In this document: positions 1-61,197 of the stretch, piece by piece
Layout of the letters: the number at the start of each line of letters is the position of its first letter
Position numbering within the stretch: position 1 is the first letter of the stretch
From: Microcaldota archaeon
Lineage (GTDB): Archaea; Micrarchaeota; Micrarchaeia; Micrarchaeales; CABMGC01
DNA length: 61,197 nt
Assembly (NCBI GenBank): GCA_021851065.1
Contig: JAJZJQ010000006.1
Coordinates: forward strand, 1 to 61,197
Direction: 5' to 3'
The notes under the pieces: model-generated
What the model saw: the letters and a program-made list of their open reading frames with translations, nothing else
What the model was told of the DNA's origin: nothing
The model's database searches: none
Position numbers and translations under genes: made by a program

Positions 1-87
1 AGTCACGCCTCTGGAGACATTGTAAGACCTTCGCACATGAAGGCGGATGCCGCTGAATCAGGAACTATACTTGGTGCTTCACGATGA
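1..87 (+). pseudogene. Possible C-terminal end of an IS200/IS605-family TnpB (5' part outside window)
   Basis: Frame 1 from base 1 reads SHASGDIVRPSHMKADAAESGTILGASR*; it ends 19 bp before an omegaRNA/right-end-like hairpin. Too short for a firm call. Confidence 0.4.
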
Positions 88-106
88 CCAATCAAAAAGC
101 ACCATT

Positions 107-142
107 GGAAGCCCACAGACTTCAGTCGTGGGAGGATGTCAC
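107..142 (+). mobile_element. IS200/IS605-type right end / omegaRNA 3' hairpin
   Basis: GGAAGCCCACAGACTTCAGTCGTGGGAGGATGTCAC; stem CCCAC-a-GACT/AGTC-GTGGG followed by GGATGTCAC, the form typical of TnpB-associated right ends; second copy at 60156. Confidence 0.55.
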
Positions 143-264
143 AAGGCTTTGCCGTATTTTCTTCCATTAAAAAGCTATCGCCAAGGACCCGAACTGCCAC
201 TACTCGCCGCCTTTTATGCAGCCTTTAAAAGCTTGTTGTGCAAAACGTATTGCTTTGGTTTTAG

Positions 265-528
265 ATGGGTATTAGTATGGCGGAACGCATGTTCAGTTTG
301 TATGAGATAGAGCAGTTTATAAGGGAGGCCGGGGCCGAGAAGGTGACCGAGGACGCAGTTCGCGACCTAGAGAGGGAGATAGAGAAGCTCGCCAACACTG
401 TCACCAAGAGCGCAATAAAGTATGCGCACCATGCCGGCCGCAAACGCCTTATAAGATCATCCGATGTGCTGCTAACAAAGAAGCCTGATTCTTCATCAAT
501 GCGGGTTACAGAAGGCCAGCGAACCTGA
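265..528 (+). CDS. Archaeal histone (histone-fold protein)
   Basis: MAERMFSLYEIEQFIREAGAEKVTEDAVRDLEREIEKLANTVTKSAIKYAHHAGRKRLIRSSDVLL: histone fold with AxHAGRKxxxxxDV signature. Start may be 277. Confidence 0.8.
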   Translation: MGISMAERMFSLYEIEQFIREAGAEKVTEDAVRDLEREIEKLANTVTKSAIKYAHHAGRKRLIRSSDVLLTKKPDSSSMRVTEGQRT

Positions 529-1546
529 GCGCAAGGCCAAGCACAACGAATGCGGCTTCCATGGCTACCAGGCATATTGTCACATCGATCTCCCTTGCCC
601 TTTTCATGTTCATAATAAGGTGCGTCAGGCTGTATATGCTCCTGCCGTAAGGGGCCTTTAGCGTGCCATCCTTTTGCCTTATGCCAAGGTCCGTGACACT
701 GAATTTTCTTCTCAGATGCAGCAGGAACTCGATTATCCAGGGTATGAATATTATGGCTCCGAATACCTCTGCGTTGCCCATCACCATTATGGCAACAAGG
801 GTGCCGCCAACCGCATAGGTGAAGCTGTCCCCCCCTATCACCCTGGACCTGAAGGCGTTGAAAGGCAGGAATGCCAATATGGATGCAAACAGCATGGCCG
901 AGAGCACCGTGCCCAGGTAGTTGCCGTAGAATATCTGGTATAGCAGCAGGCCTGCGCTTGCAACAAGCGTCATCCCGGGCTGCAACCCGTCAAATCCCCC
1001 AAGAAGGTTCACTGCATTAGACACGAATATGACAAGCATCGGTATTACGACTATAGGGTAGAACAGGCCAAACTGCACCATCCCTATGAATGGTACATTG
1101 AGCGTGTGCACGCCAGCGTTTATGGCCATAAGAGGCAGTGCGCCAAGGAAGGTGAGCAGAGGCTTCTGCCACTGCTTTAGCCCCTTGCGTATGTCCTTCA
1201 TTCCAGTCGCTGACACCTTCTTGGAATGTACGTTGATGTCGTCTATGAATCCGACCAGCGCTATCATGAGTATGGATAGCGCCACTGCCAGCAGGTCATC
1301 AGTCCTAAGCGCAGGCCTGAATATGAAGCTTCCCCCGAAGGTGTATGTGAGTATGCCTATTATTATACCAAGCGCGACTGCCACTCCTCCGCTGCTGGGG
1401 ACATACCTTGGCCTGTCCTTGTTCCTATCCTCGGCTATTATCCCTGCTTCGTAGAAGTAACCCATCAGGAAATCTGTGCCCAATGCCGTTGCGACGAATG
1501 CCAGTATGGCCGGCACTATTATCGTCAGCTCAGCGTGAAAGAGCAT
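506..1546 (-). CDS. Glycosyltransferase family 4 / MraY-GPT-like UDP-sugar phosphotransferase, multi-TM
   Basis: DRNKDRPRYVPSSGGVAVALG, DDINVHSKK, NAVNLLGGFDGLQPG, GDSFTYAVGGTLVA motifs. Confidence 0.85.
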   Translation of the reverse strand: MLFHAELTIIVPAILAFVATALGTDFLMGYFYEAGIIAEDRNKDRPRYVPSSGGVAVALGIIIGILTYTFGGSFIFRPALRTDDLLAVALSILMIALVGFIDDINVHSKKVSATGMKDIRKGLKQWQKPLLTFLGALPLMAINAGVHTLNVPFIGMVQFGLFYPIVVIPMLVIFVSNAVNLLGGFDGLQPGMTLVASAGLLLYQIFYGNYLGTVLSAMLFASILAFLPFNAFRSRVIGGDSFTYAVGGTLVAIMVMGNAEVFGAIIFIPWIIEFLLHLRRKFSVTDLGIRQKDGTLKAPYGRSIYSLTHLIMNMKRAREIDVTICLVAMEAAFVVLGLALRFAGLL

Positions 1547-1603
1547 AAAATAAATATGAAATCAGCATATAAAAAGGCTTGCTGCCATTAGCTTTAGGGT
1601 TCG

Positions 1604-2731
1604 ATGGCTGCATCAGGGCCGCTTTTCTACGCGGTAATTGCATTCGTTATCATGGTATTTGCAGGAATGCTGCTGATAGATGCGTCGCCTTACATAGGGC
1701 GCGCTAGGAGGAAGACCCGCAGCCGCTATCCAAGGTACACGCCGCGCACACTGGTCATGGTTCCGTGCAGGGGCACGGAACTTGCCCTAGCCCAGAACCT
1801 GCACTCCATAGCCGACCAGTCTTACAAAGACTATGATGCTGTAATCATTGTCGACAGCAAGGATGAGCCCGCGGCGGCATGCGCAAAAAAGCTGGGCATA
1901 AGGGTAATGGTATCTGTCCATTCGGCGCCGCGCAGCAGCGGAAAGGTGCTAGCCATACTAACCGCGCTAAGCAAGCTCAGGGGCTACGATGTATACGCAA
2001 TAGCCGATTCCGATGTAAAGGTCCCAAGGGACTGGCTTGCGCAGCTTGTGGAGCCTCTGTCGGACAGGAAGATCGGAATATCTACCTCATACCCGAAGTT
2101 CATACCTGCAGGGGGATTCTGGTCAAAAGTCAAGTATGTCTGGGGGTTCGTTGGCGAGGGGCTGATGGAGAACGAGCGCACAAGATTCGGGTGGGGAGGA
2201 TCGCTTGCGTTCAGCAAGGCCATCGTCGATCGCAAGCTAATACGCATGATGGAGGACTCGCCCTATTCGGTGTCCGATGACATCTGCATAACACGGCGCG
2301 CAAAGGACCTTGGGCTTGGGGTAGCGTATGTGGACAGCATACAGCCAGAAGTTGCATCAAACGATTCCCTCGGAAAGTTCATGGAATGGGCAAACAGGCA
2401 GACAGTGCTCACGATACTTGGGTACCGAAGGAACCTGTACTACGGCCTCGCATTCTATTGCGCCGAGATAATCCTGCTACTATCTGGCATCGCGCTTTCA
2501 ATAGCCATATCGCCACTGTTCCTCATACTCCTGCTGCACCTTGCCAAGAGCGAAGTGAAGACCTATGCAAGGGCCGCCACTTCAGATCCAACCATAGCCG
2601 CGATAGTGGTATTCATGCCATTCCTTTATGTGGCCAACCTCATCGCAGCAAGCGGGACGGACCACATAACCTGGAGGGGCAGGAGATACGCTGTCGGGCA
2701 GCAAAAGGGTTTTAAACAACAGCAAGCATAG
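1604..2731 (+). CDS. Glycosyltransferase family 2, membrane associated
   Basis: VMVPCRGTELALAQNLHSIADQSYKDYDAVIIVDS, YAIADSDVKVPRDWL, WANRQTVLTILGYRR; C-terminal TM segments. Confidence 0.85.
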   Translation: MAASGPLFYAVIAFVIMVFAGMLLIDASPYIGRARRKTRSRYPRYTPRTLVMVPCRGTELALAQNLHSIADQSYKDYDAVIIVDSKDEPAAACAKKLGIRVMVSVHSAPRSSGKVLAILTALSKLRGYDVYAIADSDVKVPRDWLAQLVEPLSDRKIGISTSYPKFIPAGGFWSKVKYVWGFVGEGLMENERTRFGWGGSLAFSKAIVDRKLIRMMEDSPYSVSDDICITRRAKDLGLGVAYVDSIQPEVASNDSLGKFMEWANRQTVLTILGYRRNLYYGLAFYCAEIILLLSGIALSIAISPLFLILLLHLAKSEVKTYARAATSDPTIAAIVVFMPFLYVANLIAASGTDHITWRGRRYAVGQQKGFKQQQA

Positions 2732-2738
2732 TCTATCC

Positions 2739-4067
2739 ATGTACGGCAAGGACGTCTCTGCGCTGCTTGACAAGCATGGCATAAGGGTCGGCGACACAAT
2801 ACTGCTCCTGGCAGGACCCGAGAGGTATGAAGGGGTTCTCATGCCGCGCGTTGATGTTGGGGACAGCAGCATAATAGTCATCAAGAGAAAGGACGGGTAC
2901 AACATGGGCATAAAGTACCACGCGGGCATGAAGATTCACAAGCTTGCCGCAGGGAAGGGGGAGTTCGAATTCCCCACCGCAGGCGCAGAGCATTCCAGGT
3001 CGCTTGACACGGTGAGCCTCATATACACCGGCGGCACTATAGGCAGCAAGGTAGATTACCGCACAGGCGGGGTGTACATGCTCACAAAGCCGCAGGAGCT
3101 TCTCTACGAGGTCCCCGAGCTGCAGGATATAGCGAACATCCATGTATCGAACCTCATGAGCATAGCCAGCGAGGACATGACGTGCACCGAATGGAAGAAG
3201 ATAGGCAGGGAGGTGGCCGGCGCATTCAATGCCGGTTCAAAAGGCGTCATGATAACCCATGGCACAGACACCATGCATTACACCTCGGCGGCGCTATCGT
3301 TCATGCTTCAGGGCCTCAACGGCCCGGTGGTACTTACAGGCGCCCAGCGCAGCAGCGACCGCGGATCAAGCGACGCGTTCATGAACCTGATATGCGCTTC
3401 GCATATTGCCGCAAAATCTGATGTTGCAGAGGTAGGCATATGCATGCACTCCACCCCATCCGACAATACCTGCTCGCTGATAAGGGGGGTTAAGGCAAGG
3501 AAGCTGCACACGTCCAGGAGGGACGCATTCAGGCCTGTAAACGGCAGCCCAATCGCAACTGTGGACATAGGGGGGGCGATAGACTACAAATCCAAGTACA
3601 GGAAGGCGTCAAAGCATAAAAGCAGGGTAAGCCTTCTTGATGGATTCGAGGAGAAGACTGCCCTTGTGAAGTTCTATCCAAACTCGGATCCAGGCATAAT
3701 AGACTTCTACCTGGGCAAGGGATACAGGGGAATAATACTGGAGGGCACGGGCCTTGGCCACGTGGCAGTATCGCCGTCACGCAGCGAGCTTTCATGGATA
3801 AGCCGCATAAAAGACGCGGCTAGCAGCGGCGCAGTTGTTGGGATGACATCGCAGTGCCTCTACGGGAGGGTCAACTCTGCGGTATACAGGAACCTAAGGA
3901 TGGCAGCGGACGCCGGCGCAGTCTACTGCGAAGACATGATGCCTGAGGTCGCATACGTGAAGCTTGGATTTTTGCTTGGAAACTACGGGGAGAAGAAGGC
4001 AAGGGAGATGCTTCCGGTTGATATCGCAGGCGAGATAACCAAGAGAACAGAGTACACCGAGGGATGA
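2739..4067 (+). CDS. gatD: Glu-tRNA(Gln) amidotransferase subunit D (asparaginase-like)
   Basis: SLIYTGGTIGSKVDYRTGGV, GVMITHGTDTMHYTSAALSFML, VLTGAQRSSDRGSSDA; followed by gatE. Confidence 0.95.
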   Translation: MYGKDVSALLDKHGIRVGDTILLLAGPERYEGVLMPRVDVGDSSIIVIKRKDGYNMGIKYHAGMKIHKLAAGKGEFEFPTAGAEHSRSLDTVSLIYTGGTIGSKVDYRTGGVYMLTKPQELLYEVPELQDIANIHVSNLMSIASEDMTCTEWKKIGREVAGAFNAGSKGVMITHGTDTMHYTSAALSFMLQGLNGPVVLTGAQRSSDRGSSDAFMNLICASHIAAKSDVAEVGICMHSTPSDNTCSLIRGVKARKLHTSRRDAFRPVNGSPIATVDIGGAIDYKSKYRKASKHKSRVSLLDGFEEKTALVKFYPNSDPGIIDFYLGKGYRGIILEGTGLGHVAVSPSRSELSWISRIKDAASSGAVVGMTSQCLYGRVNSAVYRNLRMAADAGAVYCEDMMPEVAYVKLGFLLGNYGEKKAREMLPVDIAGEITKRTEYTEG

Positions 4068-4071
4068 CTAC

Positions 4072-5934
4072 ATGCATGATGCTTCATACTACAAAAAACT
4101 GGGATTCAGGTGCGGCCTTGAGATACACCAAAGGCTAGCCACCAAAGAGAAGCTCTTCTGCTCGTGCAGCGCTCAGACAGAATCAGATACCGTGATAGCC
4201 AGGGTATCAAGGCGGCAGAGAGCCGTTGCCGGGGAACTTGGCATTGTGGACCGTTCCACAAGCTTTGAGAGCAGCAGGGAGCGCAGCTTCGTATACAACA
4301 TGTTCAAGGACACATCGTGCCTGGTGGATGTGGACGAAGAGCCGCCGCACATGGTAAACCCAGATGCCATAGAAACTGCCCTTAGGCTTGCAAGCGCCTT
4401 CGGGGCCAAGGTTCCGGACGAGATAGAGCCGATGAGAAAGCAGGTTGTAGACGGCAGCGACCCAAGCTCCTTCCAAAGGAGCATGTTCATAGGATACGAA
4501 GGCGGCATTGACGCGGGCGGGGGGAGGATGCGCATAAGCTCGATGTTTCTTGAGGAGGAGTCCAGCGGCATAGAGTCTACGGCAAGCGACCACGTGGTGT
4601 ACAATATAGATCGCATAGGCATACCGCTAATAGAGATAGACACAGATCCCGATATAACAAGCCCACAGCAGGCAAAGGAGGTGGCCCTAAAGATAGGGCT
4701 CATACTCAGGCTCACCGGAAAGAGGGAGGATGGCGGTGTAACTCCATGCGTGCAGCGCGGCATAGGCACAATAAGGCAGGATGTAAATGTATCGATAGAA
4801 GGCGGGACAAGGGTGGAGGTCAAGGGGCTGCAGGAGATAGACAGCGTGGATGTAATAATAGAAAACGAGGTGGAGCGGCAGGTGAGGCTGCTAGAGCTGA
4901 AGAAATCCCTTGTGGCAAAGAAGGCGGCTGTGGGCAGCCCCAAGGACCTAACGCACAGGCTGCAAGCATCAAGCGCGAAGATAATAAAGGAGGCCGTATC
5001 CTCGGGCGGCGCAGTAATGTGCGCAAGGCTGGAAGGCTTTGCCGGGGCTCTGGGCGCCCAGATAAATCCCGACAGAAGGCTTGGCAGCGAGATAAGCGAC
5101 TACGCCAAGATGTCTGGGGTTAAGGGCATAATACACAGCGACGAGAACCTTGACAGGTATGGTCTTACCGATAGCGAGGTATCCTCGATAAGAAAAGAGC
5201 TGGGCGCTGAAGATGGCGACGCATTCATACTTGTTGCTGCATCAAAGGCCGCATGCGAGAGGGCGATGGGGTTTGCCATTGACAGGGCAAGAATGGCGCT
5301 CTCGCAGGTGCCTCCAGAGACGCGGGCAGTGCTGGACTCGAAGAAGGGCACCACGCGGTTCATGAGGCCGCTTCCGGGCGGGTCAAGGATGTACCCGGAG
5401 ACCGACTGCAAGGCCATTGCCGTGACAAAGGGCACGATGGGCGGCATATCGAAATACACCGTCTACCTAGAAGAACGCGTATCAAGGATAAGAAAGGAGA
5501 TTCCAAATCCGCAGCTTGCCGAGCAGATGATACATTCGCCCAGGCTGCCGCTGTACGAATACATAACCTCACGCGCAAAAGGCATAAACCTGGTAGTCGC
5601 GACAACCATACTCGAAAAGCTCAGGGAGCTTGAGAGATCAGCAGTAAATACCGACCTGGACAGGGACGTATTTCTATCCATATTCTCGATGTACGCGCAG
5701 GGCAAGATAACAAAGGCCGCTATAGGCGAGATACTGCGCTATTCGCCAAAAACAGCTAAGGAGGTCCAGGGCATAGTAAGCACAAATCCCCTGCAGCGCA
5801 TATCCGGTAGCGACCTAAAGAAACTTATCAAGAAGACGGGCAAGAAGGAGAGCGGCGATAAAGTCCGCGAGATAATGTCAAAGTACAGGCTCAATGTAGA
5901 TGGCGAGGAGCTGAACACGATAATCGGTGGCTGA
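4072..5934 (+). CDS. gatE: Glu-tRNA(Gln) amidotransferase subunit E
   Basis: GFRCGLEIHQRLATKEKLFCSCSA, GIPLIEIDTDPDI, RGIGTIRQDVNVSIEGGTRVEVKGLQEI, MYPETDC. Confidence 0.95.
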   Translation: MHDASYYKKLGFRCGLEIHQRLATKEKLFCSCSAQTESDTVIARVSRRQRAVAGELGIVDRSTSFESSRERSFVYNMFKDTSCLVDVDEEPPHMVNPDAIETALRLASAFGAKVPDEIEPMRKQVVDGSDPSSFQRSMFIGYEGGIDAGGGRMRISSMFLEEESSGIESTASDHVVYNIDRIGIPLIEIDTDPDITSPQQAKEVALKIGLILRLTGKREDGGVTPCVQRGIGTIRQDVNVSIEGGTRVEVKGLQEIDSVDVIIENEVERQVRLLELKKSLVAKKAAVGSPKDLTHRLQASSAKIIKEAVSSGGAVMCARLEGFAGALGAQINPDRRLGSEISDYAKMSGVKGIIHSDENLDRYGLTDSEVSSIRKELGAEDGDAFILVAASKAACERAMGFAIDRARMALSQVPPETRAVLDSKKGTTRFMRPLPGGSRMYPETDCKAIAVTKGTMGGISKYTVYLEERVSRIRKEIPNPQLAEQMIHSPRLPLYEYITSRAKGINLVVATTILEKLRELERSAVNTDLDRDVFLSIFSMYAQGKITKAAIGEILRYSPKTAKEVQGIVSTNPLQRISGSDLKKLIKKTGKKESGDKVREIMSKYRLNVDGEELNTIIGG

Positions 5935-6618
5935 ATGAAATACGAGATAGTAGGGGAAAACATGCAGTACCTGCATGTACTGCTAAACGACGGGGAGAGC
6001 ATATACTCTGATTCGGGCAAGCTCATAAGCAAGAGTGATAACACTGTCATGACCCCAAGGCTGGCCCATGGCATAATCGCCGCAATAGAGCGCAAGGCCG
6101 TCGGAGCAAGCGCGCTTCTTACCGAATTTGCGGCAAAGGGGGGCGATGGCCACGTATCCCTTGCAGGCGTGTTCCCGGGCAAGGTCTTCCAGGTGACCCT
6201 TGGGGAGGGCGAGTCGTTCATAGCCGAGCAGTACGCCTTCCTTGCTGCGGACACCACTGTGAACTACACTGTGCAGACAATGAGCATAAGCGCCATGATG
6301 TTTGGCGGCACAGGCATAATACTCCAGCGGTTCACTGGCCCTGGCAACGTATTCATACATGTAGTCGGCGACATAATACAGCATGAGGTTACTCCTGACA
6401 TCGCAGTGGAGCTGGATCCCGGCCATCTCGCGGGCTTCGATCCGGGGCTTGAATACAAAGTGAGGCTAGTTGACAATGTAAGGACTGCAATGTTCGGCGG
6501 AATCGGCCTGTTCCTTGCAAAATTCACCGGATCCGGCAGGGTGATATCGCACAGCGTCTCAAGACACAAGCTTTCTGCAGAGATGTACCTTGATGGGCTG
6601 CAGCAACAGAAGAAGTGA
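5935..6618 (+). CDS. AIM24 / TIGR00266-family protein
   Basis: MKYEIVGENMQYLHVLLNDGESIYSDSGKLISKSDNTVM, FTGPGNVFIHVVGDI, VDNVRTAMFGGIGLFLAKFTGSGRV. Confidence 0.8.
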   Translation: MKYEIVGENMQYLHVLLNDGESIYSDSGKLISKSDNTVMTPRLAHGIIAAIERKAVGASALLTEFAAKGGDGHVSLAGVFPGKVFQVTLGEGESFIAEQYAFLAADTTVNYTVQTMSISAMMFGGTGIILQRFTGPGNVFIHVVGDIIQHEVTPDIAVELDPGHLAGFDPGLEYKVRLVDNVRTAMFGGIGLFLAKFTGSGRVISHSVSRHKLSAEMYLDGLQQQKK

Positions 6619-6622
6619 ATCC

Positions 6623-7141
6623 ATGGCAAAAGTCATGTACCGCTCGCGCCTGTTCCGCGTTGAGAAATATGGATTTAGCAGAGGCGCAAAGACCATGATG
6701 TTCGACAGGATCCTTGGGCCTAACACAGTCACCGTAGTCCCGGTGTTTGGCGACGGCAGGATACTTCTTGAGAGGCAGTACAGGCACGCCATAAAGAAAT
6801 ATCTTTATGAGCTTCCCGCAGGCCACATCGATCCGGGGGAGACGCCAGCACAGGCAGCCTCAAGGGAGCTGGAGGAGGAAGTCGGATACAGGCCCGGGAA
6901 GCTATCAAAGCTCTACGCGGCGTACGTGTCCCCGGGGACCAAGACGGAGCTGCAGACATGCTTTGTGGCCACAGATCTGCGCAGGACAAAGGCCAGCCCG
7001 GAGGAGGACGAGATAATAACAACAAAAGCAGTCACGCTGGATCAGGCACTGCGAATGGCGCGCAGCAACGCTGTGCGCGACATGAAGACAATAGCAGCGC
7101 TGCTTTTCTACGCCAGGTTCAGGTCCAGGTCAGGCACATAG
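6623..7141 (+). CDS. NUDIX hydrolase (ADP-ribose pyrophosphatase-like)
   Basis: NUDIX box GHIDPGETPAQAASRELEEEVGY; start taken at ATG 6623 just after the preceding stop. Confidence 0.9.
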   Translation: MAKVMYRSRLFRVEKYGFSRGAKTMMFDRILGPNTVTVVPVFGDGRILLERQYRHAIKKYLYELPAGHIDPGETPAQAASRELEEEVGYRPGKLSKLYAAYVSPGTKTELQTCFVATDLRRTKASPEEDEIITTKAVTLDQALRMARSNAVRDMKTIAALLFYARFRSRSGT

Positions 7142-7827
7142 ACCGCCCTTCTCCTGTTGTCGTAGCTCCTGAGCTGCTTTCTTAGCGCCTTGTAATCCGG
7201 GCACAGCGACTCTACCACGCTCCAGAACCTCCCGGAATGATTGAGCTGCTTTAGATGCGCCACCTCGTGGGATATTATGTATTCCTGCAGCTCAGCGGGC
7301 AGCATGGAGATGCAATAGTTTATGGTTATCCTTCCCTCGCTGCTGCACGCGCCCCACTTCCTGTATTTCCTCACCTTCACCTCCTTCACCTCTGCGCCTA
7401 TCAGCGAGGCCTTGCTACGGGCCATGCCTGGTGCAATCCTCTGCGTGTCCTCCCTTGTTATCCTGTCTATCAGCCTCTCCGCGCCCCTGGAATCCCTGGC
7501 GTACAGCATGAGGGTATCTCCTGCTATGTCTGCCTTTGGCCTTCCTGCGTGAATGACATGCCTCACCTTGTATCTATTTGAACCGTGCAGCACTGATCCC
7601 GAATCGAACAGCCTTATTGTGCTCTTTATCTCCTTGTAGTGCCTTGCTATCCAATCCCTGTGCTTTGAGATCACCCTGTGCATCATCCTCTCGCTTCTTG
7701 ATACGACCACAAGCCGCTCGTCCTCGAACCTAAGGTAGCTGTTTCTTATCCAGGGCTTTTGGACGAACCTGGTGGCTATGGTGTTTCCATCTACTTCTAT
7801 CGAGCCGTCCATCCAATCACTTCGCAT
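7108..7827 (-). CDS. YgjP/DUF45 (M48-like) metallopeptidase
   Basis: KWGACSSEGRITINYCISMLPAELQEYIISHEVAHLKQLNHSGRFW (HExxH). Confidence 0.85.
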   Translation of the reverse strand: MRSDWMDGSIEVDGNTIATRFVQKPWIRNSYLRFEDERLVVVSRSERMMHRVISKHRDWIARHYKEIKSTIRLFDSGSVLHGSNRYKVRHVIHAGRPKADIAGDTLMLYARDSRGAERLIDRITREDTQRIAPGMARSKASLIGAEVKEVKVRKYRKWGACSSEGRITINYCISMLPAELQEYIISHEVAHLKQLNHSGRFWSVVESLCPDYKALRKQLRSYDNRRRAVYVPDLDLNLA

Positions 7828-9574
7828 TCTTCGCCGATGCGTTTATCTGCGAGAGCGCATCCAGAAGGTCCTTGTCCTCCATGTCGAGCAGCTGCGAGTA
7901 CTTGTATCTGAGCGCCCTTATTTCGTCGCTGCCTATTGCGGTATAAAGCATGTCGTTGTCCCCTATCTGCCTGCCGTACGTTATGTCCTCCATGGATATG
8001 GCTACGCTCTCCCCCCTGCGCGCCTCCTGCTTGCCAATGCCATTATCCTGTATCTCCTTTATCCTGCCTATCACGTCCCCATTCTCCTTCATCATCAGAT
8101 ATCCGGGCTTTATCCTGCCCGCCATGACCTCAATTCCGAACACTGCCGGATGGGATACCCTAAAGCACGAGTTGGGCAGGGCCTTTATCTTGCCTGGGAA
8201 CAGAAGCGAGCGCTCAAGGGCCTCCCTCTCCCTCTTCTTGGCATCGTCAATCCAGGCCTTGTAGTCGTCTATGAGCTTGTATATTATCTCAGCACGTATG
8301 ACCTCTATGCCGCTTGCCTGGCCCTCTACGGCAGCTTCCTCGTCTATAGGCACATTGAATGCCAGTATGATCGCATTGTTAGGGTCAGTGGCCCGTATGG
8401 AGAATGCGTCAAGTATGTCCCTCTTTGTCACCTTCCCAAGGCCCTTCTTGCTCACCCCTGCGCCTATGCCCTTTAGCAACCTTGATATGGCTTCCATGCT
8501 GCCTATGGTGTCAGCCTTCAGTATTATGCCCTGGCTATCCGTTGTGAATGCTTCCTTCAGCTCGCCTGATATCTGCGCTTCGTAGTCCTTGGCCTTGGTG
8601 GACATTATCATCGATCCCGCCAGCGCGCCGTCGAATCCGCTTCCGCTTACTTTTATTCCTGCCGCTGCGCTGACCATGTCGACATAGTAGAACTTGCTGG
8701 ACGATTCCCTAAGCTCCTGAAGCGCCTTTGGCTTTAGCAGCGCCCTCACCTTGGCCGTGCGCACCCCTTCAGGAGTCGCGAACGCAACAGTATCGCTTGA
8801 TTTGAGGGTGCCGTTGTACAGTATGACATCCAGAGTGAGCCCAAGCCCCTTCTCCTCCTTGAGCTCTATTATGCTTCCGGATCCAGCTTCGTTTGGATCT
8901 ATATCCAGCCTTGCTCCAAGGAACCTTTGCGAGAGGCCTGCTGCGAACATGAGCAGCTCAGCCACGCCTTCTCCGGTCTTAGCGCTTAGCGGCATTATGG
9001 ATATCTCTTTTTTCACGTCGCCCACCCTGTCAAACCTCTCGCTTGAAAATCCTGCTTCGCTAAGCTTGCCCACAAGCTCGTACAGCTTTGCCTCAAGGTC
9101 TGCCTGAACCTGCTGGCTCTGCCTTGAGAGCGATTCTAGAAACGAGTGCGTGGGCTGCTGCCTCCATCCTGTCACAAGGTCTATCTTGTTTGCAGCTATT
9201 ATGAACGGCGTCTTGTACTCCTTAAGTATGTCTATCGCCTCGTATGTCTGGGGCTCGAAGTTCTTGGTTATGTCGACTACAAGTATCGCGAGGTCGGATA
9301 TCGAGCCGCCCCTCTTCCTAAGGTTGGTGAAGGCCTCATGGCCAGGGGTGTCTATGAACAGCAGGCCAGGTATCGTTATCTTCGCATTCATCTTCTCAAG
9401 AAGAGGGCCGCATATCCTTGTTATCACGTCAAGAGGAACTTCGCTTGCGCCGATATGCTGCGTTATGCCTCCTGCCTCCCTGCTTGCTATCGCAGTGTTC
9501 CTTATCCTGTCGAGCAGCGTCGTTTTCCCGTGGTCAACGTGACCCATGACTGTTATTATAGGCTGTCTTATCAT
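7817..9574 (-). CDS. infB: Translation initiation factor aIF5B (IF2-like GTPase)
   Basis: IRQPIITVMGHVDHGKTTLLDRIRNTAIASREAGGITQHIGAS, DTPGHEAF, NKID; full-length, no intein. Confidence 0.95.
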   Translation of the reverse strand: MIRQPIITVMGHVDHGKTTLLDRIRNTAIASREAGGITQHIGASEVPLDVITRICGPLLEKMNAKITIPGLLFIDTPGHEAFTNLRKRGGSISDLAILVVDITKNFEPQTYEAIDILKEYKTPFIIAANKIDLVTGWRQQPTHSFLESLSRQSQQVQADLEAKLYELVGKLSEAGFSSERFDRVGDVKKEISIMPLSAKTGEGVAELLMFAAGLSQRFLGARLDIDPNEAGSGSIIELKEEKGLGLTLDVILYNGTLKSSDTVAFATPEGVRTAKVRALLKPKALQELRESSSKFYYVDMVSAAAGIKVSGSGFDGALAGSMIMSTKAKDYEAQISGELKEAFTTDSQGIILKADTIGSMEAISRLLKGIGAGVSKKGLGKVTKRDILDAFSIRATDPNNAIILAFNVPIDEEAAVEGQASGIEVIRAEIIYKLIDDYKAWIDDAKKREREALERSLLFPGKIKALPNSCFRVSHPAVFGIEVMAGRIKPGYLMMKENGDVIGRIKEIQDNGIGKQEARRGESVAISMEDITYGRQIGDNDMLYTAIGSDEIRALRYKYSQLLDMEDKDLLDALSQINASAKNAK

Positions 9575-9646
9575 CGCTACTCACTGGCTAAAGCTATATA
9601 AGCTAATTAACTAATATTTCTAAGCGTATATAAACATGGCGAGATT

Positions 9647-10210
9647 ATGGAGAGAGTACTTGTTGTAATAAAGCCTGACGGGATAGAGAAGGCGCTGATA
9701 GGCACTGTAATACAGAGGTTCGAGCAGTGCGGTCTAAAGGTGGTTGCACTAAAGATGCTAAAGGCAGATGCAGGTCTTGTTGGCAGGCACTATGTTGAAG
9801 ACAAGGACTGGATGCTAGACGTCGGCAAGAAGGCCAAGAAGAGCGCCATGGAGAAAGGGGAGACGGTCACCGAGACCGAGCTTGAGATAGGGCAGAGAGT
9901 CAGAAACGCTCTCATAAGGGAGCTCACAAGGACTCCTGTGGTGGCATTTGTGATGGAAGGCAATGCGGCTGCGGAGATCGCAAGAAAGATCACCGGAGGC
10001 ACAGAGCCAAGGAAGGCAGACCCTGGCACAATACGCGGAATGTACTCAAGCGACAGCTATGCCCTTGCGGACAAGACAAAGAGGTCAGTGCGCAACATAA
10101 TACACGTCTCAGAGAACGCGCAGATTGCTGAAAAGGAGATAGCAGTATGGTTTAAGGAGAGCGAGATAGCAACGTACCGCAGGGCAGACGAGCAGGCTAT
10201 GTATGGCTAA
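9647..10210 (+). CDS. ndk: Nucleoside diphosphate kinase with an internal insertion
   Basis: MERVLVVIKPDGIEKALIGTVIQRFEQCGLKVVALKM, KADPGTIRGMYSSDSYALADKTKRSVRNIIHVSEN; longer than the usual NDK core. Confidence 0.92.
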   Translation: MERVLVVIKPDGIEKALIGTVIQRFEQCGLKVVALKMLKADAGLVGRHYVEDKDWMLDVGKKAKKSAMEKGETVTETELEIGQRVRNALIRELTRTPVVAFVMEGNAAAEIARKITGGTEPRKADPGTIRGMYSSDSYALADKTKRSVRNIIHVSENAQIAEKEIAVWFKESEIATYRRADEQAMYG

Positions 10211-11069
10211 GCGCATCCACGCTGCCGTGGCTTTTCCTTATGATCTCGCGCAAAGGCCCAGACTGCGCCACGGGCTTCCCATTTATTTCTGCCCTGCGCT
10301 CACTGCCTACGAGCATTATGTCGCGGCGCGAGCTTTCAGGCACCTTCTCGCAGGCAGCTGCAGTCTCCGAGAGCCACCTTGCTTCCACCCTGCCTCTCGC
10401 AACCACGAGATTCTCGCCTGGCAACGCAAGCCCTGAAATATGGATTGTGTCGGTGCCAAAGGCCAGGGGCTGTGATGTGTAGAACTCTGTTGTCCTGTCC
10501 AGCGCGTCATCCAGGTTCCTGGCTATTACAAGGCCCCTGTTCCTATCTCTGTCAATGGGCGGCCACCACACTCCAGCGGCTTCGAATGCAAACACCTTGT
10601 ATCCTCCTTGTGCGAATGTTGAATTAAGAATCGGATCGCTATCCATGCGGTCTATCTCACTGCTGTATCTCAATCCAGGCGCGCGTCCATAGCTGCGTGC
10701 ACCAAGAGGCGATATCCATGTCACTACTTCCCTCTCCTTATTGCGTATGAGCACTGCCCAGTCATTTCCCCCTGTCCTTAGCTCCAGCTCGAAAATGCTG
10801 AGCATGTGGCTAGTGCCGCTTGAGCCATGCTCCCTGAAAATCACCGACTTTACTCTGTCAAATGCATCCTTGTGCGAACTTGCGCCAACTATTCCCATAC
10901 GTGTTACTTCGTAAATGCCGCGCTTGACTTCCCTGCTGGTCTCCCACAAGAACACCTCCTGCGCATCCCTCCCGGCATCTTTGCTGTAGACCCTGGCAAG
11001 CCTCCTTACTATGCCGCTATTGTTCATAAGATCACGGTCTTCTGAATAAGCGTATGAAAATCTGGCCAT
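10197..11069 (-). CDS. Hypothetical protein (290 aa)
   Basis: Long ORF, no family recognised; TATA-like box and a perfect palindrome upstream. Confidence 0.6.
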   Translation of the reverse strand: MARFSYAYSEDRDLMNNSGIVRRLARVYSKDAGRDAQEVFLWETSREVKRGIYEVTRMGIVGASSHKDAFDRVKSVIFREHGSSGTSHMLSIFELELRTGGNDWAVLIRNKEREVVTWISPLGARSYGRAPGLRYSSEIDRMDSDPILNSTFAQGGYKVFAFEAAGVWWPPIDRDRNRGLVIARNLDDALDRTTEFYTSQPLAFGTDTIHISGLALPGENLVVARGRVEARWLSETAAACEKVPESSRRDIMLVGSERRAEINGKPVAQSGPLREIIRKSHGSVDALSHT

Positions 11070-11087
11070 GTGCCTGTTCTGGATGCC

Positions 11088-11104
11088 GGCTAACCTGGTT
11101 AGCC
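11088..11104. promoter_or_regulatory. Perfect inverted repeat GGCTAACC-T-GGTTAGCC upstream of 10197..11069
   Basis: 8-bp arms around a 1-nt centre, 19 bp upstream of the minus-strand start. Confidence 0.45.
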
Positions 11105-11170
11105 ATTACGCTGTACGTCCATCTGGTATAAATAGTATTGCTCCTGCCGCACCAGCGGCAGGGAGCAGAA

Positions 11171-11286
11171 ATATATGGGTGGGCGTAACAGGCCCGAATG
11201 CCAGGAAAAGGTTGGGATGGGGTTACAACTTCATAGAATGAGGTTGCTATTTTCTTGGCATCAACCGTATCACACCCATCTATATT
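11171..11286 (+). ncRNA. Candidate structured RNA, three nested stems
   Basis: Outer ATGGGTG/CACCCAT; middle ATGCCAGGAAAA (11198-11209)/TTTTCTTGGCAT (11250-11261); apical CAACTTCAT (11226-11234)/ATGAGGTTG (11238-11246). Each of the two inner stems needs one G.U pair on the + strand. Confidence 0.45.
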
Positions 11287-11381
11287 TGGCATTAACTACT
11301 ATATAAAGGTAATCCGCAGATTTTGGTATAATAGTCTGACAGAGGCATAGAAATAACTATATTTATTCACAAAGTGAATGT

Positions 11382-11455
11382 ATTATATGCATAAAACCGC
11401 TTAACCGTGCGTGTTAATACATTGCATATAATCTGTAAATACCAAATTATATGCA
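11382..11455. promoter_or_regulatory. Triplicated ATTATATGCA motif upstream of the Lrp-like gene
   Basis: ATTATATGCA at 11382-11391 and 11446-11455, inverted TGCATATAAT at 11423-11432; partly overlaps TATA-like sequence. Confidence 0.45.
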
Positions 11456-11490
11456 AACGCTTATATATGTGGGAATGCACAAAATAATGC

Positions 11491-12861
11491 ATGGCATATC
11501 CCGATCCTGTTGCGAGGAGGCTGGCGGAGATAAGGAAAGGCAGGAAGCACAAGGTATACATCAGGCGTATCAAGGGAAAGTACTATGTTTACGAGGTAGC
11601 AAGCGTACAGGACGTAGCGACTGGCAGGAAGAAGAGGCTCGCGTTCTATCTGGGCAAGATAGATGGCGGGGGCGGCTTCATCAAGGCCAGGTACAGGAAG
11701 AGGCCAGAGACACGATCCGACAGCCTCGAGGAGTGGATAAAGGCAAGGAGGTCAGATAGCGAGCAGGGTCCAATAGGACCGCTAATACATCCAGACAGCA
11801 CAGACCTCAAAATACTCACCAAGATAAGCACCGACGGAAGAGCCACAATAAGCGAGATAGCAGGCCATGCGGGCATAAGCCGCTCGTCAGCGTCGAACAG
11901 GCTGGACAAGCTTGTATCTGCGTACGGCATAAAATATACCCTTGAGTTCGGCTACAGCTTCTTCGGGTTCTTCAGGTACGCGGCATTCGTGAAGTTCGTG
12001 GGGGACAGCAAGCCTGACATTGACAAGGTGACCGCAGTGCTCGAGTCAGAGCCCACTATACAATACGCAGCGCTGCTAAAAGGCGACTACGACCTATTCA
12101 TATACATATTCGCCGAGAACACCCACTCGCTGGAGTACAAGATATACGAACTCAGGTCAGGGGAGCTTCTGGCTCCGTATAAGATGGAATGGGATGTAAG
12201 TTACATAATGAGCTCGTACGGCTACGTGCCCGTAAGGCCAAAGTTCTTCGAGAAACTCGAGGGCAAGATATGGCACAAATCAAAGGAGACTCCAAGGAAG
12301 GGCGAGGAGCAGCTGCTGAAAAGGGAGTACGTGGTTCTCAAGGAGCTAAACGAGAGCGGCAACATCTCTTTCTCCGAGATAGACAAGAAACACGGCTTTA
12401 GCCCTGGTGCAGCCCATTACACCTACCAAAGGCTGGTCGAGAGGGGCATCATATACCGTATAACCATAACCATGGACAAGCTGCCCTTCACGTATCTTGT
12501 GCTCTCGCAGTGCAGGCAGCTGGACATAAAGGCATTCAACGCCAGCAGGGATGCGTATCTGCTTGATGTCATAATGGAGACCAATACTCCTGTGAACAAG
12601 TACGCCCTGGTAGGGGATACGGGCTCGCCATACGGCCTGCTTTACATGACTCCAGTGTTCAAGGGCGAGGGGCTAAGCGACGTGGAGAAGGGACTGAAGG
12701 CGGCAGTCAAGGGCAGCGAGGCCGATTCGCACATAGTGATAAAGAATCTTGTTGGATCCCTGGGCTTCAGGAAGCTGGACAATACGCAGTCCTCGCAGTA
12801 CCAGATACTTCCATTATACCAAAAAGGCATGACTACTGCGCACGTCCTGAGTCCAACCTAA
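11491..12861 (+). CDS. Lrp/AsnC-type regulator with an N-terminal 'KxYVYEV...YLGKI...GxFIK' domain
   Basis: LTKISTDGRATISEIAGHAGISRSSASNRLDKL HTH; paralogue of 29455..30846. Confidence 0.75.
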   Translation: MAYPDPVARRLAEIRKGRKHKVYIRRIKGKYYVYEVASVQDVATGRKKRLAFYLGKIDGGGGFIKARYRKRPETRSDSLEEWIKARRSDSEQGPIGPLIHPDSTDLKILTKISTDGRATISEIAGHAGISRSSASNRLDKLVSAYGIKYTLEFGYSFFGFFRYAAFVKFVGDSKPDIDKVTAVLESEPTIQYAALLKGDYDLFIYIFAENTHSLEYKIYELRSGELLAPYKMEWDVSYIMSSYGYVPVRPKFFEKLEGKIWHKSKETPRKGEEQLLKREYVVLKELNESGNISFSEIDKKHGFSPGAAHYTYQRLVERGIIYRITITMDKLPFTYLVLSQCRQLDIKAFNASRDAYLLDVIMETNTPVNKYALVGDTGSPYGLLYMTPVFKGEGLSDVEKGLKAAVKGSEADSHIVIKNLVGSLGFRKLDNTQSSQYQILPLYQKGMTTAHVLSPT

Positions 12862-13087
12862 GGCTGAAGCCATGCAGTCTATTGCATTCCTGTATTCACA
12901 ATATCATAGAAAAAGAGCCAATTTTCTGCGATACTGCTTTAGTTTCCTCCTCCATCCATAATTTTCACCGCAATTTGCTATAGTCAAGAATCTCAGGGAG
13001 GATTTATATATTTTTTGGATAAGTGGAAGCGCGACCGCAACTATAAATACCAGGAAAGCCACAAGGCAATTAGCTTAAGCAGGCTGG

Positions 13088-13143
13088 GGATGGGCAGAAA
13101 AATGCGCCTGGGCAAGCAAGATGCATGTTCGGGCGCATTTTCT
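13088..13143 (+). ncRNA. Candidate structured leader element (GGATGGG + hairpin)
   Basis: GATGGGCAG then AAAATGCGCC (13099-13108)/GGCGCATTTT (13132-13141); lies between a TATA-like box (~13003) and the ORF beginning near 13212. Confidence 0.3.
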
Positions 13144-13211
13144 ATTTATTCTGCAAGAGCGCGCAACGCGGTATCGGCAAGGTTCTTATATGTGGCTATG
13201 CAAGAGCGGAT

Positions 13212-13502
13212 ATGCTGGATATCATGGCAACTGGACGCATAACCCGGCAGCTTGTGGGCCAGGCTGCCGAAGAGGTAATGTATTACTTAGAACCCAACAC
13301 TTCAGGCAAGCATTTTGCCAGGACAGTGGGCCTTAGCCTTCCTGTTACCGGGGAGCTAATTTCAGAGGCAATGCGCTACATTGAAGGAACAGGCAATCCC
13401 AAGAGGCTTAGGTCCCTTGCACAGAATTCACGCGTAGAGATAAGCAGACTTGACATGAGGGCTACAAGAGAACTCATACAATCTGCGCTCAGGGCGTGGT
13501 AG
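13212..13502 (+). CDS. Small protein, possibly a divergent histone-fold
   Basis: MLDIMATGRITRQLVGQAAEEVMYYLEPNTSGKHFARTVG...SRVEISRLDMRATRELIQSALRAW; ORF 13125..13502, start chosen after the structured leader. Confidence 0.4.
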   Translation: MLDIMATGRITRQLVGQAAEEVMYYLEPNTSGKHFARTVGLSLPVTGELISEAMRYIEGTGNPKRLRSLAQNSRVEISRLDMRATRELIQSALRAW

Positions 13503-13511
13503 CGCATATAT

Positions 13512-13814
13512 TCAGCGCTCAGTGAGTATGTCCCCAAAGCATTTTGCGAAGTATACCTTGGCCTCGCGCACAGTCTCCCTGCCCTGCGCAGTAAGCGTAT
13601 ATGTTATTATCCTCCCTGACTTTCTGCCTGTTATGAGATCGCGCTCGCTTAGCTCCCTTAGCGCGGGATACAGCGTCCCGGCCTTGGGTTTCTCTCCCCT
13701 GCGTTTTGCTATTTCTTCAGCAATCTCCTCCCCGTGCATCTCCCGTTTCGACAGCAGCCAGAGTATCTGGAATGATAGGAATCCGCGCATGTCGCATCCG
13801 TCTACGTATGCCAT
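13512..13814 (-). CDS. PadR-family transcriptional regulator
   Basis: MRGFLSFQILWLLSKREMHGEEIAEEIAKRRGEKPKAGTLYPALRELSERDLITGRKSGRIITYTLTAQGRE. Confidence 0.85.
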   Translation of the reverse strand: MAYVDGCDMRGFLSFQILWLLSKREMHGEEIAEEIAKRRGEKPKAGTLYPALRELSERDLITGRKSGRIITYTLTAQGRETVREAKVYFAKCFGDILTER

Positions 13815-13838
13815 GTTTACAGCTATACCTATATGATA

Positions 13839-13868
13839 TCCTATATATTTATATATCTTAATATAGGA
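13839..13868. promoter_or_regulatory. Inverted repeat TCCTATAT-N14-ATATAGGA, candidate PadR operator
   Basis: Perfect 8-bp arms between divergent padR-like (-) and 53-aa (+) genes. Confidence 0.6.
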
Positions 13869-13890
13869 CATACTATATTTGGTGATACCA

Positions 13891-14052
13891 ATGTATGGAC
13901 CAGGATGCAACTGTACTGGATACGGGGAAGGCATTAGGAGCTTCCTCACAAAGGAGGAGAAGATAGAGATACTCAGGGAATACAAGGATAACCTTGAGAA
14001 GGAAGCCAAGGGGGTCGCAGAACGGATAAAGGACCTGGAGAAGAACAACTGA
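13891..14052 (+). CDS. 53-aa DUF5320-like small protein
   Basis: MYGPGCNCTGYGEGIRSFLTKEEKIEILREYKDNLEKEAKGVAERIKDLEKNN*; Gly/Cys-rich N-terminus plus coiled coil, divergent from the PadR gene; absent from the ORF track. Confidence 0.65.
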   Translation: MYGPGCNCTGYGEGIRSFLTKEEKIEILREYKDNLEKEAKGVAERIKDLEKNN

Positions 14053-14202
14053 CCCTGTTCTTCTCAGTCTCCTTTTTTCTATTCCTTTTCTTTTTTTGCC
14101 ATGAATTTCACTCGCCATGCCCTATTCTCTGCCGCCAGGCATATCTGCCTGGATGTAAACGGCTGCAAGCCCATATCCAAGCCGGCAGACTAGCCGCGAT
14201 TC

Positions 14203-14955
14203 TCACATGCCAAATTCCAGCATAAGCGGCAGATGATCTGACACCACGTCATCAAGGACCTTGAAGTCCCTCACCTCAATACCGTCAGAGACGAACATGT
14301 AGTCTGCGAAGCTGCTTATGCCTGGATGTACAAGTCTGCTCCTTGTTGTCTTTACCTCGTACTCCTTCACAAGGTTCCTGAAATCTGCATCAATAATGCC
14401 TATGCTGCGTGTGCCCGGATCCAGATTAAGATCGCCGCAAAGTATCCCCTTCCCCTTCCTTGCTCCAAAGAATTCTGCTATGTGCTCTGACTGCCATATC
14501 CGCTGAGGCATATCCCCCTTTCCGTCTGCAGTCCAAAAACCATGCACGTTTGCTACAGTAAGGCTTGCATTGCCTTCAAGTATCTCCACCCATTGCAGCA
14601 CCGAGCCCCTTGCGAAGCTCTTGCCGTGGAAGCTTGTCGGCTCCTGCGCGCACAGCTGCACGCTGCCGCAACTTCCCGCTCTGACTTTCCCCGAGGTAAA
14701 TATCGCCTGCCTCTGGCCGTAGGAGGTACTTGGTGCGCTAAGCGTGCCGCTAAATCCATCAAGCGCATCGCAGATGAGGCCGTATATCCCATACACTGCG
14801 CCTGTTATCGGGTTTGCCGCCTTCTCCACGCCAGATGGGTTATCGAAGACTTCCTGGAAGCAGAATATGTCGGTATCCTTGCTGCTGCGTGAGATAAACC
14901 TAAGCAGCGGCCCAAGCTCCTTGCCGGCCCATATGTTTAATGATACAAGCTTCAC
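14203..14955 (-). CDS. Endonuclease/exonuclease/phosphatase family protein
   Basis: MKLVSLNIWAGKELG, FCFQEVFDN, NVHGFW, LCGDLNLDPGTRS, VVSDHLPLMLEF. Confidence 0.85.
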   Translation of the reverse strand: MKLVSLNIWAGKELGPLLRFISRSSKDTDIFCFQEVFDNPSGVEKAANPITGAVYGIYGLICDALDGFSGTLSAPSTSYGQRQAIFTSGKVRAGSCGSVQLCAQEPTSFHGKSFARGSVLQWVEILEGNASLTVANVHGFWTADGKGDMPQRIWQSEHIAEFFGARKGKGILCGDLNLDPGTRSIGIIDADFRNLVKEYEVKTTRSRLVHPGISSFADYMFVSDGIEVRDFKVLDDVVSDHLPLMLEFGM

Positions 14956-14975
14956 GGGCTCACTGCCATCAAGAA

Positions 14976-15281
14976 CTAGACATTCATGCTCATTCTGGCT
15001 TCCTCGCTTATCATCTCAGGGCTCCATGCCGGATCCCAGACAAGGTCAATATCCACATTGCCTATGTCGTGCAGATGTTCGAGCCTAAGCTGCGCGTCGG
15101 CCAGTATTACGCTGGTCACAGGGCACATGGGGCTTGTCATCGTCAGCTTTACCTTTATGTTGTTGGCTTCGTCTACGTTTATGCCCTGTATAAGGCCAAG
15201 GTCCACTATGTTTAGCCCTATCTCCGGGTCAGTGCATCCCTTGAGGGCGTTAACCACTTCTGCTATAGCTATCTTTGCCAT
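14976..15281 (-). CDS. DUF59/MIP18-family protein (SufT/PaaD-like)
   Basis: ALKGCTDPEIGLNIVDLGLIQGINVD, MTSPMCPVTSVILADAQ, DLVWDPAWSPEMISEEAR. Confidence 0.85.
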   Translation of the reverse strand: MAKIAIAEVVNALKGCTDPEIGLNIVDLGLIQGINVDEANNIKVKLTMTSPMCPVTSVILADAQLRLEHLHDIGNVDIDLVWDPAWSPEMISEEARMSMNV

Positions 15282-15383
15282 GGACTATTCTGTGCATTTT
15301 TACTATATAATACTTGCGAATTGTACATAAATGGCGCAATAAAGGCGCGCATAAATCACGGCAGGATAAAACGCGAATGCTCT

Positions 15384-18300
15384 CTACTTGCACTCTGCCA
15401 AGTTCAGCCAGCTGCCGCAGCCAGTTGTGCTTATGCAGGCATTTGCGCCATTGTCGCTGTCCCCCGCCTGCGAGCCTGAGCACACGAGCGATGTCACCCT
15501 GTTCTGCGACAGCGTGCTACCAGGCGACTGCGCAAGCGCCATCCCCTGCCCATGCGAGCTGCCGCTTACTGTGTTGTTGATCAGCTGCGAGTACCCGCTG
15601 CTGACAAGGGATATGCCCTGCCCGCTGTTTAGCACAGCGTTGTTCCTTATGCTGCTGCTGTTGAACCTGTAGAGATATATCGCGGAGCTGGCATTGATTA
15701 CGTTGTTCCCTATGACTGACGATGACTGCACATTGCTTATGTAGATCGCGTTGCCGGTTGCCCCTGCTATGGTGTTGTTAAGCACCTGCACCCCAGATAT
15801 CATTCTTCCAGACGATGTTATCGTTATTGGGTTGTTAAATCCAACGAGCACGCAGTCCTCTACTGTAACGCTGCTGTTTGTGGAGTTAACGAATGCGCCG
15901 CCGCCAGATGCAAACACTGTGTGGCCGTTGCAGTTTATCGTCGTGCCTGAGGCGCTCAGGGTGCTGTTTGAGCGTATGTTGAAGCATGTGCTTGCATAAG
16001 GGTAGTACATGTCCGAGGTGAAACTGACCAGGTCCGGGCTGGTTATTAGCGTGCACTGCTGCTGCTTTGTAAGTATGGTGGGGCTTGTTGCAACCAGCCA
16101 CCTGCACCCAGACTTGGTCACTCCTGTATTCATGCGCCCCTTCTGCGCGTATACTCCTGAAGAATACTGGTCACAGTAGAAGTCAGCCCCTGAGTTTGCC
16201 AGTGCGCTGTTGTTGTATATCATGTTGTCCCGTGAGCCGGCAATGTAGAATCCATACACGCTAGCATTCTCGCTGTTGTTAACCAGCAGGTTGTTGAATG
16301 CCCTGTTCAGCAGGAAGCCGTAGCCTGATCCAGAGCTGCGTGCAGAGTTGTTTAGCATTCTGCTGTCGTTTGTCTGGTTGAGCGAGAATCCGTATCCTGC
16401 ATAATTGCGCACAGAGACATTTGACACGGATGCGTTGCTGCTCCTGCTAAGCAGCACCCCTGCGTTAACCGCGGATATGAGGGATGAATTTAGCGTGATG
16501 CCTAAGGAACCTGCAATGTTTATTCCGTAATCGAAGCCCGCTATCCTGCAGCTGTGTATGTCTATATTGTTCTGGCCGCTAACCTCAAATGCTGCAGTAG
16601 ATGCAGCTCCCTGGCCAGTTATCCCGTGCCCGGCGCAGTCTATGGTCACGTTGCTCGCCTCTATGTCAAAGCATGTGCCCTGCGTGAGAAGGTTTCCTGT
16701 GATGGTGTAGCTGCCAGGTGAGACTATGGGCCTGCACGCGCCTACCGGGTAGCTTACCAGGTTAGGCAGGCTCTTTACAGGGCAGCTGGTTGCCCAGTTG
16801 CAGTCCGTGCTCCTGCATGCCGTTCCAGACAATGTTATGTTTGTTGAGTTGTATGTGCTTGCCGTGCAGTAGAAGTCCGTCTTGTAGCTGGGCATCACCG
16901 ATCCGCCCTTGAAGTATATGCTTGTTGCGTTGTCAGTGAGCACTCCGTACGTGTTCTCAGACGCGTTTAGTCCCGTGACCGTGGTGTACACTGTGTTGTT
17001 CAGCAAAATCCCGTAGTTGTTGCTACTTGTTATGTCTGATGTCAGGTTGCCATTCGTGGAATTCGTTATGTATATCCCATAGCCGTTGTTCTGCGCAGTC
17101 ACTGAGTTTATCCTAAAGCGCACTACCCCGTTCATGTACACTCCGTACGTCCCGTTATATATCCTGCAGTCGCTTACTGTAACGTTGTACTGCCCCGCGC
17201 TGCTTATCCCAAGCGGCGCGTTTGATATGCTGTGCCCGTTGCAGTTCAGGGACACGCTTGATGCGTTTATGGAGATGCACGGGGAGTCTATGCCCTGCCT
17301 GTCCGAGATGTTCAGGTAGTCCGCGAGATTGAGATCCCTGTTGATTGAATAGCTGCCGCTGTTCACTATAGTGCCGCACGAGCTTATCGTGCTGCCAAGT
17401 CTAATGGCCGATATTGCAGACTGGTTGTTTATCTGCGAGCAATATGCGAAATTGCACTGATCGTTCACATAGCACGTTGTGTTGTAGAACCTGTTCGAAG
17501 CCCTCGGGGCAGAGCCTGCATTGCAGTAGAAGTCAACAGGGCTGCCTACCATTGTGCTGTTGTACACCGCGTTGCCCGTGGAGTTTGAGAATGTGATGCC
17601 GTAGTATGAGTTGTAGTCGGATGTCGTCTTCTCGAACGTGTTATTGGTGCCAAGGGCTATGTTTATCCCGCCTCCCTGCCCCCCAGAGCTGCTCACCTGG
17701 TCACCGTAGAACAGGTTGCGGCTTGAGCTGTTTATGAGAAATCCCGTGAGGGTTGAGTTGTCTATCGTAATGTTGGATACGGTGTCATGGCTTGTGCCTG
17801 AGAGCAGCATGCCGTAAGAGAACCTGGATAGCGAGATATCTGTAACGCTGACGTTGCTATGGGACACTATGCTTATCCCATAGGTGTACGGCGCGGTAGT
17901 GACGAACGGTCCGTTGCCCAGTATGCTGTGTCCCTCTCCAAGAAGGCGCACGTTGTTTGCCCTTATCGCTATGCAGCTGCCATTGTATATGGATGTGCTT
18001 ATGTCGCCAGTAAGGTAATATGTTCCCGGAGCCGTTATTGCAGTGCATGAGTTTATCTCGTATAAGGACTGCTGCGAAGTAGTGGTCGTAGTTCCGTATG
18101 AGACACTGCTTGTAAGGGCGTGGTACACCAGAAGCCCGAGCAGTGCAACAGCTATAACTATTATTGCTATTATTGGCATCCTGCTTGAGCCACGCGGCTT
18201 AAAAGTAGAGCTAACCTGCTTCTTTTGGGGCTGCGCAGGCGGCTGAGATGCCATTTGCATCTGCTGCTGCGGCGCGGAAGCTGCCTTTTGCTGCTGTTGC

Positions 18301-18398
18301 TGCACATTCTGCTGCGGCTGTCGCTGCTCTTCATCATCTTTGGCCTGTGCAGCGCCTGCACCTGGCTGAGTTCCCTTCTGCTGAGTATCGTTTGCCAT
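15384..18398 (-). CDS. Membrane-anchored parallel beta-helix (NosD/PbH1-like) surface protein, 1004 aa
   Basis: Gln-rich N-terminus, single TM, repeated 'NVTVSDCRIYNGTYGVYMNG...NSTNGNLTSDITSSNNYGILLNNT' units. Confidence 0.8.
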   Translation of the reverse strand: MANDTQQKGTQPGAGAAQAKDDEEQRQPQQNVQQQQQKAASAPQQQMQMASQPPAQPQKKQVSSTFKPRGSSRMPIIAIIVIAVALLGLLVYHALTSSVSYGTTTTTSQQSLYEINSCTAITAPGTYYLTGDISTSIYNGSCIAIRANNVRLLGEGHSILGNGPFVTTAPYTYGISIVSHSNVSVTDISLSRFSYGMLLSGTSHDTVSNITIDNSTLTGFLINSSSRNLFYGDQVSSSGGQGGGINIALGTNNTFEKTTSDYNSYYGITFSNSTGNAVYNSTMVGSPVDFYCNAGSAPRASNRFYNTTCYVNDQCNFAYCSQINNQSAISAIRLGSTISSCGTIVNSGSYSINRDLNLADYLNISDRQGIDSPCISINASSVSLNCNGHSISNAPLGISSAGQYNVTVSDCRIYNGTYGVYMNGVVRFRINSVTAQNNGYGIYITNSTNGNLTSDITSSNNYGILLNNTVYTTVTGLNASENTYGVLTDNATSIYFKGGSVMPSYKTDFYCTASTYNSTNITLSGTACRSTDCNWATSCPVKSLPNLVSYPVGACRPIVSPGSYTITGNLLTQGTCFDIEASNVTIDCAGHGITGQGAASTAAFEVSGQNNIDIHSCRIAGFDYGINIAGSLGITLNSSLISAVNAGVLLSRSSNASVSNVSVRNYAGYGFSLNQTNDSRMLNNSARSSGSGYGFLLNRAFNNLLVNNSENASVYGFYIAGSRDNMIYNNSALANSGADFYCDQYSSGVYAQKGRMNTGVTKSGCRWLVATSPTILTKQQQCTLITSPDLVSFTSDMYYPYASTCFNIRSNSTLSASGTTINCNGHTVFASGGGAFVNSTNSSVTVEDCVLVGFNNPITITSSGRMISGVQVLNNTIAGATGNAIYISNVQSSSVIGNNVINASSAIYLYRFNSSSIRNNAVLNSGQGISLVSSGYSQLINNTVSGSSHGQGMALAQSPGSTLSQNRVTSLVCSGSQAGDSDNGANACISTTGCGSWLNLAECK

Positions 18399-18451
18399 CG
18401 GACCAGTCTTTGCTTAAGTTTATATGTCTGAACACTTATTTATAAAAACAT

Positions 18452-18526
18452 GCCCCGGTAACTCAGCCTGGCTAGAGTGCGAGTTTCGTAAACTCGAAGT
18501 CGAGGGTTCAAATCCCTCTCGGGGCT
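18452..18526 (+). tRNA. tRNA-Thr (anticodon CGT)
   Basis: Acceptor GCCCCGG/TCGGGGC, anticodon stem CGAGT-TTCGTAA-ACTCG, T-arm GAGGG-TTCAAAT-CCCTC; discriminator T, no encoded CCA. Confidence 0.95.
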
Positions 18527-18560
18527 TTTAACACGCTTTGTCGTCAGTAAGGTCCGTATC

Positions 18561-18599
18561 CCTGAAAGGGAGTCGTACTTTCAGGTTCAGAGCCCTTTC
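18561..18599 (+). promoter_or_regulatory. Mutually exclusive hairpins in the tRNA-Thr trailer / leader of 18635 gene
   Basis: CCTGAAAG (18561-18568)/CTTTCAGG (18578-18585) versus GAAAGGG (18564-18570)/CCCTTTC (18593-18599). Confidence 0.35.
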
Positions 18600-18634
18600 T
18601 AGGTACTTTAAATTATTATTTACAGAATAAGGTT

Positions 18635-18946
18635 ATGGGACTTGAGAGAATTGTACTTTACGCTTCAAACGGCAGTTTATCGAAATTGGCACGAAGCTAC
18701 CTTATGAAAAACAACATAAGCTTTGAAGAAGTAGATGCAACTGCAGAAGAAGGTAGGTTGAAATTAATACGGCTTTCAAAGCAGCCGAAGACCCCGTTTT
18801 TATATGTAAAACACAGGCACAGCATAAGTACGGTTGTAGGTTCTGGTGAGTTTCAGTATGTGGGCGCACTTGACACGTCTTTGAGCTATGAGAAATTCAT
18901 GAAAGCAAAGAAAAGCCGTGTTGAAGAGGGACAGCGGACTTTGTAA
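18635..18946 (+). CDS. Glutaredoxin-fold protein lacking the CxxC motif
   Basis: RIVLYASNGSLSKLARSYLMKNNISFEEVDATAEEGRLKLIRLSKQPKTPFLYV: Grx-like layout with no Cys. Confidence 0.5.
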   Translation: MGLERIVLYASNGSLSKLARSYLMKNNISFEEVDATAEEGRLKLIRLSKQPKTPFLYVKHRHSISTVVGSGEFQYVGALDTSLSYEKFMKAKKSRVEEGQRTL

Positions 18947-19016
18947 TCCGGCAAGCCTAAGAATTTGGTAGTTTACTACCAAAAAGTATATATATTTTGG
19001 CAATTAAATACCAAAT

Positions 19017-20336
19017 ATGCTTAACAAAGACTTCGTAATAGAGCAGAATCCATGGTGGAGGGACAAGGCGCTCATAGACAGCGACCAGCAGGTTGGCAGG
19101 GCTCTTGCAGCTAGTCCCCAGAAGCTTTACTCTTTTGAGGATGAAAACCTGCTAATACTTGGGCCCAGACAGGTTGGAAAAACCACTTTTGTCAAGCTGT
19201 GCATAAGGGATCTGCTGCTGAATAAGAAGGTGGATCCTAAGAATATACTATTCTTTTCTGCAGAATCACTATCTTCTAAAGACGACATTCTCGCACTGGC
19301 ATCATACTTTGAGACGGTTGCGGACGAGAGGCATACAGCGTACCTGTTTTTAGATGAAATAAGCTTTGTAGACGATTGGAATATAGCAATATTGGCATTG
19401 TTTAATTCAGGTTATCTCAATGGAAAGAGAATATACCTTACCGGATCATCATCAATTTCTTTGCAGAAAGAAACACTGCCAGGTCGCAATATAAAGAAGA
19501 GGTTCTTCTATCCGCTGAGTTTTTCAGAGTACATTGATCTTTTTTATAAATCGGATCTTAAAACTAAACAGGTAGAAGGGATAGACATACTCAGGAAAGA
19601 TAAATTTTACGAGAAAGCCCGCGATCTCCTGCCTTACGTTAAGGAATTGGACAGGCATATGGACGCGTATTTGAAATATACTGGAGGCTACCTTACCGCG
19701 TCATACGCTTACAACAAGACCAAGAAAGATCCTTTTGACAGCTACTATGAGATCTACAAAGATGCCATAATTAGCGACATCGCCAAGGCCGAAAAGAGCC
19801 AGCAGATGTTCAAGGAAACAATGTATGGGGTTGTAGTATCATATGGATCTGCATTTTCCGCAAATTCTATATCTAAGAAGACCTCGATAGGGTCGCACAA
19901 AACTGTAGAAGAGTACCTGGAAATAGCTGATAAGCTCTTTGCGCTAAAGACATTCTATAAGTTTGCGAATGGGAGGGTGATGTACAGGAGCAACAAGAAG
20001 AGTTATTTCATAGACCCATTCCTTTACCGAGTAATAAAGTATTATGCTACAGGCTCAAAGGAACTCAAACCGCAAGAAATACCGGCGTTGGCTGAAGGTG
20101 TTGTGGGTGCATTGCTTTCAAGAAAGTATGATAGCATATACTATAGGGTAAACGATGCGGGTAGAGAGACTGATTTTTTCTACAATAATCTTGGGATAGA
20201 AGTGAAATATGGACCAGGTAAATTTAGTGAACTGAACAGCGATTCCGGATATCTGCTGACAATGGATGAGGAAGTGTTGAAAGAGGGCAATAAGGTGAAG
20301 ATGCCAGTCTCTATATTTTTGTACTTGCTAGGATGA
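19017..20336 (+). CDS. AAA ATPase with DUF4143-like C-terminal domain
   Basis: LILGPRQVGKTTFVKLCIRDLL, YLFLDEISFVDDW, YLTGSSSISLQKETLPGRNIKKRFFYPLSFSEY, C-terminal nuclease-like GREtDFFYNNLGIEVKYG. Confidence 0.85.
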   Translation: MLNKDFVIEQNPWWRDKALIDSDQQVGRALAASPQKLYSFEDENLLILGPRQVGKTTFVKLCIRDLLLNKKVDPKNILFFSAESLSSKDDILALASYFETVADERHTAYLFLDEISFVDDWNIAILALFNSGYLNGKRIYLTGSSSISLQKETLPGRNIKKRFFYPLSFSEYIDLFYKSDLKTKQVEGIDILRKDKFYEKARDLLPYVKELDRHMDAYLKYTGGYLTASYAYNKTKKDPFDSYYEIYKDAIISDIAKAEKSQQMFKETMYGVVVSYGSAFSANSISKKTSIGSHKTVEEYLEIADKLFALKTFYKFANGRVMYRSNKKSYFIDPFLYRVIKYYATGSKELKPQEIPALAEGVVGALLSRKYDSIYYRVNDAGRETDFFYNNLGIEVKYGPGKFSELNSDSGYLLTMDEEVLKEGNKVKMPVSIFLYLLG

Positions 20337-21092
20337 AGTGTCTACAGCAGGTTGAGCAGCTCCAAGTTTATCCCCATTTAGCTTCAGCCATTTTCTGGCT
20401 TCTTTATAGTTTGGAAATGCACTTTCTACTAGTGACCAGTAAGCCTTTGAGTGATTCCCTTCTTTTATGTGGGCAAGTTCATGAATGATTACGTAGTCCA
20501 TTACCCATGTTGGTGCAAAAAGCAATCTGAAGTTCAGGTTGATATTTTTCTTCTTTTGATTACAGCTGCCCCATCGGGTTATAGTATCTTTTATAAAAAC
20601 CTTATTTATGCCAAAGTCATAATTTTCTGAATCTAGCTCTTTTACTCTTAGAATTACCTCAGGTGAAAGAATATGGGATATGACTCTTCTGCAAAGATTT
20701 GATGCGTGTGTTTTCTTCTTATTGCCACCGAGCCCCTCTGCAAGTCGTATTACGACTTCTCCATTTACATAATCTCCCTTTGATATTTTGGATCCTTTGT
20801 CTTCATGTATCGAAATCTTAAACGGTTTGCCCTGCAATTCTAGCGCCTGGCCGTTAAAGAATTCGACTTCTGGCGGAGGCTGGCCCAGATCCGGATGTTT
20901 CTCTAGATCCTTTATGACTTTGCCACGAAGTTCAATGAAGGTCCTCACAACTTCTTCCCTTGGAAGATATGATGACACTTTTATGGTTATGGTTCTGCCG
21001 CGTATGCTTACACTTGATGTTTTTGCACTGACTGCAGTACGTGAGATGATATATGTATTTCCATTTACGGTTACTGGGCCTTCTCCAAACAT
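20328..21092 (-). CDS. YgjP/DUF45 (M48-like) metallopeptidase
   Basis: RWGSCNQKKKNINLNFRLLFAPTWVMDYVIIHELAHIKEGNHSKAYW. Confidence 0.85.
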   Translation of the reverse strand: MFGEGPVTVNGNTYIISRTAVSAKTSSVSIRGRTITIKVSSYLPREEVVRTFIELRGKVIKDLEKHPDLGQPPPEVEFFNGQALELQGKPFKISIHEDKGSKISKGDYVNGEVVIRLAEGLGGNKKKTHASNLCRRVISHILSPEVILRVKELDSENYDFGINKVFIKDTITRWGSCNQKKKNINLNFRLLFAPTWVMDYVIIHELAHIKEGNHSKAYWSLVESAFPNYKEARKWLKLNGDKLGAAQPAVDTSS

Positions 21093-21122
21093 AAAAGCAC
21101 TTTTATTATCTTGCGTAGACGC

Positions 21123-21977
21123 TTACAAATATTCTGCAACAAAGGCTATGGCACCTTCTGTACTTTCCCAGTACTTTCCAAATTCTTGCCAATAGTAATA
21201 TGCCTGGTCCTCCCCGCCCACAGAAATGTATCCTTCCATATCCTGGTCAATCTTTGGTTTTTTGTGTTCCTTGTCTACGATCTGCTTGGCAACATAAGGA
21301 AAGGCATTGATTGCGTGTCCCATGGACGATTGCGCTTGGTCTCTCTTACCTAGGCTTAAATAGGTGAGTACTTGGGCATAAGGTACGGCTGGAGATACAA
21401 AATCTTTGCCATACTTTTTAGCTAGCTCAAGGACTTTGTCTGTTAGCTCAAGTTCCAAATAGCAACTCACTATAAGATCTCTGCATCCTTGATGATCTTC
21501 TGGGTCAAATTTGAGTAGCTGCTCGTATATTTCAGATTCTTTTTTTGTATCTTTTAGTACATATCTATAATCAACAGCAAGGCCATGTAGCAGCCTTAGA
21601 AAGGGCCTGTTCTCCATCCATCCCCACTGCAATTTATCTTTATTGAAGTCAAATTTCTTAGGGAAAAGCGAGAAACCAAATTCTACACCTATTTTTCTTA
21701 ATTCCATGGCCCCTTTATACTTCTTTTCATGGCCCAATACAATTGCTAGGTGTTGATAGGCATCAAAATGATAGAGATAAGAGTTAAGCAAAGACGAAAA
21801 TATGCGCTTCGCTACATCTGGATCTGAATCCATCTTTTCTATAGCCATGTCGAGTTTTTCGTCTGACTTCCATTTTTCCTTTGAAAATTCAAATTTCCAT
21901 TCGTTTTCGCTAACTTGCTCAAGCCAGGCGAATTTTTGGGCTTTCAAGTTATGACCGGTTCTATTTTGATCCTTCAC
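21123..21977 (-). CDS. TPR/helical-repeat protein
   Basis: Repeats such as NSYLYHFDAYQHLAIVLGHEKKYKGAMELRKIG and LLKFDPEDHQGCRDLIVSCYLELELTDKVLELAKKYG. Confidence 0.6.
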   Translation of the reverse strand: MKDQNRTGHNLKAQKFAWLEQVSENEWKFEFSKEKWKSDEKLDMAIEKMDSDPDVAKRIFSSLLNSYLYHFDAYQHLAIVLGHEKKYKGAMELRKIGVEFGFSLFPKKFDFNKDKLQWGWMENRPFLRLLHGLAVDYRYVLKDTKKESEIYEQLLKFDPEDHQGCRDLIVSCYLELELTDKVLELAKKYGKDFVSPAVPYAQVLTYLSLGKRDQAQSSMGHAINAFPYVAKQIVDKEHKKPKIDQDMEGYISVGGEDQAYYYWQEFGKYWESTEGAIAFVAEYL

Positions 21978-22285
21978 ATTTTTATGTTTTCGCTGCGTAA
22001 TAGAGTTAGGTGTAACTAATGCCCAGAAAACTAGGGCGTAGTACCTCTCATCATATTGCTCTCTTGGGGCTTATATCCATTTCGAGGAAATTCAACTAAC
22101 CCCACTGCGCCTGCAGAGTAGATCTTTCAGGATAATGGATAGAGTAGGAGCTTGCCTTAGATTATCTTGACATGTTTCTCAAGGATTTGCTATAACATAG
22201 CATGCCCAACACGTCACTTTATTTTGCGGTAATCCTAAGGGCATGGCCAGCTCTTGCAGCAGCCTAGAATGCGCCTGCCCAAGGC

Positions 22286-23329
22286 TCACCCGTCCTCTTT
22301 GCGTATTCCCCTCAGCAGCTCCTGTAATACATTGGGGTCTATGTAGGCAATCGGGCCCTTTGTGCCAAGTATGCTTACGGCATCTGGTGATGGTTCCCAC
22401 AGGTGCTGAAATTCCTTTATGACATAATCAAATTGCCTGAGTTTAGATACAGTCATCCTTGCTGCGTCCAGATCTTCTTGGGGCGATCCACCTGAAAACT
22501 CATACGTATCGATCTGTAAAAGTGGTCCGATCGCTGTGAGATTTTCTTCTGGTGTGTATCGGCTTTCTTCTCTAGCGATGCTTAGAAGTCCTTCGAGCTT
22601 CTGCACTGGGGAAAAGAAGCCGCCAGGGGGAGGCGCTATGCTGCGCACACCCATGCTTTCCAAAGCACCATACACGGGCCATGCAAGCTCATACAGGACA
22701 AACTCACCCAGCACTGCCTGATTCCTCGATACACTTACGTGCGAACTACTGGTACGATCTCTCGCCACAATTTCATGCAGCAATGAGGGATTTTTAGCGA
22801 TTATCTCGTCAAGCACCGAGTCGTGCAATGCAAGTTTACCAAGTAATGTTACTCTTCTGAATGGCTTGTGCGGGGGACTTGACTCTAGGTTGAAATGCTC
22901 TGGCCGCTGCTGGAATATGAGCAGGGCTGCGTCTTCATAGCTTGCGGCAGCATGCGCAACAGTCTCTTCATGCTCTGTTTCAGCCAAGTGCTGTTGTCTA
23001 GCGTGTTCTCGGAAGCCTTCAACGAATTTTGCCTGTTCTGGATCGGGTGTATGTCCTTGCAGCTCTCTTTCCAGACGTGTTTCCTGCAATGTAGCCTCCA
23101 AGTCTCTGTAAAGTTCACGCATATACTCATCGACGTATCTTATCCGCAGAGGAAGCGATTCTGGATACTTGCTAGCAACTATCAAAGCGGCAGTTCCTGT
23201 TCTATCGGATTCTACAAGCTTATACAGCTCCTCTGCGGCATCTTGGGCCTTAGGGCCTCCACCCATTGCTCTGCTAACAAGATCTGCCACTTTCCTATCC
23301 ATACGTTGGGGTTGTTTAAATTCAGCCAT
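22286..23329 (-). CDS. Hypothetical protein (347 aa)
   Basis: Long ORF; no family recognised. Confidence 0.55.
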   Translation of the reverse strand: MAEFKQPQRMDRKVADLVSRAMGGGPKAQDAAEELYKLVESDRTGTAALIVASKYPESLPLRIRYVDEYMRELYRDLEATLQETRLERELQGHTPDPEQAKFVEGFREHARQQHLAETEHEETVAHAAASYEDAALLIFQQRPEHFNLESSPPHKPFRRVTLLGKLALHDSVLDEIIAKNPSLLHEIVARDRTSSSHVSVSRNQAVLGEFVLYELAWPVYGALESMGVRSIAPPPGGFFSPVQKLEGLLSIAREESRYTPEENLTAIGPLLQIDTYEFSGGSPQEDLDAARMTVSKLRQFDYVIKEFQHLWEPSPDAVSILGTKGPIAYIDPNVLQELLRGIRKEDG

Positions 23330-23565
23330 ATTAACCGATTTCCATAGTGAAATTTCTCATTTATAAAGTCGATTGTCTTTATAAAGGCCATAATGACAAA
23401 TGCCATGTTTGTCAGCTGCTGTCACGCCCGCAATGCAGAGGCCGCGAACATAAGTAATGTAAATACCTTAAGAATTCCCACAACCTCGTAAGGCTATCTT
23501 AGCGATAAAAGTACAAGCTAGTGTATATACAAGTCTACACTTGGGTATAAGTGAACTATTCAGCC

Positions 23566-23581
23566 AATGGCTCTCGGGGCT
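23566..23581 (+). repeat. Partial tRNA-Thr 3'-end copy, candidate att site
   Basis: AATGGCTCTCGGGGCT matches tRNA-Thr 18511-18526 AATCCCTCTCGGGGCT at 14/16; last 11 bases identical. Confidence 0.4.
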
Positions 23582-23643
23582 ATCATATTCAATACCACAG
23601 CCCGTCCACTAAGCTTTATATACTTCTGCCTAAATAAGCTATC

Positions 23644-24831
23644 ATGCCAGACCTTACCAGAACAGCCCAAAAGGTGCTTGAAAGGATAAAAAATGACCCG
23701 AAGGTAGCCGAAAACAACAAGAAATACGTCGAAGACTTCATAGTTTTCCTCCAGGCAAAAGGTGCGCACCAAAGAACCGTCGAAAAATATGTTTACCAGT
23801 ATGAACGATTCCTCAAGGCAATTGGCGGGTAAGTTGATCTCCTCAAGGCAGAAAGGCCTGAGCTGGAGCGTGCAATTGCAAAAATAAACAATCTTGACAT
23901 GGCCGGAGATGAGAAGAGAAAGACAAAGGTCATGATAAAGGTATTCTACAAGCACTTTATAGGAGAAGATTTGTATTATCCAAAGCAGATTGCATGGATA
24001 AAGACAAGCTGCGCAAAGAACAGGATGCTGCCTGAGGATCTTCTGAGCGAAGAGGAAGTAATGAAGATGCTCGACTCCTCGCGCAGCCTGAGGGATAGGG
24101 CCATAATTGCGCTGCTGTACGATACTGGTATGAGGATAGGGGAACTGGAAAACCTGAGAAGGAAGGACATAGATACTGCTTCCGAACCTGCACATGTAAC
24201 GGTTAATGGCAAGACCGGGATGAGAAGGGTGCCCATAATGTTCAGTGTCCCTTATGTTGTACAATACATTAATTCAATGAGTGACATAAAGCCAAACGAT
24301 TCACTATGGCTTACAAGCGGAACATGGAGCAACTCCGGCAAGGTAATAGAGTCTGATGGGATAAGGCAGCAGTTGAAGAAGATAGCAAAGAGGGCAGGGA
24401 TTGACAAGAGAATATATCCACATCTCTTCAGGCACAGCAGGGCAAGCAATTATGCAAACAAGCTCACCGAGCAGCAGCTGAAGATGTTCTTCGGATGGAC
24501 CGGAGACAGCAAGATGGCTGCAACTTATGTTCATCTTAGTGGAAGAGACATTGACAATGCAGTGCTCCAGGCAAACGGAGCCAAGCCCAAAGAGATCGAG
24601 ACGGAGGTCAAGCTCAAGGTAAAGGTATGTCCAAGATGCAGATTTGACAATACCATGAGTTCTACATATTGCAACAGATGCGGATCAGCATTGGACATAA
24701 AGACTGCTGTTGAGCAGGCAAATGAGGAAAAACTAAGAGAGGATGCAGAGGAGTCAATATCAGATGATAAGCACATGCCAGATATGGCGCACAGGTATTT
24801 TGAGAAGAAAAGAAGGGAGAGAAAGAATTAA
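23644..24831 (+). pseudogene. Tyrosine recombinase/integrase with C-terminal zinc ribbon, interrupted by one in-frame TAA (23830-23832)
   Basis: R...HLFRHSRAS...GWTGDSKMAATYVH catalytic motifs; CPRCRFDNTMSSTYCNRCGSAL zinc ribbon; ORFs 23644..23832 and 23899..24831 share a frame with only one stop between. Confidence 0.8.
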
Positions 24832-24844
24832 TATATGCTGATCT

Positions 24845-25510
24845 GTGATTCAGATGGCAGACGAAAAGAAGAGGAACTACCTTGCAATAAGCTCAATAAG
24901 CATGCTTGGCAGCTGCGAAGTCAAGTTCTACGACACTATGTTCACGCCTAGGGTAGTGACCAGGAAGATGCAGATCGGCACTGACAACCACAGGAAGATG
25001 GTTGAGAAGCTTCCGGGGATAAGCAAGGAGCAGATGCTTTCCGACATAAGGAACGGGAAGAGCTGTGCATTCAGGGAGGTTTTTGTGCTGGACCAGAAGC
25101 TGAAGACCATTGGAAGAATGGATGAGATAAGGTTCCAGGACGGCTTTGCTGCGGATGGCAGGAGAAGGGGCATACTGATAGACGACAAGTTCACCAGGGC
25201 CAATTACGGGGGGATTCCATTGTACTACAGGCTGCAGCTTGCCGCCTATGCATGTGCAGTTGAAAACTCGCCTGATTTCTCAGGCATATGCACCATGGAA
25301 AAGGCAATGCTTGTATGCAGGAATTCCGTTACCAGGCAGGTAACAAGGGTGTTTGAAGCGGATGAGGGAACAGTCGGCGTATGGAAATCCAATACCCCCG
25401 AGGCGATAGCAGATGGATGGAGGATATACAACAAGGAGAAAGCGCCGGAGCACAGGAGATTTGATGTGGAGAACGGCGAATGGATTGGATGCTACTGCGA
25501 TTCCGCTTAG
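24845..25510 (+). CDS. PD-(D/E)XK nuclease-like protein (Cas4/RecB-type core)
   Basis: AFREVFVLDQKLKTIGRMDEIRF...GILIDDKFTR...YYRLQLAAYACAVE; 13 bp after the integrase stop. Confidence 0.6.
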   Translation: MIQMADEKKRNYLAISSISMLGSCEVKFYDTMFTPRVVTRKMQIGTDNHRKMVEKLPGISKEQMLSDIRNGKSCAFREVFVLDQKLKTIGRMDEIRFQDGFAADGRRRGILIDDKFTRANYGGIPLYYRLQLAAYACAVENSPDFSGICTMEKAMLVCRNSVTRQVTRVFEADEGTVGVWKSNTPEAIADGWRIYNKEKAPEHRRFDVENGEWIGCYCDSA

Positions 25511-25654
25511 GGTACGCTTATTGCAGCTTCAGTGCTGCGAGGAGAAATCGATATGGTAGCTTTCTTTTACTCCATGCCCTGCTGAGTAGACTATAACAGC
25601 CTTTTCAAAAATTTGCAGTAGTGGAAGTTGTAACACCTTTTGGTTTGGCTATAG

Positions 25655-26572
25655 TCATTTTGTGATGAATGTGCCGTTAGGATATGAGAGCTCCGAATAT
25701 CCGCTGAAATTCAAGATGGATACGGATACGTTAGAGGCAATCAAATGGGGCATATTTGCTGCATATACTGTTTCAGTGGAAGAAGTAGTGCTGTTTATCT
25801 CCCCTATCCCCATTGTAGCGTCATTTCCATGGATAGCGTTAGCCTCCCACTCCGAAGAGGAGTTTATTGCAGGCTGGTATATAACCATCGGATGCAGAAC
25901 ATGGGTAGGATATGTTGTATAGGCATACTGGGACATTAAACCTGTGAATTCTCCATTCATCCCTGATTCGACAAAATGCGAAGCTGAGATGTTGAAGAAA
26001 ATGACTCTGTGCGGAGTCGAATTTGGATGGGTCCAGTCGTTGAATTTTAAATACATAACATTGTCCTTAAGTTGCATCACTAGCAAAACCTTATCACCAT
26101 AAGATGGCGGTGCGTATGAGAGTACATTGAGGTCCGGATAGGAGAATGCGCCATTTGGATATGCAACTCTGTAGACAATATGCGGACCGCTAATTCTAGT
26201 GCCATTCGCGAGAGCGATGTTGACTGTGGCAATGCCAAATTGGCACCAAAAGCCGGTGTCAGTAAGGCCGTCTATTAAAAAAAATGAGGAATTAGTCGGA
26301 TCTGCGCCCTTTGGTATCGTAACATTGTACATTAAAATAGTGGCATTGGTGGGAATCGTCAGCGCTTCTTGCTGGAGATAGACTCCCGTGCTGTTGTTCT
26401 GCACCGATGCATTATTGTGCGTGAAGAAGTGCGTTGTGAGATTTATGGAAAAGCCAACGTGATATACTGTGATCAGGACTACTGCAGCAGCTATCGCAAG
26501 TAGGCCAATTCCAAATACGATCTTCGCTCTCTGTTGCATTACGCATACCTGCCGCTTAACGCGGATCTGCAT
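25655..26572 (-). CDS. Membrane-anchored extracellular protein (305 aa)
   Basis: N-terminal TM IVFGIGLLAIAAAVVLITVYHVGF, many N-x-S/T sequons. Confidence 0.55.
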   Translation of the reverse strand: MQIRVKRQVCVMQQRAKIVFGIGLLAIAAAVVLITVYHVGFSINLTTHFFTHNNASVQNNSTGVYLQQEALTIPTNATILMYNVTIPKGADPTNSSFFLIDGLTDTGFWCQFGIATVNIALANGTRISGPHIVYRVAYPNGAFSYPDLNVLSYAPPSYGDKVLLVMQLKDNVMYLKFNDWTHPNSTPHRVIFFNISASHFVESGMNGEFTGLMSQYAYTTYPTHVLHPMVIYQPAINSSSEWEANAIHGNDATMGIGEINSTTSSTETVYAANMPHLIASNVSVSILNFSGYSELSYPNGTFITK

Positions 26573-26650
26573 TCATCGTTGCACAAGCCATTAATAATAA
26601 CTTTGCCGTCTGCGCGCAGCAGAAGATACTCTGCCCTGCTATGTTTTCAT

Positions 26651-28987
26651 TCATGTGGATGATAATACAGCCACCGGAGCGGAATAAGTTATTGTTAATA
26701 GAGCAGCATCCCCTAGCAGACTCGAAGCCAGCTTTATTACTGTCCAACAGGCACTCTCTTCCGTAGAGCAGCTTGCAACTACTCCATCAATGAAATTGCT
26801 TATGGCACCTCCTGCAGCATCTATAAATCCTGCTGCGGTATCCAATAGCGTTCGCTGAGATGCCAGTACAACAGCTCCTATGCTCACAGTCGCTGCCTCT
26901 GCGCAGGATACTTTGTATGGAGCTGATTCGGTGTAGTCTCCAACGGTCAACGAAGCCGAACCAGACATGAAGTCGCAGTTGTTTTCGCCGACTGTGCCTA
27001 TATTAATGTTCCCGGCTGCTTCTGCTATCTTTACATTGCTTATGGTAAAAGCGGCTTTGCCCGATGTATTGGATATGGTGAAACTATTCTGCGCAAGGGT
27101 ATATCCAGTTTCTTTTAGCACAAAGTTGTTTGTAGAGATTAGGTTAATGCTGAAGAGTGATCCCGATAAACTGTACTCGTTATTTGATATGTTGTATTTG
27201 AACGGCATCTGCGTTCCATCTGGCATGGTAAAAGTGCCGCTCAATTGCCCTCCTACAAGTGCCTGGCCTTCCGGCACATATGTGCCAAGCTGCTGTAAGG
27301 CCGCTGCCAAGAGCGTATTGCTGTTTTGGACATATTGCATATACGTCTGCAGGGAAGGTGGCTGCAGATTGAGTTGGGAAGTCACTTTTCCATCGCTGCC
27401 CTTTGCATATACCTCCAGCCCCTGGCTTATCGCCCATTCCAGTGGGCTAGGCTGTGTTACGTCATAGCTGTCCAGTACACCGTTTCCATTGGCATCTACG
27501 GAATGCGGCTGCGTAAGCTGCACGCCATTGCTTGCATACAGTGTCCATGTACTGCCAGGAGTGAATCCTGTAACATTGATATTTACGTAATTTCCCACAG
27601 CAATGTTGCCAGTTATGCTTATACCTGGCTGTTCAGTTGCAACCGAAGTGGGTGGTGCAGTACTTGTAGGCGTGGTAGTCGGAGATGTGCCCGATGACTG
27701 CGTCAGGTTTATATCCGGAGTGGCAGTTCCTGAACTGTCCTTTGCGTACACCTGCAGGTTCTGGCCCATAGCCGATGCCAATGGGCAGTTGTAAGTTATA
27801 TCATAACTCAGAGATCCGGTTCCGGTGCTGCTTAAGGAATGCGGCTGCGTAAGCTGCTGCCCATCGCTTGCATAGAGTGTCCATGTACCATTTGCTGCAA
27901 GCCCGGATACATTGAGCGTGACTGTATCGCCTATGGCGACAGTGCCGCTTATGCTCAGGTTCGGTTTGACTGTGGGCGTTGTAGTAGATGTGCCGGTTGT
28001 ACCAGTGGAACCTGATGATTGTGTCAGACTCAGATTCTCCGTGGTTACCCCTGAGCTGTCTTTTGCAAATACCGGAAGGCCTGAATTCATTGCCCCTTCA
28101 AGAGGACTGTAGTAAGTTACGTCATAAGGCAGAGATCCGGTTCCGGTGCTGCTTAAGGAATGCGGCTGCGTAAGCTGCCCGTACTTGTCGTAAAGAATCC
28201 ATGTTCCGTTAGGAGTAAGTCCTGAAACGTTGAGTGTTACGGTATCTCCTATGGCAACAGTGCCGTTTATGCTCAGCGTAGGCTGTGCCGTGGTTGTTGT
28301 AGTTGTTGGTGCAGTCGTTGTAGTGGTTGTCGATGTAGTCGTAGTAGTTGATGTAGTGGTTGTAGTTGACGATGAAGAGTTGGATACCATTGGGATTGTA
28401 ACTATTGTGTCCTCGTTCGGGGTCGGATTGTTTGTGGCTAGCCCGAAAGTGTAGCTTCCAGTTGAATATCCAGATGCAGAGACTGTGAGCGAAACAGTGC
28501 CAGAGCCTGCGTTGCTAGGGAAGCCTATGGGACAGTAAGCCAGTGATGGGTAATCCGGGCTCGTTCCGGAATATTTCTGCAACATGGGCGTATTTCCCGA
28601 AGATGTCTGCGCATCCATTTCAATAAGATAGTATCCAGGCAGGTTCAGCGTCTGTGGACCGGTGGTGCAGCTGTAGCTGTTCCCTTCGAAGGTTGCCTGT
28701 ATGTTTGCACCTGAAAGCAACTGACTTGTATTATTCTCATTATATGCAACAAAGAACATCTCAGGCGTGCTTGTGCCGCCTATGTTCATGCTTGCATCGG
28801 CTTTGGAGACTCCTGTTGCGAATCCTGCGCCAAGCGCTATGGCAGCGGCTGCGGCAACGCGCTTTGCCCTGCCGAAATGCTGCACAGTACCATTACTGTC
28901 CCTTAGCAATCCGTCAAATGCCCTGCCATGCCTCGTCCCAGCTTCATTGTCAGTCTGCCTTATCTCTCTAGGTGTTATTGTTCTCAT
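26651..28987 (-). CDS. Secreted repeat protein with Thr-rich linkers and three ~100-aa repeats
   Basis: Repeats 'SINGTVAIGDTVTLNVSGLTPNGTWILYDKYGQLTQPHSLSSTGTGS...'; TTTTTSTTTTTT linkers; hydrophobic N-terminal segment. Start moved to MRTITPRE. Confidence 0.7.
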   Translation of the reverse strand: MRTITPREIRQTDNEAGTRHGRAFDGLLRDSNGTVQHFGRAKRVAAAAAIALGAGFATGVSKADASMNIGGTSTPEMFFVAYNENNTSQLLSGANIQATFEGNSYSCTTGPQTLNLPGYYLIEMDAQTSSGNTPMLQKYSGTSPDYPSLAYCPIGFPSNAGSGTVSLTVSASGYSTGSYTFGLATNNPTPNEDTIVTIPMVSNSSSSTTTTTSTTTTTSTTTTTTAPTTTTTTAQPTLSINGTVAIGDTVTLNVSGLTPNGTWILYDKYGQLTQPHSLSSTGTGSLPYDVTYYSPLEGAMNSGLPVFAKDSSGVTTENLSLTQSSGSTGTTGTSTTTPTVKPNLSISGTVAIGDTVTLNVSGLAANGTWTLYASDGQQLTQPHSLSSTGTGSLSYDITYNCPLASAMGQNLQVYAKDSSGTATPDINLTQSSGTSPTTTPTSTAPPTSVATEQPGISITGNIAVGNYVNINVTGFTPGSTWTLYASNGVQLTQPHSVDANGNGVLDSYDVTQPSPLEWAISQGLEVYAKGSDGKVTSQLNLQPPSLQTYMQYVQNSNTLLAAALQQLGTYVPEGQALVGGQLSGTFTMPDGTQMPFKYNISNNEYSLSGSLFSINLISTNNFVLKETGYTLAQNSFTISNTSGKAAFTISNVKIAEAAGNINIGTVGENNCDFMSGSASLTVGDYTESAPYKVSCAEAATVSIGAVVLASQRTLLDTAAGFIDAAGGAISNFIDGVVASCSTEESACWTVIKLASSLLGDAALLTITYSAPVAVLSST
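27809..27857 (+). repeat. 49-bp exact direct repeat, copy 1
   Basis: CAGAGATCCGGTTCCGGTGCTGCTTAAGGAATGCGGCTGCGTAAGCTGC; identical to 28130-28178. Confidence 0.9.
28130..28178 (+). repeat. 49-bp exact direct repeat, copy 2
   Basis: Identical to 27809-27857. Confidence 0.9.
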
Positions 28988-29381
28988 TTCAATACCCCAC
29001 ACGAATTATTCAATATCTATCAATCTCAATCGGCCCAGACTACCCTCCACGAATTGACTCCATCAGGTATCCACTTGACCGGCCTGCTGTCATCGGCGCG
29101 CTCTTGTTTCAGCTTCCTTCTTCCAAACAGCTTTCCAATCAGACCCACTTATTCACCACTATTGCAGGGTATGGGAGCAGTGTTCTCAGATGGTGCAGAG
29201 AACGGTAGCATAGGGATGGATATGCCCACCAAAAGACGTTGAACAGACCCTTTCCCCGCCCACACAAACCCCGATAAGTATTATGAAATTCCTTTTATTT
29301 AAAGGATAGCTGACCGGTCTGACTATGTCGTCAGAATTGCATAATAATATAACTAGATTTATCATGTATTTATAATATGCA

Positions 29382-29408
29382 ATAACGTTATGTTAGCAAT
29401 TATAACGT
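29382..29408. promoter_or_regulatory. Direct repeat ATAACGT with 20-bp periodicity upstream of the Lrp-like gene
   Basis: ATAACGT at 29382-29388 and 29402-29408, just before TATA-like ATATTTATATATG. Confidence 0.4.
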
Positions 29409-29454
29409 AATATTTATATATGATAAAACTAACAGTATCTAACTGGTTGGATAA

Positions 29455-30846
29455 ATGAAGGGGTTGCCAAAGAAGATTGCCGACGGATTCGAAAGGCTAA
29501 AGAAAGAGAATCCACCGCGCCTTGTGCTGAAGATGATAAACGGCAAGTATTATGTGTACAGAGAGCGCGGTGTATGGCTCAAGAACCTTCGCAAGAACAA
29601 AACACTTTCTGAATATCTGGGAAGAGTAACCGATGAAGGAGCATTCATAAAGAAGGCGCTGCATGCTAGGAACGACATCGGAAGCGCGAAGGCGTTGATA
29701 GAGCAGCATGGAGGGGAAATAATATGGCATAAGAGAGAAGACGGAGAAGCTATTGCAAACACTTTCCAGAATTCCGATGTAAATCAGATAGATCTTAAGA
29801 TACTTACATGCCTCAGCATGAATGCCAGGATGCCTGTGCCGAGTATAGCGAAATTAGCAGGCATTAATGAGCAGACGGCATATGCTAGAATCGCAGTTTT
29901 AGAAAAGAAACTAGGCATAAATTACCTCCTCGAATTTGATACTGAAGCTCTTGGATTTGAATCATACTTAGTACTAATTAAATTTGAAGGTCAACTGCCA
30001 CCAGTAAATGAGATCAAAGAAACCCTGAACAAAGAGCCTAAAGTGCAGTTTGCAGCCATCACAAAAGGAGAATATGATGTCATAGTATATGTACTTGATG
30101 AACATTCTACCATAGCTCAAGATAACTTATGGAAAATGATGTCGGAAACCATTCTAAGCAAGTACAATGCAAGGTGGCACATGATCCCATATGGCCAAAC
30201 CTACTCCTCTGTGCCGCTGCGCCAGGAGTTTATAGAAAAAATTCTCGCACGAAGGCAGTGGCATCGAAGAAGATTTGTGGTGATTACGCCGGCGAAGGAG
30301 GATATGCTAAAAAGGGAGTTCCTGCTCCTGAAAGAACTGAACAGGAATGCCGCTATTGATTTCTCAGAGATAGACAAGAAATATAGACTTGGCCAAGGTG
30401 CTTCGAGATATACCTATCATCAACTTATAGAAGAGGGTATAATTATACGACCAACAATTACGCTTACTAGTCTACAGACCAAGTACCTGAGCATACTTAA
30501 GACGGACACGATAAATCCCAATGAAGCTAGTAGAACTAGGGCTAATCTACTATTAGACATCGTGGAAGATGGCCAGCTAACAAACAAGTACTCATTAATA
30601 GGCAATATAAGCATACCAGAAGGTGCTGTTATGTTCATGAATGTAGCAACTGAAGGAGAGCTGGAACAAGAGATAGACAAGTTAATTAGGGAATGGAAAG
30701 GTGTTATAGTCAGCAGCCTTATAGTTACTGATGTCCTAATAGGATCGTTATACTACAGGCGACTAGATAATAAATATTCCAGACAGTACGCAACACTCAT
30801 AAGATTAAATAAAATAGAACCTACCACACCCCAAGACTATGAATAA
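29455..30846 (+). CDS. Lrp/AsnC-type regulator, paralogue of 11491..12861
   Basis: Same layout: MINGKYYVYRERGVW..YLGRVTDEGAFIKK, HTH, then LKREFLLLKELNRNAAIDFSEIDKKYRLGQGASRYTYHQLIEEGII. Confidence 0.75.
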   Translation: MKGLPKKIADGFERLKKENPPRLVLKMINGKYYVYRERGVWLKNLRKNKTLSEYLGRVTDEGAFIKKALHARNDIGSAKALIEQHGGEIIWHKREDGEAIANTFQNSDVNQIDLKILTCLSMNARMPVPSIAKLAGINEQTAYARIAVLEKKLGINYLLEFDTEALGFESYLVLIKFEGQLPPVNEIKETLNKEPKVQFAAITKGEYDVIVYVLDEHSTIAQDNLWKMMSETILSKYNARWHMIPYGQTYSSVPLRQEFIEKILARRQWHRRRFVVITPAKEDMLKREFLLLKELNRNAAIDFSEIDKKYRLGQGASRYTYHQLIEEGIIIRPTITLTSLQTKYLSILKTDTINPNEASRTRANLLLDIVEDGQLTNKYSLIGNISIPEGAVMFMNVATEGELEQEIDKLIREWKGVIVSSLIVTDVLIGSLYYRRLDNKYSRQYATLIRLNKIEPTTPQDYE

Positions 30847-31067
30847 ACAAAAATCGCAATGTTACTTTTCAGTACGACGCATTCATATTATCACCATCCA
30901 CTCAGTAAGTCCCATTCTAAATCTCCCTTTAGTATCCGCCATTTCCCATCTCCACGCCTAATATGATCCGTTCCTCATGCCACAACCAAGTCTGTTCAAT
31001 TTACAATTGGTAGTATCACTTTTAAAGGTTTTCCATGAGATTAGGTGTAGTGATCTGGGGCGCCGTT

Positions 31068-31181
31068 ATGAAGGCAACAGAGGATGCGCATGGCCAGGTA
31101 ATCTGGAAGTACTACAACAAGGAGCGCAGCTTCGATGTGGTTGAGCGTGATGACGGATACGTAAACGTGGACGAGGGCGCT
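31068..31181 (+). pseudogene. 5' fragment of a SAM-dependent methyltransferase gene
   Basis: MKATEDAHGQVIWKYYNKERSFDVVERDDGYVNVDEG resembles the N-terminus of an archaeal methyltransferase family, then loses similarity. Confidence 0.55.
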
Positions 31182-31182
31182 G

Positions 31183-32898
31183 GTGGCAAACTACCTAAGC
31201 CAGGCCCCAGGCAACGTGGTGACGAGCAACATGAGTGCCGGGATAAGCGGTCCTATAGGTATATCATTCTCCCCGTCGGGCAGCTATGCATACTTGATGA
31301 ACTACCCCTCTAATCTTGTGATAATAAGCACACCATCCAACTCGGTAGTGGGCGCCATAACACGGGGCCTTTATGATGCGCAGTGGGTTGCCATAGCTCC
31401 TTCTGGCACATATGCATACGTGACTAATTACGCTGCAGACAACGTAGTCATAATAGACACAGCGACCAACACTGTAAGTGCGTCGATATCTGGCGGCTTC
31501 GACTTTCCGTATGGCGTCGCCTTCTCCCCTTCTGGCACTTACGCCTATGTGGTAAACTGCAATTCCGCATGCGGCAGCGGACCTTCGAGCAACATCGTCA
31601 TAGTGAGCACGGCTTCCAATTCTGTTGTCGGTGCCATAACCTCCGGCTTCGACAATCCTTATGACGTGGCGTTCTCCAAGGACGGATCGTACGCATACGT
31701 GACAAACTACAACAGCGCAAACGTGGTGATAATAAGCACATCCTCCAACTCCGTTACAGGGGCCATAACCTACAACGGATTCTCCAATCCCTACAGCGTG
31801 GCCTTCTCTCCCTCCGGCACTTACGCATATGTTGGTGACGGGGAAGCATCCAAGGTGTTCATCGTGGACACAGCCACCAACACTGTGACTGGTTCCATCG
31901 CAGCGTCTGTGCACGGTCCCTATGGCATCGCCTTCTCTCCCTCGGGAACGTATTCTTACATATCTGAATATTTCCTCAGCAAGGTTGACGTAGTGGGCAC
32001 GGGCTATCCTGACAACGGGTTCACATACAGCATCCCATCCGGCCAGGATGGCAGCACCCTTGTAGCTAATGTTGCCGTAACGGACAGCAGCGGCCATAGC
32101 GCAAATTCCATCAATACTGGCATACTGTACGTCTCATCCCAAGCCACCACGCTACCGCAGGGCGGAGGGCTTGCGATACGGGGCAGCGGAGGAAGCGGAG
32201 TAAGCACACAGATCAGCTCCTCCACATCCAGCACCACTTCGATAGCCTCGACTACCACAGTCTCACCTACCGCAACTGTGCAGTCTATACTGCCAACATC
32301 CACAATCCCGCAGCCTCCAATCGAGATATCTGTGGTACCTACTGGAGAAACAACTCCGCAACTGTGTAGCGGCGACTCATACGGATACAATATAACCTAT
32401 ACTTCTCTTGGGACGACGTTTGAGGTTGCTCCAGGGGTACACGGTTGCTTCAACATGACTGCCATCAATGCCACTTCTGGGCATTTCAGCAATTCAAACG
32501 GGCTTATCGAGGCTGTCAATTTCACGACCAGCAACAATAACATCACCCCGGAAGCCATTATGCATTATCCATGCAGCTACTCATCCTATGGCGTGGCGCC
32601 GTTCATACTGGGAAACGGCAGCTGGTCTGAGATAAGGCCATTCGTTGTGAATGCCATGGCATGCTCTGTCACGTTTGCAGTGCCTAGCGACCCGGTTATA
32701 GCAATAATGCGGATCAACGTGCAGAACCAGACCAGGAGTGCAACTACCTCGATCACAGCGACCCAGCCAAAACAGCAGTCAGGTTTTCTGCTTCTGCTAT
32801 GTGTGATAATCGCCGTAGTGATACTGGCGATTGCTGCCTTATCCGTCCTGTCCAGAAGAAGGCGAAGGAGAGGATTTAGGAGACGCAGGTTCAGATAG
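31183..32898 (+). CDS. YVTN/NHL-type beta-propeller surface protein with C-terminal TM; likely 5'-truncated
   Basis: Repeats 'GIAFSPSGTYAYVTNYNSANVVIISTSSNSVTGAI'; C-terminal FLLLLCVIIAVVILAIAALSVLSRRRRRRG; GTG start, no signal peptide. Confidence 0.75.
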   Translation: MANYLSQAPGNVVTSNMSAGISGPIGISFSPSGSYAYLMNYPSNLVIISTPSNSVVGAITRGLYDAQWVAIAPSGTYAYVTNYAADNVVIIDTATNTVSASISGGFDFPYGVAFSPSGTYAYVVNCNSACGSGPSSNIVIVSTASNSVVGAITSGFDNPYDVAFSKDGSYAYVTNYNSANVVIISTSSNSVTGAITYNGFSNPYSVAFSPSGTYAYVGDGEASKVFIVDTATNTVTGSIAASVHGPYGIAFSPSGTYSYISEYFLSKVDVVGTGYPDNGFTYSIPSGQDGSTLVANVAVTDSSGHSANSINTGILYVSSQATTLPQGGGLAIRGSGGSGVSTQISSSTSSTTSIASTTTVSPTATVQSILPTSTIPQPPIEISVVPTGETTPQLCSGDSYGYNITYTSLGTTFEVAPGVHGCFNMTAINATSGHFSNSNGLIEAVNFTTSNNNITPEAIMHYPCSYSSYGVAPFILGNGSWSEIRPFVVNAMACSVTFAVPSDPVIAIMRINVQNQTRSATTSITATQPKQQSGFLLLLCVIIAVVILAIAALSVLSRRRRRRGFRRRRFR

Positions 32899-33038
32899 CA
32901 AGAAGCCGCATGCTATGTGCATCGTGCCGCATACACCTAAGAAATCCGGCTAGGCATGTACTGATTTCCATGCCCTAAGGTGTTCGTGGCCTCTTCTGCA
33001 GTGCAAAGCCCCTCCCTTCTGCACCTTTGCAATCTGGA

Positions 33039-33770
33039 TTACATTGTCTGAAAGTGAGCACTCAGGGCCTCGCTCCCATTCTGGGTGATCCGCACGATTT
33101 CCACAGCGTGCTCTGTGGTTATACTGACCAGTCCTCTATCTTCCATTTGACTCAAAAGCGGTGATAGTTGGCCTCCATGGAAATTGAGGTTAGCATGCCC
33201 AAGCATATCTGCAAGATTAACTCGTGTGGTTCCTCCTGCACCTGAAATACTAAGGGTGTGCAATATTGTTGCCTCATCTGCGGTAATGCTTGCTGCCTTA
33301 TTTAGCCCAGCCACGCCTGGCTCCATAGCTCCACGTTGCTCAGTGTCGCTTCCTCTCCTTGCAGTATCCATAAATTCCTGCGCATCTCTGGCAACCGGGT
33401 GGTTCAATCCCTGTGCATCATCACCTGCAGCTGCGCGTGCCAGGCTGTAAAGGCCGCCTGCCAGTCTTACTTGTGAAGCTACTACATTTAGGTGGGCTGC
33501 ACCTGCTTCAGAGGAGACTCCTGCAGCGCCTACCTGATTGTTGTGCATCAGGGCTGCAATATACGTAAACGCCCCTGCTAGTTCCGGATCCTGTTCTTTT
33601 GCAGCCTGCCTTGCAAGATCCTCGAACAGCGCCCAGGGCTGCATGCCGCCACCTTGCCTGAAAATCCTACTAGACTTGTCCACTATCATGCTTCTCATCT
33701 GCGCGCTCATTCCTCTCTGGTCTGCAAATTTTTCCATTTTATCACGTTTTTGATCATCAAGATTTGTCAT
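33039..33770 (-). CDS. Hypothetical protein with C-terminal winged-helix-like segment
   Basis: ATILHTLSISGAGGTTRVNLADMLGHANLNFHGGQLSPLLSQMEDRGLVSITTE; start set at MTNLDDQK. Confidence 0.55.
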   Translation of the reverse strand: MTNLDDQKRDKMEKFADQRGMSAQMRSMIVDKSSRIFRQGGGMQPWALFEDLARQAAKEQDPELAGAFTYIAALMHNNQVGAAGVSSEAGAAHLNVVASQVRLAGGLYSLARAAAGDDAQGLNHPVARDAQEFMDTARRGSDTEQRGAMEPGVAGLNKAASITADEATILHTLSISGAGGTTRVNLADMLGHANLNFHGGQLSPLLSQMEDRGLVSITTEHAVEIVRITQNGSEALSAHFQTM

Positions 33771-34227
33771 GCGCAGGCCATAGCTGGACCCTCTGCCATT
33801 GCAGCAATTCCTGCCTGTACTTCTCCGGATGTGCGCTGATGTCTCTTGCAAGCTCCCTGAGCACCTTTCTAACATTCCTGGGACCTACGCACAGGCCCGG
33901 TCTGTCGCTGAAGATCTCCATAGCCTTTAGCTCTGCAAAGAATGGAGCAATCAAGTTGCCGGATACTACAAATGAGCGTGAGCTACTGCGAAATACGCTG
34001 CCATGTTCTATCTCTACGGAGCCATTGCGTATCATTATACGCGTTTCAGTGAAAGGAGCCACCCGAACTGCAGTGCTAAGGGCATTGCCCGTATAAAGCC
34101 CGCGGTACAGGCTCCAGCGCTGCATTGCACCTCTCCTGCGCATCCTTCCAATGGCCTTGCTGAACTCTCTGTCAGTCGGGCCTACGGGAGTAGGTTCACG
34201 CACTACTATGCTGCCGGTTTTTGCCAT
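33757..34227 (-). CDS. Hypothetical protein, paralogue of 35249..35824
   Basis: FTETRIMIRNGSVEIE and VRKVLRELARDISAHPEKYR shared with the second copy; overlaps the start of 33039..33770. Confidence 0.6.
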   Translation of the reverse strand: MAKTGSIVVREPTPVGPTDREFSKAIGRMRRRGAMQRWSLYRGLYTGNALSTAVRVAPFTETRIMIRNGSVEIEHGSVFRSSSRSFVVSGNLIAPFFAELKAMEIFSDRPGLCVGPRNVRKVLRELARDISAHPEKYRQELLQWQRVQLWPAHDKS

Positions 34228-34506
34228 GGTATCTGCCTGTTCACTTCATTCCCAACTGCATTAGGCTATGTACCTGGGGCTTCTCCTGCAAAGCGCGTAA
34301 GAGAGTCACCTCACTGGTATAAGTCCTTCTCTTTGATCTCCAAACCTCATATATAAAACCGTCAGGTCAGGCGTACAAAGCGCATACGGCAAGTTCCCTG
34401 CCCTTACTGTGAATCAGGGCAATGGGGCTATATTGTCGTAACCTAAGGCTCTCAAAACGCTTATAAACCAGGCTAATCAAGCTAGCCGTATACAGGTGCA
34501 TCAAAT

Positions 34507-35163
34507 ATGGCTGCAAGATTCAAGGAAGTTATTGTGGGCGGCAATCAGATGTTCATGTCACGCATAGAAGGTGCAAGAAAGCCGGGAGTTACGCTCAGGG
34601 AGACCCACTGGAGACTTAAAGACGCCATGGTGGAGGGGGAACCGGTGGCTCTGATTGGCATAGGCGTCAATGACATAGCCGCAATAATGGCCGACAGAGA
34701 ATTCGTGTCAAGCATCTCAAACAGTGGCGCGGAGAGAGTCAGGATCTGGGCCGGTCCAATAACCCTCTCGGGCAGCGGCCTGCGAGTAGGGGAGTACAGC
34801 CACCTTGAGGGCAGGGAACTAACTCCTGGAATAGGATACGATGTTGATGATACTATACTGGCATGGGGGCATCCCGGCGAGAGTCATTCTTACAACCTGC
34901 CACTGCTGCAGGTCAATAAAACCTCATATGCATGTGAACTGGGCCGGCGCTTCGAACTGGCTGTTGATGTCCACCCGAACCGTCTGGGCACCATGATACT
35001 TGGAAAGCTGGCACAGCAAGGATATGTGCCCGGCGAACACCTGGCAGAGATCGGAAGCGGGCACAAAGGGCATGTCAGTCCTAAGACAAGGGGGCGTAGG
35101 GCAAAGGAAGTAGACGAGGCAGTGAAATACGGTGCCATGTGGACAGGAGCACATCGCAAATGA
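34507..35163 (+). CDS. Hypothetical protein (218 aa)
   Basis: Intact ORF; no family recognised. Confidence 0.55.
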   Translation: MAARFKEVIVGGNQMFMSRIEGARKPGVTLRETHWRLKDAMVEGEPVALIGIGVNDIAAIMADREFVSSISNSGAERVRIWAGPITLSGSGLRVGEYSHLEGRELTPGIGYDVDDTILAWGHPGESHSYNLPLLQVNKTSYACELGRRFELAVDVHPNRLGTMILGKLAQQGYVPGEHLAEIGSGHKGHVSPKTRGRRAKEVDEAVKYGAMWTGAHRK

Positions 35164-35248
35164 ATATCTGCCCTGCTATGTGGCTAAATGCCTGCCCTTA
35201 TCCATGCGCTGCGACGCATCCCATCCATAGCGCACTTAATCGACGTCT

Positions 35249-35824
35249 TCAGTCTGCCCTATGCTGCTGCCACGGGGCGTTAACAGGCCATACTCTTGGC
35301 CAGCCAGGCCCGCTAGTCGGCCAGTGCGGCAAATCCTTGCTGATACCTGGATTCCCCCTTCCCTTTCCAGACCGCCTAACCTGGTTATACTTGTGACTGC
35401 CACCTATCTGATAATCGCCGGGATGCGCCCTCATGTCTCTTGCAAGCTCCCTGAGCACTGCTCTCACTCCATTTGCCTCCCTGCTAAACGACATCTGCCA
35501 ATCAAGTTCCTTCTTATTTTCCAGTACATCAAAGAATATGCTGCCTCTTCGCGCTGGCACTAAAAATGATTGTGGCCCTATTCGGCTAAATGGCCCTGCC
35601 GGCTTACGTAAACTGCGATCTATGCCCACGCTGCCGCGATTCAGCGTGACTGTAGTCTCACTGAAATATGTGGTGCGGGATATTGTCATCATATTTCCAG
35701 AACGGCTTAAGCTCCAGTGCCCTGCAACGCTCGGCCTGCACATGCTGCTTAGGGCCCTTTGGAAATTCTTGTCTTCAATGTTTGCAGGAGTTTTCATAAC
35801 CTGCGATCTCATAAAATGTGCCAT
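35249..35824 (-). CDS. Hypothetical protein, paralogue of 33757..34227
   Basis: FSETTVTLNRGSVGIDRS and VRAVLRELARDMRAHPGDYQ. Confidence 0.6.
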   Translation of the reverse strand: MAHFMRSQVMKTPANIEDKNFQRALSSMCRPSVAGHWSLSRSGNMMTISRTTYFSETTVTLNRGSVGIDRSLRKPAGPFSRIGPQSFLVPARRGSIFFDVLENKKELDWQMSFSREANGVRAVLRELARDMRAHPGDYQIGGSHKYNQVRRSGKGRGNPGISKDLPHWPTSGPGWPRVWPVNAPWQQHRAD

Positions 35825-36044
35825 ATTATCTACATTTTTACGGTGTTGCTATTGCCATGTCTGCGCATATCCGGCTGCGTTCCGCGACTCAACTGCTCTT
35901 GGGAAAGACTGCATATCGTTGCATCTGCACGTCTCCTATTTATTGTTTTGCTACAGGGCCTTCTTTGAGCAACCTGGTGCATAAACTGCCTAATTTACAA
36001 GCATCGCAAGGGAACGTGCAGGCTAAGCATGCAAAAGCTTAAGA

Positions 36045-36632
36045 ATGAGGCATTGTGGGTATAATGCGACTTGTATGGAAATGCAAACTGCTGCAAGGAC
36101 TGCAAGCACATCAAAACTGGAGGCAGTCGCAATAGCAGCGCTCAGGATGTCAGATGATGGTATACAGGTAAGTCAATTCCATAGGGCCATTAGGAATGCA
36201 AGGCGCAATGTCATTGCCCTTGAAAGTATCCTTCCTGAAGGCTTCTTGCCCCAAGACGCCGTAGTGCTTGTGCCAGCGCAGATACGGGTTGCATGGATGA
36301 CGGACGAAGGCGCAAGGGCTGCACTGCGCTCAAATCCGCTTCTCACTAAGCAGGTAGGCCTTGCGCTAGAGAAGCTCCCATCCGGGGGGATCACCACGCT
36401 ATATGTAATTAATGATAGTTTTTATCCAATACCCTCTGATCTATCCAGATACCAGAAACTTGTCGCGTCCTACGAGGGAAGGGAGATGCGGCATGCTGGC
36501 TCTGGTCCTGTTGTAGCGGATGGATCAAACTCGGTTTACAGAAGGCTATGTTTCTCAGCAGATGACCTGCCCGACTCTGTTTTCAGGGTGGCGTATCATA
36601 TTCCAGAACCTGTTATAGCACCGGACGCATAA
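36045..36632 (+). CDS. Hypothetical protein (~195 aa)
   Basis: Intact ORF; internal start near 36075 possible. Confidence 0.5.
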   Translation: MRHCGYNATCMEMQTAARTASTSKLEAVAIAALRMSDDGIQVSQFHRAIRNARRNVIALESILPEGFLPQDAVVLVPAQIRVAWMTDEGARAALRSNPLLTKQVGLALEKLPSGGITTLYVINDSFYPIPSDLSRYQKLVASYEGREMRHAGSGPVVADGSNSVYRRLCFSADDLPDSVFRVAYHIPEPVIAPDA

Positions 36633-37088
36633 ACTGCAGCTATACGGGATATTCCGGGCTTCACTGCCGCGCAATGCGGCAAAAGCAGCACCAAAAGGCA
36701 GCAAATAACCACGCTCTCAATAACACCGATGCGCATGAATGGCAAAATTTTATATGCAGATCCACTTCCCACTGTTTTTTCTGATTTCCTGCAGGCGCAT
36801 TGTGAAATGGCCCAAGCTATCCCGGATTACCCTGCCGCAAGATCATGCCTGCACCAGCATGCCTTGGGGCGTCTTGCGCGTAGCACAAATAAGGCGTCAT
36901 AAACCCCACGCGCATTCCCATTGCAAATCCCAGTGCAGCGGCAATACTGCTTTATGCAGCAGTCCAAATACCACTGGCCATATTGCCATACCTGCCTATC
37001 AATCGCAGCGCTCCTTTGATCTTACTGGAAAACCTGCAGCCAGCTCTTGCAAGGCAGGCTCACATTCATATTACTTGATTTGATATAG

Positions 37089-38504
37089 ATGAGTGATGGC
37101 ATGGAGGTAAATCTCGCAGGCGGTGTTGGCATCAATGCCCAGACCGTCATGACTGGCAGGGGATGCGCCATAGGCCAGAGCGGATCAGGCAAGTCTTTCC
37201 TGGCTGGGGTGGTGGCTGAGGAACTGTGCAAGGCGAGCATGCCTTTTTGCATAATAGACACGGAGGGGGAATACTCCTCCCTAAGGTCGATCTCGCGCAA
37301 TGTGATTGTGGTGGGGGGCGATCATGGCGATATAAGTCTTGATGTGGACTTCGGAAAGCTCTTTGGGGCAAGCATAGCAAGCGAGATACAGGTAGTTCTT
37401 GATCTGTCCGATGAGATTGACAAGAATTCCGTAGCCCAGAAGGCCCTCACAGCGCTCTACGACCTAGAGAGCAGGATGCGCAAGCCTTATCTTGTGATAA
37501 TAGAGGAGGCAGACAAGTTCGCCCCGCAGGTTACCCGCACCAAGGTCGCCAATATGGTTGAAGAGATAAGCGTACGTGGCAGGAAACGGGGCATAGGCTT
37601 ATTCATAACTACTCAAAGGCCGGCAAACATAAGCAAGAACGTCCTGGCCCAATGCTCCTACGGTTTCGTCGGAAGGCTCACCATTGAGAATGACATCAAT
37701 GCACTGCGCATACTGTTCAGCAGCAGCGATAAGCTCGCAAGCATAACCCGCCTCACAACTGGCGAGTTCATACCCTTTGGTCTTGACTTCTCCGATAGAT
37801 TCAGGGTAAAGCCAAGGGAAGCCGAGCATACCGGCAGCACCCCTCAGGTGGGCATTCACAGGCCTTCAAGCGGCAGGATAGCTAGCGTGATAAAGGAGCT
37901 CTCAGGCGGCAGGGAAGCGGCAAGCATGATGGCAACAGCAAGGCATTCCCAAAGGCAGGCTGCCGGGCAGGCTATAAGCTCACTGCCATTATCTGTCAGC
38001 ATCGATGACGCCACAAGCATGGCAAGGGACATGGCAAGACGCAGGTTCCTTATAGCCGGCGAGGCTGTGGAGATGGTGGATGGCGTAGAGCTAAAATACA
38101 TGCCTCTGGCATCTCTCACCCTCAGGTTTCCAACCGGAAGGCGCAACGAGTACCTTGAGTACAGCTGCATGGTGGATGGCAGCAACCGCATGGTGCGCCT
38201 TGGCAAGTGCATCGACGTGCTCAGGATCGACGCAGGCAGCAGCCATGACGGGAACCCGGCATACAAGCGGTATCTGATGAAAGAGCCTGCTGGCGCAGTG
38301 AAGGTCCAGGCCGACAAAGAAGACCTGCTGATACCTGTGAACGAGAGGAAGATCAAGGGTTTCATCTCAAGGATATTCCCAGACGCAGTGATAGCCAGAT
38401 TCGACGTGGTTCATGCCCCTGTGTATAGAATAACGCTTAGAAGAGGCAACAGGGTAAGGGTATTTGGCATCGATGGCGTATACGGAAAGAAGGTTGATGT
38501 TTGA
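37089..38504 (+). CDS. HerA/VirB4-like (DUF87) ATPase
   Basis: Walker A GQSGSGKSFLAG, Walker B YLVIIEEADKFAPQ, GIGLFITTQRPANISKNVLAQCSYGFVGRL. Confidence 0.85.
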   Translation: MSDGMEVNLAGGVGINAQTVMTGRGCAIGQSGSGKSFLAGVVAEELCKASMPFCIIDTEGEYSSLRSISRNVIVVGGDHGDISLDVDFGKLFGASIASEIQVVLDLSDEIDKNSVAQKALTALYDLESRMRKPYLVIIEEADKFAPQVTRTKVANMVEEISVRGRKRGIGLFITTQRPANISKNVLAQCSYGFVGRLTIENDINALRILFSSSDKLASITRLTTGEFIPFGLDFSDRFRVKPREAEHTGSTPQVGIHRPSSGRIASVIKELSGGREAASMMATARHSQRQAAGQAISSLPLSVSIDDATSMARDMARRRFLIAGEAVEMVDGVELKYMPLASLTLRFPTGRRNEYLEYSCMVDGSNRMVRLGKCIDVLRIDAGSSHDGNPAYKRYLMKEPAGAVKVQADKEDLLIPVNERKIKGFISRIFPDAVIARFDVVHAPVYRITLRRGNRVRVFGIDGVYGKKVDV

Positions 38505-38514
38505 AGATGTTTCC

Positions 38515-39531
38515 ATGCGCCGCATATACCTGCTGCCTATTGCGATATTCATTGTCATTGCTATGGCTCTCCATTTCTACTTCAATGGCTCTGCCGCCCA
38601 TGGCGTGGCGCAGGCTGCCGGAACCTATCCGCAGGACCTGTGCGTTAACGGCATGCCAATAAACGGCACTGCCCTGGGATTTGCAATGGGGAGCGGGATA
38701 AGGTGCTTTAGGACCGACATAACTCTCAGCCCTGAGCAGATATCATTTGCGGCAAATGCCACCGGCTCCGGAGCGCAGTTTCTTGGCATACTGGACTATG
38801 ACACTGTAGGGGCGCACCCTTCCCAGGGCGGCTGCCTGTCCGGATGCAACTGGACGCTCGCAGACTGGAATGCAAGCGTATACAATGCCGTTGCAGCCTA
38901 TCCGGGGGTGAACGAGTGGGAAATATACAATGAGCCTCTTGCCACACTGTTCATGAGCGGATACGATAACGGAAGCGCACTCAATTACTTCAACATGATA
39001 AGAAGCGCATACACGATAATAAAGTCAAAGGAGCCCAACGCGACAATTGTCTGCTTTGGCGGAGCAGAGCTGTATCCTCCGCAGCAGGTGCAGTACGAAT
39101 ACCAGTTCTATGACAAGGTATGGCAGTATGGCGCGTCAAGATACTGCAACGCCATATCGATACATGCCTACAGCCTCCCCTTCTACAGCTTAAATCAGAC
39201 GATAGGGGGCAACATAACTCTTGGTATGTATTACGCAGCTGTGCTGGGCGCATACGAGAACATGACGGGAAAACCAATATGGATAACAGAAACCGGGATC
39301 ACGTCAAACAACTGGGCATCCGGCCTAAACCTCTCCGAATACAAACAGGCATCATTCCTCAGCCAGGACCTGTCATTCTTCTCGCACTACAGCTTCGTCA
39401 AGCGCATATACTGGTTTGACTTCATGGACTCGCCTGGAGGCACGCAGGACTACGGGCTGCTAAATGGCAGCATGCATCCAAAGCCTGCCTGGTACGCCTT
39501 CCTGCGCTTCGTGCACAACTCGACTGCATAA
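38515..39531 (+). CDS. Membrane-anchored clan GH-A glycoside hydrolase-like protein
   Basis: N-terminal TM; VNEWEIYNEPLA and GKPIWITETGITSN match TIM-barrel acid/base and nucleophile contexts. Start set at MRRIYLLP. Confidence 0.75.
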   Translation: MRRIYLLPIAIFIVIAMALHFYFNGSAAHGVAQAAGTYPQDLCVNGMPINGTALGFAMGSGIRCFRTDITLSPEQISFAANATGSGAQFLGILDYDTVGAHPSQGGCLSGCNWTLADWNASVYNAVAAYPGVNEWEIYNEPLATLFMSGYDNGSALNYFNMIRSAYTIIKSKEPNATIVCFGGAELYPPQQVQYEYQFYDKVWQYGASRYCNAISIHAYSLPFYSLNQTIGGNITLGMYYAAVLGAYENMTGKPIWITETGITSNNWASGLNLSEYKQASFLSQDLSFFSHYSFVKRIYWFDFMDSPGGTQDYGLLNGSMHPKPAWYAFLRFVHNSTA

Positions 39532-39650
39532 GCATGCTATGCCGTGTATTACGCAAACCTGGGTTTCAGCGCCTGCAAGTGCCAATGCAGATTCCTCCAG
39601 TGCTCGCCTAATAATGCCAAGCGATTTATTACTGCGCAGCACAAAATACC

Positions 39651-40682
39651 ATGGCCTTAATAGCAAAGTCCCGCAGGTCAGTAAAGTTTCATCCTGCTGC
39701 CTATGAAATGTTTATTAATCTTGGATGCATGCTAGCTAGCATGCAGACTTATGCGGGCTCTGACCTTGCCATATTGATAGATGTTATTGTTGCAGGCATA
39801 ATAGGCGCCATATCCACGGTGCTGGGCGGATCTGTTACTGGAGCTATAATCGGGGCAGTTGTGTTCCTGCTGCTGCTTGCCATGTCAATAAGGGTTATAA
39901 GCGAGTGGAATCGCATGCCAGTGCTAAGACTGGGCAGGTACAAGGGCATAGTCGGGCCAGGATTCGTCACAATACTCCCGATAATAGAGAGCACACCGCA
40001 GTCCATAGACTTGAGGGTGATAAGCACTACTTTTAGCGCCGAGCAGACCCTCACAAAGGACAACGTGCCGGTAAACGTCGATGCCATACTGTTCTGGCAG
40101 GTGGATGACCCTGAGAGGACGGTGCTCAACGTGCAGTCGTACATGGATTCCGTGCAGCTCGCATCCCAGACTGCCATGAGGGATGTTATAGGCAAGAGCA
40201 TACTATCTGACATGCTCGCAGGAAGGGACATAATAGGCAAGGACATACAGGGTCTTATAGAAGCCAGGGTGATGACCTGGGGCGTCAAGGCGATATCAGT
40301 AGAGATACGCGACGTGAGAATTCCGCAGGACCTGCAGGAGGCCATGTCACGCGTAGCAACATCCCAGAGGGAGAAGGACTCAAGGGTCATACTCGCAGAA
40401 TCCGAATCACTTGCTGCAGACAAGATGATCGAGGCGTCAAAGAAGTACCAGACAGACATATATGCCATGCAGCTAAGGGCTCTAAACATGATGTACGAGA
40501 TGACTCTTAACGGCAAGAATCTCATGGTGTTCATACCTACTGACAGCAAGGGCTTCAGCATGCCAACGCCGCTGGGCATAGCCGGGCTCGAGGAGATGAA
40601 CAAGCAGATGCAAAGATATAGCCAGCAGCAGGACAACGCGCCGCAGCAAAAGCAGTCAAAGATAAAGCCTAGCAAGAAATAG
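39651..40682 (+). CDS. SPFH/Band 7 (stomatin-like) protein; true start uncertain
   Basis: RVISEWNRMPVLRLGRYKGIVGPGFVTILPIIESTPQSIDLRVISTTFSAEQTLTKDNVPVNVDAILFWQVDDPER. Confidence 0.9.
   Translation: MALIAKSRRSVKFHPAAYEMFINLGCMLASMQTYAGSDLAILIDVIVAGIIGAISTVLGGSVTGAIIGAVVFLLLLAMSIRVISEWNRMPVLRLGRYKGIVGPGFVTILPIIESTPQSIDLRVISTTFSAEQTLTKDNVPVNVDAILFWQVDDPERTVLNVQSYMDSVQLASQTAMRDVIGKSILSDMLAGRDIIGKDIQGLIEARVMTWGVKAISVEIRDVRIPQDLQEAMSRVATSQREKDSRVILAESESLAADKMIEASKKYQTDIYAMQLRALNMMYEMTLNGKNLMVFIPTDSKGFSMPTPLGIAGLEEMNKQMQRYSQQQDNAPQQKQSKIKPSKK
39726..39745. repeat. Perfect 20-bp palindrome TGCATGCTAGCTAGCATGCA
   Basis: Self-complementary over all 20 bases; overlaps two candidate start codons of the stomatin-like gene. 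Confidence 0.95.
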
Positions 40683-40790
40683 GCCCAGCGTAAGGGAAGG
40701 GGATAGATGATCCGTGCCTCTAATGCGTGCAAATCCGTTTAACGTAAACGCAGGCGATACACATAAAGAGCACCATGCTGGTAAATTTTC

Positions 40791-41456
40791 ATGGAATACA
40801 GCAATTCCAAGGGTCTAGTATGGTATGCGTGCTACGGATCCAATATGCTGGAAGATAGGTTCAGGCGCTACATCCTTGGAGGAAAGATCGGCGGAACAGA
40901 CCATGTTGAGCCAGGATGCGATGACAAAACCCTGCCTCTTGAGTCACACCCGCTTGCAATACCATATCCTCTCTACTTCGCAGGCTACTCCCCGCGGTGG
41001 GGAGGTACAAGCGGGGCCTTCGTGGATCTACGCATGGAGGACGCAAAAAGCCGCTTTACATTGGCGAAGATGTATCTTATAAAAACAATCCAGTTCCTTG
41101 AAGTCGTAAAACAGGAGAACGACCAGAACTCGGCCGTGCATGTGGACTTTAAAAAGCTGGTCAGGGACGGCAGCTACAATTTTGATGCAAGTGGCGCGTA
41201 TGGGAAAGCTATTCATGTTGGCAAGTTTAGCGGCATTGAGTGCGTGACCTTCACAAGCGCAGCGGGAATGGACCGCATGCCTATAGGAAAGCCATCGGAA
41301 GCCTACCTCAGGGTAATAATGTCCGGCCTGCGCGAGACGTGGAACCTCGGCGCAGAGAAAATAGCCGACTACCTGATAAGCAAGCCCGGCGTGGCTGGGA
41401 ACTATGGCCTACAGCAGCTGCTTGACATGCAGAAGGTAAAGATGCGCGCGCGCTAG
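40791..41456 (+). CDS. Gamma-glutamylcyclotransferase-like (GGCT fold) protein
   Basis: GLVWYACYGSNMLEDRFRRYI near N-terminus. Confidence 0.65.
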   Translation: MEYSNSKGLVWYACYGSNMLEDRFRRYILGGKIGGTDHVEPGCDDKTLPLESHPLAIPYPLYFAGYSPRWGGTSGAFVDLRMEDAKSRFTLAKMYLIKTIQFLEVVKQENDQNSAVHVDFKKLVRDGSYNFDASGAYGKAIHVGKFSGIECVTFTSAAGMDRMPIGKPSEAYLRVIMSGLRETWNLGAEKIADYLISKPGVAGNYGLQQLLDMQKVKMRAR

Positions 41457-41473
41457 CCTTGCGGCTGTGCCGT

Positions 41474-43027
41474 CTACCTCCACCTTATGTGCTTCAAGAA
41501 TGCCCCCATGCCTTTATCCTCGAGCACATTGCGGCTTAGCTGCGCACTTGTCTTCCCGCTATCATATATCTCTCTTATGGGGTCGATAACGCCCGGATCC
41601 CTTCCAGACGCCCTGAGTCCTGCATCTGCAAGACCTATTATCTCCCCTGCGAGAGCTGCAAGGGGCCTTCCTGCCATCCTGCTTTTATCGGATCCAATCT
41701 CAAATGTATATGCAGCTTCCCTTCCTCTTACTGCATGCCTCCTCGAGAACTGGCTAGCCCACTCATATGCCTCTGGAAGGTTCTGTGCTATGCCTGCTAT
41801 CATCATATCCACCGCAAGATCCAGCTTGACAGTTGGCTGGGCATCCAATGGCCTGAATTCGCTCGTGGGCAGGTACGACTTCCTGTTGTCAAGGAGCATG
41901 CTGCCAAGCAGCGCCTTCATATCCTCATTGTTAGGCCTAAGCACCCTCTCTTTGCGAGTGCGCAGGTTTGTCGCCCTGGCAGAGCCCTCCCTCACGAACT
42001 GCTCCATGGTGATCGCCTTGTTCAAGGCGTAATAATCGTTACCCCTGCTGGTTATGCAGAACGGGTAGGAGAACAGTTTACTGTAGAATTGCTCGTCATC
42101 CTTGAAGCGTGGCGAGATGCCTGTCCGCCCTTCGAAATAGCCGCTAAGGCCAAGCTCGTCCTGTATCAGCCCTCTTACGGCCTGGTATCCTGAGTACCTG
42201 CCCTCCCTGACCGAAGAGTTAGCCAGCAGTGCTATGAGTGGAGGTCCTATCATGGTGAGCACTGTCGACATCTCCTTTCTCTCCTCGTAGTAAGTGTCTA
42301 CGTGCACCTGGGTAGAAGCGATTAGCGCCATGCTGTGGTGGGCATCAAGAACTCTTTCGCGCACAGCTCTGCTTGATGTGTCGCGCAGCAGTTCTTCTAT
42401 CCTGCGGTACTTCGGATCCGGGCTCTGCCCGAGTCTTTTTGCTGATGGGGAAGTGAAAGGCTGAATGCCGTACCCCCCTATTCCTATGCGCAGCTCGTCT
42501 GCGGCTGCGGTAAGGGTTGCGTAGTACTCTCTTAGGAACGCCATCTTCTCATCGGGAGATGTAGAGCCCGGGGTCCTCATCTCTATAAGTCCCACTCCGC
42601 AGTCTATGCTGCACACAAGCTCCCTGCCGTTCATGGCTCCTATCACCCCTATCGGCCCATAACCGCTGGCTTCCACAACCTCCCAGTGGGCTCTGCCCCC
42701 CACTCGTGCCACCATCTCAAAAAACTTCCTTGACTGGGCTGGGGTTATGGCCTTACCATACGAACGTGACTTAGGGTCGTTGTTGAATGCTATCTTCTCG
42801 TGTTCCCCTCCAGTTGCGTGGGGTGTAGTATCTTCAGGCGGCTTGTATACCAGCTGGCGCATAAGCTCGTAAAAACTATATGGATGCTCTACTAGGGGCA
42901 GCACCTCTGCAGTATCCCTTGCAATGGCCATAGTGCCCTTATCTCCTAGGTTCCGTGTTCCCTTTCCTGCATCGGCAATCTTCCTGGCACGCTCGCTGGA
43001 CTTCATGTGAATCAATATGATCTTCAT
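41474..43027 (-). CDS. GCS2-type glutamate-cysteine ligase-like protein
   Basis: SIDCGVGLIEMRTPGSTSPDE, FLREYYATLTAAADELRIGIGGYGIQPF, MALIASTQVHVDTYYE. Confidence 0.65.
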   Translation of the reverse strand: MKIILIHMKSSERARKIADAGKGTRNLGDKGTMAIARDTAEVLPLVEHPYSFYELMRQLVYKPPEDTTPHATGGEHEKIAFNNDPKSRSYGKAITPAQSRKFFEMVARVGGRAHWEVVEASGYGPIGVIGAMNGRELVCSIDCGVGLIEMRTPGSTSPDEKMAFLREYYATLTAAADELRIGIGGYGIQPFTSPSAKRLGQSPDPKYRRIEELLRDTSSRAVRERVLDAHHSMALIASTQVHVDTYYEERKEMSTVLTMIGPPLIALLANSSVREGRYSGYQAVRGLIQDELGLSGYFEGRTGISPRFKDDEQFYSKLFSYPFCITSRGNDYYALNKAITMEQFVREGSARATNLRTRKERVLRPNNEDMKALLGSMLLDNRKSYLPTSEFRPLDAQPTVKLDLAVDMMIAGIAQNLPEAYEWASQFSRRHAVRGREAAYTFEIGSDKSRMAGRPLAALAGEIIGLADAGLRASGRDPGVIDPIREIYDSGKTSAQLSRNVLEDKGMGAFLKHIRWR

Positions 43028-43050
43028 CTATGGGGGTATCTTTGTCCTAG

Positions 43051-44112
43051 TTAATTTTTTTCTGAGATTTTGGTTTTATCAGGCATCACAAGCGGATCGA
43101 AAGCTTCCCCTACGTCTACATTCCTTATGGGAAGGCAGCCCTTTATAACCCCAGTGATCCTTGCGTAAGATATCTTCAGCCCATCCTGTCCGAACAACTT
43201 CCTGTGCTTTTCTACAACTTCCCTGCGAGCCTCCCCGCCACTGCCAAAGCACCCCATTCCCACCATCATAAAGCTTCCGCTAGTAAGAGCCAGGTACTGC
43301 AGCTTGTTTATCGCATGCAGGCCTTTCTCAGATGATATGTAATGCTGCCTTGCCTTCTCGTATCTATCTATGAATCCCTGGGTCCAGTTGAAATTCATGC
43401 AAAAGGCCATATTGTACGGCGTAGGAGGTTTTGTGATGGCTATGGTGAACCTGTTTATCATCCTGGCTTCTATCAGCTTGTTGAATCTGTAGCGTATCGT
43501 GCCTTCATCTTCTCCAAGCTCATTTGCCATGGACAGGAACGTGCGCCTCGCATCCCGGTTAAGCAGCACAAGTATCTTCTTATCGATATCGTCGAGCTCT
43601 TTTCTGCGCATGTCAAGCTGCTCTATGATGTCATCGGGCACGCGTATGAAGCCCAGATGGTTTGCTATGACTGAGGCGGATCTTACTGTAGGCGTATACT
43701 TTGAGAGCCTTACAAGCGTCTTAACAGCCCACTGCGAATAGTCCTGCTGCGACGGTGTTATGATGTTAACCAGCAGATCGAAGCCTCCGCTTGCAGTAGC
43801 AACAAGGCGTATCCCCCTGTCCTGCGCGAATATCTCACCCAGCTCGCCCGCCTGGGGCTTTTTCTTGAATCTTACTGTCCAGAACTCGTTTTGTGACATG
43901 ACAAGCGCTTTTGGGGTGAACTGCAGTATGTACTTTATACCAAGCTCTTCATCCAGGGCCTTCATGTTGCTTACGATGGTGTTCCTTGAACATCCTATCT
44001 TATCTGCAAGATACGTGATAGATGCACGGCAGTCATGGCTCAGCTCTCTTAGCAGCGCCCTCTTTATCTGACTGTACTCCTTGATTCTGGACACTAAAGC
44101 ATCTCCTAACAA
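43051..44112 (-). CDS. Lrp/AsnC-type transcriptional regulator (two HTH segments)
   Basis: LLRELSHDCRASITYLADKIGCSRNTIVSNMKAL and ILVLLNRDARRTFLSMANELGEDEGTIRYRFNKLIEARMI. Confidence 0.8.
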   Translation of the reverse strand: MLGDALVSRIKEYSQIKRALLRELSHDCRASITYLADKIGCSRNTIVSNMKALDEELGIKYILQFTPKALVMSQNEFWTVRFKKKPQAGELGEIFAQDRGIRLVATASGGFDLLVNIITPSQQDYSQWAVKTLVRLSKYTPTVRSASVIANHLGFIRVPDDIIEQLDMRRKELDDIDKKILVLLNRDARRTFLSMANELGEDEGTIRYRFNKLIEARMINRFTIAITKPPTPYNMAFCMNFNWTQGFIDRYEKARQHYISSEKGLHAINKLQYLALTSGSFMMVGMGCFGSGGEARREVVEKHRKLFGQDGLKISYARITGVIKGCLPIRNVDVGEAFDPLVMPDKTKISEKN

Positions 44113-44297
44113 TCATGCATCACACATCTTATAAATGGAGCCGGTGGCATCAGTCCTCTATCGACGCTGATAGCAAAAACGTAATTCTACGCCCAGATTT
44201 TTGCTGAAATAGCAACATTATATATATCTTTGGGTTCAATAGATATCAGTATTTACAGGCTACTTTAACAGTAACAACGGCTGCAAGAGGCACGGAT

Positions 44298-44354
44298 TGC
44301 CAGGAGTTGGGATGGGGCACAAATGTGCAGAGCCTTTGCGCTCTGCGCACTTGT
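44298..44354 (+). ncRNA. Candidate structured 5' leader sharing sequence with 11171-11286
   Basis: TGCCAGGA-GTTGGGATGGGG-cACAA followed by stem ACAAATGTGCAGAGC (44319-44333)/GCTCTGCGCACTTGT (44340-44354): one mismatch, one G.U. Confidence 0.4.
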
Positions 44355-44370
44355 TATATTTAAAGGTGGT

Positions 44371-44640
44371 GAAATGGGAAGGACAATGGAAACAAAGGGG
44401 AGGATCCTAGAGATGCTCTCCTGCGAGAAGAAGAATCTGACGGAGTTATGTGCCGTTCTCGGCCTGTCTCCGTCTACCGTGAGCCAGCATCTTCACGAGC
44501 TCAAGACCCAAGGCGCGATATACCTGGTAGTGGATACGCATTTTAGGAGGTATAAGTACTACAAGGCCATGCCTGCAGACAGGGCCGGTGCAGCAGCAAG
44601 GAGCGGGTACACGCACACTGGAGCCTACACGATGAACTGA
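44371..44640 (+). CDS. ArsR-like winged-helix regulator
   Basis: METKGRILEMLSCEKKNLTELCAVLGLSPSTVSQHLHELKTQGAIYLVVDTHFRRYKYYKA. Confidence 0.8.
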   Translation, partial: EMGRTMETKGRILEMLSCEKKNLTELCAVLGLSPSTVSQHLHELKTQGAIYLVVDTHFRRYKYYKAMPADRAGAAARSGYTHTGAYTMN

Positions 44641-45023
44641 CTTTCATCCAAGGTCCAAATCCTGGTGCTACATGCTTAATCCAGGCAGCAGTAAGGCCGC
44701 TGCTTGCTTGAGCATGCAAAGCAAAGGGGAGATAGCAGTTGCCATGCCTGCTACTATGCATACTGGGAAAAATTCCTGCAATGCGATACAGATATGCGCC
44801 ATACAGTCTAAAAACCTTCACAGAGCCGAAATTCCAAGCAAACGGCATACTTTCTGACTTGGCAGAATGCGTGATCGTGAATGGGGAAGGGAAGGCTCAA
44901 TGGGAAGGGTAGTAAAGGAGCCCGCTCTGCCCGGAATAGCCATGATACCATCCTCTCCTGAGAGCATGCTGCGAAGGGTAAATCCTGCGCACGAAACAGC
45001 CCAGTGCCCGCATATATGCCGCT

Positions 45024-45440
45024 TCACCGTGGGCGCTGTGCCTGCTGCCCGTGGTAGTAGAGATGGATGAAGTTCACGGATTTTATGCACCTGTTTCTCT
45101 TTAGCGCACCGAATAGTTCGCGTATCTGCGCTGCATCTGCCTCTACATTAAGTATGTCCAGCCCCACCTGCGCCTGGTGCTGGTGTATCGTTGTCCTTAT
45201 CACGCTCTCGAACCGGTGCAGGACTGCGGATACATGGTCCCTCTCGCCTTCTTTGTAGGTTATGACGAATGCAACCTCATGAACTCCCTTTAGGGCGTCT
45301 ATGACTTTGTATTCATTGAGCAGCAGGTCTATCGTCGATCTGATCATCTTCGACCGGCTCCTGAATCCCAGCCTGTCCTGTATCTGGTTCAATTCCTTAA
45401 GCGTGTCTGCATCAAGCGATATGCTCACAATCTCCATCAT
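45024..45440 (-). CDS. NikR-like ribbon-helix-helix metalloregulator
   Basis: VSISLDADTLKELNQIQDRLGFRSRSKMIRSTIDLLL and ACT-like HRFESVIRTTIHQHQ...LFGALKRNRCIKSVNF. Confidence 0.8.
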   Translation of the reverse strand: MMEIVSISLDADTLKELNQIQDRLGFRSRSKMIRSTIDLLLNEYKVIDALKGVHEVAFVITYKEGERDHVSAVLHRFESVIRTTIHQHQAQVGLDILNVEADAAQIRELFGALKRNRCIKSVNFIHLYYHGQQAQRPR

Positions 45441-45483
45441 GGCCCACTTTTATTAACTATGCGAAGCAAAGCGCACGTAATTA

Positions 45484-45509
45484 TTAATAAAAATCACAAT
45501 ATTTATTAA
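45484..45509. promoter_or_regulatory. Inverted repeat TTAATAAA-N10-TTTATTAA between NikR-like and transporter genes
   Basis: Perfect 8-bp arms in the divergent intergenic region; AT-rich so may include TATA elements. Confidence 0.4.
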
Positions 45510-45540
45510 CATATGGGCATCTTTATACTGCTCTGGGCGC

Positions 45541-46566
45541 ATGATGCCGCGCCCAAGGCCGCATTCAATGGGCGTTTTGGAGCAAAACAAGTATCTGATA
45601 GCTGCAGTATCTGCTGTGGTGGTAGCAACGGCCCTGGCCTTCTATTATATCTTCTCCCTCCACAGCCTTTCATATCTCCTAAATCCCCCTGATGACCTCA
45701 CGTTGTACTCGGTGCTCCTCATAGCCTTCATACTGGGCATATTCCACGGCGTAACTCCCGACGAGCACACATGGCCCATCACATTCAGCTATGCAGTCGG
45801 CAGCTACAGCACAAGGAAGGGCATGAAGGCAGGATTTGCATTCTCGCTGGGCTTCACCCTGCAAAGGGCGTTTCTTACAACCATAGGGTTCCTCGGTCTT
45901 GCCGCAATATACACCCGGTACAACCTTGACGGCCCGGTATATGTTCTGGTCGGCATTGCCATGGCTGTTGTGGGGATGTATGTTCTTAACAAGAAGGCGC
46001 TGCTGCATATTCCATTCGACGCGCTGTTCAGGAGCGAGCATCATACTTCAAGCCCGGAGAGGATGCCCATGCACGATGTCAATCCGAATGTCGCTGTGGT
46101 ACACGGGCTGATAGCCGGATTCGGCTTCGGAGCATACTCAACCATAATTGTCTTCATACTGGCCCCACAGGTGCCAAGCCTTATATATGCCCCTTTGGTT
46201 GGTCTCATGTTCGGCCTTGGCACAATGGTGATGCAGATAATATTCGGCGCAGCGTTCGCTAACCTTGCAAGGCTAAAGAGGCTGAGCGAGAGCCAGATGA
46301 AGCATGTGGGCGGAAAGACAGCAGGGCGCACACTGCTCTACGGCGGCATCGCCTTTGCCGTTATAGGGGCGCTCGTGATAGCATTCCCTGCCATAGACAG
46401 CTTCGCCATAGCTACAGGAAATCCCATACCAAATCTTAGCTCCATAGGTGTCGCCACCATCCTTGTCCTTGTGGTGGTTGGGGTTATAGGCATAGGCAGC
46501 CTCATGCTTGGCATAAGGGAGATGCTTAGGATGGGCAGCGTGACCACAAATGCAAAGGCCGGCTAG
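45541..46566 (+). CDS. Polytopic membrane protein, predicted Ni/Co (NicO/NiCoT-like) transporter
   Basis: GIFHGVTPDEHTWPITFSYAVG, VVHGLIAGFGFGAYS; 6-8 TM; divergent from NikR-like regulator. Confidence 0.6.
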   Translation: MMPRPRPHSMGVLEQNKYLIAAVSAVVVATALAFYYIFSLHSLSYLLNPPDDLTLYSVLLIAFILGIFHGVTPDEHTWPITFSYAVGSYSTRKGMKAGFAFSLGFTLQRAFLTTIGFLGLAAIYTRYNLDGPVYVLVGIAMAVVGMYVLNKKALLHIPFDALFRSEHHTSSPERMPMHDVNPNVAVVHGLIAGFGFGAYSTIIVFILAPQVPSLIYAPLVGLMFGLGTMVMQIIFGAAFANLARLKRLSESQMKHVGGKTAGRTLLYGGIAFAVIGALVIAFPAIDSFAIATGNPIPNLSSIGVATILVLVVVGVIGIGSLMLGIREMLRMGSVTTNAKAG

Positions 46567-46642
46567 ATCTCCATAGCGGCCTTGCAAAAGCAGGCTATCT
46601 TCAGATGGAAAAAAGCCGGCGCATAATAAGCCAAAGCCCCTG

Positions 46643-48007
46643 TCATGCGCCCTGGGCCATAGCTGCTTCAAGCTTCTTCTTTCCCATCTCAAGAAGCTCG
46701 CTTACCCTGGCCCTGTCCTTCGCCTCAGCCGCCATCTTTATCTTTGGTGAAGTATTTGACGCCCTTATTATAAACCAGCCATTGTCTGTGATCGCCTTCA
46801 CTCCGTCAAGAGTCACTATCTCGTATTTCTTGTCCTCCATGCTACCTTTTATGCGTTCCATTACCTGGAACTTCGAGCTGTCAGGCACATCAAACTCCAT
46901 TGTGCCGGTGACGTATTGCGGTAGCTTAGCCACAAGCTCCGAGAGCCTCTTTCCAGAATTCGATATAAGCTCTGCCATCTTCACCGCAGCGAAGAATGCG
47001 TCATCGAAATAGTACGTCTCCCTGAAATAGAGATGGCTGGACAGCTCCCCTCCTAGTCTTGCGTCTTCCTTTAGCATGAGCGACTCTATGTGGGAGTGGC
47101 CCACCTTGGCAACGAGGGGTATGCCCTCCTTCCTGCGCACGGTGTCCTCGACCGCATTGCTGCAGCTGACATCGTACACTACCTTGTCCCCGGGCTCTAT
47201 CATGTTGTCTGCGAACAGCGCCAGCGCCTTATCTCCGTATAGCACTGTCCCTGCATCGTCAACGAACATGGCCCTGTCTCCATCCCCGTCAAAAGCCACA
47301 CCCATATCAAGCCTGTCATCTTTGACCAGCTTCACAAGTCCGGTTATTGTATCGGGCTTGGGTTCCGGGTTCCTCGACGGGAATCTCCCATCTGGGGCAT
47401 CGTTTATCGCATGCGTCTCTATCGGCATGCGCGACATAATGCTGCTGGCAAAACCGGAGCATGCTCCGTTTCCTGGATCTATGCCAACCCTCAGCCTCTT
47501 TGTAAACTTGCTGTTCTTGGCAACAAACTCCTCATAATCCTTGAGCACCTCACCATGCTTCTCAAGCAGCATGCCCCTATCTCCAACTTTCTCGAACTTG
47601 CCGCTCTCCATTATCTCCTTTATGTCCTCAAGCCCCTCCTCCAATCCAATAACCCTGGCTCCCTTGCCGCACATCTTAAATCCATTCCACTGGGGCGGGT
47701 TGTGGCTGGCGCTGACAGCAGCTCCTCCATCGAGTTTGTAATGCGCTATTGTGAAGTAGAGCAGCGGGGTAGGCGCAACACCTATGAACCACACCTCGGC
47801 TCCGCAGTCCACTAGCGCATCTATGAACGGCCTTGTGAGCTTGTCTGCGCTAAGCCTTACATCCATGCTAACTGCAATGGACTTGCCCTTTAAGTATGTG
47901 GCAAGCCCTCTTGCTGCAAGATCGGCGAACTTCTCATCTATGTCTGCAGGGTATATGCCTCGTATGTCGTATGCGCGAAAGACGCTGTCGTTGAGCTTGT
48001 TTGGCAT
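46643..48007 (-). CDS. Phosphomannomutase/phosphoglucomutase
   Basis: VFRAYDIRGIYPADID, AAVSASHNPPQWNGFKM, VAFDGDGDRAMFVD, IIRASNTSPKIK. Confidence 0.92.
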   Translation of the reverse strand: MPNKLNDSVFRAYDIRGIYPADIDEKFADLAARGLATYLKGKSIAVSMDVRLSADKLTRPFIDALVDCGAEVWFIGVAPTPLLYFTIAHYKLDGGAAVSASHNPPQWNGFKMCGKGARVIGLEEGLEDIKEIMESGKFEKVGDRGMLLEKHGEVLKDYEEFVAKNSKFTKRLRVGIDPGNGACSGFASSIMSRMPIETHAINDAPDGRFPSRNPEPKPDTITGLVKLVKDDRLDMGVAFDGDGDRAMFVDDAGTVLYGDKALALFADNMIEPGDKVVYDVSCSNAVEDTVRRKEGIPLVAKVGHSHIESLMLKEDARLGGELSSHLYFRETYYFDDAFFAAVKMAELISNSGKRLSELVAKLPQYVTGTMEFDVPDSSKFQVMERIKGSMEDKKYEIVTLDGVKAITDNGWFIIRASNTSPKIKMAAEAKDRARVSELLEMGKKKLEAAMAQGA

Positions 48008-48224
48008 TAAATCGATAATGTTATCATGCTGCTCTATTTAAATCCACGGCATGTCTTCGGTAACCCTGCCTCTCCGCCTGCAGTCTTGCTCCATTTATAA
48101 ATAGGCATTCTTAAACCGGCACATGGCGCTATATTTATAATCCTATCGCCATACCCCCTCGAAAAACGCCATTTTTACGTACCGGCTAGTTACCTTTAAT
48201 AAGCTAGGGTTTTCATGGTCTATC

Positions 48225-48599
48225 GTGATTCAAATGGCAAATAAGAAACCGAACTGGGCCGCATGGGCTCTGAAGTTCATAGGCAGCCTTGTCTACCTGT
48301 ACGTAGTGTACGCCCTATGGGCTCCAGGTACAGTTTCAGGGGTCTTCGGGCCTGTTCTGTTCGGTCTGGCAGCAGTGTTCTCAGTAGCTCTGTTCTTGAC
48401 GAATCTTGCTGCATTGGCAGCGCCAAGGAGTGAACTTATGAACCAGTGGCTCGCAAGAACCGGGCTGTGGGGCGGATTCGCATTGCTGGCATCTGTATAC
48501 ACAGTGGTTCCAGCGTCTAGCGGATTGCTTCTGGTATCCCTTGTGGGATTCGTTCTTGCATACATTGGGTCAGGAATGGACATGCGTCAGAGAGCCTAA
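48225..48599 (+). CDS. Small multi-TM membrane protein
   Basis: Four hydrophobic segments; no family named with confidence. Confidence 0.6.
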   Translation: MIQMANKKPNWAAWALKFIGSLVYLYVVYALWAPGTVSGVFGPVLFGLAAVFSVALFLTNLAALAAPRSELMNQWLARTGLWGGFALLASVYTVVPASSGLLLVSLVGFVLAYIGSGMDMRQRA

Positions 48600-48729
48600 A
48601 CCTCCTGCGCGCATATTTTTTGATCCCTTTTCCTTTTTTTCCTTTTTGTAAACTCATAGTGATGTATACATTGCCTGTCCGTACGGCCTACATCGATGCG
48701 CCTATGCGCCAGTACGGCTGGCGTCAGCT

Positions 48730-51700
48730 TCAGCGTGACATGGAAAACGCGCTTAGCCCTCCTGCGCACATGTTGCTCCAGTCCACTGCGAACTGGTAAG
48801 AGCCTTGGGGGAAAGACACAGTCACGAAGTTCGGTATGGATGGATTCGATACAAGTCCGTTCCATGCTTCCCCTGAGAATACCGAGCTCCATGCGCTGGA
48901 TGAGCCTTCAGGCCTGTAGAATGCCTCCATCTCATCGTCCGCAGCCTCCTGGAAAACATACGTGCCGCTAAGTGGCAGTGTAGTCACCGCGCTGTACACT
49001 GTGGTATTCTGCGCAGACCCGCCGCAGCCTACCTCGCTGTTTAGCAGGCCTAGCGAAGCTGGGAACGGGGATACGGGGATGCCGAAGTAGCTTGCTCGGT
49101 AAGAGCTTGTGCCAAAAGCCCACTGCTGGCTAGTGCCGCCTTCGATCCCAGAGGACCACGACCCGGATTCTGCTGACTGGTACGAGGTTACGAAATCAGT
49201 GGGGTTAGCCGACACCGCAGCGTACGATATGGATGGTATGCCTGAAGGCAGCTGCCACGCATTCACCGTCCACACCTCAGGCTGTACCGACTGCGCGCCA
49301 AAACCCATTGACTGCCATTCCCCGCTGGCAAGGGGCGACTGCCCAAGGTTTGCATTATACTGCGTATCAGGATTGAGAGGTGACGCATTCAAGCCAACAT
49401 ATTCGTATACTACCGAGTTTGCGGCTCCGCTGTTTCCATTTCCAGAATAATCCTGAGCACTGCCGTCAAGCGGCCACCATCCTGAAAGGCCTTTGCCGCT
49501 TACCGGGCCGCCGCTTATTCCCTCTTGGTACAGCTGGCTTACCTGCTGCGCAGAGAGCGCGCCGTCGTATGTCTGTATGTCGGCCAAAGAGCCATCAAAA
49601 AGGTACGGCGCCTGCGTAGCCCCATACAAAGAGCCTATATTGCCACCGATGGCAAAATCATTGGCGCCTGGGTTTGACTCTTCCTGCCCGGGCTGCGGCG
49701 GGGCTATGAAATTGCCGTTCACATAGAAGTCAACAACGCCAGATCCTCCAACTCCTGCGCCGGTCATTGTTATGGCAATGAAGTTCCAGCTGTTGAACGT
49801 AACTGCACCGCTGGATGAGCTTGCAGCATACCAATTGCCTGGCTCAGCAGAGTTCCAGGTGTTTAAGTTTATCTGGCCGCTGGGGGTCACATCTATGTAC
49901 ATGGTCACGTCCGGGATTCCCTCGCTATAGATCATGCCTATGCCTGAACCAGAGCTAAGGGGGTATACCCATCCAGATAATGTCCAGGTTGCCTTGTTAT
50001 TGAGGGGAGCTCCTCCGGTGCCGCTTATATAGCTGCCTTCTGCGTCGAAATACGCTGCAGTGGGTCCTACTGTCCCAAGCTGCATTGGCGAGCCCGAGAG
50101 GAAGATGTTTGGCATAGATGCATTAAGGCATACTGCATTGTAGCTGCACCCTCCTATTCCCGGGATTGGCGCATAAGAGCCCGACGCGCTTGCCGGGGAG
50201 GCACTGTCGAGCTGGTATCCCTGGGGCTGCACATAATTCACGTCCGTGGCTATAGCATTGTTTCCATTGCCGCTGTAGTCGTTCGTATTCCCGTCAAGCG
50301 GCCACCAGCCAGAGAGTATGCTGTTGGATATCGGGATATCCCCAATGCCCTGCTGGTATAGCGCATATATCTGCGAAGACGTCAGCGTAGCGCCATATAT
50401 CTGGACATTGGATATGCTGCCGTCGAAATACAGCTGCTGCTGGTCTGCCGGATCAAATCCTATGTAAAACGGGCTAGGCGAATTCAGCAAATGCTGCGAA
50501 TCCTGGCACGAGGACGACGGGGTTTCCCCATTAAGGTAGCACTGCGCATGCACTCCATTAACATACGCGGTGACTGTGCCTGTAGTGTAGTTGTACTGCG
50601 CGGCTACGAACTGCCAGGTGCCAGTCACAGCGGGCCCAAAGCAGTTGTCATAGGCCCCGTATATCACGAAATCGTAGAACCCATAGCATCCATTCACGGT
50701 GTTTGTAACTTTCAGCTCCCAGTTATTCGCCGAACTGCCTCCCTGCCCTATTATTCCGCGGTTGCCTACAACGTTGGAGGAATAAACCCATGCCGTAACC
50801 GTCAAGGCGCGCGTAGGCATCTGCATCGAGGCAACAGAAACCTGGCTTGTGGAGCCACCGAATGCCGCTACATTCCTGTTGTATCCTGTGAATGTGAACA
50901 TGCCGTACGCAGACCGGGCCTGCATGTCTCCAGCTGCCCGCTGCAGGTAGTCTGGCGCATAAGGCGAGGTGAAATATTTCTGCGATGACACTGCCCCCTG
51001 CAGCCCTGTTACATTGAGCACGGACAGTCCAGGGCCGTACAGCAGCACCCTCTGTCCGGTCTGCAAATATGCCTCTGTTCCACCTGTCGCCGAAGGGAAT
51101 ACAAGATACGGTATTGGGGGAGGAGTGGAAAGCTCCTGCGTTATGAGGCCGCCGTACTGGCTAAGCACATTGCAGCCATTTGAGGTTATGGCCTTTGCGT
51201 CTGGAGTCACAATTATCACTTGTCTACTGTACGGCGGCTCGTCCAGTGGCACAGGGACAGGCAGACCGCCGCACACTGTAGGGCTGTTTATGGTGTATAC
51301 CGTGCCATAAACAAAGCCGCTGGTATTGCCGTACTGCGCATAGCTGCTGCCTATGTTAGTGGCCAGCCCGTATGCGCTGCCAAACTTCACGGGCCGGTAT
51401 ACGCCCTGCTGCGCATAGAACAGGTCTGGGGTGCCGTTTATCGGCACCGAAACATTGACAGGTATGGTGTAGGAATAGAATCCTGTGGAGGTATTGACAG
51501 TGAGGCTCTCGGTGTAACGTATGTCTATCGAATACGGATTCTGCTGCGATACAACCGGCTTAGTCTCCTGGATGCTAACCTGGCGCGATCCTGTGGCTGT
51601 TGCAGAAATTATCATGGAATTGTACGCTGTAAGCGTGGAGCCGGACATATACGATGCTATGGTGTCTGCAGCTGCAGAGCCCGGCGGCACATTTGGGAGA

Positions 51701-52065
51701 GTGCCGTTGACTATAAGGTACTGCAGGTACATGCTTGCGTTTGATATGAAATTCGAGCCTCTGAGCGACGGATCCATCTCGTATTTTGCAAGCGCTGCGA
51801 TTGCAGCCATTCCGCTGCCGTATGCGAACGGGGCAGCTCCATTCTGCACTATTGCCGCATAGCTGCCTGTGCTTGATGACACTACAGATCCCTGCGCTAT
51901 GCTGTCATATCCTATGTTTATGGCTACAAAAACGGCAAGAGAGACTACCATCAGGAGAACGAACATAAGCACGGCTATGGACATGAGCTGGGCCTTCGTG
52001 CCCCCTTCAATAAATCTGCGCCATCTCACCTCCAAGAGTATGCACCAATGCTGTAACCTTTCCAT
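48730..52065 (-). CDS. Giant membrane-anchored LamG-domain protein (1111 aa)
   Basis: N-terminal GGTKAQLMSIAVLMFVLLMVVSLAVFVA; LamG modules with LSGWWPLDGNTNDYSGNGNNA and LSGWWPLDGSAQDYSGNGNSG. Confidence 0.8.
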   Translation of the reverse strand: MERLQHWCILLEVRWRRFIEGGTKAQLMSIAVLMFVLLMVVSLAVFVAINIGYDSIAQGSVVSSSTGSYAAIVQNGAAPFAYGSGMAAIAALAKYEMDPSLRGSNFISNASMYLQYLIVNGTLPNVPPGSAAADTIASYMSGSTLTAYNSMIISATATGSRQVSIQETKPVVSQQNPYSIDIRYTESLTVNTSTGFYSYTIPVNVSVPINGTPDLFYAQQGVYRPVKFGSAYGLATNIGSSYAQYGNTSGFVYGTVYTINSPTVCGGLPVPVPLDEPPYSRQVIIVTPDAKAITSNGCNVLSQYGGLITQELSTPPPIPYLVFPSATGGTEAYLQTGQRVLLYGPGLSVLNVTGLQGAVSSQKYFTSPYAPDYLQRAAGDMQARSAYGMFTFTGYNRNVAAFGGSTSQVSVASMQMPTRALTVTAWVYSSNVVGNRGIIGQGGSSANNWELKVTNTVNGCYGFYDFVIYGAYDNCFGPAVTGTWQFVAAQYNYTTGTVTAYVNGVHAQCYLNGETPSSSCQDSQHLLNSPSPFYIGFDPADQQQLYFDGSISNVQIYGATLTSSQIYALYQQGIGDIPISNSILSGWWPLDGNTNDYSGNGNNAIATDVNYVQPQGYQLDSASPASASGSYAPIPGIGGCSYNAVCLNASMPNIFLSGSPMQLGTVGPTAAYFDAEGSYISGTGGAPLNNKATWTLSGWVYPLSSGSGIGMIYSEGIPDVTMYIDVTPSGQINLNTWNSAEPGNWYAASSSSGAVTFNSWNFIAITMTGAGVGGSGVVDFYVNGNFIAPPQPGQEESNPGANDFAIGGNIGSLYGATQAPYLFDGSLADIQTYDGALSAQQVSQLYQEGISGGPVSGKGLSGWWPLDGSAQDYSGNGNSGAANSVVYEYVGLNASPLNPDTQYNANLGQSPLASGEWQSMGFGAQSVQPEVWTVNAWQLPSGIPSISYAAVSANPTDFVTSYQSAESGSWSSGIEGGTSQQWAFGTSSYRASYFGIPVSPFPASLGLLNSEVGCGGSAQNTTVYSAVTTLPLSGTYVFQEAADDEMEAFYRPEGSSSAWSSVFSGEAWNGLVSNPSIPNFVTVSFPQGSYQFAVDWSNMCAGGLSAFSMSR

Positions 52066-54383
52066 GTGCCTGTAGTGTAATTGAGTATCGCCGTGGGAGC
52101 CGACTGCGCGCTTATGGAGTATGCATTAAGCGACGCGCTGGAATTGTACGAGACCTTCACGGCCATCACATTTCCTACTGGGAATGCCGCAGAGTACTGC
52201 TGTGCGTAGTTGTTTGTGTTGCCCTCTAGCGGCAGCCACTGCAAAAGATGCTGCCTTGACAAGGGTTGCCCGGATATGCCTTCCCTGTACAATATGCCTA
52301 TCTGCCCTTGCGTGAGCGATGAGTTGTACAGCTGCACGTTAACTACATTGCCATTGAAGTATGTGTCCCATGCCCCTATTATGCCTGTATCAAGGCCCAT
52401 GCATCCTACGTTCTGCTGCACAGGGGTGGGGTAATTATTGTTGTTTATGTAAGCAGTAGGTATTCCCTGGGTCACTGTTATCGCAGTGAATGTCCAGTTG
52501 TCAATGAAATTGCCGTTTTCTGACCACTGCGCGGTTCCCTTCGAACTTCTCGCCTCGAATCTTACGTTGCCGTCATCTGACTCTATGTCAAGCCAATTCC
52601 CTGGCACCATGGAGAAGTACGAGGCCACGCCTCCCCTAACGCCTCCGGGCATGCCCAGATCGTATGACCAGGCGGACAGTGTGAAATTGCAAGAGGTCCA
52701 CTGCGGCTGTACCGTCGGCGCCACCAGGTAGCTGTTGCTAAACAGCGTGGCATACATGAGCGGTCTGTTGTTTGCTATTATCGTGTAGTTGGAGTTGCCT
52801 CCAAGGGTTCCAAGGAGATACTGGGCACAGCTGCCCTGTCCGTTCATATAAAGCGTTGCTGCCGCAGCAAGCACAGAATCGCCCAGGTTTGCCGGGCACG
52901 ATCCAAATGCCATAAGGTGCGAGCCCTCACTCACAAATAGCATGCCGTACGCCAGCGCCATATACGGGTTAAGCGAGCCCAGATTCGGCAGGCTGCTTGG
53001 ATAAACGCTGCTGCTGACCTGGCTATGCAGGTAATTTAGGTATATGTTCTGCCCCTGCCCATATGGCATCAGCACACTTGCGCTCACTGCCCCTGTCGTA
53101 AGGTTCTGGGCAGTCAGATTCGAAATCCCCCACAATGCATATGCGTCTTGCGATGACATCACAGGGGTCCTGTTATACGGGGTTCCACCGTAGGAATAGG
53201 GGTCCATATACGAAGACCACAATACATTCCCGGTCTGGTTATAGTCAAATATGCTACTGCCGCTCTGTGCAACTATGCCGCCTTTGTAGATTGACACGCC
53301 AGTTGCAGCGCCTCCTACTGTACCAAAAGTCAATATGTTGCCTCCCAAGGAAAGCAGATAGACGTCGGTACCGTCGCCTACCGCGATTATATTGCCATAG
53401 GTGGATATGCCTGAAGGATCCTGCGCCATATCTACCGACCATATCGTGCCTGCAGCATACGTGCTGTTGTATATTGGGGTATAGAGCGATACGCTTGGGT
53501 TGCTTTTAGGAAGCGCCTGTCCGGCTTGGGCTCCAACTATGTCTCCTCCTGCATTTGCTACGTATCCTATCCACGATGTTGCCGAGCCCGATATGCCTAT
53601 GGTGGTGCCGTTGTTAGGGTATACTGCATAGAGCGCATGGCCATTGATGAACGGGCCTACATCGTGGCCGTAAGTACCGACCAGAAGTTTTCCATTCAGG
53701 ATGGACAGAAGCGTAGGATAATCATTTACGTTTGGCTCGCTCACAGGCCCTACGCCCGTAGGCCACAGAAGTCCAACCGACCATTCTACTGCTCCGTTAC
53801 GCGCGTTAAGTGCAGTCAGGTTTGCTACCGTTGCGTATATGAGCATGCCCCCATAGACGAGCTGATCAGTCACGGCAGGCTGGTAGCCTGCGGAGCTGTA
53901 GTATATTCCATTAGGCGGCGCATAAGACGTCCACAATATATTTCCGGTTGTGGCATTTGCGGCATATATCTCATTGCCTGCTGCAAAATAAACATTGCCG
54001 TAATCCGCAACAATCGTCCCGTTATTGATCAATCCGACTGCGTTTACGGTGTATGCCAGCGTTAGGGACTGCGGCCCTGCAGGATTGCCTGCGTTGTTGT
54101 ACTCGTTCTTCAGCCTCATATCCCATGTCTGGTTAGATGCGCTTCCCTGCCGTATCATGGACTGTACCAGGGGCTGCTGTGAGAGCGACGAGAGTGCTGT
54201 GGCTTCAAGGTTGCTGACCAGGTTGCTTGCAGAGGTGTACTGGACCGCAAAGGAGAGCTGCGGCGCATACACGAAATATACCAGCAGGGCTATGCCTGAT
54301 GCCGCTATAAGCAGAGCGAATATCGCGTCAAGGGTAAATACTATGGCCTTCGTCATCCCACCCCGGCTGTGGTATTGGACCAC
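52026..54383 (-). CDS. Pilin-like N-terminus + PQQ-type beta-propeller + LamG protein
   Basis: MTKAIVFTLDAIFALLIAASGIALLVYF; VYFAAGNEIYAANATTGNILWTSY; WTSCNFTLSAWSYDLGMPGG...WTFTAITVTQGIPTAYIN. Confidence 0.75.
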   Translation of the reverse strand: MVQYHSRGGMTKAIVFTLDAIFALLIAASGIALLVYFVYAPQLSFAVQYTSASNLVSNLEATALSSLSQQPLVQSMIRQGSASNQTWDMRLKNEYNNAGNPAGPQSLTLAYTVNAVGLINNGTIVADYGNVYFAAGNEIYAANATTGNILWTSYAPPNGIYYSSAGYQPAVTDQLVYGGMLIYATVANLTALNARNGAVEWSVGLLWPTGVGPVSEPNVNDYPTLLSILNGKLLVGTYGHDVGPFINGHALYAVYPNNGTTIGISGSATSWIGYVANAGGDIVGAQAGQALPKSNPSVSLYTPIYNSTYAAGTIWSVDMAQDPSGISTYGNIIAVGDGTDVYLLSLGGNILTFGTVGGAATGVSIYKGGIVAQSGSSIFDYNQTGNVLWSSYMDPYSYGGTPYNRTPVMSSQDAYALWGISNLTAQNLTTGAVSASVLMPYGQGQNIYLNYLHSQVSSSVYPSSLPNLGSLNPYMALAYGMLFVSEGSHLMAFGSCPANLGDSVLAAAATLYMNGQGSCAQYLLGTLGGNSNYTIIANNRPLMYATLFSNSYLVAPTVQPQWTSCNFTLSAWSYDLGMPGGVRGGVASYFSMVPGNWLDIESDDGNVRFEARSSKGTAQWSENGNFIDNWTFTAITVTQGIPTAYINNNNYPTPVQQNVGCMGLDTGIIGAWDTYFNGNVVNVQLYNSSLTQGQIGILYREGISGQPLSRQHLLQWLPLEGNTNNYAQQYSAAFPVGNVMAVKVSYNSSASLNAYSISAQSAPTAILNYTTGTWKGYSIGAYSWR

Positions 54384-54889
54384 ACTTCTATCTCCATGCT
54401 TGCGGCAGCTCCGTTGTCAAGCACAACAGGCACCACAGCATACTGCACCGCAGTGGAGTTGCCTGCTGCAGGGTCTGCTCCCATGCTTATATTGAACTGC
54501 CCTGGGGAATCTATCACTATGTGGTAGTCGTAGCTCACTCCAAGAAGCTGCTTTGTGGCCTGGTAGTTGTAGTTCGACATGGCCATTAGCGCCATAGCCT
54601 TGTCAACGGATATGGTTCCTGCTGACCCGCTTCCAAGACCTATTGTAACATTAGACCACGTGGCCACCGAATTCACTCCTACTGCGTTATTCCAGTTGTT
54701 CGGTATGCCCTGCCCCTGCAGGCTCTGCACCAGGTTATTGAGCTCTAGCTGCATGAGCCCTGTGCCAAGCCCGTATGTAAGCTCATACTGGCTGCTCATG
54801 CTGTTCCACACAATGCTAAGCAGCGAGATGGCTACAGTGAAGATTATGAGCGAGAATATCATGTCTATTGACCAGAACTGCAGCTTCAT
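54353..54889 (-). CDS. Pilin-like membrane protein (178 aa)
   Basis: MKLQFWSIDMIFSLIIFTVAISLLSIVW N-terminal helix; overlaps both neighbours. Confidence 0.6.
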   Translation of the reverse strand: MKLQFWSIDMIFSLIIFTVAISLLSIVWNSMSSQYELTYGLGTGLMQLELNNLVQSLQGQGIPNNWNNAVGVNSVATWSNVTIGLGSGSAGTISVDKAMALMAMSNYNYQATKQLLGVSYDYHIVIDSPGQFNISMGADPAAGNSTAVQYAVVPVVLDNGAAASMEIEVWSNTTAGVG

Positions 54890-57800
54890 GGATTCACCCC
54901 AAGCGCAGCGCTCTCAGACACATAGGGGGGCATTCCTGCGCTGTATAGCTGCTCTATCTGCTGCGGCGATAGGGCGGTGCCGTATATCTGCACGTCGGCT
55001 ATTGTGCCGTTGAAGAAATTGAGGTAAGATCCCGGCACTCCGGACCAGGATCCTATTGTTGTTGGCATTGACGACGCAATGCGCGTGCCGGCCATGGGTC
55101 CGTTATAGCTGAGCACTCCGTTTATGTACATCTTCGCCGTAGTCCCATCCCATGTGCCTGCCACAAAGGACCAGCTGTCAAGCGGAACATTTGCTGCAGT
55201 CAGGGGTTCTATCCAGCCGCTGCTAAACGACTGCCCGAATGCCAGCTGAGAATTTCCTTTGGTGTATGTACATCCGGATTCTCCGGGCTGGCAGCCGATA
55301 GCCAGCTCGTATCCTCCACTGCTGCCGGATCCCTGTCCAACGATATCGAGCCTGTTTACAGAACCTGCGTTGCCAAGGTTCGACATGCTCACAGGATACA
55401 CCCACGCAGCAAGCGTTATCGGGCCAGTATCCTGCACTCCGTTAGCCACTACGACATTGCCTCCTGCTCCGTTGAAATACATCCCGTATCCGGAAAGCGA
55501 GGGCGTGGCCTTGGGTACGCCCAGATCGGCCTGGTAATACTCGACATTGTATGCCTTGGTCTGAACGCCTCCATTTCCGTAGTTGTTGGAATTCCCGTCA
55601 AGCGGCATCCATGCCGCCAGGGAGCTGTTTATTATTGGCGCAGATCCAAGGCCTGCGCCATATATGGATTGGAGCTGTACCGGCGTCAGCGCAGCGCTGT
55701 ATATCTGCACGTCAGAGACCATGCCTGGGAACATGTCCGTATATGCTGTACTAGACGGCCCCGACGAGCCTATCGAATAGGGGAACGCACCTTGCCTCCA
55801 TGTTGTGTCAGGGCTGCACTGCTGCAGCACTGCATTCAAATAGAAGCACAGGGCCGTCTCGTTATAGGTTGCCTGGACAAGGTACCATGTGCCTGGCAGA
55901 TACGGCGAATTTGCGCATGCTGCTGTGTACGCGCCGTTGTTTCCCTGGCCGAAGGTCCAGGCGCCAAACGTGTTAAGGCCGCAGATCTGGTTGGCTCCTA
56001 TGTAATTATCCCAGTTCTGCCATCCGCTGCCTACTACCGCATCCCTGTACCATGTGTCGGACTGCACATTGGGGGTGCTTGGCATGTTCACCCATGCCGA
56101 GAGGGTGAAACTGTTTGTGGCTGCAATCACGGAGTTTATTCCTGGTATGACTACGTTACTGTCGTAGCCGTCAAAGCTTCCTGCAAGGACCTGCACGCTT
56201 TTGTACTGCGGTGCGCTGTATGGCGCAGGCGCAACCCCCCCGAAAGCCGTAGCATTGTATCCGTTTCCGCTGTAGTCGTTCGTATTCCCGTCAAGCGGCC
56301 ACCATCCAACCAGCCCTGATGGCAATGGGGCTCCTCCTATGCCCTGCTGGTATATGCTCATTATCTGGCCCTGCGTCAGCGCAGCTCCATATATCTGCAC
56401 GTTTGCCATGCTCCCGTTGAAGTGATTGTTGTTGAACTGGCTGTTCCATGCCTGGTGATAGCCTATCTCAGCTCCTCCAAGGCCCGTAACAGGGGAGACG
56501 GCGCTGCCCTCAGTATACGTCTTTAGCGCGGCAGGTACGCCATCTATGTACACGTTGAAATCAGAAGGCACAATGCTGCTGCCGGCTGCCGAATTGAATG
56601 TGCATGCTACGAAATGCCATTTCCCATCGTCTACCATCGAGATTGTATGGCCCCCTATCCAGACGTTGTTGCTGTCAACCCCGCAGTTCACTGTGCCAGG
56701 GCTTGCGCCCTGGCCCCCATTGAAACCTATCTCAAGTGTTATGCTGTCTCCAGGACCGCTTCCCCTATCCTGCACTATGGGGTTTGACCCATGCGACGAT
56801 GTCTTTATCCATGCTGCGATCGTGTAAGATGTCACGGCGCTCTGCAGGTACGGCGTGCCTATATAGCCGCTTTGACCATCGAGCAATGTGACGTATTTTG
56901 GCGCTGCCCATGATACGCCGAGCACGTTCCCGTTATGCATTCCGTTTCCGATCGCATCGTGCACAACCGCTCCCTGACGTTCGTTCATGGGCCACCATCC
57001 CAAGAGGTACTGCGCAGTCGATGAGTTTCCGTTGAATGCGGTGATCCCGACATCAGAAACTCCGCTTTCATTCTGCTGCGTGATGAATGCGGTGCTCAGG
57101 CCGTTGGCGTCAGTCACAGAGTATGGCAGCACACTGTTTGTAGACACGCTCCCTATGCTTGCCGAATACGATACCATGTAGCCCGCAGCCGGGATGGCAG
57201 TGCTATTGGTTACGATGGAAGATATTTGCGCAACTCCCTTGAACAAACCCTCGCCCTCCTGGGCAAGATTGTATCCGTTTCCGCTGTAGTCGTTCGTATT
57301 CCCGTCAAGCGGCCACCATCCAACCAGCGCGCTGCTTGTGACCGGGTGCCCGGCTATGCCTGCGTCTACCAGCGAATTGACCTGCTGCGCGGTTAGTACA
57401 GTGCTGTACACCTGTACGTTGGATATCAGTCCGTTGAACGGCCCGCTTCCTGAAGTCGCAGAGCTTGGGGCTCCTATGGTCATGGAGCTTGCCTGCGAGC
57501 CTATGAGGCCTGAGGCATAGCATCCCGCGATAACATTTCCGTTTATGTACAGGTACAGGTTGGAGCCATCAAAGGTGAACACAACTGATGTCCAGGTGCC
57601 CGGGGCCACTGTTGCATGGCTGGTGCAGCTTCCTCCGTTGCTTGTGCCTGCTGTGACCTTGTCTGACGAGTACTGTATGTAGTTGGTATCAGAGCCGGAA
57701 CCTCCCTCGTCATATGCTATCTGGCCGGAGCCTTGTCCCTGTGCCGGGTCTATCCACATAGACACAGTCTGCACGCTGCTAAGGCTGTTCCATGGGTAGA

Positions 57801-58347
57801 GATAAAGGCGCGATGTAGCCCCGCCAAACATCATGGCGCCTGTGCTGCTCTCGTATGCAGAGAGCTGGGCTGGCAGTGCCTGGGATGATGGGCAGGAATA
57901 GTCTATGCAGACTGTTCCAAAAGAGTTCTGAAGGGTTATCGTACCGCTGCTTTGCGAAGTAGGTATGTTATAAGACTGCCCGCTCTGAGAAAGGTACATG
58001 GGGTTTGACGCTATGCCGTATGAGGTGGCCGAGGAATACGCGCTTATGACCTGGCCGAACGTATTTGTAGCCACCATCACCTCCCCCGATTTCGTTATCG
58101 ACAGGTTGTACTGCAGCAAGCTGAGGGAACCCGGCAGCCTTATCGTAGCGTTGTATCCGTTCCCGGCATATGTTGCCGCGGTTATGCTGGAAGCTATCTC
58201 CTGGGCTATGACCTGAAGCTCTGAGAATGCCTGCTGGTTGGATGCCTGTATGCGCTGCTTGCTTACCGAGTAGAAGACAACTGTGAATGCAAGGAAGACG
58301 AAGATGAACACCATCAGGTAATCGAACGCTATCTGCAGCCTTGACAA
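54886..58347 (-). CDS. Giant pilin-like/LamG multi-domain protein (1153 aa)
   Basis: MSRLQIAFDYLMVFIFVFLAFTVVFYSV; several LamG modules each followed or preceded by 'GWWPLDGNTNDYSGNGYN'. Confidence 0.8.
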   Translation of the reverse strand: MSRLQIAFDYLMVFIFVFLAFTVVFYSVSKQRIQASNQQAFSELQVIAQEIASSITAATYAGNGYNATIRLPGSLSLLQYNLSITKSGEVMVATNTFGQVISAYSSATSYGIASNPMYLSQSGQSYNIPTSQSSGTITLQNSFGTVCIDYSCPSSQALPAQLSAYESSTGAMMFGGATSRLYLYPWNSLSSVQTVSMWIDPAQGQGSGQIAYDEGGSGSDTNYIQYSSDKVTAGTSNGGSCTSHATVAPGTWTSVVFTFDGSNLYLYINGNVIAGCYASGLIGSQASSMTIGAPSSATSGSGPFNGLISNVQVYSTVLTAQQVNSLVDAGIAGHPVTSSALVGWWPLDGNTNDYSGNGYNLAQEGEGLFKGVAQISSIVTNSTAIPAAGYMVSYSASIGSVSTNSVLPYSVTDANGLSTAFITQQNESGVSDVGITAFNGNSSTAQYLLGWWPMNERQGAVVHDAIGNGMHNGNVLGVSWAAPKYVTLLDGQSGYIGTPYLQSAVTSYTIAAWIKTSSHGSNPIVQDRGSGPGDSITLEIGFNGGQGASPGTVNCGVDSNNVWIGGHTISMVDDGKWHFVACTFNSAAGSSIVPSDFNVYIDGVPAALKTYTEGSAVSPVTGLGGAEIGYHQAWNSQFNNNHFNGSMANVQIYGAALTQGQIMSIYQQGIGGAPLPSGLVGWWPLDGNTNDYSGNGYNATAFGGVAPAPYSAPQYKSVQVLAGSFDGYDSNVVIPGINSVIAATNSFTLSAWVNMPSTPNVQSDTWYRDAVVGSGWQNWDNYIGANQICGLNTFGAWTFGQGNNGAYTAACANSPYLPGTWYLVQATYNETALCFYLNAVLQQCSPDTTWRQGAFPYSIGSSGPSSTAYTDMFPGMVSDVQIYSAALTPVQLQSIYGAGLGSAPIINSSLAAWMPLDGNSNNYGNGGVQTKAYNVEYYQADLGVPKATPSLSGYGMYFNGAGGNVVVANGVQDTGPITLAAWVYPVSMSNLGNAGSVNRLDIVGQGSGSSGGYELAIGCQPGESGCTYTKGNSQLAFGQSFSSGWIEPLTAANVPLDSWSFVAGTWDGTTAKMYINGVLSYNGPMAGTRIASSMPTTIGSWSGVPGSYLNFFNGTIADVQIYGTALSPQQIEQLYSAGMPPYVSESAALGVNP
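56254..56314 (+). repeat. 61-bp exact direct repeat, copy 1 (in LamG gene)
   Basis: ATTGTATCCGTTTCCGCTGTAGTCGTTCGTATTCCCGTCAAGCGGCCACCATCCAACCAGC, identical to 57268-57328; 38 bp of it also at 50270-50307. Confidence 0.9.
57268..57328 (+). repeat. 61-bp exact direct repeat, copy 2
   Basis: Identical to 56254-56314. Confidence 0.9.
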
Positions 58348-58821
58348 CTACACCACCGGTTCCATGTATACGCACTCCTGGCTTGGGTTGCTCGGGCATA
58401 TCGACTGCGCACTGACATTCACAAGGTACGTGCCCTGGCTTGCGAGCCCGCCTAAGTTGCCGCTTACGTTTACCGGGGTATACACTCCCACATCGCTCGT
58501 GTTGGTCGCAGACACTATCTCAAATATTATCTCATGGCCCACTCCGCCTATTATGTTCCCAACGAATATGTTCGTCACCCCTGGGGGCACTGTCACCTCC
58601 ACATACTGCTTTGCAGGGGGGCCTTCGCTTCCAACTAGCGTTGCTGCGCTGGACAGCTTGCTTGCGGCCTGCTGCGACTCTATCCCGGAGAGCGATATGT
58701 TGGCGCTAGATACCTGTATGTATGCAAGCGTAGCTACTGGCAGGAGAACTGCAAGTCCAAATGAGAGCGTTATCAGCAGCTCAAGGCTTGCCTGTCCTTT
58801 TGTGCGTGCATTGCCCATCAA
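58348..58821 (-). CDS. Pilin-like protein with class III signal peptide
   Basis: MGNARTKGQASLELLITLSFGLAVLLPVATLAYI: KGQASLEL cleavage-type motif followed by hydrophobic helix. Confidence 0.75.
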   Translation of the reverse strand: MMGNARTKGQASLELLITLSFGLAVLLPVATLAYIQVSSANISLSGIESQQAASKLSSAATLVGSEGPPAKQYVEVTVPPGVTNIFVGNIIGGVGHEIIFEIVSATNTSDVGVYTPVNVSGNLGGLASQGTYLVNVSAQSICPSNPSQECVYMEPVV

Positions 58822-59930
58822 ACCTTCCTTCCAGTGAGTATAACGTCGTGCCTGTTCTTGACCTCCCTTAACATCTTGGCGAGCATGTCCTTTAGGGTGG
58901 CATCTAGCGAATAGCCTGAAACGTTCACCGAAACCACTCCGCCACGGGCAAGTCCCATGCGCCCCCTTAGCTCATACTCCCTGGACTTGACCCTCTTCAC
59001 ATTTACGGCCATGTAATCCACCCTGCTGCCCTTGAACCTATCTACCCTGTCCGCCAGGGCCTCAAGCTCTGCAACAACATCCTCCTCCATCTCCCTCAGG
59101 TCAGGATCCGTCATGCCCGAAACGACTATGTTCCTCTTCTCCTCGTTGATTCCCTTCACCACTGTCTCAAGCACGTCCCTGACCGTGATTATGCCCACGG
59201 GCCTGCCGTTCCTTATCACCGGCAAAGAGGATATGCCGTTCTCCACAAAGGACCTCAAAGCGTCGTCCACTCCCTTTCCGTAGTCTATAGTATGCATGTT
59301 CCTCTCGCATATGTCTGCCACTTTTATGTGGCCTTTTGAGACCGGCAGTTCAGGCAGCTTCCTTCGGATCACCATGCCGTACTCCATCATATTCTTTGTA
59401 GTCAGTATGCCAAAGAGCCTGCCCCTGTCAAGCACGGCAAGCCTCTTTACCCTCTTGTCTCTCATCGCGGCCCTTGCCCTGTCCACGCTCGCCTCCTGGT
59501 CTATGGCTATTATCGGCGTAGACATTATATCGCTTACCCTGACCTTTGACATCAAATGCATCGAGAGTATGGCTTTTAGGATCTCCCCTCTCCTTACCAC
59601 GCCTGTTATCTTGCCCTCCACTGCGAAAGGCATGGCCTTTGCCGCAAGCGAATAGAAGAGCGATATCGCCTTCTTAATCTCAGTGTCTTTTGTGAGGGCA
59701 GGCAGCTTCCTGGCCACCTTTCCCACAGGAAAGTTCCTCTCCACCCTAAGGGACCCAAGGCTTGTGGCAACTCGCACGTCCACTATGCCGTAATATTCCC
59801 CATCTCTTGTCACTATCACGGCACCCATGCTGCTTATCTTTGGCAGCGCTGCAGTTATTGGGTCCTTGAAATCGTATGATATTGCTTCTGATACAAACTC
59901 GCCAGGCACAGTCCCGAATGGAATCCTCAA
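58818..59930 (-). CDS. CBS-domain protein (four CBS-like repeats), TTG start
   Basis: VSDIMSTPIIAIDQEASVDRARAAMRDKRVKRLAVLDRGRLFGILTTKNM; NGISSLPVIRNGRPVGIITVRDVLETV. Confidence 0.88.
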   Translation of the reverse strand: MRIPFGTVPGEFVSEAISYDFKDPITAALPKISSMGAVIVTRDGEYYGIVDVRVATSLGSLRVERNFPVGKVARKLPALTKDTEIKKAISLFYSLAAKAMPFAVEGKITGVVRRGEILKAILSMHLMSKVRVSDIMSTPIIAIDQEASVDRARAAMRDKRVKRLAVLDRGRLFGILTTKNMMEYGMVIRRKLPELPVSKGHIKVADICERNMHTIDYGKGVDDALRSFVENGISSLPVIRNGRPVGIITVRDVLETVVKGINEEKRNIVVSGMTDPDLREMEEDVVAELEALADRVDRFKGSRVDYMAVNVKRVKSREYELRGRMGLARGGVVSVNVSGYSLDATLKDMLAKMLREVKNRHDVILTGRKV

Positions 59931-59941
59931 CCAATCACCAA

Positions 59942-59962
59942 AATTCTCTATCTGAGAGAATT
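59942..59962. promoter_or_regulatory. Inverted repeat AATTCTCT-ATCTG-AGAGAATT upstream of CBS gene
   Basis: Perfect 8-bp arms, 12 bp upstream of the start codon of the first operon gene. Confidence 0.55.
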
Positions 59963-60016
59963 ATTATATGTTAACACTTAATAAATGCTCATTCTTATAG
60001 ATGCCTTGCACTAAAT

Positions 60017-60087
60017 GCCGGGATGGCAGATTGGCTATGCGTCCGCCTGCAGAGCGGAACAGGGGGATTCGATTTCCCCTCCCGGCT
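60017..60087 (+). tRNA. tRNA-Cys (anticodon GCA)
   Basis: Acceptor GCCGGGA/TCCCGGC, anticodon stem TCCGC-CTGCAGA-GCGGA, T-arm GGGGA-TTCGATT-TCCCC, discriminator T. Confidence 0.93.
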
Positions 60088-60155
60088 ATCGATTGCCCTG
60101 GGTTTGGGACGCACCTGGCAACCGGTCCTTGGAAAAGAGCGCATGGTATTAGCAA

Positions 60156-60192
60156 GGAAGCCCACAGACTTTCAGTCGTGGGAGGATGTCAC
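60156..60192 (+). mobile_element. Solo IS200/IS605-type right end / omegaRNA-like hairpin
   Basis: GGAAGCCCACAGACTTTCAGTCGTGGGAGGATGTCAC, same as 107-142 except one extra loop T; no tnpB upstream. Confidence 0.55.
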
Positions 60193-60515
60193 TCCACTGC
60201 TGCGTGTCACATGGGGCCGGACGGACAGCTACGCAGGCTATTACAAGCATGGCTATGCATGATGCCAACATAAAGGCTCTGGAGAAATACGCCCACACTG
60301 TCCACATGCCGCACAGGGGCCTTGACATTGGATAATCTGGCATGCCCATCACTGCTGCCAACTGCCCCAAGCGCCCTGGGCGGCAACCTCCCAAATGGCA
60401 TTGTGCCGTACATGCCTGCGGCCATATCCTGCATATGGCGAACCAGTTCTGCGGCGAATACTGGCTCGGGGTGCCATGAGCAGGCGCATTACAGCACATC
60501 CAGCTGCTTCTATGG

Positions 60516-61197
60516 CTACTTTCCTCTTCCAGTTCCCCTCCTTCTGCTATAAATGTAAAACGCAACGGCTCCAAGTACTGCGCATGCAATGCCTATGCCT
60601 GCATATATGAGGTACTGCACAACATTGGCCTTGCTAAGGTTTCCTGATATGAGCGCCACTGTTACATTTCCTCCTGCCACACTGAATGTAACGGTGCATG
60701 AGCGCGGGTCTACAGTATAGTTGGTTATCTTGCTCCATGTGCCGTTTACAAGCTCATACGGGGCTATCGAGCCCGAAGGAGTGCTGCAAGGGTACCTAAT
60801 GGTAGCCTCTACCATTGACAAAGCATGCGAATATGTCAGGTTTATCGCAGATATGACTGTTGCGCCTGGCGGCAGCAGCAGCTGCCCGGCAACGTTCTCA
60901 AGCGTGACATTCACTTTTGAATTATTTGACGACTTGGGATAAAGCCTGAGTGTGGCATTGGATGCGGTGAAATTTACCACTGCAGGCGATGTCACTGAGG
61001 CATTTATTCCTATAACAACCACGTTCGCGGCGCTAGGGATTGGGATGGGCTTTACTGTTATCGGCAGTACCGTGGTAGTAGGCGCCGTAGTGCTTACTGA
61101 GGTTGCCTGCACCGTGGTGGTTGTAGTTGACGATGTAACTACGGATGTGGTTGGCAAGGTCGTCGGGGCCGTGGTGCCGTATGCTCCACTGCCGCCT
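60516..61197 (-). CDS. C-terminal part of a Thr-rich, membrane-anchored surface protein (continues beyond window)
   Basis: TTSVVTSSTTTTTVQATSVSTTAPTTTVLP linker; ATIRYPCSTPSGSIAPYELVNGTWSKITNYTVDPRSCTVTFSV module; C-terminal TM and basic tail. Confidence 0.75.
   Translation of the reverse strand, partial: GGSGAYGTTAPTTLPTTSVVTSSTTTTTVQATSVSTTAPTTTVLPITVKPIPIPSAANVVVIGINASVTSPAVVNFTASNATLRLYPKSSNNSKVNVTLENVAGQLLLPPGATVISAINLTYSHALSMVEATIRYPCSTPSGSIAPYELVNGTWSKITNYTVDPRSCTVTFSVAGGNVTVALISGNLSKANVVQYLIYAGIGIACAVLGAVAFYIYSRRRGTGRGK

Follow-up and report, generated by a model that had tools for sequence, protein, structure and literature searches.

A predicted six-gene operon and its conservation

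We analyzed a 61,197-nucleotide stretch of DNA from a Microcaldota archaeon (assembly GCA_021851065.1, contig JAJZJQ010000006.1), hereafter the window, on whose minus strand six ORFs follow one another in the order CBS, pilA, LamG1, small, PQQ and LamG2:

58818..59930, minus strand: gene 1, HibA-family candidate, 370 aa, with a CBS module (~1-264) and an HPF/RaiA-like C-terminal domain (~265-370)
58348..58818, minus strand: gene 2, pilA, predicted class-III pilin; leader ending TKG, then QASLELLITLSFGLA; start ATG 58818
54886..58347, minus strand: gene 3, LamG1, predicted 1153-aa modular pilin; RL, then QIAFDYLMVF, followed by four LamG domains
54353..54889, minus strand: gene 4, small, predicted 178-aa core minor pilin; KL, then QFWSIDMIFSLII
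52026..54356, minus strand: gene 5, PQQ, predicted 776-aa modular pilin; KA, then IVFTLDAIFALL; PQQ-type propeller and LamG; start ATG 54356
48730..52035, minus strand: gene 6, LamG2, predicted modular pilin of ~1100 aa; TKA, then QLMSIAVLMFVLL; two LamG domains; probable start TTG 52035

Read directly, the junctions show neighboring genes that abut or overlap by a few bases, as the first-pass annotation had described for six minus-strand genes at these positions, and we depart from it only in the starts of pilA, PQQ and LamG2. CBS and pilA meet at TGATG, a 1-nt overlap with the preferred pilA start (ATG 58818), pilA and LamG1 at TAG directly followed by TTG (0 nt), and LamG1 and small at ATGA (4 nt). 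The small/PQQ junction is again ATGA if PQQ starts at ATG 54356; the start chosen earlier, GTG 54383, adds nine residues. PQQ and LamG2 overlap by 10 nt with TTG 52035 as the LamG2 start, which is probably to be preferred over ATG 52065 because it fits the M-E-V/I/M starts and the common -10 overlap seen among relatives.

The earlier proposal had been staked on gene order, and that order holds in dozens of Micrarchaeota genomes; most of 20 relatives and most of 80 named loci have it, with median junction spacings of -14 to +4 nt. Relatives with the same order have proteins that are only ~30-70% identical, which argues that neither order nor spacing is due to chance. Two apparent pilA-LamG1-small fusions of 1464 and 1453 aa, at loci L074 and L076, were rejected since they span runs of masked N.

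A candidate HibA-type gene and its pairing with pilA

What is the first gene of the operon? Pfam recognizes three CBS domains in its product, and the full-length profile matches HibA (9SR9 chain H) over positions 16-361, CBS module included, in a single stretch corresponding to HibA residues 14-371. The C-terminal domain has no Pfam match; its profile retrieved seven matches in the whole PDB, four of them chains of bacterial HPFs (E 0.003-0.6). Gene 1 thus shares the architecture of HibA, in which a four-CBS N-terminal module precedes a C-terminal HPF/RaiA-like domain (PMC13324472), and its sequence indicates that it probably encodes a candidate HibA-type archaeal ribosome-hibernation factor. 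The first-pass annotation had read the gene as a nucleotide-responsive control; the CBS domains are there, but the match to a hibernation factor over the full length points to more than mere control.

HibA directly adjoins pilA in 16 of 20 further loci, and the two are usually adjacent even where other operon genes have moved. This frequent pairing suggests that resting state and attachment are connected, which the literature we searched does not describe; the word pilin is absent from the text of the HibA paper (PMC13324472). Could the HibA-pilA pair and the LamG1-small-PQQ-LamG2 block instead be two separate functional units that were joined by chance in the window's family, with HibA unrelated to pili? 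The sister family, in which pair and block lie at different places, speaks for such a separation, which we regard as a possible but rather doubtful explanation, because throughout the window's family pair and block form a single run of genes with overlapping starts, and because one distant locus (L191) once more has the motor, the pilin set and a HibA-like gene close together.

Pilin-type N-termini, grafted domains and the motor

The first-pass annotation had noted a pilin-like N-terminal helix in at least four products; we found a pilin-type N-terminus, with K/R at -2, G/A/L at -1 and then a hydrophobic helix, in all five non-CBS products. K/R at -2 occurs in ~85-99% of homologs in each of the five families, while residue -1 is mainly G/A, with L in many pilA and in some LamG1 and small proteins. 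An acidic residue follows at a fixed position in four families: E5 in 31/31 pilA homologs and, counting homologs having the motif, E/D5 in 52/52 for LamG1, D6 in 75/75 for small and D6 in 58/58 for PQQ. For LamG2, the commonest residues at positions 5 and 6 include no acid (53 homologs). Two features deviate from the textbook motif: in small and PQQ the acid is D at +6 instead of +5, and many pilA have L at -1. In a simple scan for class-III signals among 56 ORFs of the window, in which pilA was masked by an opposite-strand ORF of equal length, four of the five operon pilins were picked strongly, and no other ORF with an acid at 5 or 6 was picked. One A24 prepilin peptidase gene was found in the genome.

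For both subunits that we modeled, AlphaFold predicted a long helix at the N-terminus and, after it, an antiparallel sheet. For small, the model comprises a helix (residues 3-58) and a four-stranded sheet with a pLDDT of 87, and the pilin-like fold anticipated by the first-pass annotation is thus predicted for this 178-aa protein. The LamG2 model has a helix at 3-76 and a four-stranded sheet at 141-187, an arrangement that appears analogous to that of small. Foldseek searches with the small model yielded no match to a solved pilin and nothing under E 0.001, and its matches to ribosomal proteins were rejected as noise. With LamG2, LamG domains dominated the Foldseek matches, making that search uninformative on a GspK-like core. 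Sequence-profile searches of the PDB with small and with pilA gave no credible match, and the operon products matched none of the GspH/I/J/K or PilH/I/J/K families in Pfam and NCBIfam.

The large subunits owe their size to recognizable domains: Pfam finds four Laminin_G_3 domains in LamG1, two in LamG2, and PQQ_2 plus a weak Laminin_G_3, under the curated cut-off, in the PQQ protein. All ten LamG matches of the whole genome fall in proteins with pilin-type N-termini. Pfam matches to Wzy_C, GH115_C and PAAR lay below threshold and were discarded, and NCBIfam matches to TafC, far under cut-off, probably reflect just the common LamG domain.

How old is this arrangement? The pilA gene is present in 54 of 60 relatives and small in 223 of 295 genomes of the phylum. 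In distant Micrarchaeota families the same five subunits recur, mostly lacking LamG and in some cases inside a T2SSE/TadC locus, which indicates that the giant subunits arose by grafting of lectin-type and propeller modules onto an old set of minor pilins; in those families, the LamG2-type subunit is acid-free and usually the largest. In several genomes small lies beside the motor with the other pilins not nearby, which implies that the modules are dispensable.

No pilus ATPase or platform gene lies within the window, as had been noted before, but 46 of 56 eligible related loci have, downstream of the operon, a convergent (tail-to-tail) module of T2SSE ATPase and TadC/T2SSF platform genes. In the window's genome this linkage is in trans, the ortholog being on another contig (C36) as a module of T2SSE and two T2SSF genes. 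Where a T2SSE gene adjoins the pilin set in other families, its nearest match is this T2SSE (~40-53%, versus ~25-32% for the two other T2SSE).

A proposed lectin-headed pilus and its relation to known systems

We consider it likely that the operon, besides HibA, encodes a set of five pilin subunits of an archaeal type IV pilus of the TadC type, three of which carry LamG and propeller grafts displayed at or near the tip. The set would then probably form the end of a surface filament with which other cells are gripped and held. The A24 peptidase would cleave the five prepilins and the T2SSE/TadC motor, whose genes lie on another contig, would push them outward into one shared filament, with pilA as the conserved structural pilin and small as the core minor pilin. 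LamG1, PQQ and LamG2 may prime assembly, so that their LamG and propeller domains would be displayed at or near the distal end and could bind glycans exposed on a partner cell or on a surface. As its counterpart is acid-free and usually largest in distant relatives, LamG2 is the strongest contender for the outermost cap. HibA is translated immediately ahead of pilA and might tie pilin amount to resting or low-energy states. More speculatively, it is possible, if unlikely, that Micrarchaeota couple ribosome hibernation to an attachment pilus, such that co-translation of HibA and a structural pilin gives silent ribosomes and a lectin-tipped pilus to (re-)catch a host when energy is low.

Several observations count against a tip complex. 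LamG domains need not bind sugars, neither the family nor the Foldseek searches linked these proteins to GspH-K, PilH-K or a solved pilin, the motor is not adjacent in the window's own genome, the modules are dispensable, and the signal motif departs from its textbook form in small, PQQ and many pilA. Bacterial T2SS pseudopili also consist of five subunits, GspG-K, one of them large and acid-free, and the present set resembles them. An analogy with the archaellum also led Makarova et al. (2016) to locate the minor pilins of archaea close to the base (PMC4858521). Do the pilin-processed proteins, then, form a short pseudopilus or basal assembly rather than a long adhesive pilus, with LamG handling or anchoring secreted or S-layer glycoproteins? 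We think this improbable, since very large lectin-type ectodomains better suit surface display, for which Streptococcus sanguinis and Myxococcus xanthus offer precedents (PMC9934059, PMC12075869). That the products are ordinary membrane-anchored S-layer proteins or adhesins with an uncleaved helix and a superficial likeness to pilins, as their single N-terminal hydrophobic helix and the reading of abundant DPANN LamG proteins as surface proteins in the parts of Golyshina et al. (2017) cited here (PMC5498576) might suggest, is very improbable given the helix acid, invariant and at constant spacing from K-[AGL] in each of four separate families, the predicted fold of small and the linkage to T2SSE/TadC.

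By what means DPANN archaea keep hold of their hosts is still an open question, and a lectin-headed pilin set with its motor would be a specific, conserved and testable apparatus. The locus would also supply an archaeal equivalent to the minor-pilin tip complex known from bacteria, with an acid-free subunit as candidate cap, and it shows adhesive modules that have been swapped onto a fixed pilin core.

GspK lacks Glu5. It is the largest subunit and caps the filament (PMC7248040), and the cap role of LamG2 is proposed by analogy with it. Makarova et al. (2016) described clades 1 and 2 of archaeal type IV pili, in which an ATPase likewise occurs with two TadC genes and several minor pilins; they noted adhesin-like large proteins and, in Halobacteria, pilins in trans to the motor. 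Neither this five-subunit signature nor the acid-free subunit nor the LamG/PQQ grafts are described there, and the words DPANN and Micrarchaeum are absent from the text (PMC4858521). Mia14 (ARMAN) also belongs to the Micrarchaeota, and for it the cited parts of Golyshina et al. (2017) report a LamG expansion with some of the genes in linkage to type IV pili loci, as well as beta-propeller surface proteins; LamG on pilin N-termini, a conserved subunit set and a HibA link are not described in those parts (PMC5498576). Unlike the PilY1/PilC tip adhesin, a non-pilin with a C-terminal beta-propeller, the PQQ protein carries its propeller-type domain behind a pilin N-terminus. M. xanthus KilL/KilM/KilN form Tad-type tip complexes for contact with other cells, similarly pairing a Tad-type motor with large modular minor pilins, but they are bacterial, number three and carry different extra domains (PMC12075869). 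There is also a likeness, without demonstrated homology, to S. sanguinis PilA/PilB/PilC, locus-encoded minor pilins with large grafted adhesive modules, that of PilC being a ConA-like lectin modeled at the tip (PMC9934059). Whereas that bacterial T4aP has one lectin module, the Micrarchaeota set has tandem LamG domains, a propeller and a likely cap without the helix acid.

Gene order and junctions of the operon

The six minus-strand open reading frames proposed in the first-pass annotation were confirmed in the window sequence, as was the domain content ascribed to them: a domain search matched CBS domains in the gene 1 product, four LamG domains in LamG1, two in LamG2 and, in the PQQ protein, a propeller of the PQQ type together with a weak LamG match. 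For LamG2 we favor the TTG start at 52035 because relatives have the equivalent 'M-E' start, mostly with a 10-nt overlap.

Junctions between consecutive genes, read from the sequence
CBS/pilA, minus strand: TGATG
pilA/LamG1, minus strand: TAG/TTG
LamG1/small (178-aa product), minus strand: ATGA
small/PQQ, minus strand: ATGA
PQQ/LamG2, minus strand: 10-nt overlap with LamG2 start TTG 52035

The earlier reading had been staked on conserved gene order, and CBS-pilA-LamG1-small-PQQ-LamG2 is indeed kept in most of 20 relatives, whose loci were fetched as the regions around the 178-aa gene. The same order was found again among 80 named loci, which also include a second family having LamG1-small-PQQ-LamG2 as a four-gene block without CBS-pilA. 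The named relatives are nearly all Candidatus Micrarchaeota, with a few entered as Marsarchaeota or 'bacterium'. Junction spacing in relatives is near zero (medians of -14, 4, -4, -1 and -10 nt, computed from longest ORF starts). PQQ and LamG2 come and go as a pair: in the 39 loci that span 18 kb or more, both genes are found in 31 (2 of them partly masked), neither in eight, and one without the other in none.

Three further products of the window are likely to be surface proteins. They are a NosD/beta-helix protein (15384-18398), a beta-propeller protein (31183-32898) and one that is rich in Thr and has a membrane helix at its C terminus (60516-61196).

Pilin-type N-termini and the subunit set

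A buried acid at a fixed helix position is typical of pilins and unusual in a plain membrane anchor. Homolog N-termini in all five pilin families were positioned by motif, and the following counts, numbered from the predicted prepilin cleavage site, are conditional on that motif; at most 12 sequences per family, mostly truncated ends or acid-keeping variants, fall outside it. PilA homologs have K/R at -2, Q at +1 and E at 5 (31/31), LamG1 homologs E or D at 5 (52/52), and small and PQQ homologs D at 6 (75/75 and 58/58, respectively). LamG2 homologs have K/R at -2, G/A at -1 and S/T at 4, and no acid is among their commonest residues at 5 or 6.

AlphaFold modeled small as a single helix spanning residues 3-58 with an antiparallel sheet of four strands, and LamG2 as a helix (3-76), more helices, a four-stranded sheet (141-187) and then the LamG domains. 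Foldseek returned no significant pilin match for small among solved structures, so that its predicted pilin-like fold rests on the secondary-structure pattern. Within the archaeon's own genome (1.13 Mb, 36 contigs), all 10 LamG matches lie in proteins with pilin-type N-termini. The other LamG proteins there, on contigs C11 (L149, 7616-9429) and C4 (L150, 7382-8374), have pilin-type N-termini of the QxxxEYLMTYxWAI kind.

The 178-aa subunit is present in 223 of 295 genomes of the phylum. Around it, distant families encode two Q-x-x-x-E pilins, a Q-[YFV]-[FWL]-S-x-D subunit, a GFxFTxDA subunit and an acid-free GFxFTxx subunit of ~280-690 aa, which are the subunit types of the window operon. LamG is missing from most of these sets and carried by some (L191, L196), and in two loci the protein after the 178-aa subunit (L177, 9793-13290, 1166 aa; L178, 10223-14956, 1578 aa) has beta-helix and Ig-like modules on a pilin N-terminus in place of LamG. 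Because the distant sets mostly lack LamG or carry other modules, the LamG and propeller domains of the window look like grafts onto a conserved pilin core.

A motor encoded elsewhere

The absence of a pilus ATPase and platform protein from the window, remarked on earlier, holds. In relatives, the last pilin gene is followed, tail-to-tail, by two TadC genes, a small gene and finally a T2SSE ATPase gene in 46 of the 56 loci with enough sequence. Distant pilin sets (L180, L187, L188, L189, L194, L196) continue into T2SSE, and into TadC where the contig permits, and L191 has a HibA-like gene, pilins and motor in one locus. Motor orthologs in the archaeon's own genome, T2SSE and two T2SSF, were confirmed on contig C36; distant-family T2SSE adjoining the pilin set is ~40-53% identical to the C36 T2SSE and ~25-32% to the other two T2SSE of this genome. 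Since the examined stretch of C36 revealed no pilin gene and motor genes are missing from the window operon, the window pilins and the C36 motor probably function in trans, an arrangement that Makarova et al. also inferred for Haloferax PilB3 (PMC4858521). One A24 prepilin peptidase was found in the genome.

Contig C6 carries a second type IV pilus locus (L147, 4118-9863), with a 520-aa T2SSE, two short TadC-like proteins and pilins of the types KAQMSLEM, KLQTSLEF and RAQFATIEALM. At L081, L082, L090, L099, L108, L111 and L136, TadC/T2SSE accompany the 178-aa subunit only, and CBS, pilA, LamG1, PQQ and LamG2 are not nearby.

HibA and a proposed tip complex

HibA, an archaeal ribosome-hibernation factor, consists of an HPF/RaiA-like domain plus four CBS domains (PMC13324472). 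Against the PDB, four of the seven matches to the gene 1 C-terminal profile were bacterial HPF-family chains, and the full-length profile gave one continuous match (16-361 against 14-371) to chain H of 9SR9, the HibA-ATP structure. By these profiles the gene 1 product is HibA-like, and it is the sole full-length match in its genome. HibA lies directly upstream of pilA, on the same strand, in 16 of 20 further pilA loci; these 16 include 10 of the 13 from a sister family with the LamG block elsewhere. The remaining four loci have HibA close by but not adjoining pilA, have it on the opposite strand, or were not scored for it. At L201-L219 and L191, in genomes with the LamG block elsewhere, a pilin gene adjoins a HibA-like gene. 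This adjacency is a possible link between ribosome hibernation and pili, and we infer that HibA might couple the pilins with hibernation; the word pilin is absent from the HibA paper (PMC13324472).

We propose that pilA would build or initiate a filament in which small would be the core minor pilin. Its distal end would display the lectin-type and propeller domains of LamG1, PQQ and LamG2, with LamG2 likely as the cap. These subunits would sit at the tip and may bind glycans. Our search of the open-licence literature found no description of the five-subunit signature or of its large subunit without the acid, nor of module grafting on pilins in Micrarchaeota or the HibA-pilin link. Adhesins and minor pilins in archaeal pilus loci have already been recorded (Makarova et al., PMC4858521), as has, for Mia14, a linkage of LamG genes with type IV pili (PMC5498576), and working precedents for the proposed arrangement are found in the PilABC complex of S. 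sanguinis (PMC9934059) and the Kil tips of Myxococcus (PMC12075869).
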